Made by a program: the position numbers and the translations under genes. The notes beneath the pieces are model-generated. The model was not told the origin of the DNA. It saw only the letters and a list, made by a program, of their open reading frames with translations, and ran no database searches. From a virus: a stretch of DNA of 51,638 nucleotides. Shown here piece by piece: positions 1 to 51,638 of this stretch. The stretch spans positions 1-51,638 of the IMG/VR virus record IMGVR_UViG_3300050821_000212. One strand, given 5' to 3'. How positions within the stretch are numbered: position 1 is the stretch's first letter; each line of letters starts with the position of its first letter.

Positions 1-984
1 GACTATCTCGAAAGAACTGTAAGCTCCTGTCGTAAAGATGCCTGAGCTTGCTATGACGTTACTAGAAGCTGTGACTGAACCTAGGTATGTATAAGCCGAA
101 GCTGCCGGAGCAACCCACGTGCCGTCGCCGCGCCAGAACGTCGTATTACTTGCGTTACTGCCTGAGTTAAGACTAGCTACCGGGACTGCACCTGTGAAGC
201 TTGTTCCTTGGACTGTACCTGTCGCAGTGATGTTGCCTGTTAGATTTACGTTACCGCTGACACCAACTCCGCCAGCAACAACTAATGCTCCAGTACTTGG
301 AGTTGTGGAAGAAGCTGTGGAAAGAACAGAAACTTGTGAATTACCGAGACTGGTAGCGCTGTTGACAGACACAACGAGAGAGTTATTACCCGTAGCTCCG
401 ATTACGGTCAGCATCGGGTTCTGTCCGTGGTCTGTGATATCAAACGTCTGGTTAGTTCCTGTTAAAAACAGGATTGTGCCTCCTGTCGTTTCTTTCATAG
501 ATCCGTCGGCAGACCCGCTAGAATTTGAAAAGTATAGAGAGTTGTTGTTAGCTACAGTAAGTGAAGTTAGATTAAGAGACGTAGCTGTCGATACAGTTGC
601 AGGAGAAGTGCCTGTTATGACTATGTTAGTACCAGCAAGGACTTCGGAACTCACCGAAGACCACTGGACGTCGTAACTGGTATTACTATGCTTAGACAGA
701 ACTTGGTTGGTTGAGCCTCCTGAAGGGATGGCGTTGATGACACCAGAGGATGTGAAGTTAGCCAGGTCTTGTAAACGAAGCGGGCTGTTAGCTCCGACAG
801 GAGCGGGCAGGTTGATGATGTTGTTGGAGTTCATGTCCAACGTACCGTGCATCTGATCACCCGTGGTGTTCAGAGCAGTCGTGAAACCACCTTCTATGAT
901 AGCGCTGTTCTGGTTGATCTGCGTTATCGCGGTGTTCTCGTTCTGCAGGTTAACTAGGGTATTAAGACTGACGTCGATAGTCAT
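1..984 (-). CDS. Tail fibre-like protein, 3' end beyond the window (partial)
   Basis: Reading leftward from an ATG at 984, this frame stays open to base 1 (328 residues seen). The ATG overlaps the stop of the upstream tailspike gene (TAATG). The first ~75 residues closely match the start of that neighbour: GGFTTALNTTGDQM, then LDMNSN and NLPAP, a motif common near the N-terminus of phage fibres that attach to the tail. The rest is rich in Ser, Thr, Gly and Val, as in fibrous beta proteins, with WRGDGTW near the end. The missing C-terminus is probably the fragment at the right edge of the window. Fibre identity is inferred from composition and neighbours. Confidence 0.75.
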   Translation of the reverse strand, partial: MTIDVSLNTLVNLQNENTAITQINQNSAIIEGGFTTALNTTGDQMHGTLDMNSNNIINLPAPVGANSPLRLQDLANFTSSGVINAIPSGGSTNQVLSKHSNTSYDVQWSSVSSEVLAGTNIVITGTSPATVSTATSLNLTSLTVANNNSLYFSNSSGSADGSMKETTGGTILFLTGTNQTFDITDHGQNPMLTVIGATGNNSLVVSVNSATSLGNSQVSVLSTASSTTPSTGALVVAGGVGVSGNVNLTGNITATGTVQGTSFTGAVPVASLNSGSNASNTTFWRGDGTWVAPAASAYTYLGSVTASSNVIASSGIFTTGAYSSFEIV

Positions 985-2669
985 TACACATTCCCCGTGA
1001 TCGTGGTGTGTGAGCCGGTACTAGAATTAACGACAGACACGCCATGGACTATGTTGTTGACGACGTTTATGTAGTCGACACCTGCAACCTGGATGGAAGA
1101 CACGCCGGGTACGATGTTGTTGCCCGACACGACGCAGTTAATCGACGACGTCCCTAGTATGATTGCGTAGGAATTAGTCGCGGTGTTGGCGTATCCGTTG
1201 ATAAAATTGTCCGTCACAGTCTGGTTAGAACCGTTAGTATATATGGCTACGCCAGCTATGTTATTAAAAGTATTCTGAGATATGACAGTACCAAAGTTCT
1301 GAGTACCTCCTTGGGCAGCCGATATGCCGTAACCCAAAGACGTAGAGCCGTTACCGAATATGCCGTTAAAGAAGTTCCCTGTTATTACCGTCATAAACGT
1401 AGAGGCAGTCAAAGCTACTCCAGCGCCTATGCAGTTACTTATGTTATTCTCAGACAACTTGACCGTATTGCTAGTGCCTATCTGGACGCCGTACTGACAC
1501 GCCCCAGTTATGTCGTTGCCTCGCAACCAAGAGTCTGACGCACAACTAACCTTGACGTAGTTGTTTCTACACATATACAACCACTGTGCGGTTCCGTCTG
1601 TCGTGGCTGTATTAAAGACAGTGACTCCAGGGCCACTGCCGGTGGCTGCAGAAAGACCTCCGACAGAACAAACCAGATATCCACCATTACTCTGTACTAC
1701 AGTACCTGTAGAATAACTGGTGTTGTTAGCCCAGTTGTTAAACCCAGAGCCTGCTGTGTAGTTAGTCAGAGACGGGTTGTTAAGCAGACAGTTAGTGATA
1801 AACGCCGTACCGTTAATCCCTACGGTACCATACATGTCTCCGATCTGGACTTGGTTTATGTAACTATCACCAGACTGACAGTTAATGCCGTTATAGTAAT
1901 TACCGAAGATACAATTACTTACAAACAACGAGGCTCCAGCGGTGTTAGTGCTGTCTATGATATACCCACTTGTAGGTATACTGCCACTGACGTTATACAC
2001 CTGAAGGTCTACGAACCTAGCACCTGCGTTAGGACAGTAGAAGACGTCTCCTGATGTCTGATACGGTAGTATCTGTGAAGAATTCTTTCCGTCACCTCGG
2101 ACTGAGACGTAAGCCGGGACAGTCAGGGTAGAACTTACTTTGTATTTACCAGGAGGGACGTAGACTACTCCTTGTAGAGAGCTGGCTGCATTAAGGGCAG
2201 TCTGGAAGGCTGTAGTACAGTCGGTGACACCGCCAGCCACCGCTCCGTATGCAGTTATGTCATACCAAGGATTAGGTCCTGAGAAGGCAGCCGATCCGGT
2301 GAAAACAAGACTGCCTGATATGGTGGCAAAAGTATTAGTGCCGGAGAAGGTGTTATTGCCGGAGTCTGTCTTGTTGGCATTAAGAAGTCCGACGACAGCC
2401 CCTGAAGTTCCTACTGGGGGGACTGTTATAGCTGTCGAGGCTGAAACGATATCCACCAACCTAGCTGGAGAGTTAGCCGTAGCTGGGGCGGGTAGATTTA
2501 GTATCTGATTAGAATTCATATCCAGATTGCCCTTCATCTGGTCACCTGTAGTATTAAGGGCAGTAGTAAAGCCTCCCTCGATAGCAGTGCTGTTAGCATT
2601 GATATTGGTTTGAGCCGTAGTGGTATCTTGAAGATTACCGACAGTATTGAGAGAGACGTTTATAGTCAT
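984..2669 (-). CDS. Tailspike with pectate-lyase-like beta-helix
   Basis: 561 residues from the ATG at 2669, preceded by AAGGAA; a longer frame to 2714 lacks a better ribosome site. Residues 1-75 carry the fibre-attachment type sequence shared with the next gene (GGFTTALNTTGDQM, NLPAP). After a Ser/Thr/Gly linker comes a pectate_lyase_3-like start (WYDITAYGAVAGGVTDCTTA, then VVYVPPGKYKV), followed by repeated short beta-strand units with Asn ladders such as NNIS and GNNI, as in right-handed beta-helix spikes. Such spikes bind and often cut surface polysaccharide. No catalytic residues can be assigned by eye, so enzyme activity is inference. Confidence 0.82.
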   Translation of the reverse strand: MTINVSLNTVGNLQDTTTAQTNINANSTAIEGGFTTALNTTGDQMKGNLDMNSNQILNLPAPATANSPARLVDIVSASTAITVPPVGTSGAVVGLLNANKTDSGNNTFSGTNTFATISGSLVFTGSAAFSGPNPWYDITAYGAVAGGVTDCTTAFQTALNAASSLQGVVYVPPGKYKVSSTLTVPAYVSVRGDGKNSSQILPYQTSGDVFYCPNAGARFVDLQVYNVSGSIPTSGYIIDSTNTAGASLFVSNCIFGNYYNGINCQSGDSYINQVQIGDMYGTVGINGTAFITNCLLNNPSLTNYTAGSGFNNWANNTSYSTGTVVQSNGGYLVCSVGGLSAATGSGPGVTVFNTATTDGTAQWLYMCRNNYVKVSCASDSWLRGNDITGACQYGVQIGTSNTVKLSENNISNCIGAGVALTASTFMTVITGNFFNGIFGNGSTSLGYGISAAQGGTQNFGTVISQNTFNNIAGVAIYTNGSNQTVTDNFINGYANTATNSYAIILGTSSINCVVSGNNIVPGVSSIQVAGVDYINVVNNIVHGVSVVNSSTGSHTTITGNV

Positions 2670-2720
2670 TGTGTTCCTTATAGTAGTGGGAGGCCACGTT
2701 AAGCAGCCTCCCACAACTAG

Positions 2721-3098
2721 TTACGCTACGGTAGTGATAGCAGTCCAAGTAGTGCCGCCCGTATTGATATACGCACGGGTACTGACTGTAGTACCACCTT
2801 TGTTGAGATACAACGATCCGGTGATGGCAGACAGTTGTCCCGAAGGAGTTCCTGTGCCAGTCCGGATAGTTATAGCGTCAGAGCCGATGGTGATGGCTGC
2901 GACAGCAGAAGCTGCCGTTGCAGTCGTAGTACCATTCAGCAAAGTTTCACCAGACGCAGAGCTAAGAAAACTCGTAGCTCCGCCCATGAATGAACTGATG
3001 CTCGTACCTACTGCCCCGACACCGGCTGCGCCGGTTGCGGAGATTTGGATGTCACTCACGACGAGAGTATTGCCGACTAGATCAACATTCTGAGCCAT
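2721..3098 (-). CDS. Small virion-associated protein, unknown
   Basis: 125 residues, ATG preceded by GGAGGATTGA. The sequence is Ala/Gly/Thr/Ser-rich with a repeated SGATGAAGVG-like texture and ends in AYINTGGTTWTAI, similar to the end of small phage head or fibre accessory proteins. It sits between the capsid-proximal 185-residue gene and the tailspike. I do not recognise a family; a structural role is inferred only from position and composition. Confidence 0.65.
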   Translation of the reverse strand: MAQNVDLVGNTLVVSDIQISATGAAGVGAVGTSISSFMGGATSFLSSASGETLLNGTTTATAASAVAAITIGSDAITIRTGTGTPSGQLSAITGSLYLNKGGTTVSTRAYINTGGTTWTAITTVA

Positions 3099-3108
3099 TC
3101 AATCCTCC

Positions 3109-3666
3109 TTACTGAGTGATGGTGCCAACACCATGGTAGTAGATACGCACCTTGACCTGACCTGTCGCCGTAGAGACACCAGACAGGTATGCGGTGATGT
3201 AACCACCAACAGAGTTAGTACCACTCGTGTTTGTGTTCCACTGAGTGTTGTAGTAGCCGATAAAGCCACCGCCTGAGGCAGAACCCGCCGTGTAAGTCAC
3301 GAGGGCGCCTGCTGTAGTCAGGACGGTAGAAGTAGCAGCCGCTACGAAAGCGGTAGCACCGCCAGTCGGAACCGTAGAACGGTCGTCCTGGACGAGGCCG
3401 ACGCTAAGGGCGTTTCCGGTAGCCGAGGATGCAACCTCGGTAACCAGCTCGACCTTCTCAATGAAGAGGTTCTGCCCTTGCGGGAAGAACAACGTGTTAG
3501 ACACGATATTCGTAGTAGACGTATTAAGACTAGACAGGTTGATGGTAACTTCGGCAAGCCGATTGCTACCATAGCTGAGATAGTCACCGCCCGTTTCCGG
3601 TACGGCTTTTGCAGTCCCGTACTGTAGATACAGTCCGTCGCTGTTAGTCCAAGAGCCTGAACTCAT
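3109..3666 (-). CDS. Putative head decoration or minor structural protein
   Basis: 185 residues with a strong GGAGG site before the ATG, directly downstream of the major capsid gene (11-base gap). It is beta-rich, has no predicted membrane segment, and contains a central block LFIEKVELVTEV and a C-terminal VKVRIYYHGV typical of compact beta-sandwich virion proteins. The slot just after the capsid gene often encodes a head decoration protein, but no family motif is visible. Confidence 0.65.
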   Translation of the reverse strand: MSSGSWTNSDGLYLQYGTAKAVPETGGDYLSYGSNRLAEVTINLSSLNTSTTNIVSNTLFFPQGQNLFIEKVELVTEVASSATGNALSVGLVQDDRSTVPTGGATAFVAAATSTVLTTAGALVTYTAGSASGGGFIGYYNTQWNTNTSGTNSVGGYITAYLSGVSTATGQVKVRIYYHGVGTITQ

Positions 3667-3677
3667 ATTTGACCTCC

Positions 3678-4637
3678 TTAGTAAGTCACTACGCCAGTGG
3701 CGCAGAGGATGGAGACCATGTTTTCAGGTCGGTACAGCTTGAAGCCCCACTCAGAAATCGTGAGATACTCTTCTTGCTGAAGATCTTTATTGAACTCAGA
3801 ATACACTGTCGGCATCTGGCGGAACGCGCCCACGACGGGCATTGTGTCGCCACCGGCCGCTGAGAAGAAATAACACGGAGTGGCGGTAGTGACCGACACG
3901 GCGTTGATAGTCTCCTGAGCGATTGCAGGCAGGTAGTTAGAAGAATAAAGGTCGTAACCGAAAACGTTCATTTCGAACTTCCAGTCTGACTCCATGCCAG
4001 AAACGGTAATGTCTTCCCATTTCTTGTTAGGCGAAATCAGGTTTACGAGGTTCGTTTGCGTCTGCAGGGACCAGATCACTGACGGATCGACGATACCAAC
4101 CAGATTACGGAGAGGGACGTTAGCTTTCTTCTTCGCGTAGCGAGCAGAAGCTAGGTCAGTCAACGTAAGTGCTTGGTTAGTCCCTTGGGCGACCCAACGG
4201 TGGTTAGCACCGTTAATCGCATTCAGGGAGCTGGACGTCTGTCCGGAGTTAATCTTAGACAGGATGTTAGTTTCGACGGCCTCCATGAGAGCACGATGTT
4301 GCCGAGGCACGAATGCCGCGACGACGTCTGCCGAGTAGAAACTATCCCGTTTGAACTTCTCTGAGATCGCGTTAGCCGAGTACTTGTAGTTATCGAAGGA
4401 GAAGGTAAAGTTACCTGTATCCATCGAATCGTACTTGACTGCAATTCCTTCTACGTAATCGCTAGTCATTGCTTCACCGATGGACGGGATGTTAATCGTT
4501 TGTCCATCAGGGAAGTCAGAGAGAATTCGGACCCACTGCATAGCCTTCAGATCATCCAACAGGAGCTCTTTAATGGTACGAGACCATATATTAGTTCGTG
4601 TCAGATACTGAGTGTTGGTTGTTTGAAAACCAGCCAT
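3678..4637 (-). CDS. Major capsid protein
   Basis: 319 residues; ATG with GGAAGC upstream. It lies directly after the scaffold gene in the usual portal-scaffold-capsid order. The length and the pattern (N-terminal arm, SDYVEGIAVKYDSMDTGNFTF region, the helix around NAISEKFKRDSFYSADVVAAF, C-terminal EWGFKLYRPENMVSILCATG) fit capsid proteins of the HK97 fold seen in T7-like and related podophages. It would form the icosahedral head. The assignment rests on synteny and overall look, not on a catalytic motif. Confidence 0.82.
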   Translation of the reverse strand: MAGFQTTNTQYLTRTNIWSRTIKELLLDDLKAMQWVRILSDFPDGQTINIPSIGEAMTSDYVEGIAVKYDSMDTGNFTFSFDNYKYSANAISEKFKRDSFYSADVVAAFVPRQHRALMEAVETNILSKINSGQTSSSLNAINGANHRWVAQGTNQALTLTDLASARYAKKKANVPLRNLVGIVDPSVIWSLQTQTNLVNLISPNKKWEDITVSGMESDWKFEMNVFGYDLYSSNYLPAIAQETINAVSVTTATPCYFFSAAGGDTMPVVGAFRQMPTVYSEFNKDLQQEEYLTISEWGFKLYRPENMVSILCATGVVTY

Positions 4638-4667
4638 GTCAGCTTCCTTTAGTTATCAGGCGTAACC

Positions 4668-5426
4668 TTAGAGGTTACGAGAATTGAAGTCTCCATCTTC
4701 AAACTCAGCTCCTAACGCCTCAGCGTCTTGGAGCATCTGATTCATAATTTTAGGATCGTGATACAGCTTAGGATTTGTCTTCTTCAACTCTTGATAGTAC
4801 GACCATTTACGCTTCTGTTCTGTCACAGGCTTGAAAGTCCTATTAGTTTGAGGAGGAGCCTGAAAGGTTTCACCTTTGGTTTCGGTAGCACCCAAGGCGT
4901 TTAGAACCGCCTGAGGAGCTTCCTTAGCCCATTGGTTGAATCTCTCTGGAGTGAGACCTAAGTCTGTTATCCGTTTACGAACAGCAGGGGCGTAATTCTC
5001 CCCGAACTGTTCTTGTAGTTTTGTCCTGACGAGATCGAAGTTAGCGCGTTCTTGGTCTTGACGGCGAATCTTAGTAACCTCTTCGGTAACCAAGTTTCGG
5101 ATGTCTTCAGGTTTTGCTGTGGGCCGTGGTTCTTCGTTTGACGGTGTTGATTGTCTACTTGCAAGATCGTCCTTCTGTTTCAGAAGGTCTTCCAATGAAG
5201 CCCTAGTCTTGTTTTGTTCCATCAGCTCATTATAGGCTTCGAACAGTGAGTCGTACTGTGCGTTCTTGAGTCTGATGTATTCGTCTGATTTAAACTTACC
5301 TTTCGCAACCTCTTGTAAGGCTTCGTCTCTGTTCTCTCGGTGGAACTTGCCACCGGGACCGATCAGAGCTTCGAGGTAATCAGACGGCTCCGTCGGGTCT
5401 GACGGGAGCAGTGTATCTTCGGTCAT
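4668..5426 (-). CDS. Capsid scaffolding/assembly protein
   Basis: 252 residues, highly charged, with long helical stretches (DSLFEAYNELMEQNK, LEDLLKQKDDLASRQ, VTKIRRQDQERANFDLVRTK) and a Pro-rich linker, the usual look of phage scaffolds. It lies between portal and capsid genes, the standard place. The ATG follows AAGGA. It should direct procapsid assembly and then leave the head. No protease motif is seen. Confidence 0.8.
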   Translation of the reverse strand: MTEDTLLPSDPTEPSDYLEALIGPGGKFHRENRDEALQEVAKGKFKSDEYIRLKNAQYDSLFEAYNELMEQNKTRASLEDLLKQKDDLASRQSTPSNEEPRPTAKPEDIRNLVTEEVTKIRRQDQERANFDLVRTKLQEQFGENYAPAVRKRITDLGLTPERFNQWAKEAPQAVLNALGATETKGETFQAPPQTNRTFKPVTEQKRKWSYYQELKKTNPKLYHDPKIMNQMLQDAEALGAEFEDGDFNSRNL

Positions 5427-5691
5427 TAAATGTGTCCTTCTGTTGGTCCAGATCTATTAGCTTCTTTACGAATTTAAGGGCTGCTTTCTCACCGTTGTAG
5501 TGAGCCAGAAGCGCATCCCATCCTGGCTTGGAGTATATCTCGACGCCAGTTTCTATCGAATTAATTACAGTCTCTCGTTCCTCAATGATGTCTTTGAGGC
5601 GGTCTAGGATTGACTTAGCTGCCGAGACAGACATTCTAAATCTGTCTTTGGTAGCTTCTTCGTCTAGGTGTTGTGTCCAGATTGAGTACAT
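5380..5691 (-). CDS. Small helical protein between portal and scaffold
   Basis: 103 residues, mostly charged helix (SAAKSILDRLKDIIEERETVINSIE; GEKAALKFVKKLIDLDQQKDTF). Its start abuts the portal stop and its last 47 bases overlap the scaffold start, so it is translationally linked to both. Small helical proteins occur here in several podophages, but the function is not known to me. Confidence 0.65.
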   Translation of the reverse strand: MYSIWTQHLDEEATKDRFRMSVSAAKSILDRLKDIIEERETVINSIETGVEIYSKPGWDALLAHYNGEKAALKFVKKLIDLDQQKDTFNDRRYTAPVRPDGAV

Positions 5692-7553
5692 TACTGAGTC
5701 GCTGCGACGCCTCCTGGTGTGGCGTCAGCCGCAGGCGGACGTTTCATGAACTGATCCATCCCTGGCTTAGCCTGGGCTTGTGGTTGTCCTTGATGGTCTA
5801 GGTCGAAGTCACCACCTTGGCCTGTAGCTGTACCAATCTGCTTGTGCATCTGTTCTTGCAAGGCCTGCATCTTCATCTGTGCTTCTGCCTGTTCAGCTAG
5901 GGCAATAAATGGCGCAATGACTTCGTAATCCTTCAGGTTAAGAACCTCCTCAATGACTTTGGACATCTTGAGTCCAGATACGTGAGGGGAGATCATCTGC
6001 ATCAACTGAGAATTAGTTAAATTAGTTAGGTTCTGGATAAGCTCTGCCTGTTCTGCGAAGTGTCTCGCAGCAAGAGGCTTAATGCGACCAATCCCGGTGA
6101 TGTCATCTACAGTCAGTGTTTGAAAGGTCTGGAGCTTAAACTCGTCATCAAATATTGATATCGTCGTAGAGCCTGAGAGATTGCGTTTAGCAAGCTCTAG
6201 CATTGCGTTAAGCAACGGTTCTAGAAGTTGCTCTTCAAACTGGTTGATCTTGTTCTGGTAGATACGTGAAGCAGCATTCTCCATACGCTGTACTTCGTAT
6301 GCAGTCTTCTCACCTGGAGAACGGAAGCCCATGGCTTCTTTGGGAGCACCTGCGAGTTCTTCCATCGTCTGCATGTATCGGACGATGTCTTGATCCATGT
6401 TCTGATAGTTGATCTCCGGCTGTCTGATTTCTACATCACCTTCGTCTCCTACGAATATCTTCTCACCCGGCTGCCAGACGTAGTCTTCTACGAATCCCTT
6501 GATTACCTGGACAGGGAAGTTACACATATCCCCAGTGTCAGCCTTCTGGTTCTCGATGTGATCCAGACGGTATTGCATACCGATTAGGTTGTCTAACGGA
6601 CCCATACCCCAGAGATTATCTTGTTTCTTTCTCCAGGGAACATGAAATATAGGGGGATAGCCAAAGAAGCTTGGATTGGGTTTATTTCCAATAAGTTTAT
6701 GTCGATCCACCACGGTAATGACACGGTTCTTTTCGAAGACGTCGTTGTTGTCGTCATACCAGTCACCATAAAAAGTCAGGACTTCTACGTAGTCTTGAAG
6801 GAGGTAGGCTCGGAACGAAGTAAATCCGTCGATGGAATATAGATGGTCTTTCTGTATCCAGTCTCCCTGGAATGTTCTGGCATGAAATCTAATCTCTCGG
6901 AGATATCTGTATAACTCTTCATACTCAGCCCTGTTCTCGTCGTTAGACATACGTTGAAGGAGTTCACGCAACTCACCTAGTGAGACGATAGAACGTACCA
7001 TCTTAGGAGACTGCATGAAGTTCTCTGCAGTAGGGTTCATGACGATATCTAGCGGACTGATACGACGTACTGCAGGGCCTACGTAGCCAGCCTGTGTCTT
7101 GCCATCCTCGACCATCACCCGTTGGTCCATCCATTCGACTGTGGCAAAGCAATTACCGAAGTCGATGTAGTCCATAAGTATTTTATCTAGCTCATGCTTG
7201 AATGTAGGTTGGTTGATACACCAAGACATGTAGTTTACGATAGCGTCTCGCTTCTGTTGGGAGTTACTGTCTTTGTCGTTAGCTTCCCAGCTTAGCCACT
7301 TGCGTTTCGGGAATAACGTTGCCGTGTAATTGGAATATAAGTTATCCCTGATTTGGCAAAGCTTTGGGAGAGTAGTTCTGTTCTTCCATGGTAGACGGAC
7401 GTTAGTGGTCTGGGTTGTGTCTGTGGCATAGACATACCTACGTACTTCCTCCCATTCGTTCTTCTTAACTTGACGAAGAGTTTCCCACTCAATATACCGT
7501 TCGGTTAACCTTGTGGCGAGCATGTCAGGACTTATGACGTCCTTTAGCTCCAT
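5691..7553 (-). CDS. Head-tail connector (portal) protein
   Basis: 620 residues from the ATG at 7553. A TTG at 7568, overlapping the terminase stop, is an alternative that adds five residues. The sequence matches the look of podophage portals: early LTERYIEWETLRQVKKNEWEEVRRYVYATD, a central FGYPPIFHVPWRKKQDNLWGMG block, and PKEAMGFRSPGEKTAYEVQ, a characteristic portal stretch, followed by a helical C-terminus rich in Gln, Met and Gly. It would form the ring at one head vertex through which DNA is packaged and ejected. Confidence 0.88.
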   Translation of the reverse strand: MELKDVISPDMLATRLTERYIEWETLRQVKKNEWEEVRRYVYATDTTQTTNVRLPWKNRTTLPKLCQIRDNLYSNYTATLFPKRKWLSWEANDKDSNSQQKRDAIVNYMSWCINQPTFKHELDKILMDYIDFGNCFATVEWMDQRVMVEDGKTQAGYVGPAVRRISPLDIVMNPTAENFMQSPKMVRSIVSLGELRELLQRMSNDENRAEYEELYRYLREIRFHARTFQGDWIQKDHLYSIDGFTSFRAYLLQDYVEVLTFYGDWYDDNNDVFEKNRVITVVDRHKLIGNKPNPSFFGYPPIFHVPWRKKQDNLWGMGPLDNLIGMQYRLDHIENQKADTGDMCNFPVQVIKGFVEDYVWQPGEKIFVGDEGDVEIRQPEINYQNMDQDIVRYMQTMEELAGAPKEAMGFRSPGEKTAYEVQRMENAASRIYQNKINQFEEQLLEPLLNAMLELAKRNLSGSTTISIFDDEFKLQTFQTLTVDDITGIGRIKPLAARHFAEQAELIQNLTNLTNSQLMQMISPHVSGLKMSKVIEEVLNLKDYEVIAPFIALAEQAEAQMKMQALQEQMHKQIGTATGQGGDFDLDHQGQPQAQAKPGMDQFMKRPPAADATPGGVAATQ

Positions 7554-7564
7554 GACCTTACCTG

Positions 7565-9130
7565 TCAAGTCAAGCCACCAAATCTTTTGTGATAGTCATA
7601 AACTGGTTCTTTAACCTTGTGTAAATTGAAGAGGTCGATTGGCGGGATAGCGAAGTCTATGCAAGACGCGAGAGCATCTTTGATGTCGTCGTGAGGCGGA
7701 TTAGTAAACACCAACTCTTCCTCTAGAGACTGACAGTTACCACCTGCGTAGTGCCATATCTGTCTGTTAGCATACCTGGGTTCAAGAGTAGCGTTAATAC
7801 GCTCTTCTTTAGAACCTTGCCAACGAGAAGGACGAAATTCTTCAATGACTAGAGTGAGACCGTTGGGCCTAACGTAATTGTCTTTTAAATCTTTCACAAT
7901 CACTTGTTGAGCAACACTAACTTCTGCCCTAATCTTTCGGAAGTTCCACTTCTCGTATAGCTTTAGTATATGGGAGTAATACTCCGATATCTTGTCTGTC
8001 TTAAAACGATCTACGTCTAAGACGTAGTAATTCTGTTGTCCATCACAACCGACGACAACAATTGACGAATAGTCCGAGCGTTTTCCAAGACTGTAAGCGA
8101 AATCCACGGCGGCGAATACGTTGACTCGTTCACCTTTAAAGTACCATCTTCCGTCTCTTCTGGATAAATAATCTTGATTATAGTATTGGAATTGTTCTCT
8201 TTTAATTGGGCTAGAGTCGACGTCGTGAGGATCGTTATAATATTGAGCCCTGAAATGGACTTTGTTAAGGTACTGAGCCTTTTTCCTTGCGAGAATATCT
8301 CTATCAAATCCGAACCACTTACCTTCGGCTCCTTGTTGTCTAGGCCAGAGGAACTCTCCTGAGCCGTCTCCGATACTTTCGACTTGTCTTTGGAAGACGT
8401 CGAAGAGAGGCGTTGAACTAATCTTGTTACCCAATTCGTCATTGGTTTCTATCTCCATTCCTATAAGGTCGTTATAGAGGTCTTTAGGATGATACCGTGT
8501 ACCTACGACCAGTTCTCTAGCATTACCTGTCTCGATAGAGGAAAGAAGAGAATATTGGTTCTTGGTTTTCTCACGGCCTTGTTCTATATAAGCGTTAGCC
8601 TCGACGACTACGTCGTCCATTATAGCTATGTCACAGTGTAGACCAACAATATTTGAAGTAAGACCAGCAGTGAAAATGCTAGGATCGCGTACAGACCATT
8701 CCTTGCGTTTTGGGTGATCAACTGATATTTCCCTTTCAGTCCACTTCTCTCGCTTCTGTTCTTCCTTCTCAACCATCTCTGGAAAGAGAAGTTTGTAGTT
8801 GTCTGACGTAAGGATATCCTTAGCCATCTTAAGTTGTTTAGTAGCTAAGTTTGACGTAGAAGATATCAGAAGAATTCTTATTGCGGGGTCTCTGGTAAGC
8901 ATCCAGGTAGCCCACAAGATAGCTAAATAACTCTTCATATGATCTCTAGGAAGAAGAAGAAGTCTATGCGAAGATCCTTCTTTAGTCATAAAGTTTATGG
9001 CTTCTCTGTGAAGATTGCCTAAAACTCTACGAGGATGTACGAAGTGTATGTAAGCCTCGAAGTCCCCTAGAACTTGCTGTCTACGTTCTTCTCTCTGAGC
9101 TTCTAACTCAGAAGCTTTCTTACGAGGCAC
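7565..9130 (-). CDS. Terminase large subunit (packaging ATPase/nuclease)
   Basis: 521 residues from a GTG that overlaps the upstream stop (TAGTG). The ATPase has a Walker A-like PRDHMKS (residues 61-67) and Walker B IAIMDD (D172, D173). The RNase H-like nuclease half has VDFAYSLGKRSDYSSI (D343, D353) and a late acidic HDDIKDAL near residue 490. The length and motif order fit T7-like terminases, which cut concatemers and pump DNA into the head. No small terminase subunit is recognised nearby. Confidence 0.9.
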   Translation of the reverse strand: MPRKKASELEAQREERRQQVLGDFEAYIHFVHPRRVLGNLHREAINFMTKEGSSHRLLLLPRDHMKSYLAILWATWMLTRDPAIRILLISSTSNLATKQLKMAKDILTSDNYKLLFPEMVEKEEQKREKWTEREISVDHPKRKEWSVRDPSIFTAGLTSNIVGLHCDIAIMDDVVVEANAYIEQGREKTKNQYSLLSSIETGNARELVVGTRYHPKDLYNDLIGMEIETNDELGNKISSTPLFDVFQRQVESIGDGSGEFLWPRQQGAEGKWFGFDRDILARKKAQYLNKVHFRAQYYNDPHDVDSSPIKREQFQYYNQDYLSRRDGRWYFKGERVNVFAAVDFAYSLGKRSDYSSIVVVGCDGQQNYYVLDVDRFKTDKISEYYSHILKLYEKWNFRKIRAEVSVAQQVIVKDLKDNYVRPNGLTLVIEEFRPSRWQGSKEERINATLEPRYANRQIWHYAGGNCQSLEEELVFTNPPHDDIKDALASCIDFAIPPIDLFNLHKVKEPVYDYHKRFGGLT

Positions 9131-10215
9131 TACGAAGCTACCCAGGATGTTCCGTTAAATACAACAACCACAACAGAAGTTCCACCTCCAGTTAAAGTTC
9201 CTAAGAAAGTGGGCGCTAGAGCGTCTGTGACGACAGCCACATCACCTGTGGCTGAGCCTGATAAGGCGGCTGCACTCGAGACTGTGTAAAGAGGAAGTGT
9301 GACCGGAGCTGTGTGAGAGACTTTTCGTGTCACAGCCATTATCGTCATAGCTGTGGTTGCTGTTGCTGGCGTAGTCCCGCTAGCTCCTGTAGCACCACCT
9401 ACTTGAAATACAATATTACCTGAAGTAGTATTACCTGTGCCTAACGAACCTATAATAGCAGTGTTAACACCTGTAATATTAGTTCCTGAGCCAGATTGAA
9501 ATTGTAATGTTTGAGCAGAAGGTGTAGAAGTCGCTAACGGCCCTATTTGAAATACATTACTTCCTGGACTTAGTATTTGAGTCGAGGAATTCCTAAAGGT
9601 AATAACACCTGTGTTGGCGCTTATTGCCACACCGGCAGTAGAGGCTAATACGTTAGCATTAAAAGTTCCCGGAGTGCTTACTTGAGAAGCAACTGTTATG
9701 CCGTAATCTAATTTATTAACACCGTTTATACTTATACCAAACCCTGTAGAGCCTGAGCTATAAAATCCAGTAGATGCACTTCCAACTCCTATAGAAGGTC
9801 CTGTGACTGTTCCTGAGGAAGTGACAACCAGAGTGCTTACTGACAAAGCAGTAGACACCGCTGTAGTTCCACTACCTACGGTCAAACCTGAACCTATTGA
9901 AACAATCCCTTGCGCACTCGTAGTCGCCACGGGAAGAACAGCAGTAGACAGAGTTCCAGTAGTAACAGAACTGGCGTTAATACTTATGGTTGGTATTTGA
10001 GACGAAGCTAAAGAAGTTGTGATAGAACTCGCAGCTATGTTAATAACTGGCACTTGGGAAGAAACCAAAGTAATAATAGGACTTACAGTCGTAGCTACCT
10101 GACTGTAAGTAACCAACATATCCGTACTTCCACTCAGCACCGACACGGCGTAATCAGTAGTGGCCGGGTTAGGCGTAGTCGTAGTTATCTGAGATAGTTT
10201 ACTTGTGGCTGTCAT
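9130..10215 (-). CDS. Fibre-like repetitive structural protein
   Basis: 361 residues, almost entirely Ser, Thr, Val, Ala, Gly and Ile, with short repeats such as SSQVPVINI and SSQIPTISI and ASSITTSL and ASSVTTGTL. Later blocks (STGFYSSGSTGFGISINGVNKLDYG and AMTIMAV, not quoted in full) resemble trimeric phage fibre shafts, and the C-terminus ends SVVVVVFNGTSWVAS. It is placed just upstream of terminase. A virion fibre or head fibre is likely; the attachment site is not evident. Confidence 0.7.
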   Translation of the reverse strand: MTATSKLSQITTTTPNPATTDYAVSVLSGSTDMLVTYSQVATTVSPIITLVSSQVPVINIAASSITTSLASSQIPTISINASSVTTGTLSTAVLPVATTSAQGIVSIGSGLTVGSGTTAVSTALSVSTLVVTSSGTVTGPSIGVGSASTGFYSSGSTGFGISINGVNKLDYGITVASQVSTPGTFNANVLASTAGVAISANTGVITFRNSSTQILSPGSNVFQIGPLATSTPSAQTLQFQSGSGTNITGVNTAIIGSLGTGNTTSGNIVFQVGGATGASGTTPATATTAMTIMAVTRKVSHTAPVTLPLYTVSSAAALSGSATGDVAVVTDALAPTFLGTLTGGGTSVVVVVFNGTSWVAS

Positions 10216-10379
10216 TGTTCCTGAATATAAAAGGTTACACCGTCTTCAGCGACGTAGTAGGTTATTGCGTCTTCAGCTACATAAGCATTAACTGGAGTTG
10301 TTCCACCTGTGCTTGTAGACGAGACTAAAACAAGATCTAAGAAACCTAGGTGACTAAACCTGCTATGACTGGAGAACAC
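10212..10379 (-). CDS. Possible 55-residue ORF with YVAED repeat
   Basis: A frame from a GTG at 10379 to TGA at 10212 fills the gap between the coiled-coil gene and the fibre-like gene and overlaps both starts and stops (TGATG at its end). The product contains a short tandem repeat, AYVAEDAITYYVAEDGVTFY. There is no clear ribosome site and no ATG in frame, so it may be a remnant or may not be translated. Confidence 0.35.
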   Translation of the reverse strand: MFSSHSRFSHLGFLDLVLVSSTSTGGTTPVNAYVAEDAITYYVAEDGVTFYIQEQ

Positions 10380-10872
10380 TTTGGATCTTAGCCAGACGTG
10401 TGTCTAAAGTCTTCTGGGTTTCGTCTACCTTAGCACGCTTGGTGTTAAGCTCAGACTCTTTAACACTAAGATCAGCCTCACGCTGATTAAGTGACTCATG
10501 TCTGGACTGATGCTTGACTTCAGTGTTAGCCACAGAATCTTCTCTGCCAGCTACGAGTTGCTCTCTAGAAGTTAGGGCTGCTTCACGTGCATCTAAGTCT
10601 GCTTTAATACCATCTAAAGCATTGGCGTAGTTGTCTATAAGTTGTTTATCTCCAGCTAACAGATCTTTCTTAGTCTTAAGATCATTCTGTTGGTTCTGGA
10701 TGTCGACTTTAGTCTTATCCAGACCTTTCTGCATCTCACGAAGCTCAGACATCCTGGAATTAATCTGGTCTAGACGTTGTTTCGTAGACGTCGGATCAGA
10801 CGCGGCTGCCAGAAGCATATATGCGTTATTAAGATCTGTGTCTACAGGTAGAGTACTAACTTGTCCGAACAT
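10363..10872 (-). CDS. Long coiled-coil protein
   Basis: 169 residues, nearly all charged helix from residue 35 to the end: RLDQINSRMSELREMQK, then repeated units such as DAREAALTSREQL, NQREADLSVKESEL and KRAKVDETQKTL with regular hydrophobic spacing. This is a strong coiled coil without membrane segment. It sits in the late operon just upstream of the fibre-like gene; a structural or chaperone role is possible but unproven. Confidence 0.75.
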   Translation of the reverse strand: MFGQVSTLPVDTDLNNAYMLLAAASDPTSTKQRLDQINSRMSELREMQKGLDKTKVDIQNQQNDLKTKKDLLAGDKQLIDNYANALDGIKADLDAREAALTSREQLVAGREDSVANTEVKHQSRHESLNQREADLSVKESELNTKRAKVDETQKTLDTRLAKIQSVLQS

Positions 10873-10879
10873 CTGGTGC

Positions 10880-11203
10880 CTATGAGTTAGCTATCACGGC
10901 GGCTTTAAATGTACCGCCGGAAGGGATATTGAAGTATTCCGCAACACCGGCTGCCATCCGCATCTGCGTAGTGGTGGCTGTCAACGAAGTACCAGTAGCA
11001 ATGCCAGCCACGACGACAGAGCATACCGTGTCAGACTGGAGCCTTACGAGTGCGGTGTTGTTCTGGAAGAAGCCTGACGAAGCGGACGAGGCTGAGATAG
11101 CCACCGTCTGTGAAGCCGTGTTTGGAAAGGCAGCAACAGGGAGTTGCCTGCCGTTGAGGTCAACTCCTTGGCTGACAAACTCTGTTATGTATAAGACTGC
11201 CAT
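10880..11203 (-). CDS. Small putative virion protein
   Basis: 107 residues, beta-rich, Ala/Ser/Thr-rich (SQTVAISASSASSGFF; GIATGTSLTATTTQ), ending in an IPSGGTFKAAVIANS strand. The start MAVLYITEF is typical of small head-surface proteins. No family is recognised; it overlaps the neighbouring gene by one base, consistent with co-translation in the late operon. Confidence 0.6.
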   Translation of the reverse strand: MAVLYITEFVSQGVDLNGRQLPVAAFPNTASQTVAISASSASSGFFQNNTALVRLQSDTVCSVVVAGIATGTSLTATTTQMRMAAGVAEYFNIPSGGTFKAAVIANS

Positions 11204-11442
11204 TAATCGTGTCCATTCTTGATTGCAATGTCTAGTTTAGTCTCTATCTTGGCGAAGCGGACGATGTTGTCTTCGTGACGTTTGTCAAACTTGTCTTCAA
11301 GCTCCTTGACTAGACGATAAGTTAATTCTTTGATTTCTCTGAAACGTTCTGAAGTCCACCACGCGCCTTTCCAGATAAAACCTACGATAGTAAGGATTGC
11401 GACGATGCCGCCACTTACTAAATAAACCAAATTGGGGTCCAT
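11203..11442 (-). CDS. Small membrane-anchored helical protein
   Basis: 79 residues from the ATG at 11442 (a GTG three bases earlier is possible). Residues 6-24 form one hydrophobic segment (VYLVSGGIVAILTIVGFIW), followed by a charged helix RFREIKELTYRLVKELEDKFDK. An N-terminal anchor plus helix is seen in phage i-spanins and in many small membrane proteins; no partner o-spanin is visible next to it, so the role stays open. Confidence 0.65.
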   Translation of the reverse strand: MDPNLVYLVSGGIVAILTIVGFIWKGAWWTSERFREIKELTYRLVKELEDKFDKRHEDNIVRFAKIETKLDIAIKNGHD

Positions 11443-11501
11443 CACCGTTTCTTGATACGTCTGTGGGTAGTCCCACGTTTACGTATGACTCTCGTGACCA
11501 T
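11442..11501 (-). CDS. Possible 19-residue basic micro-ORF
   Basis: A 19-residue frame rich in Arg and Lys (starts MVTRVIRKRG) exactly bridges two tightly packed genes with stop/start overlaps at both ends. The spacing suggests it may be translated, but at this length chance is hard to exclude. Confidence 0.3.
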   Translation of the reverse strand: MVTRVIRKRGTTHRRIKKR

Positions 11502-11614
11502 TACGCAGACTTGCCACCGACGATAGAGTGATAACCTTTAGCCGACCCTGTCTTGACGTTACCGCCGTTCTTAGAGTGACCTTTTGCTTTCGCGATGCCT
11601 TTAGTTAAAGCCAT
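11501..11614 (-). CDS. 37-residue Gly/Lys-rich protein
   Basis: The ATG at 11614 follows a strong GGAGGAATGT site that lies in the end of the previous gene. The product is Gly, Lys and Ser rich (GIAKAKGHSKNGGNV; SAKGYHSIVGGKSA). Short proteins of this kind occur in late operons of phages, sometimes as virion components, but I do not recognise a family. Confidence 0.55.
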   Translation of the reverse strand: MALTKGIAKAKGHSKNGGNVKTGSAKGYHSIVGGKSA

Positions 11615-11823
11615 TACATTCCTCCTATTGGATTCCCGCCCATACCTTGAGGGGAGAGTTCTGCCCCAGGCATCATGGGAGAACCCATACCTGAAGGTTG
11701 TTCGCCAGACATCAGACCACCTGACGGAGCTGGTAGATTGTGTGCAGGATGGTCTGCTACGTGACCTGGACTGTGATACGGCTTAGTGATGCCACGTCTG
11801 CCGTGTGAGGTGTGTTTAGCCAT
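11614..11823 (-). CDS. 69-residue His/Pro/Gly/Met-rich protein
   Basis: The N-terminal half is His and Pro rich (MAKHTSHGRRGITKPYHSPG) and the C-terminal half is Gly, Pro and Met rich. It is of low complexity and probably disordered. Start and stop overlap both neighbours. No function is recognised. Confidence 0.55.
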   Translation of the reverse strand: MAKHTSHGRRGITKPYHSPGHVADHPAHNLPAPSGGLMSGEQPSGMGSPMMPGAELSPQGMGGNPIGGM

Positions 11824-12011
11824 TAGTTTTTACCCGTCCCGCCTTTGTTGGTTTCAGTAGACTCGACGCCTTCTCCAGCTTTTATGAGGTCTTGGAGAGA
11901 ATAGAGCGTCTGTTTCTTCATACCAGGGAAGTTACGTTTCTCGGTGTTTGTGTTACAGACAGGGAGCTTATAGCCTTTGATGCTGTCTGATTGGGCACCT
12001 TCTTGAATCAT
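11823..12011 (-). CDS. 62-residue unknown protein
   Basis: The ATG at 12011 starts MIQEGAQSDSIKGYKLPVCN and ends in a Gly/Thr/Lys-rich tail. No motif beyond a single Cys. It is part of the close-packed late-operon small genes. Confidence 0.5.
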   Translation of the reverse strand: MIQEGAQSDSIKGYKLPVCNTNTEKRNFPGMKKQTLYSLQDLIKAGEGVESTETNKGGTGKN

Positions 12012-12014
12012 TTG

Positions 12015-12197
12015 TTATACCTTGAATTCGTTACAACGTTCGACTGTAAGTATGATGAACTTAAGGTCGTTAATAGCTTGTTTAATCTTGTCTACCGAAG
12101 ACGTGCCTTTGTAATTCAAAGGCCATCCGGCACAGAATAGTAGACCTTCGGTGAATGCCTCAGCTACAGGCTCAAACGCCGGAGACTCTACATACAT
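12015..12197 (-). CDS. 60-residue unknown protein
   Basis: I place the start at the ATG at 12197 behind a GGGG-containing stretch; a TTG at 12203 is possible. The C-terminal half (VDKIKQAINDLKFIILTVERC) looks helical. No family is recognised. Confidence 0.5.
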   Translation of the reverse strand: MYVESPAFEPVAEAFTEGLLFCAGWPLNYKGTSSVDKIKQAINDLKFIILTVERCNEFKV

Positions 12198-12252
12198 ACC
12201 CAACCCCAGAAGATATAGAAATCTTTGAGGTGGCAGGTTGTTCCTTGGTCAA

Positions 12253-13344
12253 TCATAGACCTAACTCATCCCAGGCTTTAGCCATATTCGTGAAGTAGTC
12301 TGGTTTCCAACAGATACGTTGCTTGTCGGTAGACCACGGAAACTGTTCTTCCTTAGCTGGGTCTAGACCTACACATACACGCCAGTATTCTGACTTGGCG
12401 GCGTTATAAGCACCCTGATCGTCGATCTCGAAGAACTTAAGCCAAGGAGTAGTACCAAAATAAGCCAGAGAAATAGGACCGTTGGCAACAAATAGATTGC
12501 ACTTAGCATCCCGATATAGAGCGCAGCGAGCAATAAGATCACGACTTGCCTCCGGACATGTTTCGAACCCTTCGACAGGATCGTCTGCGACCCTGGTGTC
12601 ACGAACGAAGATCACCCGTTCGCCTTTCTCCTTCAACCAGTTAGCAAACTTAAGCCACTCAGAGAGACGGGAGTTTCTGTGAGGCCAGTAAGTTGTCTCA
12701 CGTAACGTGATTGTGACGTAGCCTGGTTCTTTGATTGGAGACGGGGTGTCTGTCTTAAACTTGGGGACAGGATGTCCTTCCTTACAACCGTCGAGAGTCA
12801 TCTTGTACGAGAAGAACTCGTTAGAATAGCCGTCTACAGCAAGAGGATCTTCGACAGCTCCGAGGAGTTTCATAGCTGGACGACAGACGTTGTTTAGCAT
12901 CCCCTCTCGGTCAGGCATGCCAGAGATACCAGTCTTGCCGTCACGACCTAGCCAGAAGCCTACTTTGAGTGGCGCCGGACCTCCCATCTTGATCCTACGC
13001 TGTTCCATCGTGATAAGCCACGTCAGGAAGTCGTAGGAGAGTGGGGAAGTAGTGACGTTATAACAGACGTAAGAACCGTCTTCTACTAGTTCCTTGTTAG
13101 GTTCAGGTAACGTTCGATTAAGGAGATTAGCCTTAATGATCTCTTGAGCTTTCGCGAGACCTTCGAGACCTACCTTCTCTAGTTCTACCGTACCTGAGAA
13201 ACCAACCATGAAGGTGTTAGGTTCTTTGGCTGCTACGATAGCTACGTAACCTATCGGTTCTTCGTTAGCTAGATTAATAAACTGTTGGAGTAACTTTTTA
13301 GCGTCTTTGTTACCGTTGACGTCTGTATTATTATTTAGAGGCAT
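12253..13344 (-). CDS. Glycosyltransferase-like protein (GT9-like fold suspected)
   Basis: 363 residues. The second half resembles the nucleotide-sugar-binding half of GT-B enzymes such as heptosyltransferases: YVTITLRET, then LKEKGERVIFVRD, RDLIARCALYRDAKCNLFVA, and NGPISLAYFGTTPWLKFFE, where a Gly-rich turn after a strand would face the donor. The N-terminal 100 residues are not familiar. A methyltransferase gene lies two genes upstream, so the pair may act on a sugar or glycan, perhaps to alter the host surface or a virion protein. The substrate is unknown; the fold is inferred by eye. Confidence 0.6.
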   Translation of the reverse strand: MPLNNNTDVNGNKDAKKLLQQFINLANEEPIGYVAIVAAKEPNTFMVGFSGTVELEKVGLEGLAKAQEIIKANLLNRTLPEPNKELVEDGSYVCYNVTTSPLSYDFLTWLITMEQRRIKMGGPAPLKVGFWLGRDGKTGISGMPDREGMLNNVCRPAMKLLGAVEDPLAVDGYSNEFFSYKMTLDGCKEGHPVPKFKTDTPSPIKEPGYVTITLRETTYWPHRNSRLSEWLKFANWLKEKGERVIFVRDTRVADDPVEGFETCPEASRDLIARCALYRDAKCNLFVANGPISLAYFGTTPWLKFFEIDDQGAYNAAKSEYWRVCVGLDPAKEEQFPWSTDKQRICWKPDYFTNMAKAWDELGL

Positions 13345-13347
13345 TGT

Positions 13348-13506
13348 CTACTTCTTGGTTCCTTTGGTCTTAGGTTTCTTCTTATGCTTAGGTAGTTTCT
13401 TACCCTTAGAGGACTTGTTCCATTCGTCTACGTTAACACCTTTAGCCTTAAGTTCTTTCTTATGGATGTTAAAGTAGGCTGCTTGGGCTTTAGACTTATA
13501 CGGCAT
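13348..13506 (-). CDS. 52-residue Lys-rich protein
   Basis: The ATG at 13506 lies 11 bases inside the end of the methyltransferase gene. The product starts MPYKSKAQAAYFNIHKKELK and ends in a run of Lys/Pro repeats (KKLPKHKKKPKTKGTKK). Strong positive charge suggests nucleic-acid or membrane contact, but nothing more can be said. Confidence 0.6.
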   Translation of the reverse strand: MPYKSKAQAAYFNIHKKELKAKGVNVDEWNKSSKGKKLPKHKKKPKTKGTKK

Positions 13507-14056
13507 TACAAGTCACCCACGTGGAGTCGTTTAAGACTATCTCAGGCTCTAGACCGTGGAGACCTAAGATTACTGCGGCAGTAACCTGAGGAACTACTTC
13601 GTAGTCGTGTCCTGCTAGTACCCCCGCGTGTTTGACGACGCGTTTACACTCGTCGATGTCCTTCAGTACCGCCTCGAAGTCATGATTACCGTCGATGTAA
13701 CACATGTCGAAGCTACCGTCTGGTATGTCTTTAAGAGCTTCTGGACTATAACCTTCGATTATGGTTAACTTATGCATGTAGGGTTCCATACGTCTATAGA
13801 ACTCTTCTTTAGCCTCAGGATAGAGAAAAGGATCTACTACAGTAACTTTGTCTACTAGGAGACAAAACATCTCTGTAGAAGTACCTTTGTAACAACCTAT
13901 TTCTATCACAGACTTAGGTTTAACTAGAGACGTAAAGTATAGAAGACCGTTAATAAAGTTATGCTTATGGTTGCCTGCTTCTATAACCCTTAGTTCACTA
14001 CATACGGAAGCTAACCTGTTAAGCTCTGTCTCTGTAAGATTAAGATAGTTAGACAT
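13496..14056 (-). CDS. SAM-dependent class I methyltransferase
   Basis: 186 residues. Motif I is seen as SVIEIGCYKGTSTEMF (residues 49-64), followed by the acidic strand end VTVVDPF (D75) that would bind the SAM ribose, and SFDMCYIDGNHDFEAVLKDI, the typical post-motif strand of Methyltransf_24-type enzymes; GHDYEVVPQV follows. These families methylate sugars or small molecules. The neighbouring glycosyltransferase-like gene supports a glycan substrate, which is inference. The start overlaps the upstream zinc-ribbon gene (TGATG). Confidence 0.82.
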   Translation of the reverse strand: MSNYLNLTETELNRLASVCSELRVIEAGNHKHNFINGLLYFTSLVKPKSVIEIGCYKGTSTEMFCLLVDKVTVVDPFLYPEAKEEFYRRMEPYMHKLTIIEGYSPEALKDIPDGSFDMCYIDGNHDFEAVLKDIDECKRVVKHAGVLAGHDYEVVPQVTAAVILGLHGLEPEIVLNDSTWVTCNAV

Positions 14057-14169
14057 CAGTCACGTTCCCACGGGGCTCCACAGTTCTCACAGAACATAAG
14101 GACGGCTAGATTAAGATGCTTACACTCAGGACATCTCCAGAAGGAGTTGATATCTATAGGTTCAGCCAT
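14056..14169 (-). CDS. 37-residue zinc-ribbon protein
   Basis: The ATG at 14169 overlaps the preceding gene's stop (TAATG). The product has two CxxC knuckles, WRCPEC and FCENC, about 16 residues apart, with the final CGAPW, so it should bind one zinc as a rubredoxin-like ribbon. It is a sister of the adjacent 32-residue gene. Such tiny ribbons often bind nucleic acid or protein partners; the function here is not known. Confidence 0.7.
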   Translation of the reverse strand: MAEPIDINSFWRCPECKHLNLAVLMFCENCGAPWERD

Positions 14170-14267
14170 TAGGTGATAGTCTTCCAAGGTCTCTGTTTAC
14201 AGTTAATACACTTGTCTGTAGTATCGTCTTCGTTCTTATAACCACAGAACTTACACTTCCAACTCAT
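14169..14267 (-). CDS. 32-residue zinc-ribbon protein
   Basis: Starts MSWKCKFCGYKN and has a second knuckle KCINC; two CxxC pairs 14 residues apart predict one zinc site. It is the first gene of the leftward operon, 47 bases from its -10 element, and overlaps the second zinc ribbon. Confidence 0.7.
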   Translation of the reverse strand: MSWKCKFCGYKNEDDTTDKCINCKQRPWKTIT

Positions 14268-14272
14268 TTAGC

Positions 14273-14301
14273 TTGACTTATACCTATTCTTAAGTTATAC
14301 C
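14273..14301 (+). promoter_or_regulatory. Rightward sigma70-like promoter, TTGACTTA family
   Basis: TTGACT (14273-14278), a 17-base spacer and TATACC (14296-14301). The bases TTGACTTA are identical to those of the promoters at 18001 and 19274. It faces the small rightward genes starting at 14343. Confidence 0.65.
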
Positions 14302-14313
14302 AGTAGATGGCGT

Positions 14314-14342
14314 ATTATACACTTATTTAAGGAGAAAAGCAA
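14314..14342 (-). promoter_or_regulatory. Leftward sigma70-like promoter of the late operon
   Basis: On the minus strand, TTGCTT (14342-14337), a 17-base spacer and a perfect TATAAT (14319-14314). It points at the first zinc-ribbon gene and the long leftward operon, and overlaps the ribosome site of the rightward gene at 14343, so the two divergent units share about 70 bases. Confidence 0.65.
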
Positions 14343-14417
14343 TTGTCTAGAGTGTTTACAGGATTAAGGATAGGTTTATGGAAACTACAACCAGACGGGA
14401 GTCTTAAGCGTGTTTAG
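14343..14417 (+). CDS. 24-residue leader-type ORF
   Basis: A TTG start behind AAGGAG opens a 24-residue frame (MSRVFTGLRIGLWK and so on). It is the first frame after the rightward promoter and overlaps the next small gene. The ribosome site is good, but the product is tiny and unfamiliar. Confidence 0.45.
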   Translation: MSRVFTGLRIGLWKLQPDGSLKRV

Positions 14418-14517
14418 GTCTATACTAGAAGATGGTTATAGTTGGGTAGAGATACCGGATGAAGAGTGGTCTAGGGCTGTGTTTAATACTTTCATCCAAG
14501 GGATGGATGTCGGATAA
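14410..14517 (+). CDS. 35-residue acidic small protein
   Basis: A GTG start inside the end of the previous frame; the product begins MFRSILEDGYSWVEIPDEEW. Its stop overlaps the next ATG (TAATG), supporting translational coupling. Function unknown. Confidence 0.5.
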   Translation: MFRSILEDGYSWVEIPDEEWSRAVFNTFIQGMDVG

Positions 14518-14798
14518 TGCCTGTCCAGAAAGAGTTTAAATACAAATACCCTAACGAAGGACGTTGGGACCATAGAAAGAGTCGTTGGATTACTGCCTAT
14601 GAGGATTTTCAAGAAATGACCGTAAAAGGTCAGAAACTGATGCCTGAATTGACTGAGCAGAGTAATTATGATATGTTCAAGAAAATAGCTGACGAAGACA
14701 CTCAAGGGCTGTCCCAGTTCTGTAAGTATATAATCTCAGGGCTCGACCGCTCACAGATGGCCGTTTCCCGGGGCAAGAAGGCACCCTACGTTCGTTAA
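14517..14798 (+). CDS. 93-residue unknown protein
   Basis: Starts MPVQKEFKYKYPNEGRWDHR; rich in charged and aromatic residues with a helical middle (EQSNYDMFKKIADEDTQGLS). ATG overlaps the previous stop. No family recognised. The longer antisense frame at 14436-14705 is a shadow. Confidence 0.65.
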   Translation: MPVQKEFKYKYPNEGRWDHRKSRWITAYEDFQEMTVKGQKLMPELTEQSNYDMFKKIADEDTQGLSQFCKYIISGLDRSQMAVSRGKKAPYVR

Positions 14799-14826
14799 AA
14801 AACAAAAGAGGTACCCAAGTAGCCTA

Positions 14827-15003
14827 ATGCGTAAAAATGACAGCAAATACGGCAACCTGCAATATTTGAAAGATTTCAAAGATGGGTTTCCTAGACGTAT
14901 CTTCTGGAAGGTGATTGCACCGAAAGATGCTAAACTTTCTGATTTACAGAAGTCAGACGCAATATTTGATGATTATGATCTAAAGATAAGGAAATTAGCA
15001 TGA
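14827..15003 (+). CDS. 58-residue unknown protein
   Basis: ATG at 14827 preceded at a distance by AAGAGGTA. The product (MRKNDSKYGNLQYLKDFKDG, then FPRRIFWKVIAPKDAKLSDL) is basic with an aromatic core. The stop overlaps the next start (ATGA). No family recognised. Confidence 0.55.
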   Translation: MRKNDSKYGNLQYLKDFKDGFPRRIFWKVIAPKDAKLSDLQKSDAIFDDYDLKIRKLA

Positions 15004-15143
15004 TTCCAGATAAAGTTCAGTTTGCTTTGATTAGACGCTATCAAGATATTAAAGCAGGTATGTTATTCTCAGAAATAGAAAAACAACCATATCATCAAGT
15101 TTTAGAGAATTATTGGAATTCTCTTGAAATTCCCAGACCCTAA
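15000..15143 (+). CDS. 47-residue unknown protein
   Basis: ATGA overlap with the gene before it. Product begins MIPDKVQFALIRRYQDIKAG, probably helical. It closes the small rightward cluster; a GC-rich stretch and repeats follow. Confidence 0.5.
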   Translation: MIPDKVQFALIRRYQDIKAGMLFSEIEKQPYHQVLENYWNSLEIPRP

Positions 15144-15507
15144 AATTTCTGGTGAGATATTTTTGAGGTGTACTTCGCGCGCGCGAGCGCAGACCCCGTC
15201 CCCCTCGGTACGGGTCGAGTGTTTGTTACGGATGAAACAAACAACATAATGCTATTTGTTACATCGGTAACAGATAAGAACTATAGGCTCGAAATGGTCG
15301 GTTTACACCTAAGGGTATCCTTAGACTATCCTTAGATACCTAATGGTTAGCATCCTAAGGGATAACCTTAGGTATCTAACGTTAGAGACCTAAGGAATTA
15401 GACTGTACCGATTGTAATTGCAATCGTAGGGAGTGTAACAGAAACAGAGACAAGTGTCACCAATTGTTGTTGTTTGTTAACACAACGTAGCCTTGGCTAC
15501 ATCTTAG
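15144..15507 (+). repeat. Intergenic repeat region, possible origin or operator
   Basis: No gene is visible here. It holds an alternating GC run (15177-15190), a perfect inverted repeat GTTTGTT/AACAAAC (15221-15227, 15236-15242), another TGTTAC-atcg-GTAACA (15257-15272) sharing the direct repeat TTTGTTAC, and six CCTWAGG-type or CCTTAG motifs between 15308 and 15394, including ATCCTAAGGGAT and AACCTTAGGTAT. GATACCT and AGGTATC (about 15335 and 15370) can pair over the centre. Dense short repeats without coding suggest a replication origin or regulator-binding region. Confidence 0.5.
15487..15500. repeat. Palindrome copy 1, GTAGCC-TT-GGCTAC
   Basis: Perfect 6-base arms around a 2-base centre. 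The reverse complement of this exact 14-mer lies at 17916-17929, on the other side of the minus-strand cassette. Confidence 0.6.
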
Positions 15508-15511
15508 GCAT

Positions 15512-15547
15512 AAAAATAGCCCGCCGGTCCAGAAGGACTAGCGGGCT
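15512..15547 (-). terminator. Rho-independent terminator of the minus-strand cassette
   Basis: On the minus strand, a 7-base stem AGCCCGC/GCGGGCT contains an inner GTCC/GGAC hairpin and is followed by a run of U (ATTTTTA). It lies just downstream of the stop at 15554. Confidence 0.8.
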
Positions 15548-15553
15548 TTGTTG

Positions 15554-15826
15554 TTAGACAACTAGACCATTAGTCATCCATGCGCGTTCCATAGTGAACC
15601 TATCGCCTTCGATGCCATCGTAACAACGCCACAACGCCACACCTAATGGCCTAGGCGTCACGTCATACACGATAGCAGGCACGGGATAGTGCGGTGGTTC
15701 ATAGCCGCAAGCATAGTCGTTATCAATCTTGAGCAAGCCACCTTTGCCGTCTGATACGAGACAATCGCGTTGCCTCAAACCAAACATGCTATAGCAGTAG
15801 ATCAAGACCGTTCCAGCCTTGTGCAT
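15554..15826 (-). CDS. 90-residue unknown protein
   Basis: Start placed at the ATG at 15826, which overlaps the upstream stop (TGATG). The middle, YACGYEPPHYPVPAIVYDVTPR, is compact and beta-like, with LWRCYDGIEGDRFTMERAWMT after it. No family is recognised. It is the last gene of the three-gene minus-strand cassette before a strong terminator. Confidence 0.6.
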   Translation of the reverse strand: MHKAGTVLIYCYSMFGLRQRDCLVSDGKGGLLKIDNDYACGYEPPHYPVPAIVYDVTPRPLGVALWRCYDGIEGDRFTMERAWMTNGLVV

Positions 15827-16077
15827 CACACTGTCCCTCCGCTGTGTTTGTTACTCATGTCCACACTTGCTTGCAGCTCACGCTTGCGTGCAATGAGTGA
15901 CCATATCTCGAATTGCGCTAGTTCGTCGTCCTTGAAATACAAACGAATGACGCTGCCACCCTCCATTTGCATCTGCAAGTGTGGACCTGTGTCATGGTCA
16001 ATTACACAGGTCATTCTACCAGTGGCGTTTCCAACCACTGTCGTTAGGCGATGCCTAACCGTGCTGGTCATTCTCAT
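15826..16077 (-). CDS. 83-residue unknown protein
   Basis: ATG at 16077 with GGATT upstream. A strand-rich first half (TVVGNATGRMTCVIDHDTGP) is followed by a charged helix (DDELAQFEIWSLIARKRELQ). Co-translated with the next gene. The function is not recognised. Confidence 0.6.
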   Translation of the reverse strand: MRMTSTVRHRLTTVVGNATGRMTCVIDHDTGPHLQMQMEGGSVIRLYFKDDELAQFEIWSLIARKRELQASVDMSNKHSGGTV

Positions 16078-16175
16078 GTTTAATCCCTCTCAAACAAGCC
16101 TAGCGGGATTGCTAGACTTGCATGAAAGGGACACAGGCATTTGCGCCTGCGCCCTATTCCCTCAATTGCAGTCAA

Positions 16176-17597
16176 CTAGGCTGCAATCTTCTCTCTCGCC
16201 TGACGCTCCGCAACCTTGGCATCATTACGCTTCTTGGCAGCCGCGAGATAAGACTTCTCGAAGCGTGTCCAGAAGTCGTCTAACGCCGCGCACGTATCAC
16301 CGATGACGAGCAAAAACTCCTCGCCATCCTTCTCACTGACACGCTTCTCGATTGCAGCCAGACGCTTGCCGTTCACGTCGCCGTCGCCGTCAGAGATATA
16401 CGCAGCGAGTGACGACATGATGTTCTCAAACTGCGCCACGTTCTCGATGGCGTGTTTGGACCAGTCTGCCTCTTTCGTTCCGGGCGTTTCGGTTTGTGTG
16501 TCACGCTCGACAGTCTTGGCGAGCGTCTCGTATGTCACTTTGTCAGCGCTGCCTGCGATCTTGATTGCTTCGGCAACGTCGAATTTCAGAAAGGCACCAA
16601 TCGAGAGATTGATAGGATCGGAATGTTTCTCGATTGTGTTGCCAGTCTTTTCGTTCTTCTCAAACGTAACATCCCATATCTGAACGGGTTCATTACGGTT
16701 GACGTACATCATTTGCTCGCCAACCTTTTCTTGATCGAACGAGTATTTCACGCCCGACAAACTATCGAACGCATAGCATTGGTGCGCTAACTTTACCGCA
16801 CGCCCCAAGGCGCCTTGGATGTACGTTATACGCGACGTATAGAGAGTAGAACGCCGCGCGAGTGCAGCCTTGGCGAAGCCTTTCCACTTGCCTTCGGGGA
16901 CAGTCTTTAGCTTGTTCTCTTTCAGAACAGCCAAAGCCTTATCCACTTCTTGCAACTCGGCTTGCCATTTCTTGCCCTCTTTGGTCGCGAGTGCTTCCGT
17001 CTTGTAGTAAGACATCGGCACTTTCTTAGGCTTCTTGCCGGACAAGTCTTGCGCCGAATACTTGTCATAAGGCTCATTCGTAGCAAGTTTTACTTTCTTG
17101 TCGCCAGTGCCGAACCATGTCGCGCCGTCTTTCAGATACGTATTTGGCTTTGGCATGGCTTGCACCGCAGGCTTACCTAAGTCTGCGACCATTGCGAGAT
17201 ACGTGAGCAACGGCGTTATGTTTACCGTCTCACGCGCCTCGTAACCTTTCGCAAGCACGGTGTTCGTTGCTTCCGAAAGCTTCTCGCCCATTTCGGTTGC
17301 CGCACGCTCGCGCTGTGTCACGATATGGACATCCACAACGTCAGGCGTTTCGTCAACCTTGGCATCCTTGTCGCCTTCCTTTGGCGTGCCTTCGGGTGCC
17401 TCTGGCGTGGCCGCTGGCGCGGCTTCCTCGTCCTTATCAGCTAAGGCAACGAGAGCCGTTGCTTGTTCGGCAGTAATGACGATTGTGCCCTTTTGCGTAA
17501 AGAGTTTGATGCCTTGTTCTTCAGTAAGTCCCAAGGCTTCATCAATCGCCACTTCATCATCCTCTGTCCAAGAGGCGTTGTACTTGAGTTTAGGCAT
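16176..17597 (-). CDS. 473-residue unknown acidic protein
   Basis: Start chosen at the ATG at 17597 behind AAGGGAAG; an upstream extension to 17669 has no ribosome site. Residues 60-90 are an Ala/Glu/Pro linker (PAATPEAPEGTPKEGDKDAK). A basic central region (KKPKKVPMSYYKTEAL; LKTVPEGKWKGFAKAALARR) and a helical C-terminus (FEKSYLAAAKKRNDAKVAER) follow. I do not recognise a family. The codon usage, with more GCG, CGC and GGC, looks different from the flanking phage genes, suggesting separate acquisition. A 98-base spacer without features separates it from the next gene. Confidence 0.7.
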   Translation of the reverse strand: MPKLKYNASWTEDDEVAIDEALGLTEEQGIKLFTQKGTIVITAEQATALVALADKDEEAAPAATPEAPEGTPKEGDKDAKVDETPDVVDVHIVTQRERAATEMGEKLSEATNTVLAKGYEARETVNITPLLTYLAMVADLGKPAVQAMPKPNTYLKDGATWFGTGDKKVKLATNEPYDKYSAQDLSGKKPKKVPMSYYKTEALATKEGKKWQAELQEVDKALAVLKENKLKTVPEGKWKGFAKAALARRSTLYTSRITYIQGALGRAVKLAHQCYAFDSLSGVKYSFDQEKVGEQMMYVNRNEPVQIWDVTFEKNEKTGNTIEKHSDPINLSIGAFLKFDVAEAIKIAGSADKVTYETLAKTVERDTQTETPGTKEADWSKHAIENVAQFENIMSSLAAYISDGDGDVNGKRLAAIEKRVSEKDGEEFLLVIGDTCAALDDFWTRFEKSYLAAAKKRNDAKVAERQAREKIAA

Positions 17598-17915
17598 AGC
17601 ACTTCCCTTCAATGTGGCGTCATTGTCATAGGATGCTACGGCCACTGCGTAGCACCTCATGACAATCAAGCGTCACGTTGAATGTGCAAACGGAAATCCG
17701 TGTCCAAACCGTAAGCGCCAGAACCGACCGGCTTTGTGCCGTGCCGACCCTGTGACAACCGGGCCGTATTGCTACTCTATGAGTATGCGCCGGTTAAACT
17801 CCTAATGCAAACGGTTGCAAGCCTTATTTCGTATAATTCTACCTATACTTTGGTATAGTGTGTTATTTTTATCACACAGGCACCCATGTGACATTCTTGC
17901 AACACTCGTTAAGCC

Positions 17916-17929
17916 GTAGCCAAGGCTAC
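17916..17929. repeat. Palindrome copy 2, GTAGCC-AA-GGCTAC
   Basis: Exact reverse complement of the palindrome at 15487-15500. The two copies bracket the minus-strand cassette. Confidence 0.6.
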
Positions 17930-18000
17930 ACTTTGAAACTCGTTAACGATGCCAAAACCCATAGTACTTTAATCAGCCTTTGATTAAGACGATATCCGAT

Positions 18001-18029
18001 TTGACTTAGGAAGATATTCCTTCCATAAT
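18001..18029 (+). promoter_or_regulatory. Main rightward promoter, TTGACTTA family
   Basis: TTGACT (18001-18006), 17-base spacer, CATAAT (18024-18029). It aligns with the promoter at 19274 over TTGACTTA, CTTCCATA and ATAATG, and precedes the gene at 18084. Confidence 0.72.
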
Positions 18030-18083
18030 GATAATGGAAGAGAACGGCTTGCGTTCTTGACCTTAACAGACGAGGGAAATGTC

Positions 18084-18338
18084 ATGAGCGAAGAACGAGC
18101 ACGCACCGGCGTTAAGTGGGAAAGGTTAGACCCTACTAATCTTTCCGACAAGCTTCAGGCTACTATCACCCAATACAAAGAAGCCTATGCCAATACAGTT
18201 GTATTAGGTGCAGAGGCAAAGGCTAAGCTTGATTTAGCTTATCCACATTTGGTTTTCTCTGTAATCAATGGCGAAGCATTGGTTGCAGACAGAAAACTCA
18301 ACCCTAATCAATCCAGAGTTCGGAGGATTGACCAATGA
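18084..18338 (+). CDS. 84-residue unknown early protein
   Basis: First gene after the main rightward promoter. The ATG at 18084 follows GAGGGAAA. The product starts MSEERARTGVKWERLDPTNL, with a helical centre (KLQATITQYKEAYANTVVLG) and a C-terminal basic stretch. Unknown; early promoter-proximal genes in phages often act on host functions. Confidence 0.65.
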   Translation: MSEERARTGVKWERLDPTNLSDKLQATITQYKEAYANTVVLGAEAKAKLDLAYPHLVFSVINGEALVADRKLNPNQSRVRRIDQ

Positions 18339-18496
18339 TTATCGAGATTGAAGAAGATACACATCCGTTGGATGGCTCACGCTCTATCTATGCAATACCA
18401 CCGGGTGAGCAGAGTTCGACGTGGCACGACCGGATGAAAGACATCGAGATCAATCATCCGTTGTTCGTGCCTATCGACCGTAAAGCCAAGAGATAA
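18335..18496 (+). CDS. 53-residue unknown protein
   Basis: ATGA overlap with the gene before. Starts MIIEIEEDTHPLDGSRSIYA and ends basic (VPIDRKAKR). The 175 bases after its stop hold no gene I can support, only scattered short inverted repeats such as CTAG ends around 18498-18544. Confidence 0.55.
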   Translation: MIIEIEEDTHPLDGSRSIYAIPPGEQSSTWHDRMKDIEINHPLFVPIDRKAKR

Positions 18497-18671
18497 CTAG
18501 CCTGCGTGTGCTCTATATGGTGTAGCTCGCACCGCACAGCTAGTTCCCAAGACCACCAGTCTAATCCGTGAGCAGATGGGATGATGGGTGGCAGCCTGCA
18601 TAGCAATTGGCAATCCTGAATCAGCACTTGATATACCAAGGGTGTGCAGGTCTTAACTTATGGAGGGATCC

Positions 18672-18818
18672 GTGAGATACTTGATGCTAGCGATAGCAAT
18701 CGCAGTCTCTATCCTATTCGGATACATGACTGGAACAGGCAACCAAAAGAGACAGTGTCATGACTCTTATGATCGTTATATGTACCGCTACACTCGTTGT
18801 GCTATACATGGTAGCTAG
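18672..18818 (+). CDS. 48-residue small membrane protein
   Basis: GTG start behind GGAGGGA. Residues 3-19 are hydrophobic (YLMLAIAIAVSILFGYM) and act as a signal anchor, followed by a polar tail with two Cys. Its last 59 bases overlap a second membrane ORF in another frame. Confidence 0.55.
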   Translation: MRYLMLAIAIAVSILFGYMTGTGNQKRQCHDSYDRYMYRYTRCAIHGS

Positions 18819-18882
18819 TTGGGCGCACGATTGTAAGCCACAACAAGGGTTCTATCATGAATTCAATGGGTGGGATTGGTGA
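18760..18882 (+). CDS. 40-residue small membrane protein
   Basis: Starts MTLMIVICTATLVVLYMVAS, a clear single membrane segment, followed by a short polar tail ending HEFNGWDW. Nested in the end of the previous gene in a different frame, and coupled to the next gene (TGATG). Confidence 0.5.
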   Translation: MTLMIVICTATLVVLYMVASWAHDCKPQQGFYHEFNGWDW

Positions 18883-19253
18883 TGCGCGAATATCCTCGTA
18901 CAGGCGACGCTGTGTTTCAGCAATCAAGGGAGGACCACGAGGAATGGCCTCATGGTAAGATTATCAGTATTGATCGTGACTACGGTTTCCCAGACAACAA
19001 CGAAATACTTGTTCTATTTAAACGTCCTGTGACTACACGTCGTACCGAAGGCACACACGTCCTGGTGTACAACGACGACATCTTGTGGGATGCTCGTAAA
19101 CCTGATTTCAAAGTTAATTCATTTCAATACGAGTGGACGGGTGATGAGTATTCGTGGGGCGGTGAGACTGAGATTAAGAGTTTCAGACAATACGACTTCG
19201 AGGGTAATTGGTCTACTAGCCAGGGTGGTAATGCAAGGTGGGAGATTATCTAA
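18882..19253 (+). CDS. 123-residue unknown protein
   Basis: The ATG at 18882 overlaps the preceding stop. The sequence is acidic and aromatic-rich (DDILWDARKPDFKVNSFQYE; WTGDEYSWGGETEIKSF) and probably beta-rich. No motif or family is recognised. It ends just before a second copy of the TTGACTTA promoter. Confidence 0.65.
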   Translation: MREYPRTGDAVFQQSREDHEEWPHGKIISIDRDYGFPDNNEILVLFKRPVTTRRTEGTHVLVYNDDILWDARKPDFKVNSFQYEWTGDEYSWGGETEIKSFRQYDFEGNWSTSQGGNARWEII

Positions 19254-19273
19254 CGATTAAGAGAGTTCCTGGT

Positions 19274-19302
19274 TTGACTTAACAGTTCTTTTCTTCCATA
19301 CT
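19274..19302 (+). promoter_or_regulatory. Second rightward promoter, TTGACTTA family
   Basis: TTGACT (19274-19279), 17-base spacer, CATACT (19297-19302). Near copy of the promoter at 18001. It lies in the 93-base gap before the gene at 19347. Confidence 0.7.
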
Positions 19303-19346
19303 AATAATGCGAGAGATTGGTTAGAGTTTTAACGAGGGAGACAACC

Positions 19347-19523
19347 ATGGTCATCCAAGTGGAAGACTTGTTGGAAGAGTTCGCTGACCTGAAAGCACTC
19401 TCCACGATGGAGCGTGCGCACGGTGATGTCCAGACTGCTAACATCCTGGCGGCAGAGGCTGAATTGGTGCGTCGAGAGTTGGTTGACACGTTCGATGTCG
19501 ATCTGGACATGATCTATGCCTAG
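19347..19523 (+). CDS. 58-residue acidic helical protein
   Basis: ATG at 19347 preceded by GAGGGAGA. The product is nearly all helix (VIQVEDLLEEFADLKALSTM; ANILAAEAELVRRELVDTF) and acidic, like small phage inhibitor or mimic proteins, though no target can be named. Confidence 0.6.
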   Translation: MVIQVEDLLEEFADLKALSTMERAHGDVQTANILAAEAELVRRELVDTFDVDLDMIYA

Positions 19524-20040
19524 GATGTCTAGGCTAAAGCGTGCGCATCTTAAGCAACGGCGCACCATGATAGACGAGATACGTCTGCGCGACATGAACC
19601 GTCAGGCTCACAAACGCGCAAACGGCATTCACCACGTAGTCGCAGACATGTTAGGTGACGACTGTTTGGAAAACTACGTCCGTGTAGGCGACAGATTCAT
19701 CGCCGGTGACAAGATCTATCTTGATCGGAGCAAGGCTAGCACCCGCTTCGAGCAAGCTAAGCGAAGGCTGGTTGCTCTAGACGTGTGTAAAGAAGGTTCG
19801 TCACGTGCTGAAGTCATAGCCAAAATCAACAGGATTGCAGACTTTGCAGAGTGTGTATTCAAGAATGGTAAGAATTCTTTGTACCTCCTTAGGGATGGGG
19901 AGTTTTATTCCTTTCTGTTCAGGGTAAAGGGCGAGTACTATAAGAGATCGGTCCAGTATAACTCCCGTACTAAGGCTATGGATAAGTACGGTCAAGAAAA
20001 GATAACCTGGATCAGTTTCGTATCAGAAACCGAACGCTGA
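19516..20040 (+). CDS. 174-residue unknown basic protein
   Basis: Starts inside the end of the previous gene. The N-terminus is strongly basic (MPRMSRLKRAHLKQRRTMID), suggestive of nucleic-acid contact. Later YLDRSKASTRFEQAKRRLVA and a C-terminal strand-rich part. No family recognised. A terminator follows directly. Confidence 0.65.
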   Translation: MPRMSRLKRAHLKQRRTMIDEIRLRDMNRQAHKRANGIHHVVADMLGDDCLENYVRVGDRFIAGDKIYLDRSKASTRFEQAKRRLVALDVCKEGSSRAEVIAKINRIADFAECVFKNGKNSLYLLRDGEFYSFLFRVKGEYYKRSVQYNSRTKAMDKYGQEKITWISFVSETER

Positions 20041-20062
20041 GTTATCCCTCCTCGCGTCGGTC

Positions 20063-20106
20063 AGCCCCGGTTGAGTTGCGTCAGCAACCACCGGGGCTTC
20101 TTTTTG
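20063..20106 (+). terminator. Rho-independent terminator
   Basis: Stem AGCCCCGG (20063-20070) pairs with CCGGGGCT (20091-20098) around an inner GTTG/CAAC hairpin, followed by a TTCTTTTTG tract. Confidence 0.85.
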
Positions 20107-20139
20107 TCTATTCACAAGATAACAACAAAGGAGCAGCTA

Positions 20140-20346
20140 ATGTTGCTCATTTGCACCGCTAAAGTAGCCTTTAATTGCCAAGCTACTCGCTCCGGACACA
20201 CCCGGTCGGCGGGGACTAAGAATTGTATTTGTCCACCTTGTGCCCGCGCTATGGTTAGCAACCCCAGCCTGGGTGAAAGATCTTTGGAAGACATCCTGAA
20301 AGGAAAGGACAATGCGTCTAAAGCCAATCGTAGAACTACTCGATAA
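20140..20346 (+). CDS. 68-residue Cys-containing small protein
   Basis: ATG at 20140 behind AAAGGAGCAG. Four Cys are grouped in AFNCQATRSG and TKNCICPPC, a possible small zinc site resembling the short phage proteins with an NCICPPC motif. Function unknown. It overlaps the next gene. Confidence 0.55.
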   Translation: MLLICTAKVAFNCQATRSGHTRSAGTKNCICPPCARAMVSNPSLGERSLEDILKGKDNASKANRRTTR

Positions 20347-20776
20347 CTACTGGATGTATGTGGTTATCGGTCTGTGTCTGTTTGGTATAGGTCTGGTGCG
20401 TATTGTAGTTCGCTATCGTGGCGAACCTGTGGTCGAAATGAGGGATATAACCATGACCATAGAGGGACGAAACATGCACGTGCATCGCGTAGTACAAGAG
20501 AAGATTTGCGATGCCGTGTTAGGTGCAGTCATCGATGGCGACATCACGGTCGATGAAGCCAACCGGGAGTTAGGTAAATTAGCCAAGGTTTACGACCCTA
20601 AGATTTCGGAAGAAATCATCAAGCAGCGTAAGCCAGCTATGGTTAAAGCCCAGCTCCGTAACAACAAACGAAGGAGAGACCTTAACGGAAAGACCACAGC
20701 CGTGCCTATTCCTCAACCTAAGATTGAGAAGGTCGAGGACGAGAACTCTTTGACTGCCATACTTAAGCGCGCTTAA
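20312..20776 (+). CDS. 154-residue membrane-anchored protein
   Basis: Residues 13-33 are one membrane segment (YWMYVVIGLCLFGIGLVRIVV). The remaining part is soluble and charged, with a helical VDEANRELGKLAKVYDPKIS and a basic KAQLRNNKRRRDLNGK stretch. The topology suggests a large cytoplasmic domain. No family recognised. Start is within the previous gene. Confidence 0.65.
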   Translation: MRLKPIVELLDNYWMYVVIGLCLFGIGLVRIVVRYRGEPVVEMRDITMTIEGRNMHVHRVVQEKICDAVLGAVIDGDITVDEANRELGKLAKVYDPKISEEIIKQRKPAMVKAQLRNNKRRRDLNGKTTAVPIPQPKIEKVEDENSLTAILKRA

Positions 20777-20793
20777 AAGGGAGCACCAGCGCT

Positions 20794-22341
20794 ATGACGA
20801 CTGAACATCGAGGGATATCTGTCGTGGTTGACAAAGGATATCAGATACCTGACGCGTATCTGACGTCTCTGCTCAACAACAAACCGAATGTCTTTGGGGC
20901 TGTGTCCGTCAACCTGAAGGACAAGTGTCTGGATATTTCGGTACATTCCCAGGCGCCTGAGCTGAAGGGACTCAAGGCTTGGAACAAGGCTCTTGAAGAC
21001 AAACGTTATATCCTTTTCACAGGTAATTACCCAGACGGGTATCTTTCTGACTCGGTACAACCATTCCGGATGCTGGCTGAAGACGGCAAAGCCATAGTTG
21101 CAGCAACCCTGGTGGGTGATTTCAAGAAACACAGGCCATCCGGGGAAGGCAACCACTCGGATGAATTCTATTGCGCAAACCTCACTCTTATGGGTAAGAT
21201 CCAACAGTTCTATCGCATCTGTAAAGGTGACCACAAGATGTTCTGGGATGAACTCGATTCAGTCCAGTCCAAGAAGGACATCGCAGGCCTGATTGGTCTC
21301 GGTGGAGGCCAGATTACCCTTATGTTTCTCTCCGACGACGGTCTTAAGATCAGACATTACCAGAAGAGCATTCCGACATACAAGAAGTTTACCTGGGGTG
21401 ACACGTCCAACGTCTTGGATTACGTCACAGGGATTGAGACTACTGCGCCTATCGAAGCTCTTCCTAATGTAAAGGAAGAGAAACATACTTCTGTCAAACC
21501 TCAACCTAAGGCAAACAAGTTTGTGGTTATTGAGGACGACGAAGACATCGAAGTCAAACCGGCAGTCGAGCCTGCTCCTGTCGTTGAACCTCCCAAGCCT
21601 ACCGAACCAAAACCCATTGAACTTATTATGCCCAACGGGTCAATCATGCGTCTGGTCACGGTCGAAGGCAAAGAGGTCGTCCTTTGGTTCCCACCGATTG
21701 ACATGACCAAGCGTAGAATTCTGAAGAAAGCCTACAAGTCTGCCTCTAAGGCCAACCGTGACCTGTCCAACCACGAGATTGAGAACCGTATCGGTGTAGA
21801 GGCTAACGACGAGTTGTCTAAACAATTTAGGGAAGACATCAAAAGGAAGAGTCTTGTCGGTTCGGATGCCCCTAGGTTCAAAGCTCCCGAAGCTACCGCC
21901 GTATCACAGGGCAAGAATGCTGCAACTGGTAAACCCGTTGAAGTTGTGACCCACACGGCAGAAGAACGTCCTTCCGAAGAAACGAGGGAGTACGGCAGTC
22001 CGATCTATACCGTCCTTACCAACAAGGATAAGTACGACACAACCAAATACCTTAAGACGTTAGACAAGAATGGTCAAGCAATACTTGATCCTACTTCAGA
22101 CGAAGACGAGAATACTACCGAACAGTTTTACAAGGCGATTGATTATCCAGGCATCGAGCAAACCTTCGGGTGGAGAGCCGAGTGGCGCTACAATCTGGCA
22201 CGCGTCTCGCCTAGGGCGATGGCTATCTGGTCTGGCGATCTGCTCCGAGTGATCCGTAATCTCAGCAAGGAAAACGAGTCACTAAGGAAAGACCTAGACG
22301 AGGATGTCGTTACTTTCAATCCTAAGCGTAAACAGGCCTAA
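20794..22341 (+). CDS. 515-residue unknown protein in the replication operon
   Basis: Two parts. Residues 1-215 look folded (YILFTGNYPDGYLSDSVQPF; GLIGLGGGQITLMFLSDDGL), then a Pro/Glu/Lys linker (EPAPVVEPPKPTEPKPIEL), then a charged helical part (RRILKKAYKSASKANRDLSN; NLSKENESLRKDLDEDV). I do not recognise the first domain. It lies ahead of the primase-helicase operon and could be a replication or regulatory factor; this is by position only. Confidence 0.7.
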   Translation: MTTEHRGISVVVDKGYQIPDAYLTSLLNNKPNVFGAVSVNLKDKCLDISVHSQAPELKGLKAWNKALEDKRYILFTGNYPDGYLSDSVQPFRMLAEDGKAIVAATLVGDFKKHRPSGEGNHSDEFYCANLTLMGKIQQFYRICKGDHKMFWDELDSVQSKKDIAGLIGLGGGQITLMFLSDDGLKIRHYQKSIPTYKKFTWGDTSNVLDYVTGIETTAPIEALPNVKEEKHTSVKPQPKANKFVVIEDDEDIEVKPAVEPAPVVEPPKPTEPKPIELIMPNGSIMRLVTVEGKEVVLWFPPIDMTKRRILKKAYKSASKANRDLSNHEIENRIGVEANDELSKQFREDIKRKSLVGSDAPRFKAPEATAVSQGKNAATGKPVEVVTHTAEERPSEETREYGSPIYTVLTNKDKYDTTKYLKTLDKNGQAILDPTSDEDENTTEQFYKAIDYPGIEQTFGWRAEWRYNLARVSPRAMAIWSGDLLRVIRNLSKENESLRKDLDEDVVTFNPKRKQA

Positions 22342-22368
22342 GTTTAGTCCCAACAGGAGGTTTACGCT

Positions 22369-23076
22369 ATGTGGCCTATGAAGAAAGCAGTATTCTCCGA
22401 CACTGAGCTAGACTGGCTCAAGAAGAACAGACCTGATCCCTATACAGACGACCTCACTCCTGATTTCCCGTGGCTAGAACGCCACGAGTGGGTCTACCTG
22501 TTCGTCTATGGGGAGGACCAGCGGTTCGGAAGAAAGTACAGCCTTATTAAGGACGAGTCTGTCTTCCGAGCCACCGCGTTCACCGAGAATGATCAACTTA
22601 CTCTGTGGAAGAAGAAGTTAGGCGAAGAGACGCTCCCGATATCCCTGGAAGGTGCAGACAGAGTGTGGGACGGCAACGGTGTGACGTCACGCAAGCTGTA
22701 TAAGATGAAGACCACAGAGCAGAGACCAGGGGTGTTGGGACGTATCAAAGGTGAGTGGCATCAGGTACGTCCTTGGGTGATTGAGTCGCTTGACAAGGCG
22801 TATCTCAACGGTGTAGAGTTCAAGCGAGAACGTGTCAAGATTATAGTCCCGTATCGTTACCAACAAGGTTCTGTAGGAGCAGACCACAACGAATTCATTA
22901 GAACCATTAAGTGTTGGATGTACGTCGGTATTAGGGACTATTGGTTAAACCAGTTAGACGGAGGCATGGACTTCATGCCAGTAGGGGCTTACGCTCCTAA
23001 GATTAACGTCGTTGACGGCAAACGTATTGGTATCTATTATGCATATACACGGTTAGAGGATGCAACGAACTTCTAA
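22369..23076 (+). CDS. 235-residue unknown protein
   Basis: ATG at 22369 after a strong AGGAGG. Rich in Trp, Tyr and charged residues (WLERHEWVYLFVYGEDQRFG; IGIYYAYTRLEDATNF). No motif is clear. It ends overlapping the primase-helicase start by 17 bases, so the two are coupled. Confidence 0.65.
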   Translation: MWPMKKAVFSDTELDWLKKNRPDPYTDDLTPDFPWLERHEWVYLFVYGEDQRFGRKYSLIKDESVFRATAFTENDQLTLWKKKLGEETLPISLEGADRVWDGNGVTSRKLYKMKTTEQRPGVLGRIKGEWHQVRPWVIESLDKAYLNGVEFKRERVKIIVPYRYQQGSVGADHNEFIRTIKCWMYVGIRDYWLNQLDGGMDFMPVGAYAPKINVVDGKRIGIYYAYTRLEDATNF

Positions 23077-24643
23077 GATAATTGAACTTCACCAACCATG
23101 TCCTGTATGTCCTAGTTCTGACGCGTATTGTCTGTACGACGACGGGCATGGCTATTGTTATTCATGTAACTATTTATATTTACCTAATAGAAACGAGGAT
23201 ATTGATTTGAATGATTACACTTACGAATTTGTACCGTACCGCGGTATCACAAGAGATACGTATTCGACATATAACATACGCACAAAGGTTGATGACACTG
23301 GTCGTCCTGTTGAACAGTGTTACGATTATCCTTCTGGGAAGAAAATTAGGTCTCTTTTAAAGAAAGACTTTAGGTGGGTAGGCGAGAGTAAGCCAGGACT
23401 ATTTGGGTTAGACAAGTTTGCTTCGGGTGCGCATAAGTCAATCATCATCACAGAGGGAGAGCTAGATGCAGCCTCATTCTATCAGGTCACCAGGACGCCG
23501 GCTGTTTCGGTTAGGTCTGCTAGTTCTGCCGCCACTGATGTTAGCGTCGTGCGATCCGAGTTATCTGCTTACGAGAGAATATATCTCGCGTTTGACAACG
23601 ACGCCGCAGGCAATAAGGCAACAGCAGACGTTGCAAGACTGTTTGACTACAACAAAGTCTTTCATATCAAGTTTACAAATCGAAAAGACGCTAACGAATA
23701 CCTACAACACGACGAAGGAACAGACCTATATAACCTATACCTGGGTGCGAAGAAATATCTTCCCTCCACTATAGTCAGTTCGTTTGATGATTTCGAGACT
23801 ATCCTAAAGGCTGAGACGCCTAGGGGAGTTCCATACCCTTGGCCTACGTTGACTAAGATGACGTACGGCATAAGGACGGGAGAAGTAGTTTTGCTTAAGG
23901 CACCTGAGAAGGTAGGTAAGACTGCTATAATGCACGCCATCGAACATCAACTCTTGAAGGAGACTGATTCCAATGTCGGAGCAATCTACATCGAAGAACC
24001 CAGACAGCGACACCTCCAGTCACTCGCTGGGCTCGAACTCAAGACTCCCGTACATCTTCCAGACAGCGGTGTCGGGACTGGAGAGGTTCTCGCTGCGTTA
24101 CGACAGGTTGTTGGTCGTGATGATCGTCTGTTCATCTATAATCATTTTGGTACAAGTGATCCAGACGTTATTCTCGATACTATTCGGTTTCTCGTTACCA
24201 GTTGCGGCTGTCGTTATATTCTTTTTGACCACATTAGTATGGCGGTTACCGGTCTCGCGGGAGAGAAAGATGAAAGACGTGCTCTTGAGTATCTTGCTTC
24301 GCGACTAGAGATGATGGTCAAGGAGCTCAACTTCTCTTGCATCATGGTGACACATGTCAATGACTTCGGTCAGTCAAGAGGTTCTCACTATCTTACAAAG
24401 GTTGCCGACATCACAATTGATGCTCAGCGCAATACTCTCAGTATGGATCCTCTGGAGCGAAACACTATCAAACTATCTATTCCGTATAACCGTTTCTGTT
24501 CTTGTACTGGTGCTGCTGGAGATTTGGTATTCGACGAGTCTACATACGTTCTAAATGAAAACGAGGGATCGAATGACGACGGACGCACAGACGGACTTCC
24601 ACATCTACAAAGGACGCTACCGACATACCGTAGCGCCGCTTAA
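23060..24643 (+). CDS. Primase-helicase (zinc-ribbon, TOPRIM, DnaB-like ATPase)
   Basis: 527 residues. Zinc ribbon with C14, C17, C33, C36 (CPVC and CYSC); TOPRIM with IIITEGELDA (E132) and LAFDNDAAG (D179, D181); helicase with Walker A APEKVGKT (281-288), followed by the DnaB-type ILFDHISMAV and SCIMVTHVNDFGQSRGS motifs. This is the gp4 organisation: primer synthesis plus hexameric unwinding at the fork, partnering the DNA polymerase downstream. The C-terminus overlaps the next gene by 71 bases. Confidence 0.92.
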   Translation: MQRTSKIIELHQPCPVCPSSDAYCLYDDGHGYCYSCNYLYLPNRNEDIDLNDYTYEFVPYRGITRDTYSTYNIRTKVDDTGRPVEQCYDYPSGKKIRSLLKKDFRWVGESKPGLFGLDKFASGAHKSIIITEGELDAASFYQVTRTPAVSVRSASSAATDVSVVRSELSAYERIYLAFDNDAAGNKATADVARLFDYNKVFHIKFTNRKDANEYLQHDEGTDLYNLYLGAKKYLPSTIVSSFDDFETILKAETPRGVPYPWPTLTKMTYGIRTGEVVLLKAPEKVGKTAIMHAIEHQLLKETDSNVGAIYIEEPRQRHLQSLAGLELKTPVHLPDSGVGTGEVLAALRQVVGRDDRLFIYNHFGTSDPDVILDTIRFLVTSCGCRYILFDHISMAVTGLAGEKDERRALEYLASRLEMMVKELNFSCIMVTHVNDFGQSRGSHYLTKVADITIDAQRNTLSMDPLERNTIKLSIPYNRFCSCTGAAGDLVFDESTYVLNENEGSNDDGRTDGLPHLQRTLPTYRSAA

Positions 24644-24779
24644 CGAGACAGCCCGTAGGTATGCGTTGGCTCACATCACGGGTGTGTCCCCAGACGGTTC
24701 GTGGATGATTGGCGCAGACTATCTGGAAGACACGACCGAACAGTTGTTAAGCAACGACTTTGTGGTGGAGGTCAAATGA
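24573..24779 (+). CDS. 68-residue unknown protein
   Basis: ATG at 24573 behind GAGGGA, within the end of the primase-helicase gene. Starts MTTDAQTDFHIYKGRYRHTV and contains AHITGVSPDGSWMIGADYLE. The stop overlaps the uracil-DNA glycosylase start. Function unknown. Confidence 0.55.
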   Translation: MTTDAQTDFHIYKGRYRHTVAPLNETARRYALAHITGVSPDGSWMIGADYLEDTTEQLLSNDFVVEVK

Positions 24780-25441
24780 AAACATGGGAGGACCTCAACT
24801 TCTGGTCTAGTCCTGAATGGGCTAGTATACAAGAAAGACTAGAGCAGTGTAGTTTTAACCCTGCTAGAGAGAATCTGTTTGCTGCTTTAGATGCTGTAGA
24901 TTTAGACAAAGTAAAGGTAGCTATCGTAGGACAGGATCCTTATCCTGATCCTAGGATGGCTACAGGTATTGCGTTCTCTATCCCAGAGGATATTGTAGGC
25001 TTTCCTTCAACCTTACAGACAATCTTGAGGGAGTATGAAACAGATCTTTCACTATCACAACCTAGTTGCGGTGACCTTACTCCTTGGGTGTCTCGCGGTG
25101 TCCTCTTGCTCAATTCTATACCTTCGTGCGAACGTTGGAAGAGCCTCAGTCACGACTGGCCAGAGTGGCACACACTCACCGCAGAGATCGTCGAGACACT
25201 GTGTGGACAAGGGGTCGTGTTTGTTCTACTGGGACGACGTGCCAGGGGGTTTGTGGATATAATTAACTACCACGAGTTGACTGATCCTGGCAAGAATGTC
25301 TGTATCGAGCTGTGTCACCCGTCCCCTAGAGCTAGTGTTAATGCCAGGACAGAGGTTAAGTTCGTAGGTTCTAGGATGTTCTCTAGGATTAACGACGCGT
25401 TAGAAACTTTAGGTCGTTCCAAGATTGATTGGAGGCTCTAA
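24776..25441 (+). CDS. ung: Uracil-DNA glycosylase, family 1 type
   Basis: 221 residues from the ATG at 24776. The catalytic-water motif is GQDPYPDP (Q53, D54). His of GQDPYH is replaced by Pro, as known in mycobacterial Ung. The second motif is HPSP (H181), followed by RASVN. LLLNSIP and FVLLGRRA match the core strands. It would remove uracil from DNA after cytosine deamination or dUTP incorporation. Location among replication genes fits a repair role during genome synthesis. Confidence 0.9.
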   Translation: MKTWEDLNFWSSPEWASIQERLEQCSFNPARENLFAALDAVDLDKVKVAIVGQDPYPDPRMATGIAFSIPEDIVGFPSTLQTILREYETDLSLSQPSCGDLTPWVSRGVLLLNSIPSCERWKSLSHDWPEWHTLTAEIVETLCGQGVVFVLLGRRARGFVDIINYHELTDPGKNVCIELCHPSPRASVNARTEVKFVGSRMFSRINDALETLGRSKIDWRL

Positions 25442-25566
25442 TGCGAACCTCTAAGAAATGGTTAAAACGCTGGTATCGCGTAACCTATGGTCGTCGCCGT
25501 GGTAAATGGCAAGAATTCTTCACGGCTATGGGTTGTTACCATCCACTCTGGTTCTGGGAGGTCTAG
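25441..25566 (+). CDS. 41-residue basic Trp-rich protein
   Basis: Starts MRTSKKWLKRWYRVTYGRRR, strongly basic and aromatic, ending HPLWFWEV. Start overlaps the stop before (TAATG). May be an RNA or membrane contact peptide; unknown. Confidence 0.5.
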   Translation: MRTSKKWLKRWYRVTYGRRRGKWQEFFTAMGCYHPLWFWEV

Positions 25567-25704
25567 ATGACTACCATCGACCTGCGTTACAACAGGTGGC
25601 GTAGGCGTTGGGAAGAACCGCGTAGAAGCCTCTTCAGGAGGTTATTTAGCATATTAGGCTACTTAGGTAGCCCCAGAACATTTAAACGCATCCACGGGGC
25701 TTAG
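25567..25704 (+). CDS. 45-residue Arg-rich protein
   Basis: Starts MTTIDLRYNRWRRRWEEPRR, with further Arg-rich helix (SLFRRLFSIL). Directly follows the previous small gene without spacing. Unknown. Confidence 0.5.
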   Translation: MTTIDLRYNRWRRRWEEPRRSLFRRLFSILGYLGSPRTFKRIHGA

Positions 25705-25739
25705 AATGGCTCCTAGAGGCATCGTAGCAAGGAGATATT

Positions 25740-26147
25740 ATGAGACAAACACTAGACACAAACAAACAAGAAGAGGATGAGCGTATAGCTAACCCTCCCA
25801 AGCTTACCCTAATCACAGGTGGCAAAGGTCCACCGGATGATCCGGACAATCCAGACTGGCTTACGAAGTTAGACAACCATACTACTTTTCTAGTTGAAAG
25901 CAAGAAAGACTCTAACTTTACCTTAGGTCAATTCACTATCGTCTTGAAGCTTAAGAAGGCTATCCTATTGCTTATGGAAGGAGCTAAGCAACCTATTTGG
26001 GTTAATCCTTTACGCTTCTGTAGAGACTTTAATAAGTTTGAAATAGTACAGACAGGTGAAGAGTATGACCTAGAAGTTAAGGCTAATCAACAACTGAAAG
26101 GGACGTTTCAAGACAATGACGGAACAAGAGACGAAGGAATTGTTTAA
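25740..26147 (+). CDS. 135-residue unknown protein
   Basis: ATG at 25740 after AAGGAGAT. The Pro/Asp linker GPPDDPDNPDWL is followed by a compact strand-helix part (QFTIVLKLKKAILLLMEGAK; VNPLRFCRDFNKFEIV). No family recognised. Confidence 0.6.
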   Translation: MRQTLDTNKQEEDERIANPPKLTLITGGKGPPDDPDNPDWLTKLDNHTTFLVESKKDSNFTLGQFTIVLKLKKAILLLMEGAKQPIWVNPLRFCRDFNKFEIVQTGEEYDLEVKANQQLKGTFQDNDGTRDEGIV

Positions 26148-26358
26148 GCACGTAATAAGGTACTTAAATACACATCAACTTAGTTATACTTCTAAGGAAT
26201 CTAAGTTTTATGTAGAAGGAGAAGGTAAATTATATCCTTTTACTGAACCTTACTATGTTTCTAGTTATGAACTAAAACATAAACCTTACGAAGACGAAAT
26301 AACTATTTGGTCTGACTTAGTTTATGATCATCTTAAGAATAAAGGTATACTTAAGTAA
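26116..26358 (+). CDS. 80-residue unknown protein
   Basis: Starts within the end of the previous gene (MTEQETKELFKHVIRYLNTH). It is Tyr- and Lys-rich with a C-terminal DEITIWSDLVYDHLKNKGIL helix. AT-rich compared with its neighbours. Function unknown. Confidence 0.55.
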   Translation: MTEQETKELFKHVIRYLNTHQLSYTSKESKFYVEGEGKLYPFTEPYYVSSYELKHKPYEDEITIWSDLVYDHLKNKGILK

Positions 26359-26482
26359 CCTTAGGTATACCTTAGGTATATATTATCTATAGGACTAAGG
26401 TTTCTGTAAGATATAATATATTATACTAAGGATATAAGGTTATCCTTAAGATATAGGTTATCCGTAAGATTAAGGAGAACAT
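26357..26482 (+). repeat. AT-rich CCTTAGG/CTTAAG repeat array
   Basis: A 124-base AT-rich gap with ACCTTAGGTAT twice in tandem (26358-26379), several TAAGGTTATCC-like and TAAGATATA units, and no gene. The exact 12-mer AACCTTAGGTAT at 26357-26368 also occurs at 15364-15375. The repeats run on into the next ORF. A possible iteron set or regulator-binding array. Confidence 0.5.
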
Positions 26483-26635
26483 ATGATATTAGGACCTTAT
26501 GATATAACCAAATGGAAGACCCTTAAGAGACTTAAGGTATCCTTAGATAACCTTAAGAAAGAACCTAAGGTTAACCTTAAGAGGCTTAAGAGAGAACAGT
26601 TTATATACGACGTCTTAAAGCAAAAAGTTGCTTAG
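26483..26635 (+). CDS. 50-residue Lys/Leu-rich ORF built on CTTAAG repeats
   Basis: ATG with a good TAAGGAG site. The product (MILGPYDITKWKTLKRLKVS, then LDNLKKEPKVNLKRLKREQF) is Lys/Leu-rich because the DNA repeats CTTAAG and CCTTAAG many times. It may be a real basic peptide, or the ORF may be an incidental product of the repeat array. Confidence 0.4.
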   Translation: MILGPYDITKWKTLKRLKVSLDNLKKEPKVNLKRLKREQFIYDVLKQKVA

Positions 26636-26677
26636 TTAGGCACTTTGCCAAGAACTCCCATACAAGAGGAGGATACT

Positions 26678-27115
26678 ATGAACCTGAAGAAAGTGTGGGA
26701 AGGACTGAAAGAGAAGAAGGAACGTGAGATCGCGGAAGCCGTCATCGTTTACGGCAACGACGAGTACTTCGTCAAGTTCTGCGAAGACGTTCCAGATCAC
26801 GTGGTTGAACTGGATAAGAAGTGGGGCCAGGCCTTTGGCGTCCCTGTGGATAACGTCAAAGTTGGTCCAGTGACTTGCATCGTAATCAAGGACGAACAGT
26901 CGCCTCACGGCATCATTGCTCTGATGTTGTACGGTGACCATCGGGCTGATCTTTTGCCCATCCTGACTGATATCGAGAAACTGAAGAAGTTCTTCGAAGA
27001 TCACAAGGAACACGCTTCGCCTATCTGTTACCAGCGATGGCTGGAACGGAAGCAGGAGCCTGAGAAGAAAGAGACTTCGATTGGCTTCGTCCAGGACTTC
27101 AAGAAGGCGGCGTAA
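26678..27115 (+). CDS. 145-residue unknown protein upstream of the AAA+ pair
   Basis: Start at 26678 after GAGGAGGA; an upstream frame to 26645 is not needed. The protein is acidic and helical at both ends with a central strand-rich part (VDNVKVGPVTCIVIKDEQSP; GIIALMLYGDHRADLLPIL). It immediately precedes the MoxR/CobS-like ATPase and may be part of that unit. No family recognised. Confidence 0.65.
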   Translation: MNLKKVWEGLKEKKEREIAEAVIVYGNDEYFVKFCEDVPDHVVELDKKWGQAFGVPVDNVKVGPVTCIVIKDEQSPHGIIALMLYGDHRADLLPILTDIEKLKKFFEDHKEHASPICYQRWLERKQEPEKKETSIGFVQDFKKAA

Positions 27116-28123
27116 ATGAAATCTCTCCAGGAAATAGAGGACGATTTACTTGGTCCAATCCTGGACAAGATGCTAGAAATAGCACAGGAGGGTAAAATGC
27201 CCCAGACCGAACTCATCGAAGTGGAGACCGACATCATCGAGGTTCCTAAGGAGAACCAAGCTCTTCACTTCCTCCGGAAGTCTATCGACACTCCGTCCAA
27301 CGAAGAAGTCAGGAATATGATCCTGAAAGAGTTGTCGGAGTATACCGCAATCCCGACCCGGATTGACCTCACCCTTCCAACAGGTGAGGCTCACTCGGTT
27401 CCCGGCGAGAGCCGTCATTACCTGTTCAAGGATATCCTGCAGGCGGTGACTGCGAATATCCCTGTGGCCTTGATTGGTCCTGCGGGTTCTGGCAAGTCTA
27501 CCTGTGTGGAACAGATTGCGAAGGCAATCGACCACAAGTTCTTCCTGCAGAACAGCGTCACAGGTGCGCATGAGCTCACTGGCTACATGGATGCCCACGG
27601 TCGATACCAGACGACGGCATTCCGTGAGTGCTTCGAGAAAGGTGGACTGATCTTCGTCGACGAGGCGGACACGTCTGACGCTGGTGCCTTCAAGTGGATC
27701 AACACCGCTGTAGCTAACGGCTACGCGATGTTCCCCGACAAGGCTGAACCTGTCCTTCGTCACGACACGTTCAAGATCGTCATCGCTGCGAACACGTACG
27801 GCACGGGAGCGGACCGTGTGTATGTGGGTGCGAACCAACTCGACGCGTCTACGCTAGACCGGTTTGTCTTCTTCGACTTCGCCTACGACGAGAAGTTGGA
27901 GTTGGCACTCTGCGGTGACCTTAAGTGGGCCAAACGAGTCCAGGCTATCCGTGCTGCCGCCCTTGGCGAACGGGCACGTATCGTCATCTCTCCTAGGGCA
28001 TCCATCTACGGTGCCAAGCTCCTCAAGATCGGCTGGCAACAGCCTACCGTTGAGGCCAGGGTGATCTGGAAGGGCATCGACCCTGAGCTTAAAGAGCGCA
28101 TCCTGAAGAAGGTTCGCAAATGA
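27116..28123 (+). CDS. MoxR/CobS-like AAA+ ATPase
   Basis: 335 residues. Walker A GPAGSGKS (121-128), Walker B GLIFVDEAD (D182, E183), sensor-1 IVIAANTYG (N226) and an arginine-finger position in LDRF (R249). The layout matches the MoxR/CobS clade, whose members act with VWA-domain partners to remodel or insert metal into other proteins. The next gene, overlapping by four bases, is the likely partner. Some phages carry cobaltochelatase-like pairs, but nothing here shows a metal substrate. Confidence 0.85.
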   Translation: MKSLQEIEDDLLGPILDKMLEIAQEGKMPQTELIEVETDIIEVPKENQALHFLRKSIDTPSNEEVRNMILKELSEYTAIPTRIDLTLPTGEAHSVPGESRHYLFKDILQAVTANIPVALIGPAGSGKSTCVEQIAKAIDHKFFLQNSVTGAHELTGYMDAHGRYQTTAFRECFEKGGLIFVDEADTSDAGAFKWINTAVANGYAMFPDKAEPVLRHDTFKIVIAANTYGTGADRVYVGANQLDASTLDRFVFFDFAYDEKLELALCGDLKWAKRVQAIRAAALGERARIVISPRASIYGAKLLKIGWQQPTVEARVIWKGIDPELKERILKKVRK

Positions 28124-29055
28124 TCGAAGCCGGCAATAGTCCTGAGACCATAGCTATCTTCCCCAAGACGTACTGGCACTCTTCTTGGAAATCCCTGGAG
28201 TCTTTCTCAAGACACGTTCAATCCATGGACAAGTCCAGAGCCTGGGACGATACTGCCTGGAGCACTAGTGGAAGTTACTCGGATTTTTTCGGTATTTCCA
28301 TGCCGGATGCTCTTAAACTGGCTGAGAATGGATGGAAAGAAGGCGTAGAGAAGGTTGACAAACTCGCCAAACTCATCTATGCTCTCAATCCTGAGTTCAA
28401 GAAGCCGACAGCCTATGGTGTAGCAGGCTCGACTCCTAACGTCGCTAGGGCTATTGCCGGCAATCCTCTTAACATGCGTCTGGTAGAGCCGGCTTCTTCA
28501 CGCAAGAGGCCGGTTCTTACCATCGTGGCTAACATGTGTGAGTCCGGTGGAACTCAGGCTGAACACATAACCAACAAGGCGTCTACGCTTATAGCCGTCA
28601 TAGATCAGATTGAAGCCAAAGGATACGGCGTCGAGATCATAGCGTTAGCCCAGACAAACACTAATTACAGATCTGAGGAAAAGGGTGACTACAGCAGCTG
28701 TTACATAACTTCAGTCAAGATCAAAGAAGCCCACCATCCGATGGATGTGGCTAGACTGGCTTTCGGTATCGGACATGTAGGTATGTTTAGGAGACTGGTG
28801 TTTGCAGACTGGGGGTATAGTCCAAACACAAGGAAGATTGGTTCCCATTTCGGCTACGTAAGCCAGATGCATCCCAACAAGGTTCTGCAAGAACAGCATA
28901 TCTACGTCATTCCTAAAGGCGTAGGTTCATTCACAGACGAAGACACGTGTGCCAAGGAAGGCGTTAGTTGGATTATAGACAACCTCAAGAAGCAAGGTTG
29001 TCCTGCCTTCACGAAAGACAAGTCTTTCAATTATCAGATTACTGACGAGGATTAG
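28120..29055 (+). CDS. VWA-like partner of the AAA+ ATPase
   Basis: 311 residues, ATGA overlap with the AAA+ gene. The second half has an alternating strand/helix order resembling a von Willebrand A fold: VLTIVANMCESGG, KGYGVEIIALAQTN, VARLAFGIGHVGMFRRLVF. The usual metal-site DxSxS is replaced by NMCESGG, so metal binding may be lost or altered. MoxR/CobS-type ATPases are commonly encoded next to VWA proteins, which supports the pairing; the target is unknown. The stop directly abuts the polymerase start. Confidence 0.65.
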   Translation: MIEAGNSPETIAIFPKTYWHSSWKSLESFSRHVQSMDKSRAWDDTAWSTSGSYSDFFGISMPDALKLAENGWKEGVEKVDKLAKLIYALNPEFKKPTAYGVAGSTPNVARAIAGNPLNMRLVEPASSRKRPVLTIVANMCESGGTQAEHITNKASTLIAVIDQIEAKGYGVEIIALAQTNTNYRSEEKGDYSSCYITSVKIKEAHHPMDVARLAFGIGHVGMFRRLVFADWGYSPNTRKIGSHFGYVSQMHPNKVLQEQHIYVIPKGVGSFTDEDTCAKEGVSWIIDNLKKQGCPAFTKDKSFNYQITDED

Positions 29056-31329
29056 TTGCAGGTTGTTTTAGACATAGAGACCGATCGCTTAGATAATCCT
29101 AGTAAGGTGTGGGTTATCGTTGCCAAAGACATCCAAACAGGAGAACTGCATGTCTTCCGCGAGCCAACAGAAATTCCAAGTGTCAGGTCGGCGTTCGTTG
29201 CGTTCTGTCATCGAGTCGAACTCTATGTCGGTCACAACTGGCTTGAGTTTGATTATCCTGTGCTTAGGCGTCTTCTTGGTCTTTCCATCGATGACGTCGC
29301 TTCCAAGTCGTGCGACACACTACTTCTGTCAAGGTTATTCAACTTCTCCAATCCTGGCGCCCTTGTCGGTGCCGGAAGTCAAGGACCAGTCTCGGATCAT
29401 TCTGAACAAACACAAGTCCTGGCTGGATTATCAGTTGCCGAAAGATCTCATTCGCTAGAGTCTTACGGCAAACGACTCGGCATCCCGAAGGGCAAGTTCT
29501 CTGACTTCTCTAAGTTCTCTCCTGAGATGGAAGAGTACTGTCGTCGGGATGTCGAAATTACTTTCCGGTTGTTTAAGGCGTTAGAGCCTATTTTTTTTGA
29601 CAGATCACAACGCAAGGCAATCCTGCTTGAGCAGGAGTTTCAGACTGTAATCAATTCGTTACAAGACAACGGCTTTCAATTTAATAAACCTAAGGCCGAG
29701 AGGCTTCTGGCTAAAGTAACAGAGGAGTTGTCAGAACTCGACGGAGGGATAAACGATGCCTTCAGACCAGTACTCAAGTTGGTACGTGAGGTTCATCCGA
29801 GACTTACCCGATACGGAACTCTCAATAAAGGTGACTTCAGGTTCGTTAAGGGTGGAGATCTATCAGAGTTCAACGGGGGTCCATTCAGTCGACTCTCGTC
29901 AATACCGTTCAATCCTTCTAGCCATAAGCAAGTTATTGAGGTTCTACATAAAGCTGGCTGGAGGCCAGTTGATAAGACGCAGGCTCACATAGAAGCCGAC
30001 CGAAATAAAGACCTTGACAAATTAGTCCATTTGAGTAAGTATGGCTGGAAGGTAAACGAACAGAATTTGAATAGTTTGCCTTCTTCTGCCCCTGGTCCGG
30101 CAAGACTCTTGGCCAAGAGAATACTATTAGAAAGTAGACGGAGAACATTGACAGAGTGGTTGAACCTAGTACGTTTAAGTTTAAAGGTAGAGAAAAAGAG
30201 TATAAGAGAGATTATAATAAATTCTGGTGGTCCCAAGAAAACAGAAAACGAAAATACCACCTCAAATTTACTTACGGAATGTCTCTCGAAGAATATGATC
30301 GACTTGTTAAGGAACAAGAAGCTAAATGTAAGATTTGTGGAAGAGAACGACCTTTGGTTGTGGATCACGATCATGCCACCAACCGCCTCCGCGGACTCCT
30401 TTGCAGAGGATGTAACTCATGTCTTGGATGGTTTGAAAGCAAAAGGTCTGAAATACTCGATCATATCGGAGAGAATTCACGGGAAGTACTTAGGGTGCGG
30501 AGCCTGGACCCATCGTATGGCTCACCAGAAGCCTAATACTGCGAATATCCCCAACGAGTATGACACTCAAGGGAAGAAGAAACTCCTCGGTAAAGAAATG
30601 CGCTCGTTGTGGTGCGCACCCAAGAATAGACTACTCGTTGGGGTAGACGCAGAAGGCATCCAGCTTAGGATCTTTGCTCACTACATAGATGACAAGGAGT
30701 TCACCGATGCACTTGTACGCGGGAATAAGTCCGACAAGTCTGATCCGCATTCGCTCAACCAGAGAATTCTTGGTAGTGTCTGTCGAAGTAGGGCAGCGGC
30801 TAAACGCTTTATATACGCTCTCCTCCTTGGGGCAGGATTGTGGAAACTTTCTCAGATCCTTGAATGTTCAGAGTCCGAGTGTAAAGAAGCTCTTGATCGT
30901 CTTATGGAAAGGTACACCGGGTTTCGCAAACTTAAAGAAGAAACAGCGCGCCGTGATGGTAAACGCGGCTGGTTTATCGGGTTGGACGGTCGTCACGTGG
31001 CCATACCGGGTGACTCTGACAGCGAGAGAAAACATCTCGCAATGTCTGGCTATCTCCAGAACGGTGAAGCGGTTGTGATGAAGAAGGCTTCGGTTTATTT
31101 TTTTAATCAATTACCAGACAAGGTTAAGTTAGTTAATTTCGTACACGACGAATGGCAGACGGAAGTACCTAACAACATGGAGATAGCCCTCTCTGTCGCT
31201 AAACTACAAGCCGACAGTCTACGTATTGTTGGGGAAGAGTTAAAACTTAAATGTCCATTAGCAGGATCATATTGGAGTGATGAAACCAATGACTATACCA
31301 TCGGAACCAACTGGTCTGTCACCCACTGA
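29056..31329 (+). CDS. Family A DNA polymerase with 3'-5' exonuclease
   Basis: 757 residues from a TTG placed directly after the previous stop. Exonuclease: LDIETD (D6, E8), HNWLEFDY, and EEYCRRDVEI. Polymerase: motif A VDAEGIQLR (D531; the usual Glu is Gln), motif B RAAAKRFIYALLLGAG, motif C VHDEW (H697, D698). This is the T7-like replicative polymerase. Residues ~370-470, between TLTEWLN and RIHGKYLG, are extra compared with the family, where only some 10-15 residues are expected; this stretch is encoded by the DNA that reads as an endonuclease in another frame. Confidence 0.93.
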   Translation: MQVVLDIETDRLDNPSKVWVIVAKDIQTGELHVFREPTEIPSVRSAFVAFCHRVELYVGHNWLEFDYPVLRRLLGLSIDDVASKSCDTLLLSRLFNFSNPGALVGAGSQGPVSDHSEQTQVLAGLSVAERSHSLESYGKRLGIPKGKFSDFSKFSPEMEEYCRRDVEITFRLFKALEPIFFDRSQRKAILLEQEFQTVINSLQDNGFQFNKPKAERLLAKVTEELSELDGGINDAFRPVLKLVREVHPRLTRYGTLNKGDFRFVKGGDLSEFNGGPFSRLSSIPFNPSSHKQVIEVLHKAGWRPVDKTQAHIEADRNKDLDKLVHLSKYGWKVNEQNLNSLPSSAPGPARLLAKRILLESRRRTLTEWLNLVRLSLKVEKKSIREIIINSGGPKKTENENTTSNLLTECLSKNMIDLLRNKKLNVRFVEENDLWLWITIMPPTASADSFAEDVTHVLDGLKAKGLKYSIISERIHGKYLGCGAWTHRMAHQKPNTANIPNEYDTQGKKKLLGKEMRSLWCAPKNRLLVGVDAEGIQLRIFAHYIDDKEFTDALVRGNKSDKSDPHSLNQRILGSVCRSRAAAKRFIYALLLGAGLWKLSQILECSESECKEALDRLMERYTGFRKLKEETARRDGKRGWFIGLDGRHVAIPGDSDSERKHLAMSGYLQNGEAVVMKKASVYFFNQLPDKVKLVNFVHDEWQTEVPNNMEIALSVAKLQADSLRIVGEELKLKCPLAGSYWSDETNDYTIGTNWSVTH
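30156..30536 (+). CDS. Endonuclease VII-like HNH protein nested in the polymerase gene
   Basis: 126 residues from a GTG in a frame one base back from the polymerase. It has the complete endonuclease VII-type signature: CKICG, then VVDHDHATNRLRGLLCRGCN with a second Cys pair, and ILDHIGE. The N-terminus is basic (FKGREKEYKRDYNKFWW). Start and stop lie in polymerase coding sequence. Such nucleases usually occur as homing endonucleases or Holliday-junction enzymes. Both frames are open for about 400 bases. Whether it is translated alone is not shown; no obvious ribosome site precedes the GTG. Confidence 0.75.
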   Translation: MVEPSTFKFKGREKEYKRDYNKFWWSQENRKRKYHLKFTYGMSLEEYDRLVKEQEAKCKICGRERPLVVDHDHATNRLRGLLCRGCNSCLGWFESKRSEILDHIGENSREVLRVRSLDPSYGSPEA

Positions 31330-31462
31330 AGTATTGCTGGCTTTCCAGAAACTTCGGTTCGAGGCAGAAGACGAAGGGTATCCTTATATGGAACCTGAGA
31401 TTTGGAATTATATTGAAGACGTTATTAGAAAAGATATAGTAGAGGAAGACATTGATGACTAG
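31280..31462 (+). CDS. 60-residue acidic protein
   Basis: Starts within the end of the polymerase gene (ATG at 31280, GGAGTG upstream). Ends highly acidic (IEDVIRKDIVEEDIDD). The stop overlaps the next start. Unknown. Confidence 0.55.
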   Translation: MKPMTIPSEPTGLSPTEVLLAFQKLRFEAEDEGYPYMEPEIWNYIEDVIRKDIVEEDIDD

Positions 31463-31607
31463 ATCGTTTACATTACGTACGTCTGACAACGGTGGTTATG
31501 TAGTTGATATTTATCACTACCAGACTGGGTTAGAAGATAATAACAAGACTTATATATTTACAACCAAATCAGATCTGATTGATTGGCTTACAAAAGAGAT
31601 TGTTTAA
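31455..31607 (+). CDS. 50-residue unknown protein
   Basis: Starts MTRSFTLRTSDNGGYVVDIY, ends DLIDWLTKEIV; a beta-rich front and a helical tail. Start overlaps the gene before. Unknown. Confidence 0.5.
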   Translation: MTRSFTLRTSDNGGYVVDIYHYQTGLEDNNKTYIFTTKSDLIDWLTKEIV

Positions 31608-31609
31608 TC

Positions 31610-31834
31610 ATGGATAACGTTACACAGACTATTAATGCTAACTTTGCGCATTGTATTCAACACGCAAACTATATCGGACACGATATATTCTATAATATAT
31701 GTTCAGGAACTAATGTAACGGTTCCTTGGGGAAGTTTAGATTGGGTTGGTTTTGTGTTAGGTTTTAGCGCAGTCATTGCTGTAGTTGCTCTAATAAGTAC
31801 AATGACTGTAGCCTTCGTTAAGGAATTTGCTTAA
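31610..31834 (+). CDS. 74-residue membrane protein
   Basis: Start at the ATG at 31610. N-terminal half polar with two Cys; residues 45-70 form a membrane segment (DWVGFVLGFSAVIAVVALIS). Its stop overlaps the ssDNA-binding candidate's ATG. Role unknown. Confidence 0.6.
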   Translation: MDNVTQTINANFAHCIQHANYIGHDIFYNICSGTNVTVPWGSLDWVGFVLGFSAVIAVVALISTMTVAFVKEFA

Positions 31835-32316
31835 TGCCTGAAGTTATTTTACAAGGTAAGTGCAAGTGGGCCCACGTCCGTAAGCCCGGTAAGTTTGGTG
31901 ACTGGACGATAGACCTTTATCCTAACGAGGAGTCTTTGACTAAGGTCAAAACCCTGATCGAAGAAGGCATCAAGAACCAACTCAAGAAGGACGACGATGG
32001 TTATTATATTAGATTCAAACGACCTCTTACCATTCAGCTCAAGAATGGACAACGATCTCCGTTGGAACCACCTCAGGTGCTCAACAAGGATCGAACAATC
32101 TGTACTGACAATATCGGAAACGGCTCTGACGTTACTATTCTTCTAGAGACTTACGGTGGTAAGGCCCCTATGGGTGCAGGCACATACAAGGCTGCCAGAC
32201 TTAAGGGAGTCAAAGTAGAGACGTTAGTTCCTTATACTGTTGATAGTATTGACGGCGAGTATGACGGCAAGAAGGCCAGATCCCTGGCTGACGCACCGTT
32301 GCAGGAGGCTTGGTGA
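31834..32316 (+). CDS. Likely single-stranded DNA-binding protein
   Basis: 160 residues. The pattern WAHVRKPGKFGDWTIDLYPN at the start, a central RFKRPLTIQLKNGQRSP, and NGSDVTILLETYGG followed by YKAARLKGVKVETLVPY resembles the OB-fold of phage gp2.5-type and related SSBs. It lies right after the polymerase genes. gp2.5 has a strongly acidic tail; here the C-terminus is only mildly acidic and ends in Trp (ADAPLQEAW). Family assignment is by eye. Confidence 0.65.
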   Translation: MPEVILQGKCKWAHVRKPGKFGDWTIDLYPNEESLTKVKTLIEEGIKNQLKKDDDGYYIRFKRPLTIQLKNGQRSPLEPPQVLNKDRTICTDNIGNGSDVTILLETYGGKAPMGAGTYKAARLKGVKVETLVPYTVDSIDGEYDGKKARSLADAPLQEAW

Positions 32317-32435
32317 TGTACCACTATTGTGATTTTGAAAGCTTTTGTGTAGGTTTGGTAGAATTGAGTTTCGCAGTATTTATGTTGTCTATTTCTTATT
32401 TTACTGTGGTTATGGCTAACCATATCTTTCATTAA
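32316..32435 (+). CDS. 39-residue membrane protein
   Basis: ATG overlaps the previous stop (TGATG). Residues 13-34 are a single membrane segment (GLVELSFAVFMLSISYFTVV). It is the last coding unit before the large RNA region. Confidence 0.5.
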   Translation: MYHYCDFESFCVGLVELSFAVFMLSISYFTVVMANHIFH

Positions 32436-32591
32436 AGGGGACAGAGCAATAAACGGCGGTTGCCGGATTATCCAGTCCGTTGAGCTTTTGGGTACGAGGA
32501 GCGCATTTGTTGCATGCGGGTGATTTCCCTGGACGGTTCGCGAAGTACCCATTACCCTTTCTTTTCATTAGCTAATTCCAAACCGCACGAA

Positions 32592-32636
32592 ACCCCCTAA
32601 GCAGTGGTGAACTGTGACCCTAACGGGTGAAGGGGT
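32592..32636 (+). other. Three-way junction element in the large RNA
   Basis: ACCCC (32592-32596) pairs with GGGGT (32632-32636). Inside are CAGT-GGTGA-ACTG (32602-32614) and ACCC-TAAC-GGGT (32617-32628). All three helices are perfect and mutually compatible. Confidence 0.5.
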
Positions 32637-32644
32637 AGGACACA

Positions 32645-32695
32645 CACGGAGTTCTGGTTCGAGTCCAGGACATAAGAACAGGTGGCGCCTCCGTG
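32645..32695 (+). other. T-loop hairpin module 1 in the large RNA
   Basis: An outer helix CACGGA/TCCGTG (32645-32650, 32690-32695) closes a 7-base-pair hairpin (32651-32657 with 32665-32671, one G-U) whose loop TTCGAGT is the canonical tRNA T-loop sequence. No acceptor or anticodon arm fits around it, so it is a T-loop module and not a tRNA gene. Confidence 0.6.
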
Positions 32696-32829
32696 AATGT
32701 GGGCCTTTGCGTACGCCGCTAGCCGGTACGGCAATACTGAGGACCTATAGGTCTCTTGCAGACACCCAGGCTTACAACCTGACTGAGTGTTCCTTCCAAG
32801 GGTGAGACCTTAAGAAGTCTGATTTGCTA

Positions 32830-32860
32830 TCCCATCTGATCCCTGTGGGACTTAGGGATC
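32830..32860 (+). other. Possible H-type pseudoknot in the large RNA
   Basis: TCCCA (32830-32834) can pair with TGGGA (32846-32850), while GATCCCT (32838-32844) pairs with AGGGATC (32854-32860). The helices interleave with loops of 3, 1 and 3 bases, the geometry of a classic H-type pseudoknot. The two helices could instead be alternatives. Confidence 0.45.
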
Positions 32861-33372
32861 GAGAAGGTTCCGCGTGTCGAAGACGTCCCTCCGGTGACAG
32901 ACGTGATCAGTCAGCTCGACGAGACCGGTTAGTCCTACCAAGGCCTGTGCAAGTGACGTTGCGTCAGGAGATGGAGTGGGTAAATATAGACCTGTAAGGC
33001 TCGTGAGCAAAGGGATGTCGAAACTAAGGTCTAGTAGGGTACGGCAGTCTACCGTTTCAGAACGATCTTTGTGGAACGAACGCTAGGGCCACTGGGAGCC
33101 TCACTCCTAGATATACAAGCTAGAAGATGCCCGTAATGCAAGCCACTCTATGGGCCATTGCAAGGGAAAGTACAATCTCTTGGACAGAGCAGTGGGCCGT
33201 CTGTCTCTAGTACCGCTGGACTAGCGGGAAGCCAAGTGCAGGTAGAGATTGAGCAAAGCCAAGAACCGTCCCTAGGGCTAAGTAGATTGAAACGCCCAAA
33301 GAGCTCCCCTTAGGCACACACCTAGGGCCAATATCCAAAGCCGCCTCTAATAGTAAGCAGGATAAGCCTTAA

Positions 33373-33413
33373 GGGTCTGGTGGTTCGACTCCATCAGTAA
33401 TGGGCAGAGACCC
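33373..33413 (+). other. T-loop hairpin module 2 in the large RNA
   Basis: GGGTCT (33373-33378) pairs with AGACCC (33408-33413). Inside, GGTGG (33379-33383) pairs with CCATC (33391-33395, one G-U) around the loop TTCGACT, another canonical T-loop. Same plan as module 1, about 700 bases away. Confidence 0.6.
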
Positions 33414-33900
33414 CGTGTATGGGCTATTCCGTAAAGCCGAAATTCTGAGGTTCCGCAGGAAAATGCGAGGCCGGTATGGAGGTTAATAAGGAAGGTTCTA
33501 CAAGTCCCGTTAAATTGGAACTGTTGATGGCTTCATTAAGCCAGCGCTGGTCGGGCATGAGACGCTTCATATAGATCCTGATGCGAATAGGCAGAGTAGC
33601 AAGCTCCGGAGACCCCGTGGCGTTAGGCGAAAGCCGACAGATTTGGGATCGACAAAGAGAGAAACTAAGTACGCTGTGCAAGTAACCCGTTACATGGGAA
33701 GCGCGCATCAAGCACCGGAACCGTAATCTCCTTATGAAGGACAGTTTGAGACTAAGTCTACCCTACGATTAACAACCGGAAGGAGGATAAGATGCATCCT
33801 ACAATCCACCGGTACATTCGTCCGCCTTAAGTTAATCGAGGGTGGGGGTCCCTCGTTATAATCCCCCATTTACTTTAAACATTTAAGAGAGGAGACAGTT

Positions 33901-34206
33901 ATGTGGGGAGCCCCTTGGGGATATCCTCCGATGTATCCCCCACCGAACGTAGGTCCTCAGCAATCCGAGGATCCTTTCAAGACGATGAAGAAGTGGCGTA
34001 AGTTCCTCATGCGTGAGGAAGAAGCCAAGAAAGCAAAGGAAAAAGAGAAGGAAAAGAAGAAGGGGTTATGCGAACGTGTCACCGCGGGTACTGGTGACGC
34101 AGGTAAACTAATAACCCTTGCTCTAGTAACCATGCCTATTACAGGGCCTATGTATCTTATGTGTATGGCTCTGATGTGGCGTCTGGTGAAAGTCAGTCTC
34201 CAATAA
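33901..34206 (+). CDS. 101-residue Pro-rich, Lys-rich membrane protein
   Basis: ATG after GAGAGGAGA. The N-terminus is Pro/Tyr/Gly-rich (MWGAPWGYPPMYPPPNVGPQ), the middle a Lys/Glu helix (EEAKKAKEKEKEKKKG), the C-terminus a membrane segment (KLITLALVTMPITGPMYLMC). It is the first gene after the large RNA. Function unknown. Confidence 0.6.
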   Translation: MWGAPWGYPPMYPPPNVGPQQSEDPFKTMKKWRKFLMREEEAKKAKEKEKEKKKGLCERVTAGTGDAGKLITLALVTMPITGPMYLMCMALMWRLVKVSLQ

Positions 34207-34209
34207 CGT

Positions 34210-35073
34210 ATGAATATTTCGAGTTTAATACCCGACGTCTACGACCTGATTAAACGCAAGGATGGGTGGTTCACTCCGGAGTTGGCCGCAGGGTTCTCCA
34301 CTGATGTTGCTCAACGTTTGTCTGCGCAGCTTGGTGAACAGCGCAGTGGTGCTAGCCTGCGTTTAAGTCAAATGGGACCACGCTGTCCTTGCGCTTTATG
34401 GTATTCGATACACAGACCTGAGTTAGCAGAACCGTTGCCACCTTGGGCAGAGATCAAATACTCTTTCGGACATATCTTAGAAGCTCTTGCAATCACGCTT
34501 GCTAAGGCTTCCGGTCATGAAGTGACGGGAGAGCAAGATGAACTTATACTTGACGGGATACGGGGCCATCGAGACTGCGTTATTGATGGTTGTGTCGTGG
34601 ATGTTAAGTCGAGTTCTAGTCGGGCGTTTGCTAAGTTCCGCGATGGGACCATACGACTGGACGACAGCTTTGGCTATCTGGATCAGCTGGACGGCTATCT
34701 GGTGGCATCAGCTGACGACCCTCTGGTTCGTACCAAAGACAGAGGGTATCTTCTGGCGATTGACAAACAACTTGGGCATATGGTGATCTATGAGCACAGA
34801 ATCAGGGCCGATAGTATCAAGAGTCGAATCACGGAGCATAAACAAATTGTTAGTTTACGCGAACCTCCTCAGTGCAGATGCGGTACTGTTGCCGACGGAA
34901 AAAGCGGAAATATCAAGCTTGATACGAAAGCTAGTTACTCAGCACAAAAGTATTGCTGTTTCCCTGGTCTCCGAACTTTCCTCTACGCCTCAGGACCAGT
35001 CTATTTAACTCACGTCGTACGAAAGCCAGATGTTGTAGAAGTAGACAAAGATGGAAAAATCATTTATAATTAG
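34210..35073 (+). CDS. PD-(D/E)XK nuclease, Cas4/RecB-like
   Basis: 287 residues. The active-site series reads GHILE (E91), GHRDCVID (D122) and VVDVKSSSS (D131, K133), the PD-(D/E)XK nuclease pattern of the RecB/Cas4/phage exonuclease group. Cys residues flank it (CPC at 59-61 and CRCG plus CC near the C-terminus), as in Cas4-type proteins that hold an iron-sulfur cluster; this is suggestive only. In podophages such enzymes serve recombination and host DNA breakdown. The last 23 bases overlap the next small gene. Confidence 0.82.
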   Translation: MNISSLIPDVYDLIKRKDGWFTPELAAGFSTDVAQRLSAQLGEQRSGASLRLSQMGPRCPCALWYSIHRPELAEPLPPWAEIKYSFGHILEALAITLAKASGHEVTGEQDELILDGIRGHRDCVIDGCVVDVKSSSSRAFAKFRDGTIRLDDSFGYLDQLDGYLVASADDPLVRTKDRGYLLAIDKQLGHMVIYEHRIRADSIKSRITEHKQIVSLREPPQCRCGTVADGKSGNIKLDTKASYSAQKYCCFPGLRTFLYASGPVYLTHVVRKPDVVEVDKDGKIIYN

Positions 35074-35176
35074 ACGTATTAGAGAAGTTGACGAAGAGTT
35101 ACACAAACTAACTATGGAGTTAGTAAGCATTCTTTGGAAAGAAAGTCGTCCTTGGTTTGAAGAAGACAAAACGTGA
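35051..35176 (+). CDS. 41-residue acidic helical protein
   Basis: ATG within the end of the nuclease gene. Starts MEKSFIIRRIREVDEELHKL; likely one amphipathic helix. Unknown. Confidence 0.45.
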   Translation: MEKSFIIRRIREVDEELHKLTMELVSILWKESRPWFEEDKT

Positions 35177-35465
35177 ATACTACCTCGTCAGACGATACGG
35201 AATTACCGTCAAAGACTACCAAAGCTTGCTACGCAAACAAGCATGGCGTTGCCCGGTTTGTCTTAGAGCTTTTAAGTCTATTCCCAGGAAACCACACGTC
35301 GACCATAACCATAAGACGGGTGAACTCAGAGGTGTACTTTGTGGATACTGTAACCACAGAGTCGTCGGGAGACACACAGACCCAGACCTCTTAAGACGGG
35401 TAGCCGACTACCTAGAGAGGCACACAGGACTGTTTGTCCCAAAGAAGAGAAAGAGGAAACGATGA
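35157..35465 (+). CDS. Endonuclease VII-like HNH protein
   Basis: 102 residues from a TTG inside the previous small gene. Signature: CPVC, VDHNHKTGELRGVLCGYCN, then HTDPDLLRRVADYLERH. This is the T4 endonuclease VII-type His-Me/HNH fold with two Cys pairs for zinc. In podophages it typically resolves branched DNA before packaging, as T7 gp3 does with a different fold; a homing role is also possible. C-terminus is very basic (KKRKRKR). Confidence 0.82.
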   Translation: MKKTKREYYLVRRYGITVKDYQSLLRKQAWRCPVCLRAFKSIPRKPHVDHNHKTGELRGVLCGYCNHRVVGRHTDPDLLRRVADYLERHTGLFVPKKRKRKR

Positions 35466-35551
35466 GCAAAGATTTTTGGTTCGGCTTCGCCGTGGGTGTC
35501 GTAGCCTGTACCGTCTTCTTCACTGTCGTCGGAATGTATATTGGTCCATGA
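35462..35551 (+). CDS. 29-residue membrane peptide
   Basis: Starts MSKDFWFGFAVGVVACTVFF and is a single membrane segment. ATGA overlap with the nuclease before it. Unknown. Confidence 0.45.
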   Translation: MSKDFWFGFAVGVVACTVFFTVVGMYIGP

Positions 35552-35693
35552 TTTAAGTAGACTGCTTCAGACTTACGACCTTAGTGAATTGCTTGAAATG
35601 AATGATCTCACTGAGGAAGACGTCCTGTCTATCCTGATCGAACAAGAGTTGATTAATTTTATAAAGCCTGTTGACTATGATTCATCCCAGTAA
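35541..35693 (+). CDS. 50-residue conserved-looking phage protein
   Basis: A TTG at 35541 is the only start that gives the full frame; an internal ATG is possible. The product has the pattern YDLSELLEMNDLTEEDVLSI LIEQ, seen in many small phage proteins of unknown function (given here with a break). Probably helical. Confidence 0.5.
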   Translation: MVHDLSRLLQTYDLSELLEMNDLTEEDVLSILIEQELINFIKPVDYDSSQ

Positions 35694-35856
35694 TCGTGCC
35701 GAAAGAATGGCACTGAAAGTTAAGAAAAGTGAAGCGAAAGTCAAGCCCTCCGGTAAAGTTCGGAGGATTAAAGAATACATCAAGGCCAAAGAGGCGCAAA
35801 ATGAACTTCAGCGGGCCAGAACCGAAGACGTTGGAAGTCTCGTTAGACAACTTTAA
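35677..35856 (+). CDS. 59-residue basic helical protein
   Basis: ATG at 35677, overlapping the previous gene's end. Lys-rich (MALKVKKSEAKVKPSGKVRR). Unknown; nucleic-acid contact is possible. Confidence 0.5.
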   Translation: MIHPSNRAERMALKVKKSEAKVKPSGKVRRIKEYIKAKEAQNELQRARTEDVGSLVRQL

Positions 35857-36013
35857 GGAAGTCTTCAAGAGGTATCTCTACGAGCGTGGCTACGGTCGTG
35901 GCAAAGATGAGGTAATCGCAGATGTCTCCTTCGGAACTCTTACAGAAAATCTCATCCCTATTCAGTTTTGGATCGAAGGAGAAGAGGAGCCTGCCACTAT
36001 TAACTACGGATAA
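35801..36013 (+). CDS. 70-residue unknown protein
   Basis: ATG at 35801 after GAGGCGCAAA, within the preceding gene. Starts MNFSGPEPKTLEVSLDNFKE; later QFWIEGEEEPATINYG. The frame is overlapped by the next start at 35922. Unknown. Confidence 0.5.
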   Translation: MNFSGPEPKTLEVSLDNFKEVFKRYLYERGYGRGKDEVIADVSFGTLTENLIPIQFWIEGEEEPATINYG

Positions 36014-36245
36014 ATGGTATAGTGAACTTTATCTGAAGAAAAAAGCTTTAGTTGATACCTCTGCCATTGATTCGCTTACTAATGTTGAACTTGCAGACAG
36101 AATAGAGAACCATATTTGGTCTGTAGGAGGACCGTATACAGACTTAGGTAACCATGTTGGTATATGGTTTGTGTATTTGGAAGCTGCAGCTAGGTTAAGA
36201 GGAAATAAACCAGAGGAGGTTAATGAAACTGTAAACTATGGCTAG
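35922..36245 (+). CDS. 107-residue unknown protein
   Basis: ATG at 35922 with GATGAGG nine bases upstream, 92 bases inside the gene before it. The core part from residue 45 (IDSLTNVELADRIENHIWSV; GIWFVYLEAAARLRGN) is helical and is probably the functional domain. Unknown. Confidence 0.55.
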   Translation: MSPSELLQKISSLFSFGSKEKRSLPLLTTDKWYSELYLKKKALVDTSAIDSLTNVELADRIENHIWSVGGPYTDLGNHVGIWFVYLEAAARLRGNKPEEVNETVNYG

Positions 36246-36498
36246 AGCTAAACGTATATACAAGTCTGGGAAGAAAGGGTCTGAATATGATGCGTATCAT
36301 AAAAAGCCCATTCAACGTAAACGTCGCTACGCGCGTGTTGCCGCCCGTCGTGAGGCGGAGCGCAAAGGTCTTGTATCTAAAGGCGACGGTCGTGAGGTGC
36401 ATCATGTCAGAGCCAGACGGACCGGACTATTGGATAATACCAAGGTTAGGGTTGTTGATCGTGCAACGAATCGTAGGATACAACCTAAACGCTCATAA
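36238..36498 (+). CDS. HNH-like basic protein
   Basis: 86 residues, Arg/Lys-rich. The C-terminal GDGREVHHVRARRTGLLDNTK followed by RVVDRATNRRIQPKRS matches the end of a family of small phage proteins with an HNH-like motif (dGkeVHH, N-x-R-V-V, N-R). Full metal-site residues cannot be confirmed, so it may be a DNA-binding remnant of an HNH fold. Confidence 0.6.
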   Translation: MARAKRIYKSGKKGSEYDAYHKKPIQRKRRYARVAARREAERKGLVSKGDGREVHHVRARRTGLLDNTKVRVVDRATNRRIQPKRS

Positions 36499-36513
36499 CT
36501 GAGGGAGGTTTCT

Positions 36514-37119
36514 ATGAAGCTTCCTATTTGGTTCGGTTGGTGTCTATCCATTCATCTTACCAAAGGAAAGTATTCTAGTTGTCTTAACCCCCACATAGGT
36601 ATTTGTAGAAAAACCCCTTATCTAGATCGAAGAAATGGTTATTTAATTAGATTCCCTGAGCATTGGATTTTTAATGTTGAGTGGAATTTAAAACAACGTA
36701 GACTTAGAAAGAAACGTTGGCAAAGTTATAAAGGAATTTATATATTTAGAATAGGTCCTGTAATTAAATGGCCTTCGATTTCAGTCCACTACACCAAAGG
36801 TAAATACCCCTATAAGAAGGATAACGGAGAAAGAAAGCTTACACTATATTTAGTTCCTCCATTCAAGTTTAAAACTAAAGCAATTAGTTATGTATGGAGA
36901 ATAAACATGCAAGCAGAAACATTTACAGATCTCCAAAATGAATTGCGAGAAAAGTATAAGAAAGGTAATTTAATGAATGAGTCTATTAATCAATCTATGG
37001 CGGAGGTTAACCCAATCGTCCCCTCCAGCCCGGTCACTCCGAAAGAAGGCCAAGTCAAAGTCTTCGAACAAACGGAAGACCAAGTAGGAACCGAGTCGAA
37101 AGAAACTCGGATTAACTAA
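36514..37119 (+). CDS. 201-residue unknown protein
   Basis: ATG after GAGGGAGG. The first ~130 residues are basic and rich in Trp/Tyr and beta-like stretches with a repeated HLTKGKYSS and HYTKGKYPY. The last 70 residues are a polar tail. Last gene of the rightward operon, ahead of the terminator. Unknown. Confidence 0.6.
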   Translation: MKLPIWFGWCLSIHLTKGKYSSCLNPHIGICRKTPYLDRRNGYLIRFPEHWIFNVEWNLKQRRLRKKRWQSYKGIYIFRIGPVIKWPSISVHYTKGKYPYKKDNGERKLTLYLVPPFKFKTKAISYVWRINMQAETFTDLQNELREKYKKGNLMNESINQSMAEVNPIVPSSPVTPKEGQVKVFEQTEDQVGTESKETRIN

Positions 37120-37186
37120 AAATGGGGATCGACCGTGCTGTCCGGAGATCTTAAACGACTGTAGACGACGGCGCCCACGACAAACT

Positions 37187-37224
37187 AAAAGCCCCCTAGG
37201 GTTTCGGCCTTAGGGGGCTTTTTT
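37187..37224. terminator. Bidirectional terminator between converging operons
   Basis: GCCCCCTA (37191-37198) pairs with TAGGGGGC (37211-37218), extended by AGG/CCT, with an A-tract before and a T-tract after the stem. It serves the rightward operon ending at 37119 and the leftward one ending at 37251. Confidence 0.85.
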
Positions 37225-37250
37225 ATGTCTAAATGATATTTAAGGTCTTA

Positions 37251-38309
37251 TTAAGGATTTTCTTTAATATAATCCATCACTCTTTTCCACATTAGAGCAT
37301 CCTCTGGATGAATATCCCAATTCTTCTCTGGATCAACTCCACGTTTAATATCATCTCTTACTGCATTCAAAGCATCACTAGGACGATCAAAGCCTAAGTG
37401 TCCTAAACCTCTGAGTGATGTCATAACCTCTTTTGGAATAGTTCCTCTAACTTTAGGTCCCAGCAAACGATCTCTAAGACGTTCAAATTGCTCTTCTGTA
37501 ACCTTATTAAAGTTGGGATCATTCTCATTAGCAGCAGGCATAACATCAGGCTTAATAGCTCTAGTCATTCTGAAGCCACCCCCGCCTCCGCCAAACCCTC
37601 CTGGCATATCAAACTGAGACTTATTATGTCTGGGATCATTATCTTGCAAATCCATAGCCACTTTAGTACCTGGGTCTAACCCATACCTAGTAGTATGCGC
37701 ATCAGGATGTCTATCCTTGTCTGACGGTTGAGAGGCTATGTCTGCCTGCTGGGCTATATGAGAATAATAAGCCTTGTTGAACTCGTCGGGGTCTAGATTA
37801 TTCTTAGCCGCATAGGCAAACCTAGCCGCAGCTTCTGTCGGGTTGGCAACCTTGTCATGTGCCAGTTCATACGCTGATTTAGCATCCATACCGCCTTTGG
37901 TTAGGTCTCCCATCACCGGGAGCTCTGCATTCTCGTGGGCGATCAGGAACGGAGTTATGTCGTGGGTTTTACCCTCGAACTCCATATTCGTGTCTACCCT
38001 GTGGTCGATAGCTATCCCATACGGCGTAGAACCGTCCTTAGTGAGGGCAGAAGCTATCAGGGGTACATTATGTGCTCTGTCGATATTAAACTCACCAGTG
38101 GGCTTCTCTGGGTCACTGGAGGGCCTTCTAGGAGCAGGGATACTATCCCGGATCTTCCTGGCTGAACGCTCGAATGACTCCTGAGGGTCTTGACCTTCTT
38201 CGGTATTACTAGAAGTACGGTCAGGAGCCTGTTGCTCAGAGTGAGGCTGACCTAAGTAAAAGTCATGCATATCCTCGTAGGAGGTGCCGTCGGAGAAGCC
38301 TATAGCCAT
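37251..38309 (-). CDS. 352-residue unknown late protein
   Basis: The last gene of the leftward block. Disordered N-terminal 90 residues, then a folded block with ITPFLIAHENAELPVMGDLT, YELAHDKVANPTEAAARFAY and KAYYSHIAQQADI. The His/Glu pattern (HENAE, AH, H) is reminiscent of metal sites, but no protease motif such as HExxH is complete. A Gly run (GGFGGGGGG) lies near residue 235. Probably a virion protein, given its position after the internal virion genes. Confidence 0.65.
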   Translation of the reverse strand: MAIGFSDGTSYEDMHDFYLGQPHSEQQAPDRTSSNTEEGQDPQESFERSARKIRDSIPAPRRPSSDPEKPTGEFNIDRAHNVPLIASALTKDGSTPYGIAIDHRVDTNMEFEGKTHDITPFLIAHENAELPVMGDLTKGGMDAKSAYELAHDKVANPTEAAARFAYAAKNNLDPDEFNKAYYSHIAQQADIASQPSDKDRHPDAHTTRYGLDPGTKVAMDLQDNDPRHNKSQFDMPGGFGGGGGGFRMTRAIKPDVMPAANENDPNFNKVTEEQFERLRDRLLGPKVRGTIPKEVMTSLRGLGHLGFDRPSDALNAVRDDIKRGVDPEKNWDIHPEDALMWKRVMDYIKENP

Positions 38310-38342
38310 GCCAATAAGCCCTTGTAGATAGGAACTAAGCCC

Positions 38343-40442
38343 TTAATTGTCGTCGTCATCGGTTCCCTTACCCTTCTCTAGGTCTAAGAGCATCTTCTTC
38401 AGTTTGTCTGCCGCGTCTTGCTTCTTCTGTTGTTCTGCGGAGAAGGATTGGGTGACTGCGTCACGGACTGCCTTCGACGCAGGACCGTTGCCTAGCTTAG
38501 CGTCCTTGAGCCACTGGAACATCTCGACGTTAGTGTCTTCCTTGGTGTACTTATTCATCGAATCCATGCTAGCAAGACCGATGTTTAGACGGGCAGTCGC
38601 AGCCACGACGTTAGAAAACCCTTCGGGTGGAGTGTCGCCGTTGTAGTAAGGAGTAAGCTTATGGCCGATGTTGTCATAAGACCACTTGAGGTCTTTGACG
38701 CTAGCCATTCCGTCCATGTTCTTGATCTCTCCAGGAAGGACATACTTACCGAAAGAGTCTTTCTTAAGGTTCTCGTAAGAACTAAGTAGGTTGGTGTCTT
38801 GCTTGCCTAGGTTGGTGAACATCTCTTTGTCCACCGAAGGAGAGAACCACATGTTAAAGACAGAAGCCTGACCTTTCTTGTCAGACGTCTCAGGGTCGAA
38901 GTGTTTCATGACGTCTTCGTTCCCTGGGCCGTACATCATGTAACCCATGTTCCTCTGAAGAGCCGGGTTGTCTTTCTGGAACAACGTGTCTTTGTACCAC
39001 GACACGACGTTGTTGAAGTAGTTCATAGCCTCTGAGTTACCTACCTTGTCAGGCGAGAACTTACCCTTAGACTCGTCTAAGACGTGGTTGATTGTCAGAG
39101 GGTTGTTAGGATTGCCAGAGTAGTCTGTCCCTGCGGCGGCTGATATATGTCTGGCGTTGGCTGCAGCCCTAGTGCTGTTAGAACCTATACGATTAGTAGA
39201 CAGACCGACTAAGAAACCGTCTCCGTTGGGATTGTCTCTGACGACAGCGTCTACATTCTTGGCGTGAGTGCCGGCAGAGTTAGGCATCAGTGGGGCTGAC
39301 GTTGGGTTACTAGAAGCCTTGACGTGTTCTACGGTTGCAGCCACGGCACCACCCTGGCCGTTGTCTACCCACTTAGTGAAGTTCTTGAGTGTGTCTAGGT
39401 GTTGGTCTATAAGGTCTCCACCTCGACCACCTATGTCTTGATCTAGTGACCTGTTAGTCTTAGGGTCTACCTGACTGAAGTCACGCATCTGCTTAGCCTT
39501 GAAGGCTTGCATATACGTCTGTAGTGTCAGCTTAGCTTTAGCTCTGTCTTCGTCTGAAGTGTTAGTGTCTCTTATCTCAGCCACCAGTTGTTCGGGCGTG
39601 GCACCACCTTGACCCATAGTGAACGTATGGACGAAGTTAGACACCGCTGTGTCTAGCCTTAGGTTGGCTTCTTGTTTACCGGCGGCTGCCCTGGCTCCGG
39701 GATCGTCTGTAGCATCCCTGGCATTCTTGTAGCGGTCGATGTTAGCCTGGTCACCTACCTTACGACTCACGAAGTCATTCTTCTCTTGTTCGGTAAGAAG
39801 ATGTTTATACTGCCATACGGCTGCACCCTCAGGGTCTCCACCGGCAGCTATCTTGGCTATCTGGAGGTCTAACGCCTTATCCCGATCTTGTTTAGCCGTC
39901 TGGATGTTGGCGTTGATGTCTGACGTAAGTTGTCGTATCTCTCTGTTAGCTGGTAACCCTCTATCTAGAGACCTTGCAGCGGACTCGTCTATGTATTCGC
40001 GGTAGCCTGGGTACTTAGCACGCATGCCTTTTAAGAAGTCGTCGTATTGCATGTCGATGTATGCGTCAGAATATTTACCTGAAATACGAGCAGCATGCAG
40101 TGTATCCAGGTTGTGATCTACTTGATTGGCAATGTGCGCAGGAGGTGCACCTGCTTGGTCTGGCAGGAGACTGTCAGGGTTGTCTACCGACTGGTTGTAG
40201 ACAGTCGTGAGTCGCTCTTTCTGCTGATCTCTTAATGCAGAGATACCACGGTTCTCCTCGTCAGAGATATACATCTTGGCGGACTTGTTAAGTACGTCAG
40301 CCCCCTCGTCTATGTCAGAACCTATGCCCTTAAGGAGAGTCCCTTGAGATTGGTTGCCTTGGAAGCTAGAGATAGGCCTAGACCATCCGATGTAATTACC
40401 GGGTTGTTCTTTGGGTACGTCTGGGTTAAAGATTTCGGGCAT
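38343..40442 (-). CDS. Internal virion protein, gp15-like position
   Basis: 699 residues, mostly helical and charged (ERLTTVYNQSVDNPDSLLPD; AKLTLQTYMQAFKAKQMRDF; SFSAEQQKKQDAADKLKKML). Starts after the 1727-residue gene and ends with an acidic tail. In T7-like phages this slot carries gp15, a part of the DNA-ejection conduit. Assignment is by size, helix content and order. Confidence 0.7.
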   Translation of the reverse strand: MPEIFNPDVPKEQPGNYIGWSRPISSFQGNQSQGTLLKGIGSDIDEGADVLNKSAKMYISDEENRGISALRDQQKERLTTVYNQSVDNPDSLLPDQAGAPPAHIANQVDHNLDTLHAARISGKYSDAYIDMQYDDFLKGMRAKYPGYREYIDESAARSLDRGLPANREIRQLTSDINANIQTAKQDRDKALDLQIAKIAAGGDPEGAAVWQYKHLLTEQEKNDFVSRKVGDQANIDRYKNARDATDDPGARAAAGKQEANLRLDTAVSNFVHTFTMGQGGATPEQLVAEIRDTNTSDEDRAKAKLTLQTYMQAFKAKQMRDFSQVDPKTNRSLDQDIGGRGGDLIDQHLDTLKNFTKWVDNGQGGAVAATVEHVKASSNPTSAPLMPNSAGTHAKNVDAVVRDNPNGDGFLVGLSTNRIGSNSTRAAANARHISAAAGTDYSGNPNNPLTINHVLDESKGKFSPDKVGNSEAMNYFNNVVSWYKDTLFQKDNPALQRNMGYMMYGPGNEDVMKHFDPETSDKKGQASVFNMWFSPSVDKEMFTNLGKQDTNLLSSYENLKKDSFGKYVLPGEIKNMDGMASVKDLKWSYDNIGHKLTPYYNGDTPPEGFSNVVAATARLNIGLASMDSMNKYTKEDTNVEMFQWLKDAKLGNGPASKAVRDAVTQSFSAEQQKKQDAADKLKKMLLDLEKGKGTDDDDN

Positions 40443-40444
40443 GG

Positions 40445-43400
40445 TTACCTTCTGCGTCTCTTGGCTTTAATTGTTGTTCCGGTGTCTTTGTCAGGTTCGA
40501 TCAATCCCTGTTGTTCAGCCCTGAGGTGATCCTCAACGATCTGGATGTCACTCAATCCACCTGTTGGGTATCTGGTCAACGAGAAGAACTTCTTGTTAAT
40601 CTGTGACGGTATGGATTGGGTATAACTCTGGACTGCACGTTCGTAGAACGACACCATCTTCTTGGGGTCTTCTAAAGCAGGATGTTGTACGACAGCTAGA
40701 TAAGAATACGCCTTGACTTGATGAGCCTGGGCTGCATCCGGATCATGATTACGTAAAGCATCAAACATAAAGTGAAGTTCTTTGGTAGCCTGTTTGTCAG
40801 CATCGTCTCTGGCTGCATCTTGGATGCGCATGACTCTAGAACGATCAAACGCATCTATCGTCTGAAGGTCTTGGACTCCCATCGTAGACATAAACCAAGC
40901 ATTCTTTGTTGAAACGTTAGTCTGTAACAACGAATTGCTCTTCGTCATCACAGTGTGGGTGCCTGCTGCAGTCAGAGGCACATACAAAGAATTAAAACCG
41001 TTGATAACTCTGGCTGCTTCTATAAGGTCGTTGACGGTAGTCCCCTTGTTACCGTTAGCAGCCCAGTTCCAGAAGTCGTAAGCCAAAGGACTTGCCTTAG
41101 CAAACGCCTCTGCAAACTTAGACCCAGGAGCGCCGGCTACCATAGTCATAATCGTACGGTCTCTAACCATGTCTTCTAACAGACCTGGATTACCAAAGTG
41201 TTCGTCGAAGTCGTACCAATTACCCCTACGTCTGGCTGGATCTTTAGACTTAGGATTAGACGTATACCAAGCTAACATACCGGCAGGCAGGCCGTGGATG
41301 AATGTAGACAGCCACCAGTTGTCTCCAGTGATAAACTTGTTGGTGTGTCCTGGATGGGCGATGTTTATGTTTGTAAACGGGATGTTAATGTCCCAGTTAC
41401 CAGACAACATACTTCGACGTATGTACTCGTCTAGACCTACGCCCAACAAGCCAAGAGGTCCATACAGAGGTCCAAACATCATCGTAGTAACCCCGAATAA
41501 CCGGAGCTTCTCGGCGTTAGTAAGTTGTCTGTTACGACCGAAACCAAGCATGAACTCTGTCAACCTGAGCTTATAAGCCCAGAAGTTAAACGGGATAGAA
41601 CCAGGACCTTTCTGATAGTCAGCGGTGTGTGCCCTGTTCATGCCGTGGTCTAGAATACTAGCACGGTAGAGAATCTTAGCCATGTCTTCTCTGCGGATTA
41701 CTTCGTTCTTTATAGGCATACCAGAAGACTGATCTAACTCGTACTCACCTTTGGCATTCTTCTTGAATTCAAGAGGAGTACCTTCGAAGTTAGTCAGACC
41801 TCCACCTCCACGTCTGTACTCGTGCCATGCAGTATACCACGCGGCATATCTGACGAATTGAGCTCCTTCTTGGAACGGTTTCATACCGGCGTTAAGTATT
41901 GATTGGGCTACAGACTTAATAGGATTGTAGTTATTCGTGTCTACGAGACCGTGTTCGCCAGCGACGTTCCAGAAACCTGTGGTGTGGATACCTTCGTAAG
42001 CTTCCATAAGTTCCCCACGCTTCCAACCAAACGCTTGAGCGAAGGTGTCTAGGAGTTTAAGAAACTCAGGATGGGCGTTAACTCGGGTGAACTCATGCAT
42101 CAAGGCAGCGACGAAACCAGCGCCTGCGTGTCTGGGACCAGCTATACCTAGGACGTTAGTGAATGTCGTTAGCTGCATCGGAAGAGCAGACAGCTTAAAC
42201 AACCCTAGGATTGGGTGGACTGCGATAGACCTTGCGATAGTCCACGGATCTGACATGGCAGGCAGCATCCAAGAAGCTACGACAGAAGCTTTGGGATTTA
42301 CATACAAGTGTCCGACTCTTACCTTGCCTTCATACAGACTCTCAGCAAGCTTAGACGTCACAGAGTACATAAATCGTTCTTCAGGATTGAATGCCCCTGA
42401 GAAAGACTTGATCTTCCTGCGTGTACCCTCCATAGCTCTGATAGCAGGCAGATTCTCTGTAGTCTTATTCCAGTCTATCTCAGCACTGTTAAATATACGC
42501 CACGGAGCGGCCCAGACTTCTTTCTGAGTCCTAGGCTTCATAAGAGGATACGCCTCCTTTAACCAATGGGTTATAGAGGCAATCTTCATAGGATCAGAAG
42601 CTTGTGAGTTAGATATTCGGTTGACAGCCCTACCGAGGACAGGCAAAGGATCAATCATCTTTGTGGGTTCGTATTCCCACAACGGGTTGTTCCACGTACC
42701 TTTGTTACGAGCCGTGAACAGATCTTCAGAATCACGTTCGCCTGTGTATTGAACTTTGAACTGAGCTGCGGCTGAGCCTGACGTAGTGCCATCTCTAAAC
42801 TTCTTACCAAACCTGTCTTCGACAAGGTTGGCAATCACAGGATGCTTGATAGACGCCTCACCTCTGTGGATATAAACTATAGGACTGTCGTAATCCAGAT
42901 AAGGAGGTACACGGCCACCTTGCGGAGTCCGCATCTCTTTGAACCATGCGTTAAACCTGTCTGGTCCCATATGGAGTAGAGACTTAGCCGTAGCCTGACC
43001 TACGTCATGCATACCTTCAACCATATACTTACGAACAGTATTCATTCGCCAAGCAAAGTCTTTACCCTCACCAGGGTTGTCGTGCATCGTTATAATTCTG
43101 TCGCCGTCGTATATCCACGTATCTGTCGTGGAGTCGTATCTGAACTTAGGTTGGACGGCTGCTCCTTGGAACTTATAGTCGAAGTGTCCACCGCCTCTAC
43201 GTGGGATCATCTGTCCTACGTCTAACGGCTTAGTCTCTGACTTGCCGTAATTGATTACGTATCTAACCTTCTTGTTTCTGGCTTTGTACGAGACGTCAGA
43301 CAACCCGTGGTCGTCTAACGAGGTGTCATACATCTCAAAGACAGAAGCTTTGCCTGTCTCTATGTCTTCCTTAATCTGTTGTCCACGTTTAGTCGTGCCT

Positions 43401-45628
43401 AGTTTCTTGGCAGACACGAGGTCGTCGTCGACGCCTTTGGTATCACCTAGGATTAGAACAGGATCATTACCGGCGGGTAACGTATTTCTTCGGATAGCCT
43501 TAACCCAGTCGGACTTAATAGGTTGTCCGCTGTTACTGTCTTTTACCGAGAACTGATGTTGTTCTGTCCCTAAACGGGCAGCGAACTGGTAGGCAGAGAT
43601 GTTACGTAAAGCAAGGTCCATGTTGTACAGACGCTTATACGCGAAATAACCTTCAATCATGTCTGATATGTTAGACATACCGGCGTTAGGCCAGAACAGC
43701 GTGTGCCAGTCTTCTATCTCACCTGGAGACTCGAAGAAGTATCCTTTGTTGCCGTCTTTGTCATAAAGATCACGTCCATACTCTAGGAGTTGGTTGAACT
43801 TACCCCAGTTGTCTTTGTCGATGTCGTTGATGATCTTCCAGTCACCTAGAGCTGTCTCTTTTATTTCTGACGGGGTCATAGCCGTAACGATACGGTTCTG
43901 CATCTCAGTCTTAGACATAGACATGCCAGGAGACGACACCCATCCTTTGGCCAAAGAGTCCAGCCAACTACGTGGAGTACGGGTATCCTTCGTTGACGCT
44001 AGTCCTGTCTCTGAATTACCTAAGAGAGCCTCTGAGTTCTCAACAAATGGAGTCCTGAGCTGAATAGCCCAGCCAGAGCCTTTGTTTACGACTATGGCTC
44101 CTACGTCGTTAGGATCAGTCTTAAGATGTACCCCCATCAACGGAGCTTGTAGTTCTGCAGTCTCTTTATCTTTGAATAACGTACCGTCGTAAGTACCGGC
44201 ATAACTTCTAGTCGTATACGTACCTGTGACGTTGTTGTAGTCAGCTACTGGATCAAACTCAATGTTTAGGATGGCGTTGCCCCATCCACGGTAGTTACCG
44301 CGGATACGATCCATCTCTTCACGCACGACGTCCGACTGAGCAATAGCGTAAGGTGTGCGATTAACTTTCTGGACTGTAGCAATCTTCTCGGTAAAGCCTG
44401 CGACAGACGAGTCGTTAGCGTCTTGAATACGGTTGGTCAGATCCTGACCGTAGAAACTTCCTCTCTCGATAGTAGGATCTGTCTTAACAAGATCCATGTC
44501 TATCCGATAGTTAGAAGTCAGAGACTGAAGATCTCTTTGCTGTTCAGACAGCGGATTAGTACCTGCGTCGATGTTAGCAGCAGTCTGTACTTCTGCCGCT
44601 TTCTCTAAATCACCATGAGTAGATGCCTGGACTGCTTCTGCAGGCCTAGTGTTGTCTACAGTAGTAGACGCCTTGACAGCCTCGTCAGCAGCCTGTTGAA
44701 CTGGACCTGTAGGTCTGCCTTCCATCCTGTCTAGAATGCTTTGGGCTACAGCACGAGTAGCTGGGTCAGCCCTGGTGTCGTTAGCGACGGCACGTATCTT
44801 GTCGAGCTTAGACTGAGTCTCCATCTTCATTTCAGGAAGAGTGGTTGAGTCCGCAGTCGTGACGTACTTTCCGGTAGCCTTCGTACCAAACCCCATGATA
44901 AACAAACCAGTACCAATCACGTTAGCTACAGATTCGAGAGGTAAAATTTGTCCTTGTTCCTGAGCTTTCTTGAGAGACGGAAAATACTTCTCTATCGTCT
45001 CCCCTGTAGCTTCTATAGGCGCACCAAGTATGGCTGAAACTATGTCGTTAGCTATCGAGAAAGGCGCTGTAGCGTACGGAGTCGGATGCAGTATCTGACT
45101 AGCTATATCTTGCGAAGCACCTTGGAAAGACTGAGCGTACGCAGTACCCCATGTCTTAGCTACATCCCACATCGTACTTGCGTGAGCTGCGTCTGCCGAC
45201 ACTTGATCGACAGCGGCAGCATTCTGGATGTTAGCCTGACCGTATAAAGACGTTCCATAAAACTCATTGCTCATGTCTTTCATAGGAGACATGAACTTAT
45301 TAGCAAACTCTTGTTCGATAATAGATTGCGGATCGGCGTTCTTAGGAGGTGGCAGTTGTCCCGTCTGACCTAAGGTAGCCAGCCTGTTGTTAGTATCTTG
45401 AAGCTTTACTGCTGCGGCGGCAGACTGACGCATCTCAGGTTCTTGTCCTGACAGGATGCCTGAATACCAAGAATCTTTATTCATGTTAGGCATGTAAGAG
45501 CCTAGACCAAACTGAGCCTTCTCGGCACGCAGACGTGCGGTATCGACATCAACAGGTGGAGTTGAAGGACCTATCGAGACAGTCTGAGTATCCTCAGGAG
45601 CTTGACCTATGTTTACTGTGTCTACCAT
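40445..45628 (-). CDS. Giant internal virion protein, gp16-like position
   Basis: 1727 residues, the largest gene here. It starts within the upstream stop. Long mixed stretches with several hydrophobic patches (MLPAMSDPWTIARSIAVHPI; TTMMFGPLYGPLGLLGVGLD) that could cross the host membrane, as expected of an ejection-channel protein. I see no lytic transglycosylase motif, which T7 gp16 has near its N-terminus. A basic tail TIKAKRRRR closes it. Role inferred from size and order: genome ejection. Confidence 0.75.
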   Translation of the reverse strand: MVDTVNIGQAPEDTQTVSIGPSTPPVDVDTARLRAEKAQFGLGSYMPNMNKDSWYSGILSGQEPEMRQSAAAAVKLQDTNNRLATLGQTGQLPPPKNADPQSIIEQEFANKFMSPMKDMSNEFYGTSLYGQANIQNAAAVDQVSADAAHASTMWDVAKTWGTAYAQSFQGASQDIASQILHPTPYATAPFSIANDIVSAILGAPIEATGETIEKYFPSLKKAQEQGQILPLESVANVIGTGLFIMGFGTKATGKYVTTADSTTLPEMKMETQSKLDKIRAVANDTRADPATRAVAQSILDRMEGRPTGPVQQAADEAVKASTTVDNTRPAEAVQASTHGDLEKAAEVQTAANIDAGTNPLSEQQRDLQSLTSNYRIDMDLVKTDPTIERGSFYGQDLTNRIQDANDSSVAGFTEKIATVQKVNRTPYAIAQSDVVREEMDRIRGNYRGWGNAILNIEFDPVADYNNVTGTYTTRSYAGTYDGTLFKDKETAELQAPLMGVHLKTDPNDVGAIVVNKGSGWAIQLRTPFVENSEALLGNSETGLASTKDTRTPRSWLDSLAKGWVSSPGMSMSKTEMQNRIVTAMTPSEIKETALGDWKIINDIDKDNWGKFNQLLEYGRDLYDKDGNKGYFFESPGEIEDWHTLFWPNAGMSNISDMIEGYFAYKRLYNMDLALRNISAYQFAARLGTEQHQFSVKDSNSGQPIKSDWVKAIRRNTLPAGNDPVLILGDTKGVDDDLVSAKKLGTTKRGQQIKEDIETGKASVFEMYDTSLDDHGLSDVSYKARNKKVRYVINYGKSETKPLDVGQMIPRRGGGHFDYKFQGAAVQPKFRYDSTTDTWIYDGDRIITMHDNPGEGKDFAWRMNTVRKYMVEGMHDVGQATAKSLLHMGPDRFNAWFKEMRTPQGGRVPPYLDYDSPIVYIHRGEASIKHPVIANLVEDRFGKKFRDGTTSGSAAAQFKVQYTGERDSEDLFTARNKGTWNNPLWEYEPTKMIDPLPVLGRAVNRISNSQASDPMKIASITHWLKEAYPLMKPRTQKEVWAAPWRIFNSAEIDWNKTTENLPAIRAMEGTRRKIKSFSGAFNPEERFMYSVTSKLAESLYEGKVRVGHLYVNPKASVVASWMLPAMSDPWTIARSIAVHPILGLFKLSALPMQLTTFTNVLGIAGPRHAGAGFVAALMHEFTRVNAHPEFLKLLDTFAQAFGWKRGELMEAYEGIHTTGFWNVAGEHGLVDTNNYNPIKSVAQSILNAGMKPFQEGAQFVRYAAWYTAWHEYRRGGGGLTNFEGTPLEFKKNAKGEYELDQSSGMPIKNEVIRREDMAKILYRASILDHGMNRAHTADYQKGPGSIPFNFWAYKLRLTEFMLGFGRNRQLTNAEKLRLFGVTTMMFGPLYGPLGLLGVGLDEYIRRSMLSGNWDINIPFTNINIAHPGHTNKFITGDNWWLSTFIHGLPAGMLAWYTSNPKSKDPARRRGNWYDFDEHFGNPGLLEDMVRDRTIMTMVAGAPGSKFAEAFAKASPLAYDFWNWAANGNKGTTVNDLIEAARVINGFNSLYVPLTAAGTHTVMTKSNSLLQTNVSTKNAWFMSTMGVQDLQTIDAFDRSRVMRIQDAARDDADKQATKELHFMFDALRNHDPDAAQAHQVKAYSYLAVVQHPALEDPKKMVSFYERAVQSYTQSIPSQINKKFFSLTRYPTGGLSDIQIVEDHLRAEQQGLIEPDKDTGTTIKAKRRRR

Positions 45629-46203
45629 TACGCTAACAACATAGGAGCCAGAGAGAGCAGTTGAGCTATATTGCCTGCACCTTTAGTTATGTCCCCACCT
45701 AGTGCAGCTATGCCAGAAGCTTTGTTAGCCGAGCTTTCAGCCTGAGCTTTAGCAATCTTCTGTTGATCAATCTGGTTATCCAGGGAGAACATCTGCTGAC
45801 CAATCTGGAGGTTCTGTGAGAGACTCTCCATGGTCCATGCGCCTTGGGCAGCAGCCTGAGCTTGTCCACCTTTAGCACCAGAACCAAACTGAGCACCGCC
45901 GGCTACTGCTGCAGCCATGCCTTGTGCTTGAGTCTTCTGGACGTTACGGAGGTTCTCTATGGACTGACGTTGGAAGTTTAACTGCATCTGTTGCTGACGT
46001 TGGGCATTAACCTGCATCTCTAGGTTAGCTGTATTTATGTCAGCCTGATAGACCTCCCCTTGGGCTTTAGACTGTTGAGCTTGACCTATCGCAGACAGAG
46101 CAAGACCACCGAGACCTATCCCGGCTGTCCAGCCTCCAAGGCCACCGCCTGCTCCGCCAGCACTAGAGGCGTCTTTACCGCCTGAAATATCATCCGGATC
46201 CAT
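45628..46203 (-). CDS. Internal virion protein, gp14-like
   Basis: 191 residues from the ATG at 46203, which overlaps the tail-tube gene's stop; an extension to 46239 is not needed. A Gly-rich hydrophobic stretch (GGLGGWTAGIGLGGLALSAI) is followed by a Gln-rich helix (NAQRQQQMQLNFQRQSIENL) and an Ala/Gly-rich part. This composition is typical of gp14-like ejection proteins. Confidence 0.75.
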   Translation of the reverse strand: MDPDDISGGKDASSAGGAGGGLGGWTAGIGLGGLALSAIGQAQQSKAQGEVYQADINTANLEMQVNAQRQQQMQLNFQRQSIENLRNVQKTQAQGMAAAVAGGAQFGSGAKGGQAQAAAQGAWTMESLSQNLQIGQQMFSLDNQIDQQKIAKAQAESSANKASGIAALGGDITKGAGNIAQLLSLAPMLLA

Positions 46204-48575
46204 TACGGCCCCTGTCGTATATCTTCGAACATAGACCAACCATCAAAGCTGAATGGTTGTCCTTGTACCGACGAGACAGCAATCTGCAAAGACATTCCCT
46301 GTCCTCGTAGTTTATGTCTACGGTATGTCCTGTTGAAGTTAGGATTAAAGTTAGTCACTGTTTGGATGGTAGAATATCTGCCAGAGTTGCCAGAGTTAGC
46401 GTAGTCCCAGATGCCTTGGATTGTATACGCGTAAGGTACGTCGTTGTTACAGAACATCTGGATGTAGTTAGAGTTCCACTTCTTAAGACCTTTGCCGTGT
46501 AGGTTATACCCAGTCACGAAGTAACTGACGTAGTTCACCCCTACGTCATCTACCGAGAACCAGTCTACCCAGTTAGTAGAGTCCAGTTCCTCAGCGAAGG
46601 ACACATTAGTACCGTCAGTAGCAAAGTATTTAAATGTGGCATCTAATACTCCTGAAGGATAAGACATGTATATCACGTCAGACACATACCAGACGTTGTC
46701 TGAAGCTATAGTATAAGGGTAGAAGGCTTTGTTATAGATGTTAAGATTAAGTATCGTGTCGAACTGATAACGGTTAGAGATACCAGCCTCTTGGGTAGAC
46801 CTGAAGGCCCACTGGACTATATAAGTCAGAGGGTTGTAGTCTCCACGGACGAATCTCTTAGAATCTCTGGGTATTTGGTTGTAGTAAGTCAGAATAGTTC
46901 CGACAGTCAGAGGTTCTACCTGCATGCCGCCAAAGCCATAGGGAGACTCCCCCTTGCTTGGAGTAACCGAGTAGATGCCTTCTTCGTTCCAGAACATAGG
47001 CAGACCGTTGACGCTTACCAGAGACGTGCAGGATATACTCTGGACTGCGGAGATCTTGTTTATAGAGTAGTCGTTAGCCGTGAATCCTAGTCCTTGGTTA
47101 CCACGTATGATCCAGATGCCGTTAGCCGCGAAGACTAAGACGCCGTTCTGGATTGAGAATAGGTTATAGATTGAGCCTGAGCCTTGGATGACAATGACAC
47201 CGCCGTCAGTAGGGAGTTCTTCGTTCAGAGTCTCGTCGGTAGGGTCGTTGACTTGGTAACATGAGCCGAAGTCTTGAGGAGTCTGTACGATCTGGGAGAA
47301 ATAGATGTTCTCAGTCCAGGTGTTATATATTGCGTCACCGGTAGCCTGCTGTGATGCGTCTACGCCTGAGTACCACACCCTGCCTTGGAACCACGTACCA
47401 CACTTAGGACGTGTACTTGTAGTCACGGCAGTAAGACCAGATATGCCTGACACAAGGCCTCTGTTCTGGTTGAACGGGTTTAGTATGTAATGTCCTTGCG
47501 GAGCTTGACCACTGCCGATAGAAATGTTTGGTTCGGTGGTTGCGGGATTAAACTCACCGGTGTCGTCTTTGTACTCATACCAGATGTCTGCGTTACTGGG
47601 ATAGTTACCTTCTGCAGACAGCCATTCTGATATATACCCAGAGTCTGCCGGAAATAGATAAATTTGAGAGCAGCTTATAGGGGGCCCTTGTCCTTGGTCT
47701 GTAGATGTTACTTCGTATCTCTGATTGGAAGGTGTATTAACATAAGTGATACTAACGGTCATCGTTGAGTTTGTGTAAGCCGTTACAGTACCGCCTGCGG
47801 CGGGAGATATAGGAGATAACTCCCAAGGTATGACTACGACGTTTACTGGCTGGCCGTTAGACACACCTGTAATGCCGCTAGCTGTGGGAAATGCTTGGGA
47901 AGACACAGTCATTTGGAAGATGCCGCTGGTAGATACCTGAGCCACCCACGGAGATCCTGTGATCCATCCTTGGTTAGTTAAGTTATAGTTATGTTCAGGA
48001 GTCAGTGTGGCAGGCCTGAAGTTAATAGGAACTCCAGGTTCGTATATGCCAGCAAAATCTCTGATCTGAAGTGTGATTAAGTTAGCCGTTATAGTCCCTG
48101 CGTTGTACGTGCAGTAGAAGGGATCACAGTCAGGATGAAAGACAAACAGATAACCATTGCCGTCTGTGAACTGACACTCAGTCTGATTTACCGTAGCTGT
48201 GTTACCAGAGGCTTGGTAGGTAGACACCGTGACTGTAGAAGCCAAGAGCTGTGCGGATAACGGACTAGATTCCGTAGCAGCACTAGACGTAAAGAAGTAT
48301 AACGTGTTGCCGATCTGAACGACTAGAACTTGAGTAAGACCGTCTCCACCTACGTTAGTCCATTTGTATGTGTTAAAAGCAACGCTGGATTGCATCACAG
48401 CCGACTTAACGGCATTAACTTCAAGGTCAATACCTTCACGACGAACAGCTTCCCCAATAATAGAAAAGACAACATTCTCGGTGTCAGTACATGCATTTTC
48501 GGGGAAGTTAAGCCCGGTGAATTCGGTCTTAAGTCCCCCGATAAATGAGTTCATTAAAGAGGCAGAAGCAACCAT
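46203..48575 (-). CDS. Tail tubular protein B-like (nozzle)
   Basis: 790 residues, beta-rich. The start (SLMNSFIGGLKTEFTGLNFP, then ACTDTENVVFSIIGEAVRRE) and internal features such as VNGLPMFWNEEGIYSVTPSK match gp12-like nozzle proteins of podophage tails. It lies after the smaller tail-tube gene, as in T7. It would close the tail tip and open on adsorption. Confidence 0.8.
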   Translation of the reverse strand: MVASASLMNSFIGGLKTEFTGLNFPENACTDTENVVFSIIGEAVRREGIDLEVNAVKSAVMQSSVAFNTYKWTNVGGDGLTQVLVVQIGNTLYFFTSSAATESSPLSAQLLASTVTVSTYQASGNTATVNQTECQFTDGNGYLFVFHPDCDPFYCTYNAGTITANLITLQIRDFAGIYEPGVPINFRPATLTPEHNYNLTNQGWITGSPWVAQVSTSGIFQMTVSSQAFPTASGITGVSNGQPVNVVVIPWELSPISPAAGGTVTAYTNSTMTVSITYVNTPSNQRYEVTSTDQGQGPPISCSQIYLFPADSGYISEWLSAEGNYPSNADIWYEYKDDTGEFNPATTEPNISIGSGQAPQGHYILNPFNQNRGLVSGISGLTAVTTSTRPKCGTWFQGRVWYSGVDASQQATGDAIYNTWTENIYFSQIVQTPQDFGSCYQVNDPTDETLNEELPTDGGVIVIQGSGSIYNLFSIQNGVLVFAANGIWIIRGNQGLGFTANDYSINKISAVQSISCTSLVSVNGLPMFWNEEGIYSVTPSKGESPYGFGGMQVEPLTVGTILTYYNQIPRDSKRFVRGDYNPLTYIVQWAFRSTQEAGISNRYQFDTILNLNIYNKAFYPYTIASDNVWYVSDVIYMSYPSGVLDATFKYFATDGTNVSFAEELDSTNWVDWFSVDDVGVNYVSYFVTGYNLHGKGLKKWNSNYIQMFCNNDVPYAYTIQGIWDYANSGNSGRYSTIQTVTNFNPNFNRTYRRHKLRGQGMSLQIAVSSVQGQPFSFDGWSMFEDIRQGP

Positions 48576-48880
48576 TAGTTGTCTATGATATCCGTTATCT
48601 GTATGTTCCTGAGTCTGTAATACTCGGAGACAAACTTGTGTAGTTTAGCGAAGGATGTCCACTTCTGTTTAAAGGCAGGCGGTATGATGCCATCTTTGTA
48701 TTGAACAGACCAGTGTCCGTATTCTTCATCCATCAGGGCGTGTAGTTCATTCTTACCTGTAAACAGGTTCTTGTCTACCATTCCTTTGGAATTAAGTACG
48801 TCTGCTCCTTCTATTGGTTTAAGGACTAACGTCCTGTCTTTAGAATGATTCTTTATGAGATTGGTTGGTCGACCGCTCAC
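48575..48880 (-). CDS. 101-residue unknown late protein
   Basis: GTG start inside the preceding gene. Basic N-terminus (MSGRPTNLIKNHSKDRTLVL), then a helical part (FVSEYYRLRNIQITDIIDN). Located between the two tail-tube genes. Function unknown. Confidence 0.6.
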   Translation of the reverse strand: MSGRPTNLIKNHSKDRTLVLKPIEGADVLNSKGMVDKNLFTGKNELHALMDEEYGHWSVQYKDGIIPPAFKQKWTSFAKLHKFVSEYYRLRNIQITDIIDN

Positions 48881-50013
48881 CAGTAGTTACCTCCGTATCG
48901 ACCGGACCAACGACGACCGAAGTTAGGCAGTTCGTTGAAGTATCCGGGTTTGTTAGCGATAGCCTTCCATTTCTGTAGGCTTACGACTTGTCGTCCTACT
49001 TCTTCCTCAGCCCGTTGGTTAGGTGTCTGCTTAAGCTCGGCAAACGCAAGAGCCTTGGCGTCATTGAAGAAGAGCGGGAATGTTTGATCCTCTATGGGTG
49101 GATATACGTTGTCCTGCATAACCAGAGGAGGATATACCCAACCCCATGCCATAGTCTTTGAAGACTGCAAAGTTGAGTCTTGAGAGTTATCATAAGAGTC
49201 AAATATCAGATACTGGTTGCCTATGACACAACAGTATTGAGGTTGTCTGTCGGTGTAGTAATAGAAGCTAAACGACATAGGAAGTCCAGTGGCATTCTCT
49301 GTCGTAGCGAAGTTAAACTGTCCTACGTTACCTGAGAAATCAGGTCCTATCGAGTTAGTCATCACTACGAAGTCTTCTACCGGGATGATGTGAACCTCCT
49401 TGTAGATAGGACCGGTGAATGATCCTGACTGTGAGATCACCCAATTAGCGTATGTGCCTGAACCGACGGCGTTAGTGACGTTAATCACCAAAGTAGTTCC
49501 TGAATAACTAAGGACATTACCAGTCATCAAGATGTTGTAGTTACCTACGACGGTAATATACGCAGTATCGTTGACGTTGATGTTAAGTCCTGAGCCGACA
49601 GTGAATGTCAATGTCCCTGTAGCTACCGTGTTAGAAGAAAGAGAAGTAGTAGACCAGCCGTTAGCGTTAGATACAAGGTCAGTGTTGGTGTCGTGAGGTG
49701 AGTAAGCTCCGTATTGATCTACCTGAGTCTCTGCGTTATCCGCAGGGTTAGTGTCTAGATACTTCAACCATTCGATACGAGTCACACCCTGAGGGAATGT
49801 CATTAGGACGGGAGAAGTCACGCTGTCTGACGCCTGTAGTTGAAACAGTTGGTTATGCTGAGGCAGGTCATACCTGCCTAGCATGTTCATGTAGGTTTGT
49901 TTGACTATGTCAGCAACCTGAAGAGACTCGGTGGTGTCAGATATCGAGTTTACCTCGTCTGAACCCATAGAGCTTAAGATGGACTGAACCATCTGTAGTA
50001 AAGTCATCTTCAT
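48877..50013 (-). CDS. Tail tubular protein A-like with inserted domain
   Basis: 378 residues, longer than the ~200 of T7 gp11. The N-terminal helix pair (TESLQVADIVKQTYMNMLGR) and the C-terminal NDAKALAFAELKQTPNQRAE followed by a Gly/Tyr/Arg tail fit the tail adaptor. Between residues ~100 and 195 is an inserted beta domain (TGTLTFTVGSGLNINVNDTA; ITVVGNYNILMTGNVLSYSG) of a kind repeated in other phage structural proteins. Confidence 0.75.
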   Translation of the reverse strand: MKMTLLQMVQSILSSMGSDEVNSISDTTESLQVADIVKQTYMNMLGRYDLPQHNQLFQLQASDSVTSPVLMTFPQGVTRIEWLKYLDTNPADNAETQVDQYGAYSPHDTNTDLVSNANGWSTTSLSSNTVATGTLTFTVGSGLNINVNDTAYITVVGNYNILMTGNVLSYSGTTLVINVTNAVGSGTYANWVISQSGSFTGPIYKEVHIIPVEDFVVMTNSIGPDFSGNVGQFNFATTENATGLPMSFSFYYYTDRQPQYCCVIGNQYLIFDSYDNSQDSTLQSSKTMAWGWVYPPLVMQDNVYPPIEDQTFPLFFNDAKALAFAELKQTPNQRAEEEVGRQVVSLQKWKAIANKPGYFNELPNFGRRWSGRYGGNYW

Positions 50014-50357
50014 TTAATTATTCCGTACATGAACAAGCCTGTTACTATAATACCGAAGACAGTCATTAGATAGCCACTAATAGGATCTGTAGTTGCACAC
50101 GCGTGGTGACACCAAGACAAATGTGGTGCTATTACTTTGTCCCACGCTACAGCCTTCCATATGTAAATTGCGTAAGGTATGGCGAACAGATCCATCAGGG
50201 CTGCTACGAACCACCACTTACTTTCTACTGTAGAGAAGCCTTCTATCCTGGCTGCAGCAATAGTAGTCTCGTCGTTATCTACAGCAGTCTTGTATCCTAA
50301 GAAGCTAGAGAGTAACTTACTTACACCACTGAAGAGTAGGGAGATGAGACTAAACAA
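50010..50357 (-). CDS. 115-residue membrane protein, lysis cassette candidate
   Basis: TTG start inside the previous gene. Hydrophobic segments around residues 1-20, 48-75 (WWFVAALMDLFAIPYAIYIW) and 92-113 (ISGYLMTVFGIIVTGLFMYG). Three segments next to the endolysin suggest a class I-like holin or accessory membrane protein. Not proven. Confidence 0.6.
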   Translation of the reverse strand: MFSLISLLFSGVSKLLSSFLGYKTAVDNDETTIAAARIEGFSTVESKWWFVAALMDLFAIPYAIYIWKAVAWDKVIAPHLSWCHHACATTDPISGYLMTVFGIIVTGLFMYGIIK

Positions 50358-50598
50358 CAGCCTTCACTTCGGTAACAGCGGTAGACGTTGCGCCGGAGAT
50401 CTTAGTGGCTGCCGCCTTAATCCAAGAGACTACTACGTCCCAGCCCCAGCGACCTAGAACCCAGCCTGCGGCGAAGATACCGACGTCGCCTGCGATAGTC
50501 CAATTAATCCAAGAAGTCATGTGTGTTCCTTGTGTTTGAAGAGTGTAGTGGTGGTCGACACAATACTGTGCCAACTGAGCGGCTGTGTGAGTAGCCAT
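50350..50598 (-). CDS. 82-residue holin candidate
   Basis: Start at 50598 (ATG overlapping the endolysin stop; AAAGGAAAA upstream). A short polar N-terminus, then WINWTIAGDVGIFAAGWVLG and RWGWDVVVSWIKAA, one long or two short membrane segments, and a Ala/Thr/Lys tail. Position right after the endolysin supports a holin role. Confidence 0.6.
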   Translation of the reverse strand: MATHTAAQLAQYCVDHHYTLQTQGTHMTSWINWTIAGDVGIFAAGWVLGRWGWDVVVSWIKAAATKISGATSTAVTEVKAVV

Positions 50599-51317
50599 TA
50601 GGAAGTTTTCCTTTCGTATAGATAGAACCCAAGCCATATAATGCCTGCCACTAAGACGGCAGCACCGAGAATGAACGGCCAGTCTTTAGTGAAGAATGCC
50701 GAAGCAGACCCAAAGGCTAAAGGTATGTTAGTCTTGAAGTTATCTTTGAAGAATGTTTTAATCGTAGTAAAGATAGAAGTACCTGTGTTTACTTTGTCGT
50801 TTATATCATCTAGGGAGGGCGTGGGTGCGTTTGTTTGTACGGAAGGTACTTTGGTACCTCCTGCAAGTTTTAACGAACCAGAGCGCACCGTAGCGACTCT
50901 AGAACCCCATCCAGCACCGAAATGAGACCAAGTACTGAGGGATTTCAAGAACCTAAGTCTTTCGTCACAAATGGCGTTAATCGTGGCTACCGAGTCGTCA
51001 GTCTTTACTTGATTCCATACCTTGCGAGCACGGCCAATCCCACTATTGACACCATAATCAAATACGCAATAGTCCACTCCCGAGGGGAGAGAATCACAGT
51101 TAAGAGCATTCCAGTACTTACTCCTGTAGATGGCCTGGGCGTCTGCCAGATGCATATTCTTTACATCTTCGGCAGTAGCGTTCTTATTAACGTACATCCT
51201 ATAGTCAGCAATAGTAATACCAAAATTAGTCGGACCTCCTGGGTCTTTAGGGTCATTGGTATAACCTCCTTCTGACTTAAGGACTTGCTGTAAAGCGTAG
51301 TTGTAGTTCTGTCGCAT
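50598..51317 (-). CDS. Endolysin, GH108-type, with C-terminal membrane segment
   Basis: 239 residues. The N-terminal catalytic domain carries EGGYTNDPKDPGGPTNFGIT (E16 as catalytic acid), then YWNALNCDSLPSGVDYCVFD YGVNS (given with a break), the GH108 pattern of N-acetylmuramidases that cut peptidoglycan. After a Pro/Thr linker, residues 212-233 form a membrane segment (FILGAAVLVAGIIWLGFYLY). No signal peptide is seen at the N-terminus. Confidence 0.87.
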   Translation of the reverse strand: MRQNYNYALQQVLKSEGGYTNDPKDPGGPTNFGITIADYRMYVNKNATAEDVKNMHLADAQAIYRSKYWNALNCDSLPSGVDYCVFDYGVNSGIGRARKVWNQVKTDDSVATINAICDERLRFLKSLSTWSHFGAGWGSRVATVRSGSLKLAGGTKVPSVQTNAPTPSLDDINDKVNTGTSIFTTIKTFFKDNFKTNIPLAFGSASAFFTKDWPFILGAAVLVAGIIWLGFYLYERKTS

Positions 51318-51637
51318 TATGTTATCCCGAATACTTCAACAGTACCTGAGCTGACTGTCGCACCTGAAAAGCTGATTGAGAAACCGTTTAACGCCGTAGT
51401 AACTCCTGAGTACCACCCGGAGACGTTACATCCGATAGGTACTGAAGTAGTAGGATACAGACCTATAGTCTGACCTGTGACTACCTTTACTCCTGAGGTA
51501 GCTGTAGGATTGTATATCCTAAGAGTACCACACAACCCTGGGCCTGCTCCGGTAGATCCTACAAGACCTACGGCAGACATCTGGACTGCTGACGCCGTGG
51601 AGTTCTGTGTCGTAGCTCCATTAGCGTCCCAAAGAAG
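51317..51637 (-). CDS. C-terminal fragment of a fibre-like protein (partial)
   Basis: The frame is open from the window edge to TAA at 51317 (106 residues seen), starting LLWDANGATT and ending SGTVEVFGIT. This is the end of a short beta domain found at C-termini of phage fibres. The truncated fibre at base 1 ends SSFEIV, the start of the same kind of domain, so they are probably two parts of one gene. A late internal ATG at 51580 is not a good start. Confidence 0.65.
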   Translation of the reverse strand, partial: LLWDANGATTQNSTASAVQMSAVGLVGSTGAGPGLCGTLRIYNPTATSGVKVVTGQTIGLYPTTSVPIGCNVSGWYSGVTTALNGFSISFSGATVSSGTVEVFGIT

Positions 51638-51638
51638 G

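Follow-up and report, generated by a model that had tools for sequence, protein, structure and literature searches.

The window, a 51.6-kb IMG/VR virus record, carries a rightward replication operon in which the genes for a primase-helicase, a DNA polymerase, and a 160-aa protein are followed by a 39-aa ORF, a putative giant RNA (region of interest 32436 to 33790, plus strand), and the genes for a 101-aa membrane protein and a Cas4-domain nuclease (Table 1). The limits given for the RNA body are those of the region and not of a transcript. For the 160-aa protein no family match was found, and its putative designation as SSB-like is taken solely from its position in the replication operon. The initial annotation had placed the RNA between a small membrane protein gene and a PD-(D/E)XK nuclease gene; a hydrophobic ORF indeed lies directly upstream, but on the right-hand side the gene of the 101-aa membrane protein precedes that of the nuclease. 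In the same operon, genes for a CobT/porphyrin-biosynthesis-type protein (PHROG 249) and a DUF7192 protein are adjacent (window 27116 to 29055). Two more ORF-poor stretches, examined for base composition (window 14700 to 15560 and 17670 to 18880), lie near the point at which the leftward and rightward gene arms diverge. The nearest isolates are the Roseobacter phages CRP-4, CRP-5, and SIO1 and the Sinorhizobium phage phiM6, which are approximately 31 to 42% identical in polymerase or nuclease; a host search with the polymerase in prokaryote genomes revealed no close prophage, the sole match (43%) being to a Dependentiae MAG.

All six frames of the region from 32436 to 33790 are broken by 16 to 35 stops each, the longest open stretch being 112 codons on the minus strand. 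The earlier statement that no gene can be supported therefore holds for this region with respect to long genes. The stretch is not wholly noncoding as had been assumed, since a 12-codon ORF with an AAGGAGG Shine-Dalgarno sequence is present at its 3′ end. Similarly, a conserved protein frame, which had been named as an observation that would speak against an RNA, was not found over the RNA body, but the micro-ORF at the 3′ end is conserved.

Table 1. Positions of genes, RNA elements, and modules at the locus (window coordinates)
Feature	Position	Strand	Remarks
160-aa protein (putatively SSB-like), left-hand neighbour	31834..32316	+	Homologues occupy same place in relatives
39-aa hydrophobic ORF, directly upstream of RNA	32316-32435	+	
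Putative giant noncoding RNA body, ~1.36 kb	32436..33790	+	No ORF support, no Rfam match, syntenic gap, structure in relatives
tRNA-elbow-like module 1	32645..32695	+	Outer helix CACGGAG/CTCCGTG (32645-32651 with 32689-32695), T-arm, linker ending AGGTGGCGC
T-arm 1, TCTGG-TTCGAGT-CCAGG	32653..32669	+	5-bp T-stem
Family motif CCGGTGRCAGACG(N)ATCAGYC	32891..32912	+	29 nt around it 100% identical to L139 and L153
tRNA-elbow-like module 2	33373..33413	+	Outer helix GGGTCT/AGACCC (33373-33378 with 33408-33413), T-arm, linker with GGG
T-arm 2, GGTGG-TTCGACT-CCATC	33379..33395	+	5-bp T-stem
Shine-Dalgarno sequence AAGGAGG of micro-ORF	33780..33786	+	
Micro-ORF MHPTIHRYIRPP plus stop, 12 codons, ending CCG-CCT-TAA	33792..33830	+	Pro-Pro-stop counterparts in ~62/68 loci
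Hairpin CGAGGG/CCCTCG right after micro-ORF	33837..33855	+	
Alternative pairing TGGGGG/CCCCCA, exclusive of the preceding hairpin	33843-33868	+	Noticed in window alone
101-aa Lys/Glu-rich protein with C-terminal membrane segment	33901..34206	+	HMM of relatives' proteins, E 1.6e-9
Cas4-domain (PD-(D/E)XK) exonuclease, right-hand neighbour	34210..35073	+	PHROG 1990, E 2.9e-21

A conserved slot and the structure of its RNA

Relatives were collected as IMG/VR loci with the same gene order by means of nuclease and polymerase searches. With the window included, 68 phage loci possess a gap of 1.2 to 3.7 kb between the small SSB-like (160-aa) gene and the Cas4-like nuclease gene; in all of these long-gap loci the slot exceeds 1 kb and contains no consistent long ORF. 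Twelve more distant relatives have a slot shorter than 900 bases. Divergence of the primary sequence is much faster in the RNA than in the neighbouring genes, and among 57 loci nhmmer retrieved a single homologue of the window. A nucleotide search of phage records with the window region gave no match. The single close relative aligning over most of the window RNA is locus L047. When further close relatives were sought by a motif of the window and L047, the L047 contig alone was returned, and a search via the 160-aa neighbour yielded none. Independently of any protein, a pattern search for CCGGTGRCAGACG(N)ATCAGYC in IMG/VR resulted in 19 exact matches, 17 of which belong to the same phage family, while the remaining two look like chance. 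This motif of 22 to 29 nt (window 32891 to 32912) is nearly invariant among the highly diverged RNAs, and one portion, GGCAGACG in relatives, is similar to the 3′ half of the D-arm of the modules described below.

A dozen perfect helices had initially been presented as evidence of structure. Taken as a whole, the stretch does not fold with a lower minimum free energy than dinucleotide-shuffled sequence (z = +0.8), and consequently a helix list from one sequence does not constitute evidence. For four alignable sub-clusters of relatives, alifold z values were derived from column-shuffled controls, and the nuclease and polymerase genes carried by these phages served as coding controls. The four RNA clusters displayed mean z values of −2.6 to −3.7, whereas those of the nuclease and polymerase genes were −1.1 to +0.3. 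Doubly compensated pairs amounted to 92 versus 20.8 in shuffled alignments, 160 versus 48, 127 versus 53, and 109 versus 53, i.e., two to four times the shuffled value, whereas the coding controls were about equal to or below their shuffles. For the two-sequence alignment of the window with L047, the mean z was −0.8, and window-specific covariation could not be demonstrated because one relative alone aligns over most of its length; we infer the structure of the window RNA itself from the family. The description as an ornate structured RNA was consequently retained at the family level, where it is supported by the position shared by 68 loci, the compensatory changes, the clean coding-gene controls, and the strand-specific T-arms, but not for the fold of the window as judged by energy. 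A family of structured RNAs with modules and a micro-ORF very probably exists at this level.

A search of the window and 12 relatives with the whole Rfam library at gathering threshold gave no match to GOLLD, ROOL, OLE, HEARO, or raiA, and the same holds for positions 32200 to 34000 when matches up to an E value of 10 were admitted. A single match to Ocean-VII (16 bits) in the permissive search was taken as chance. The earlier impression that the RNA can be matched to no known giant RNA was borne out by this Rfam/Infernal-type check, and the suggested kinship to GOLLD or ROOL, for which no covariance-model match was obtained, remains an analogy. These results support a putative giant structured RNA of a kind absent from Rfam.

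T-arms and tRNA-like modules

Within the family, 72 canonical tRNA T-arms were found on the sense strand and 5 on the antisense strand, compared to a mean of 4.5 in shuffled sequences, with up to four T-arms in one RNA of more than 1.2 kb. When T-arms were selected on the loop and the innermost bases alone, 100 of 108 had four to five of the five stem pairs. The two canonical T-loops already recognized in the window are both located in 5-bp T-stems, each of which is closed by an outer helix. With a covariance model of the permuted modules described below, module 1 was matched at 32644 to 32702 (16.0 bits, E 0.013), a weak match consisting mostly of the T-arm, and module 2 reached 11 bits (E 0.57), which is not significant alone. 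No convincing D-arm was found in the window modules, which display only T-arms, closing helices, and GG-containing linkers.

In about 20 relatives, a D-arm with the tRNA invariants comes after the T-arm, in most cases separated from it by a capped acceptor-like hairpin. Judged from sequence, the order T-arm, acceptor-like hairpin, D-arm is that of a circularly permuted tRNA, clear in these ~20 relatives and partial in the window. The best-preserved copies feature a T-arm, a capped acceptor stem, a D-arm, and a closing helix in place of the anticodon stem. Of 53 occurrences of the D-arm motif TGGYGNAA, which was chosen after the alignment had been seen, 21 are located in the 60 nt that follow a T-arm, a space making up 4.3% of the sequence, compared to 6 in the 60 nt preceding one; a stricter D-arm pattern gave little (34 versus 22 in shuffles). 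In an alignment of 18 modules, 93% of the cells were paired versus 71% after shuffling, and 43 versus 12.6 cells were changed on both sides, counts that are somewhat inflated as the rows were picked by eye for a D-arm. Compensatory change was observed in the T-stem, the acceptor-like stem, and the D-stem, the last of which shows a C-G/U-A exchange. A covariance model of this alignment assigned 47.8 and 37.1 bits to two left-out copies, and nearly all of its significant matches are located on the sense strand inside the slot. The modules showed no CCA acceptor end and should consequently not be aminoacylated like tRNA or tmRNA. ARAGORN detected no tRNA or tmRNA in the window or in 41 RNA-bearing loci.

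It is conceivable that the slot is a functionless, decaying intergenic stretch containing tRNA debris, a reading to which the very fast divergence of its primary sequence (one nhmmer homologue among 57 loci) would correspond. Since it is contradicted by the compensatory changes, the strand bias, the intact T-arms, the conserved slot, and the conserved micro-ORF, we consider it extremely improbable.

Y RNA imitates a tRNA in circularly permuted order (PMC11472068); its tRNA-like domain is a substrate for modification by TruB and DusA and a binding partner of PNPase (PMC8394870). In YrlA, as in the ~20 relatives, this domain is permuted in the order T-arm, acceptor, D-arm (PMC11472068; PMC8394870). 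YrlA comprises 90 to 150 nt that include a single tRNA-like domain and the binding stem of Rsr, the Ro60 homologue, whereas the RNAs described here contain up to four T-arms in more than 1.2 kb. The Rfam Y RNA model matched L083 (39.6 bits, E 1.1e-5) and L091 (29.4 bits, E 0.009), both below the curated cut-off of 69 bits, and gave no match in the window, L025, L030, L009, L071, or L045. By the tests made, the family appears to be no member of GOLLD, ROOL, or YrlA. The module of L083 (2783 to 2884) that matches the Y RNA model also has a partial match, of 29 bits, to the tmRNA model of beta-proteobacteria, for which the cut-off is 84; its D-arm, TAGCTCAGTGGTAGAGC, resembles an ordinary tRNA D-arm, and L083 may be the least degenerate copy. 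Like tmRNA, including its two-piece permuted form, the candidate RNA combines a tRNA-like part with a short reading frame in one molecule; unlike in tmRNA, the CCA end is missing, and the frame has its own Shine-Dalgarno sequence and ends in Pro-Pro-stop.

The RNA might serve as a tRNA-elbow decoy that titrates host factors binding or attacking tRNA (tRNA nucleases, modification enzymes, PNPase) and thereby protects the phage. The canonical T-loop and D-arm invariants are kept while the stems change, and Y RNA, with a tRNA-like domain that TruB and DusA modify and that binds PNPase (PMC8394870), offers a precedent; one to four modules per >1.2 kb would nevertheless be an inefficient decoy, the micro-ORF would be left without a role, and no anticodon loop was recognized in the modules. 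Furthermore, no Ro60/TROVE domain was detected in 20 phage records, whereas the control was detected in Deinobacterium; an Rsr protein might be provided by the host. On balance, we regard such a decoy as very unlikely.

The Pro-Pro-stop micro-ORF and the membrane protein gene

Micro-ORFs ending in Pro-Pro-stop and preceded by a Shine-Dalgarno sequence are present in approximately 62 of the 68 loci (63 were called, the one in L040 being a false call). Counted over gaps, they were found in 64 of 71, compared to 2.5 per shuffled gap set. Among 92 micro-ORFs with a strong Shine-Dalgarno sequence in the gaps, 52 end in Pro-Pro, and every other ending occurs at most twice. The micro-ORFs have a median length of 14 residues and are conserved mainly at their end, where Arg or Gln usually precedes the two prolines. 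All four codons are used for the first proline, whereas CCT predominates at the second (53 of 60) and TAA at the stop (59 of 60); the free variation of the first proline codon points to selection on the peptide. A reading of CCNCCTTAA as an anti-Shine-Dalgarno sequence was dropped, as the motif is the end of the ORF and its third base varies freely. Slow termination at Pro-Pro depends on context. From its sequence, the micro-ORF is predicted to make ribosomes pause at the Pro-Pro-stop; two C-terminal prolines impair termination and trigger tagging by tmRNA (PMC2998420, PMC13410324). Like stalling leader peptides and C-terminal Pro-Pro stallers, the micro-ORF is short and variable save for its C-terminal Pro-Pro-stop; unlike them, it is located at the 3′ end of a putative giant structured RNA, and its stalling is predicted from sequence.

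The gene that comes next codes, in 54 of the 68 long-gap loci, for a Lys/Glu-rich protein with a membrane segment at its C-terminus, for which no Pfam or PHROG match was obtained. The 12 short-gap relatives contain no micro-ORF and one such membrane protein. This co-occurrence in long-gap versus short-gap loci indicates that the RNA, the micro-ORF, and the membrane protein form a cassette. Neither the permuted modules nor this micro-ORF and its accompanying membrane protein had been noticed in the initial annotation. OLE RNA is likewise a large RNA with membrane protein partners; the candidate RNA resembles it in adjoining a small membrane protein gene but gave no match to the OLE model. The membrane proteins encoded after the RNA in the window (33901 to 34206) and in relatives often start with a Pro/Tyr/Gly-rich segment, e.g., MWGAPWGYPPMYPPP, a second proline theme beside the Pro-Pro-stop.

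The main rival to a role of the giant RNA in translation, discussed below, is a regulatory leader, in which a ribosome paused at the Pro-Pro-stop would refold downstream hairpins and thereby set expression of the membrane protein gene, in the manner of stalling leader peptides. The distances fit: the next start codon follows the micro-ORF after 70 nt in the window and, in relatives, mostly after 30 to 110 nt. Many relatives have a strong hairpin behind the stop (mean z −2.2), while that of the window itself is not stronger than in shuffled sequence (z +0.7); two mutually exclusive hairpins are found there just past the stop. However, upstream structure of more than 1.2 kb, complete with tRNA-like modules, would be superfluous for a leader; moreover, no intrinsic terminator with a U-tract was found at the 3′ end of the window RNA, and the alternative pairing was noticed in the window alone. 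We consider this explanation somewhat unlikely.

Possible functions and origin

GOLLD and ROOL lie near tRNA islands and form nanocages (PMC12286853). The candidate RNA shares with them a phage origin, great length, complex structure, and a link to tRNA genes (PMC12286853), but it is longer and contains permuted tRNA-like modules and a Pro-Pro-stop micro-ORF, which are absent from the descriptions of GOLLD and ROOL consulted. These parallels in size, phage origin, conserved complex structure, and tRNA-slot link would suit a self-assembling RNA of the GOLLD/ROOL type, the T-arms and motifs being parts of a large, possibly multimeric particle and the micro-ORF a separate element of the following gene. 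Such an assignment is distinctly unlikely in our view, given that no GOLLD, ROOL, or OLE model matched and that the micro-ORF, which accompanies the RNA in ~62 of 68 loci and none of the 12 short-gap relatives, does not look independent of it. In the open-access literature, no description of this combination of RNA, module, and micro-ORF was found.

Two features of the cassette, the tRNA-like modules and the Pro-Pro-stop micro-ORF, point to translation, and on this basis we tentatively propose, as a possibility short of probable, that the giant RNA cassette acts on the translation machinery. Specifically, ribosomes would load on the micro-ORF and terminate slowly at its Pro-Pro-stop, and this delay would keep a ribosome on the 3′ end of the giant RNA. 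Extra contacts to tRNA-binding partners, e.g., the ribosome, tRNA-modifying enzymes, or PNPase, would come from the elbow modules, and the membrane protein with its charged residues may serve to bind or anchor the RNA, so that ribosomes would be captured or re-purposed in infected cells. Against this ribosome-directed model stand the window modules, which lack a clear D-arm and score weakly, and the window helices, which are supported neither by energy nor by the alignment with L047. The micro-ORF could also be part of the membrane protein mRNA alone, separate from the giant RNA. The full version of the proposal, a tRNA-locus-derived RNA machine that would tether the ribosome through the Pro-Pro-stop micro-ORF, contact the translation machinery through permuted elbow modules, and be anchored by the membrane protein, thus representing a new class of viral RNA, is unlikely to hold in its entirety. 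While no function is known for GOLLD and ROOL, this family adds two interpretable features linked to translation, which make the function of a giant phage RNA directly testable.

With respect to origin, the outgroup contigs L115 and L114 carry a tRNA gene of ordinary order in the same slot (L115:8822-8897, tRNA-Trp; L114:8911-8985) and possess neither the giant RNA nor the micro-ORF. Because two outgroup phages have an ordinary tRNA gene at this place, the giant RNA cassette may have arisen from one, which suggests a route from tRNA genes to giant RNAs. In L123, which also has no giant RNA, a T-arm is located beside the 160-aa gene, near position 7929.
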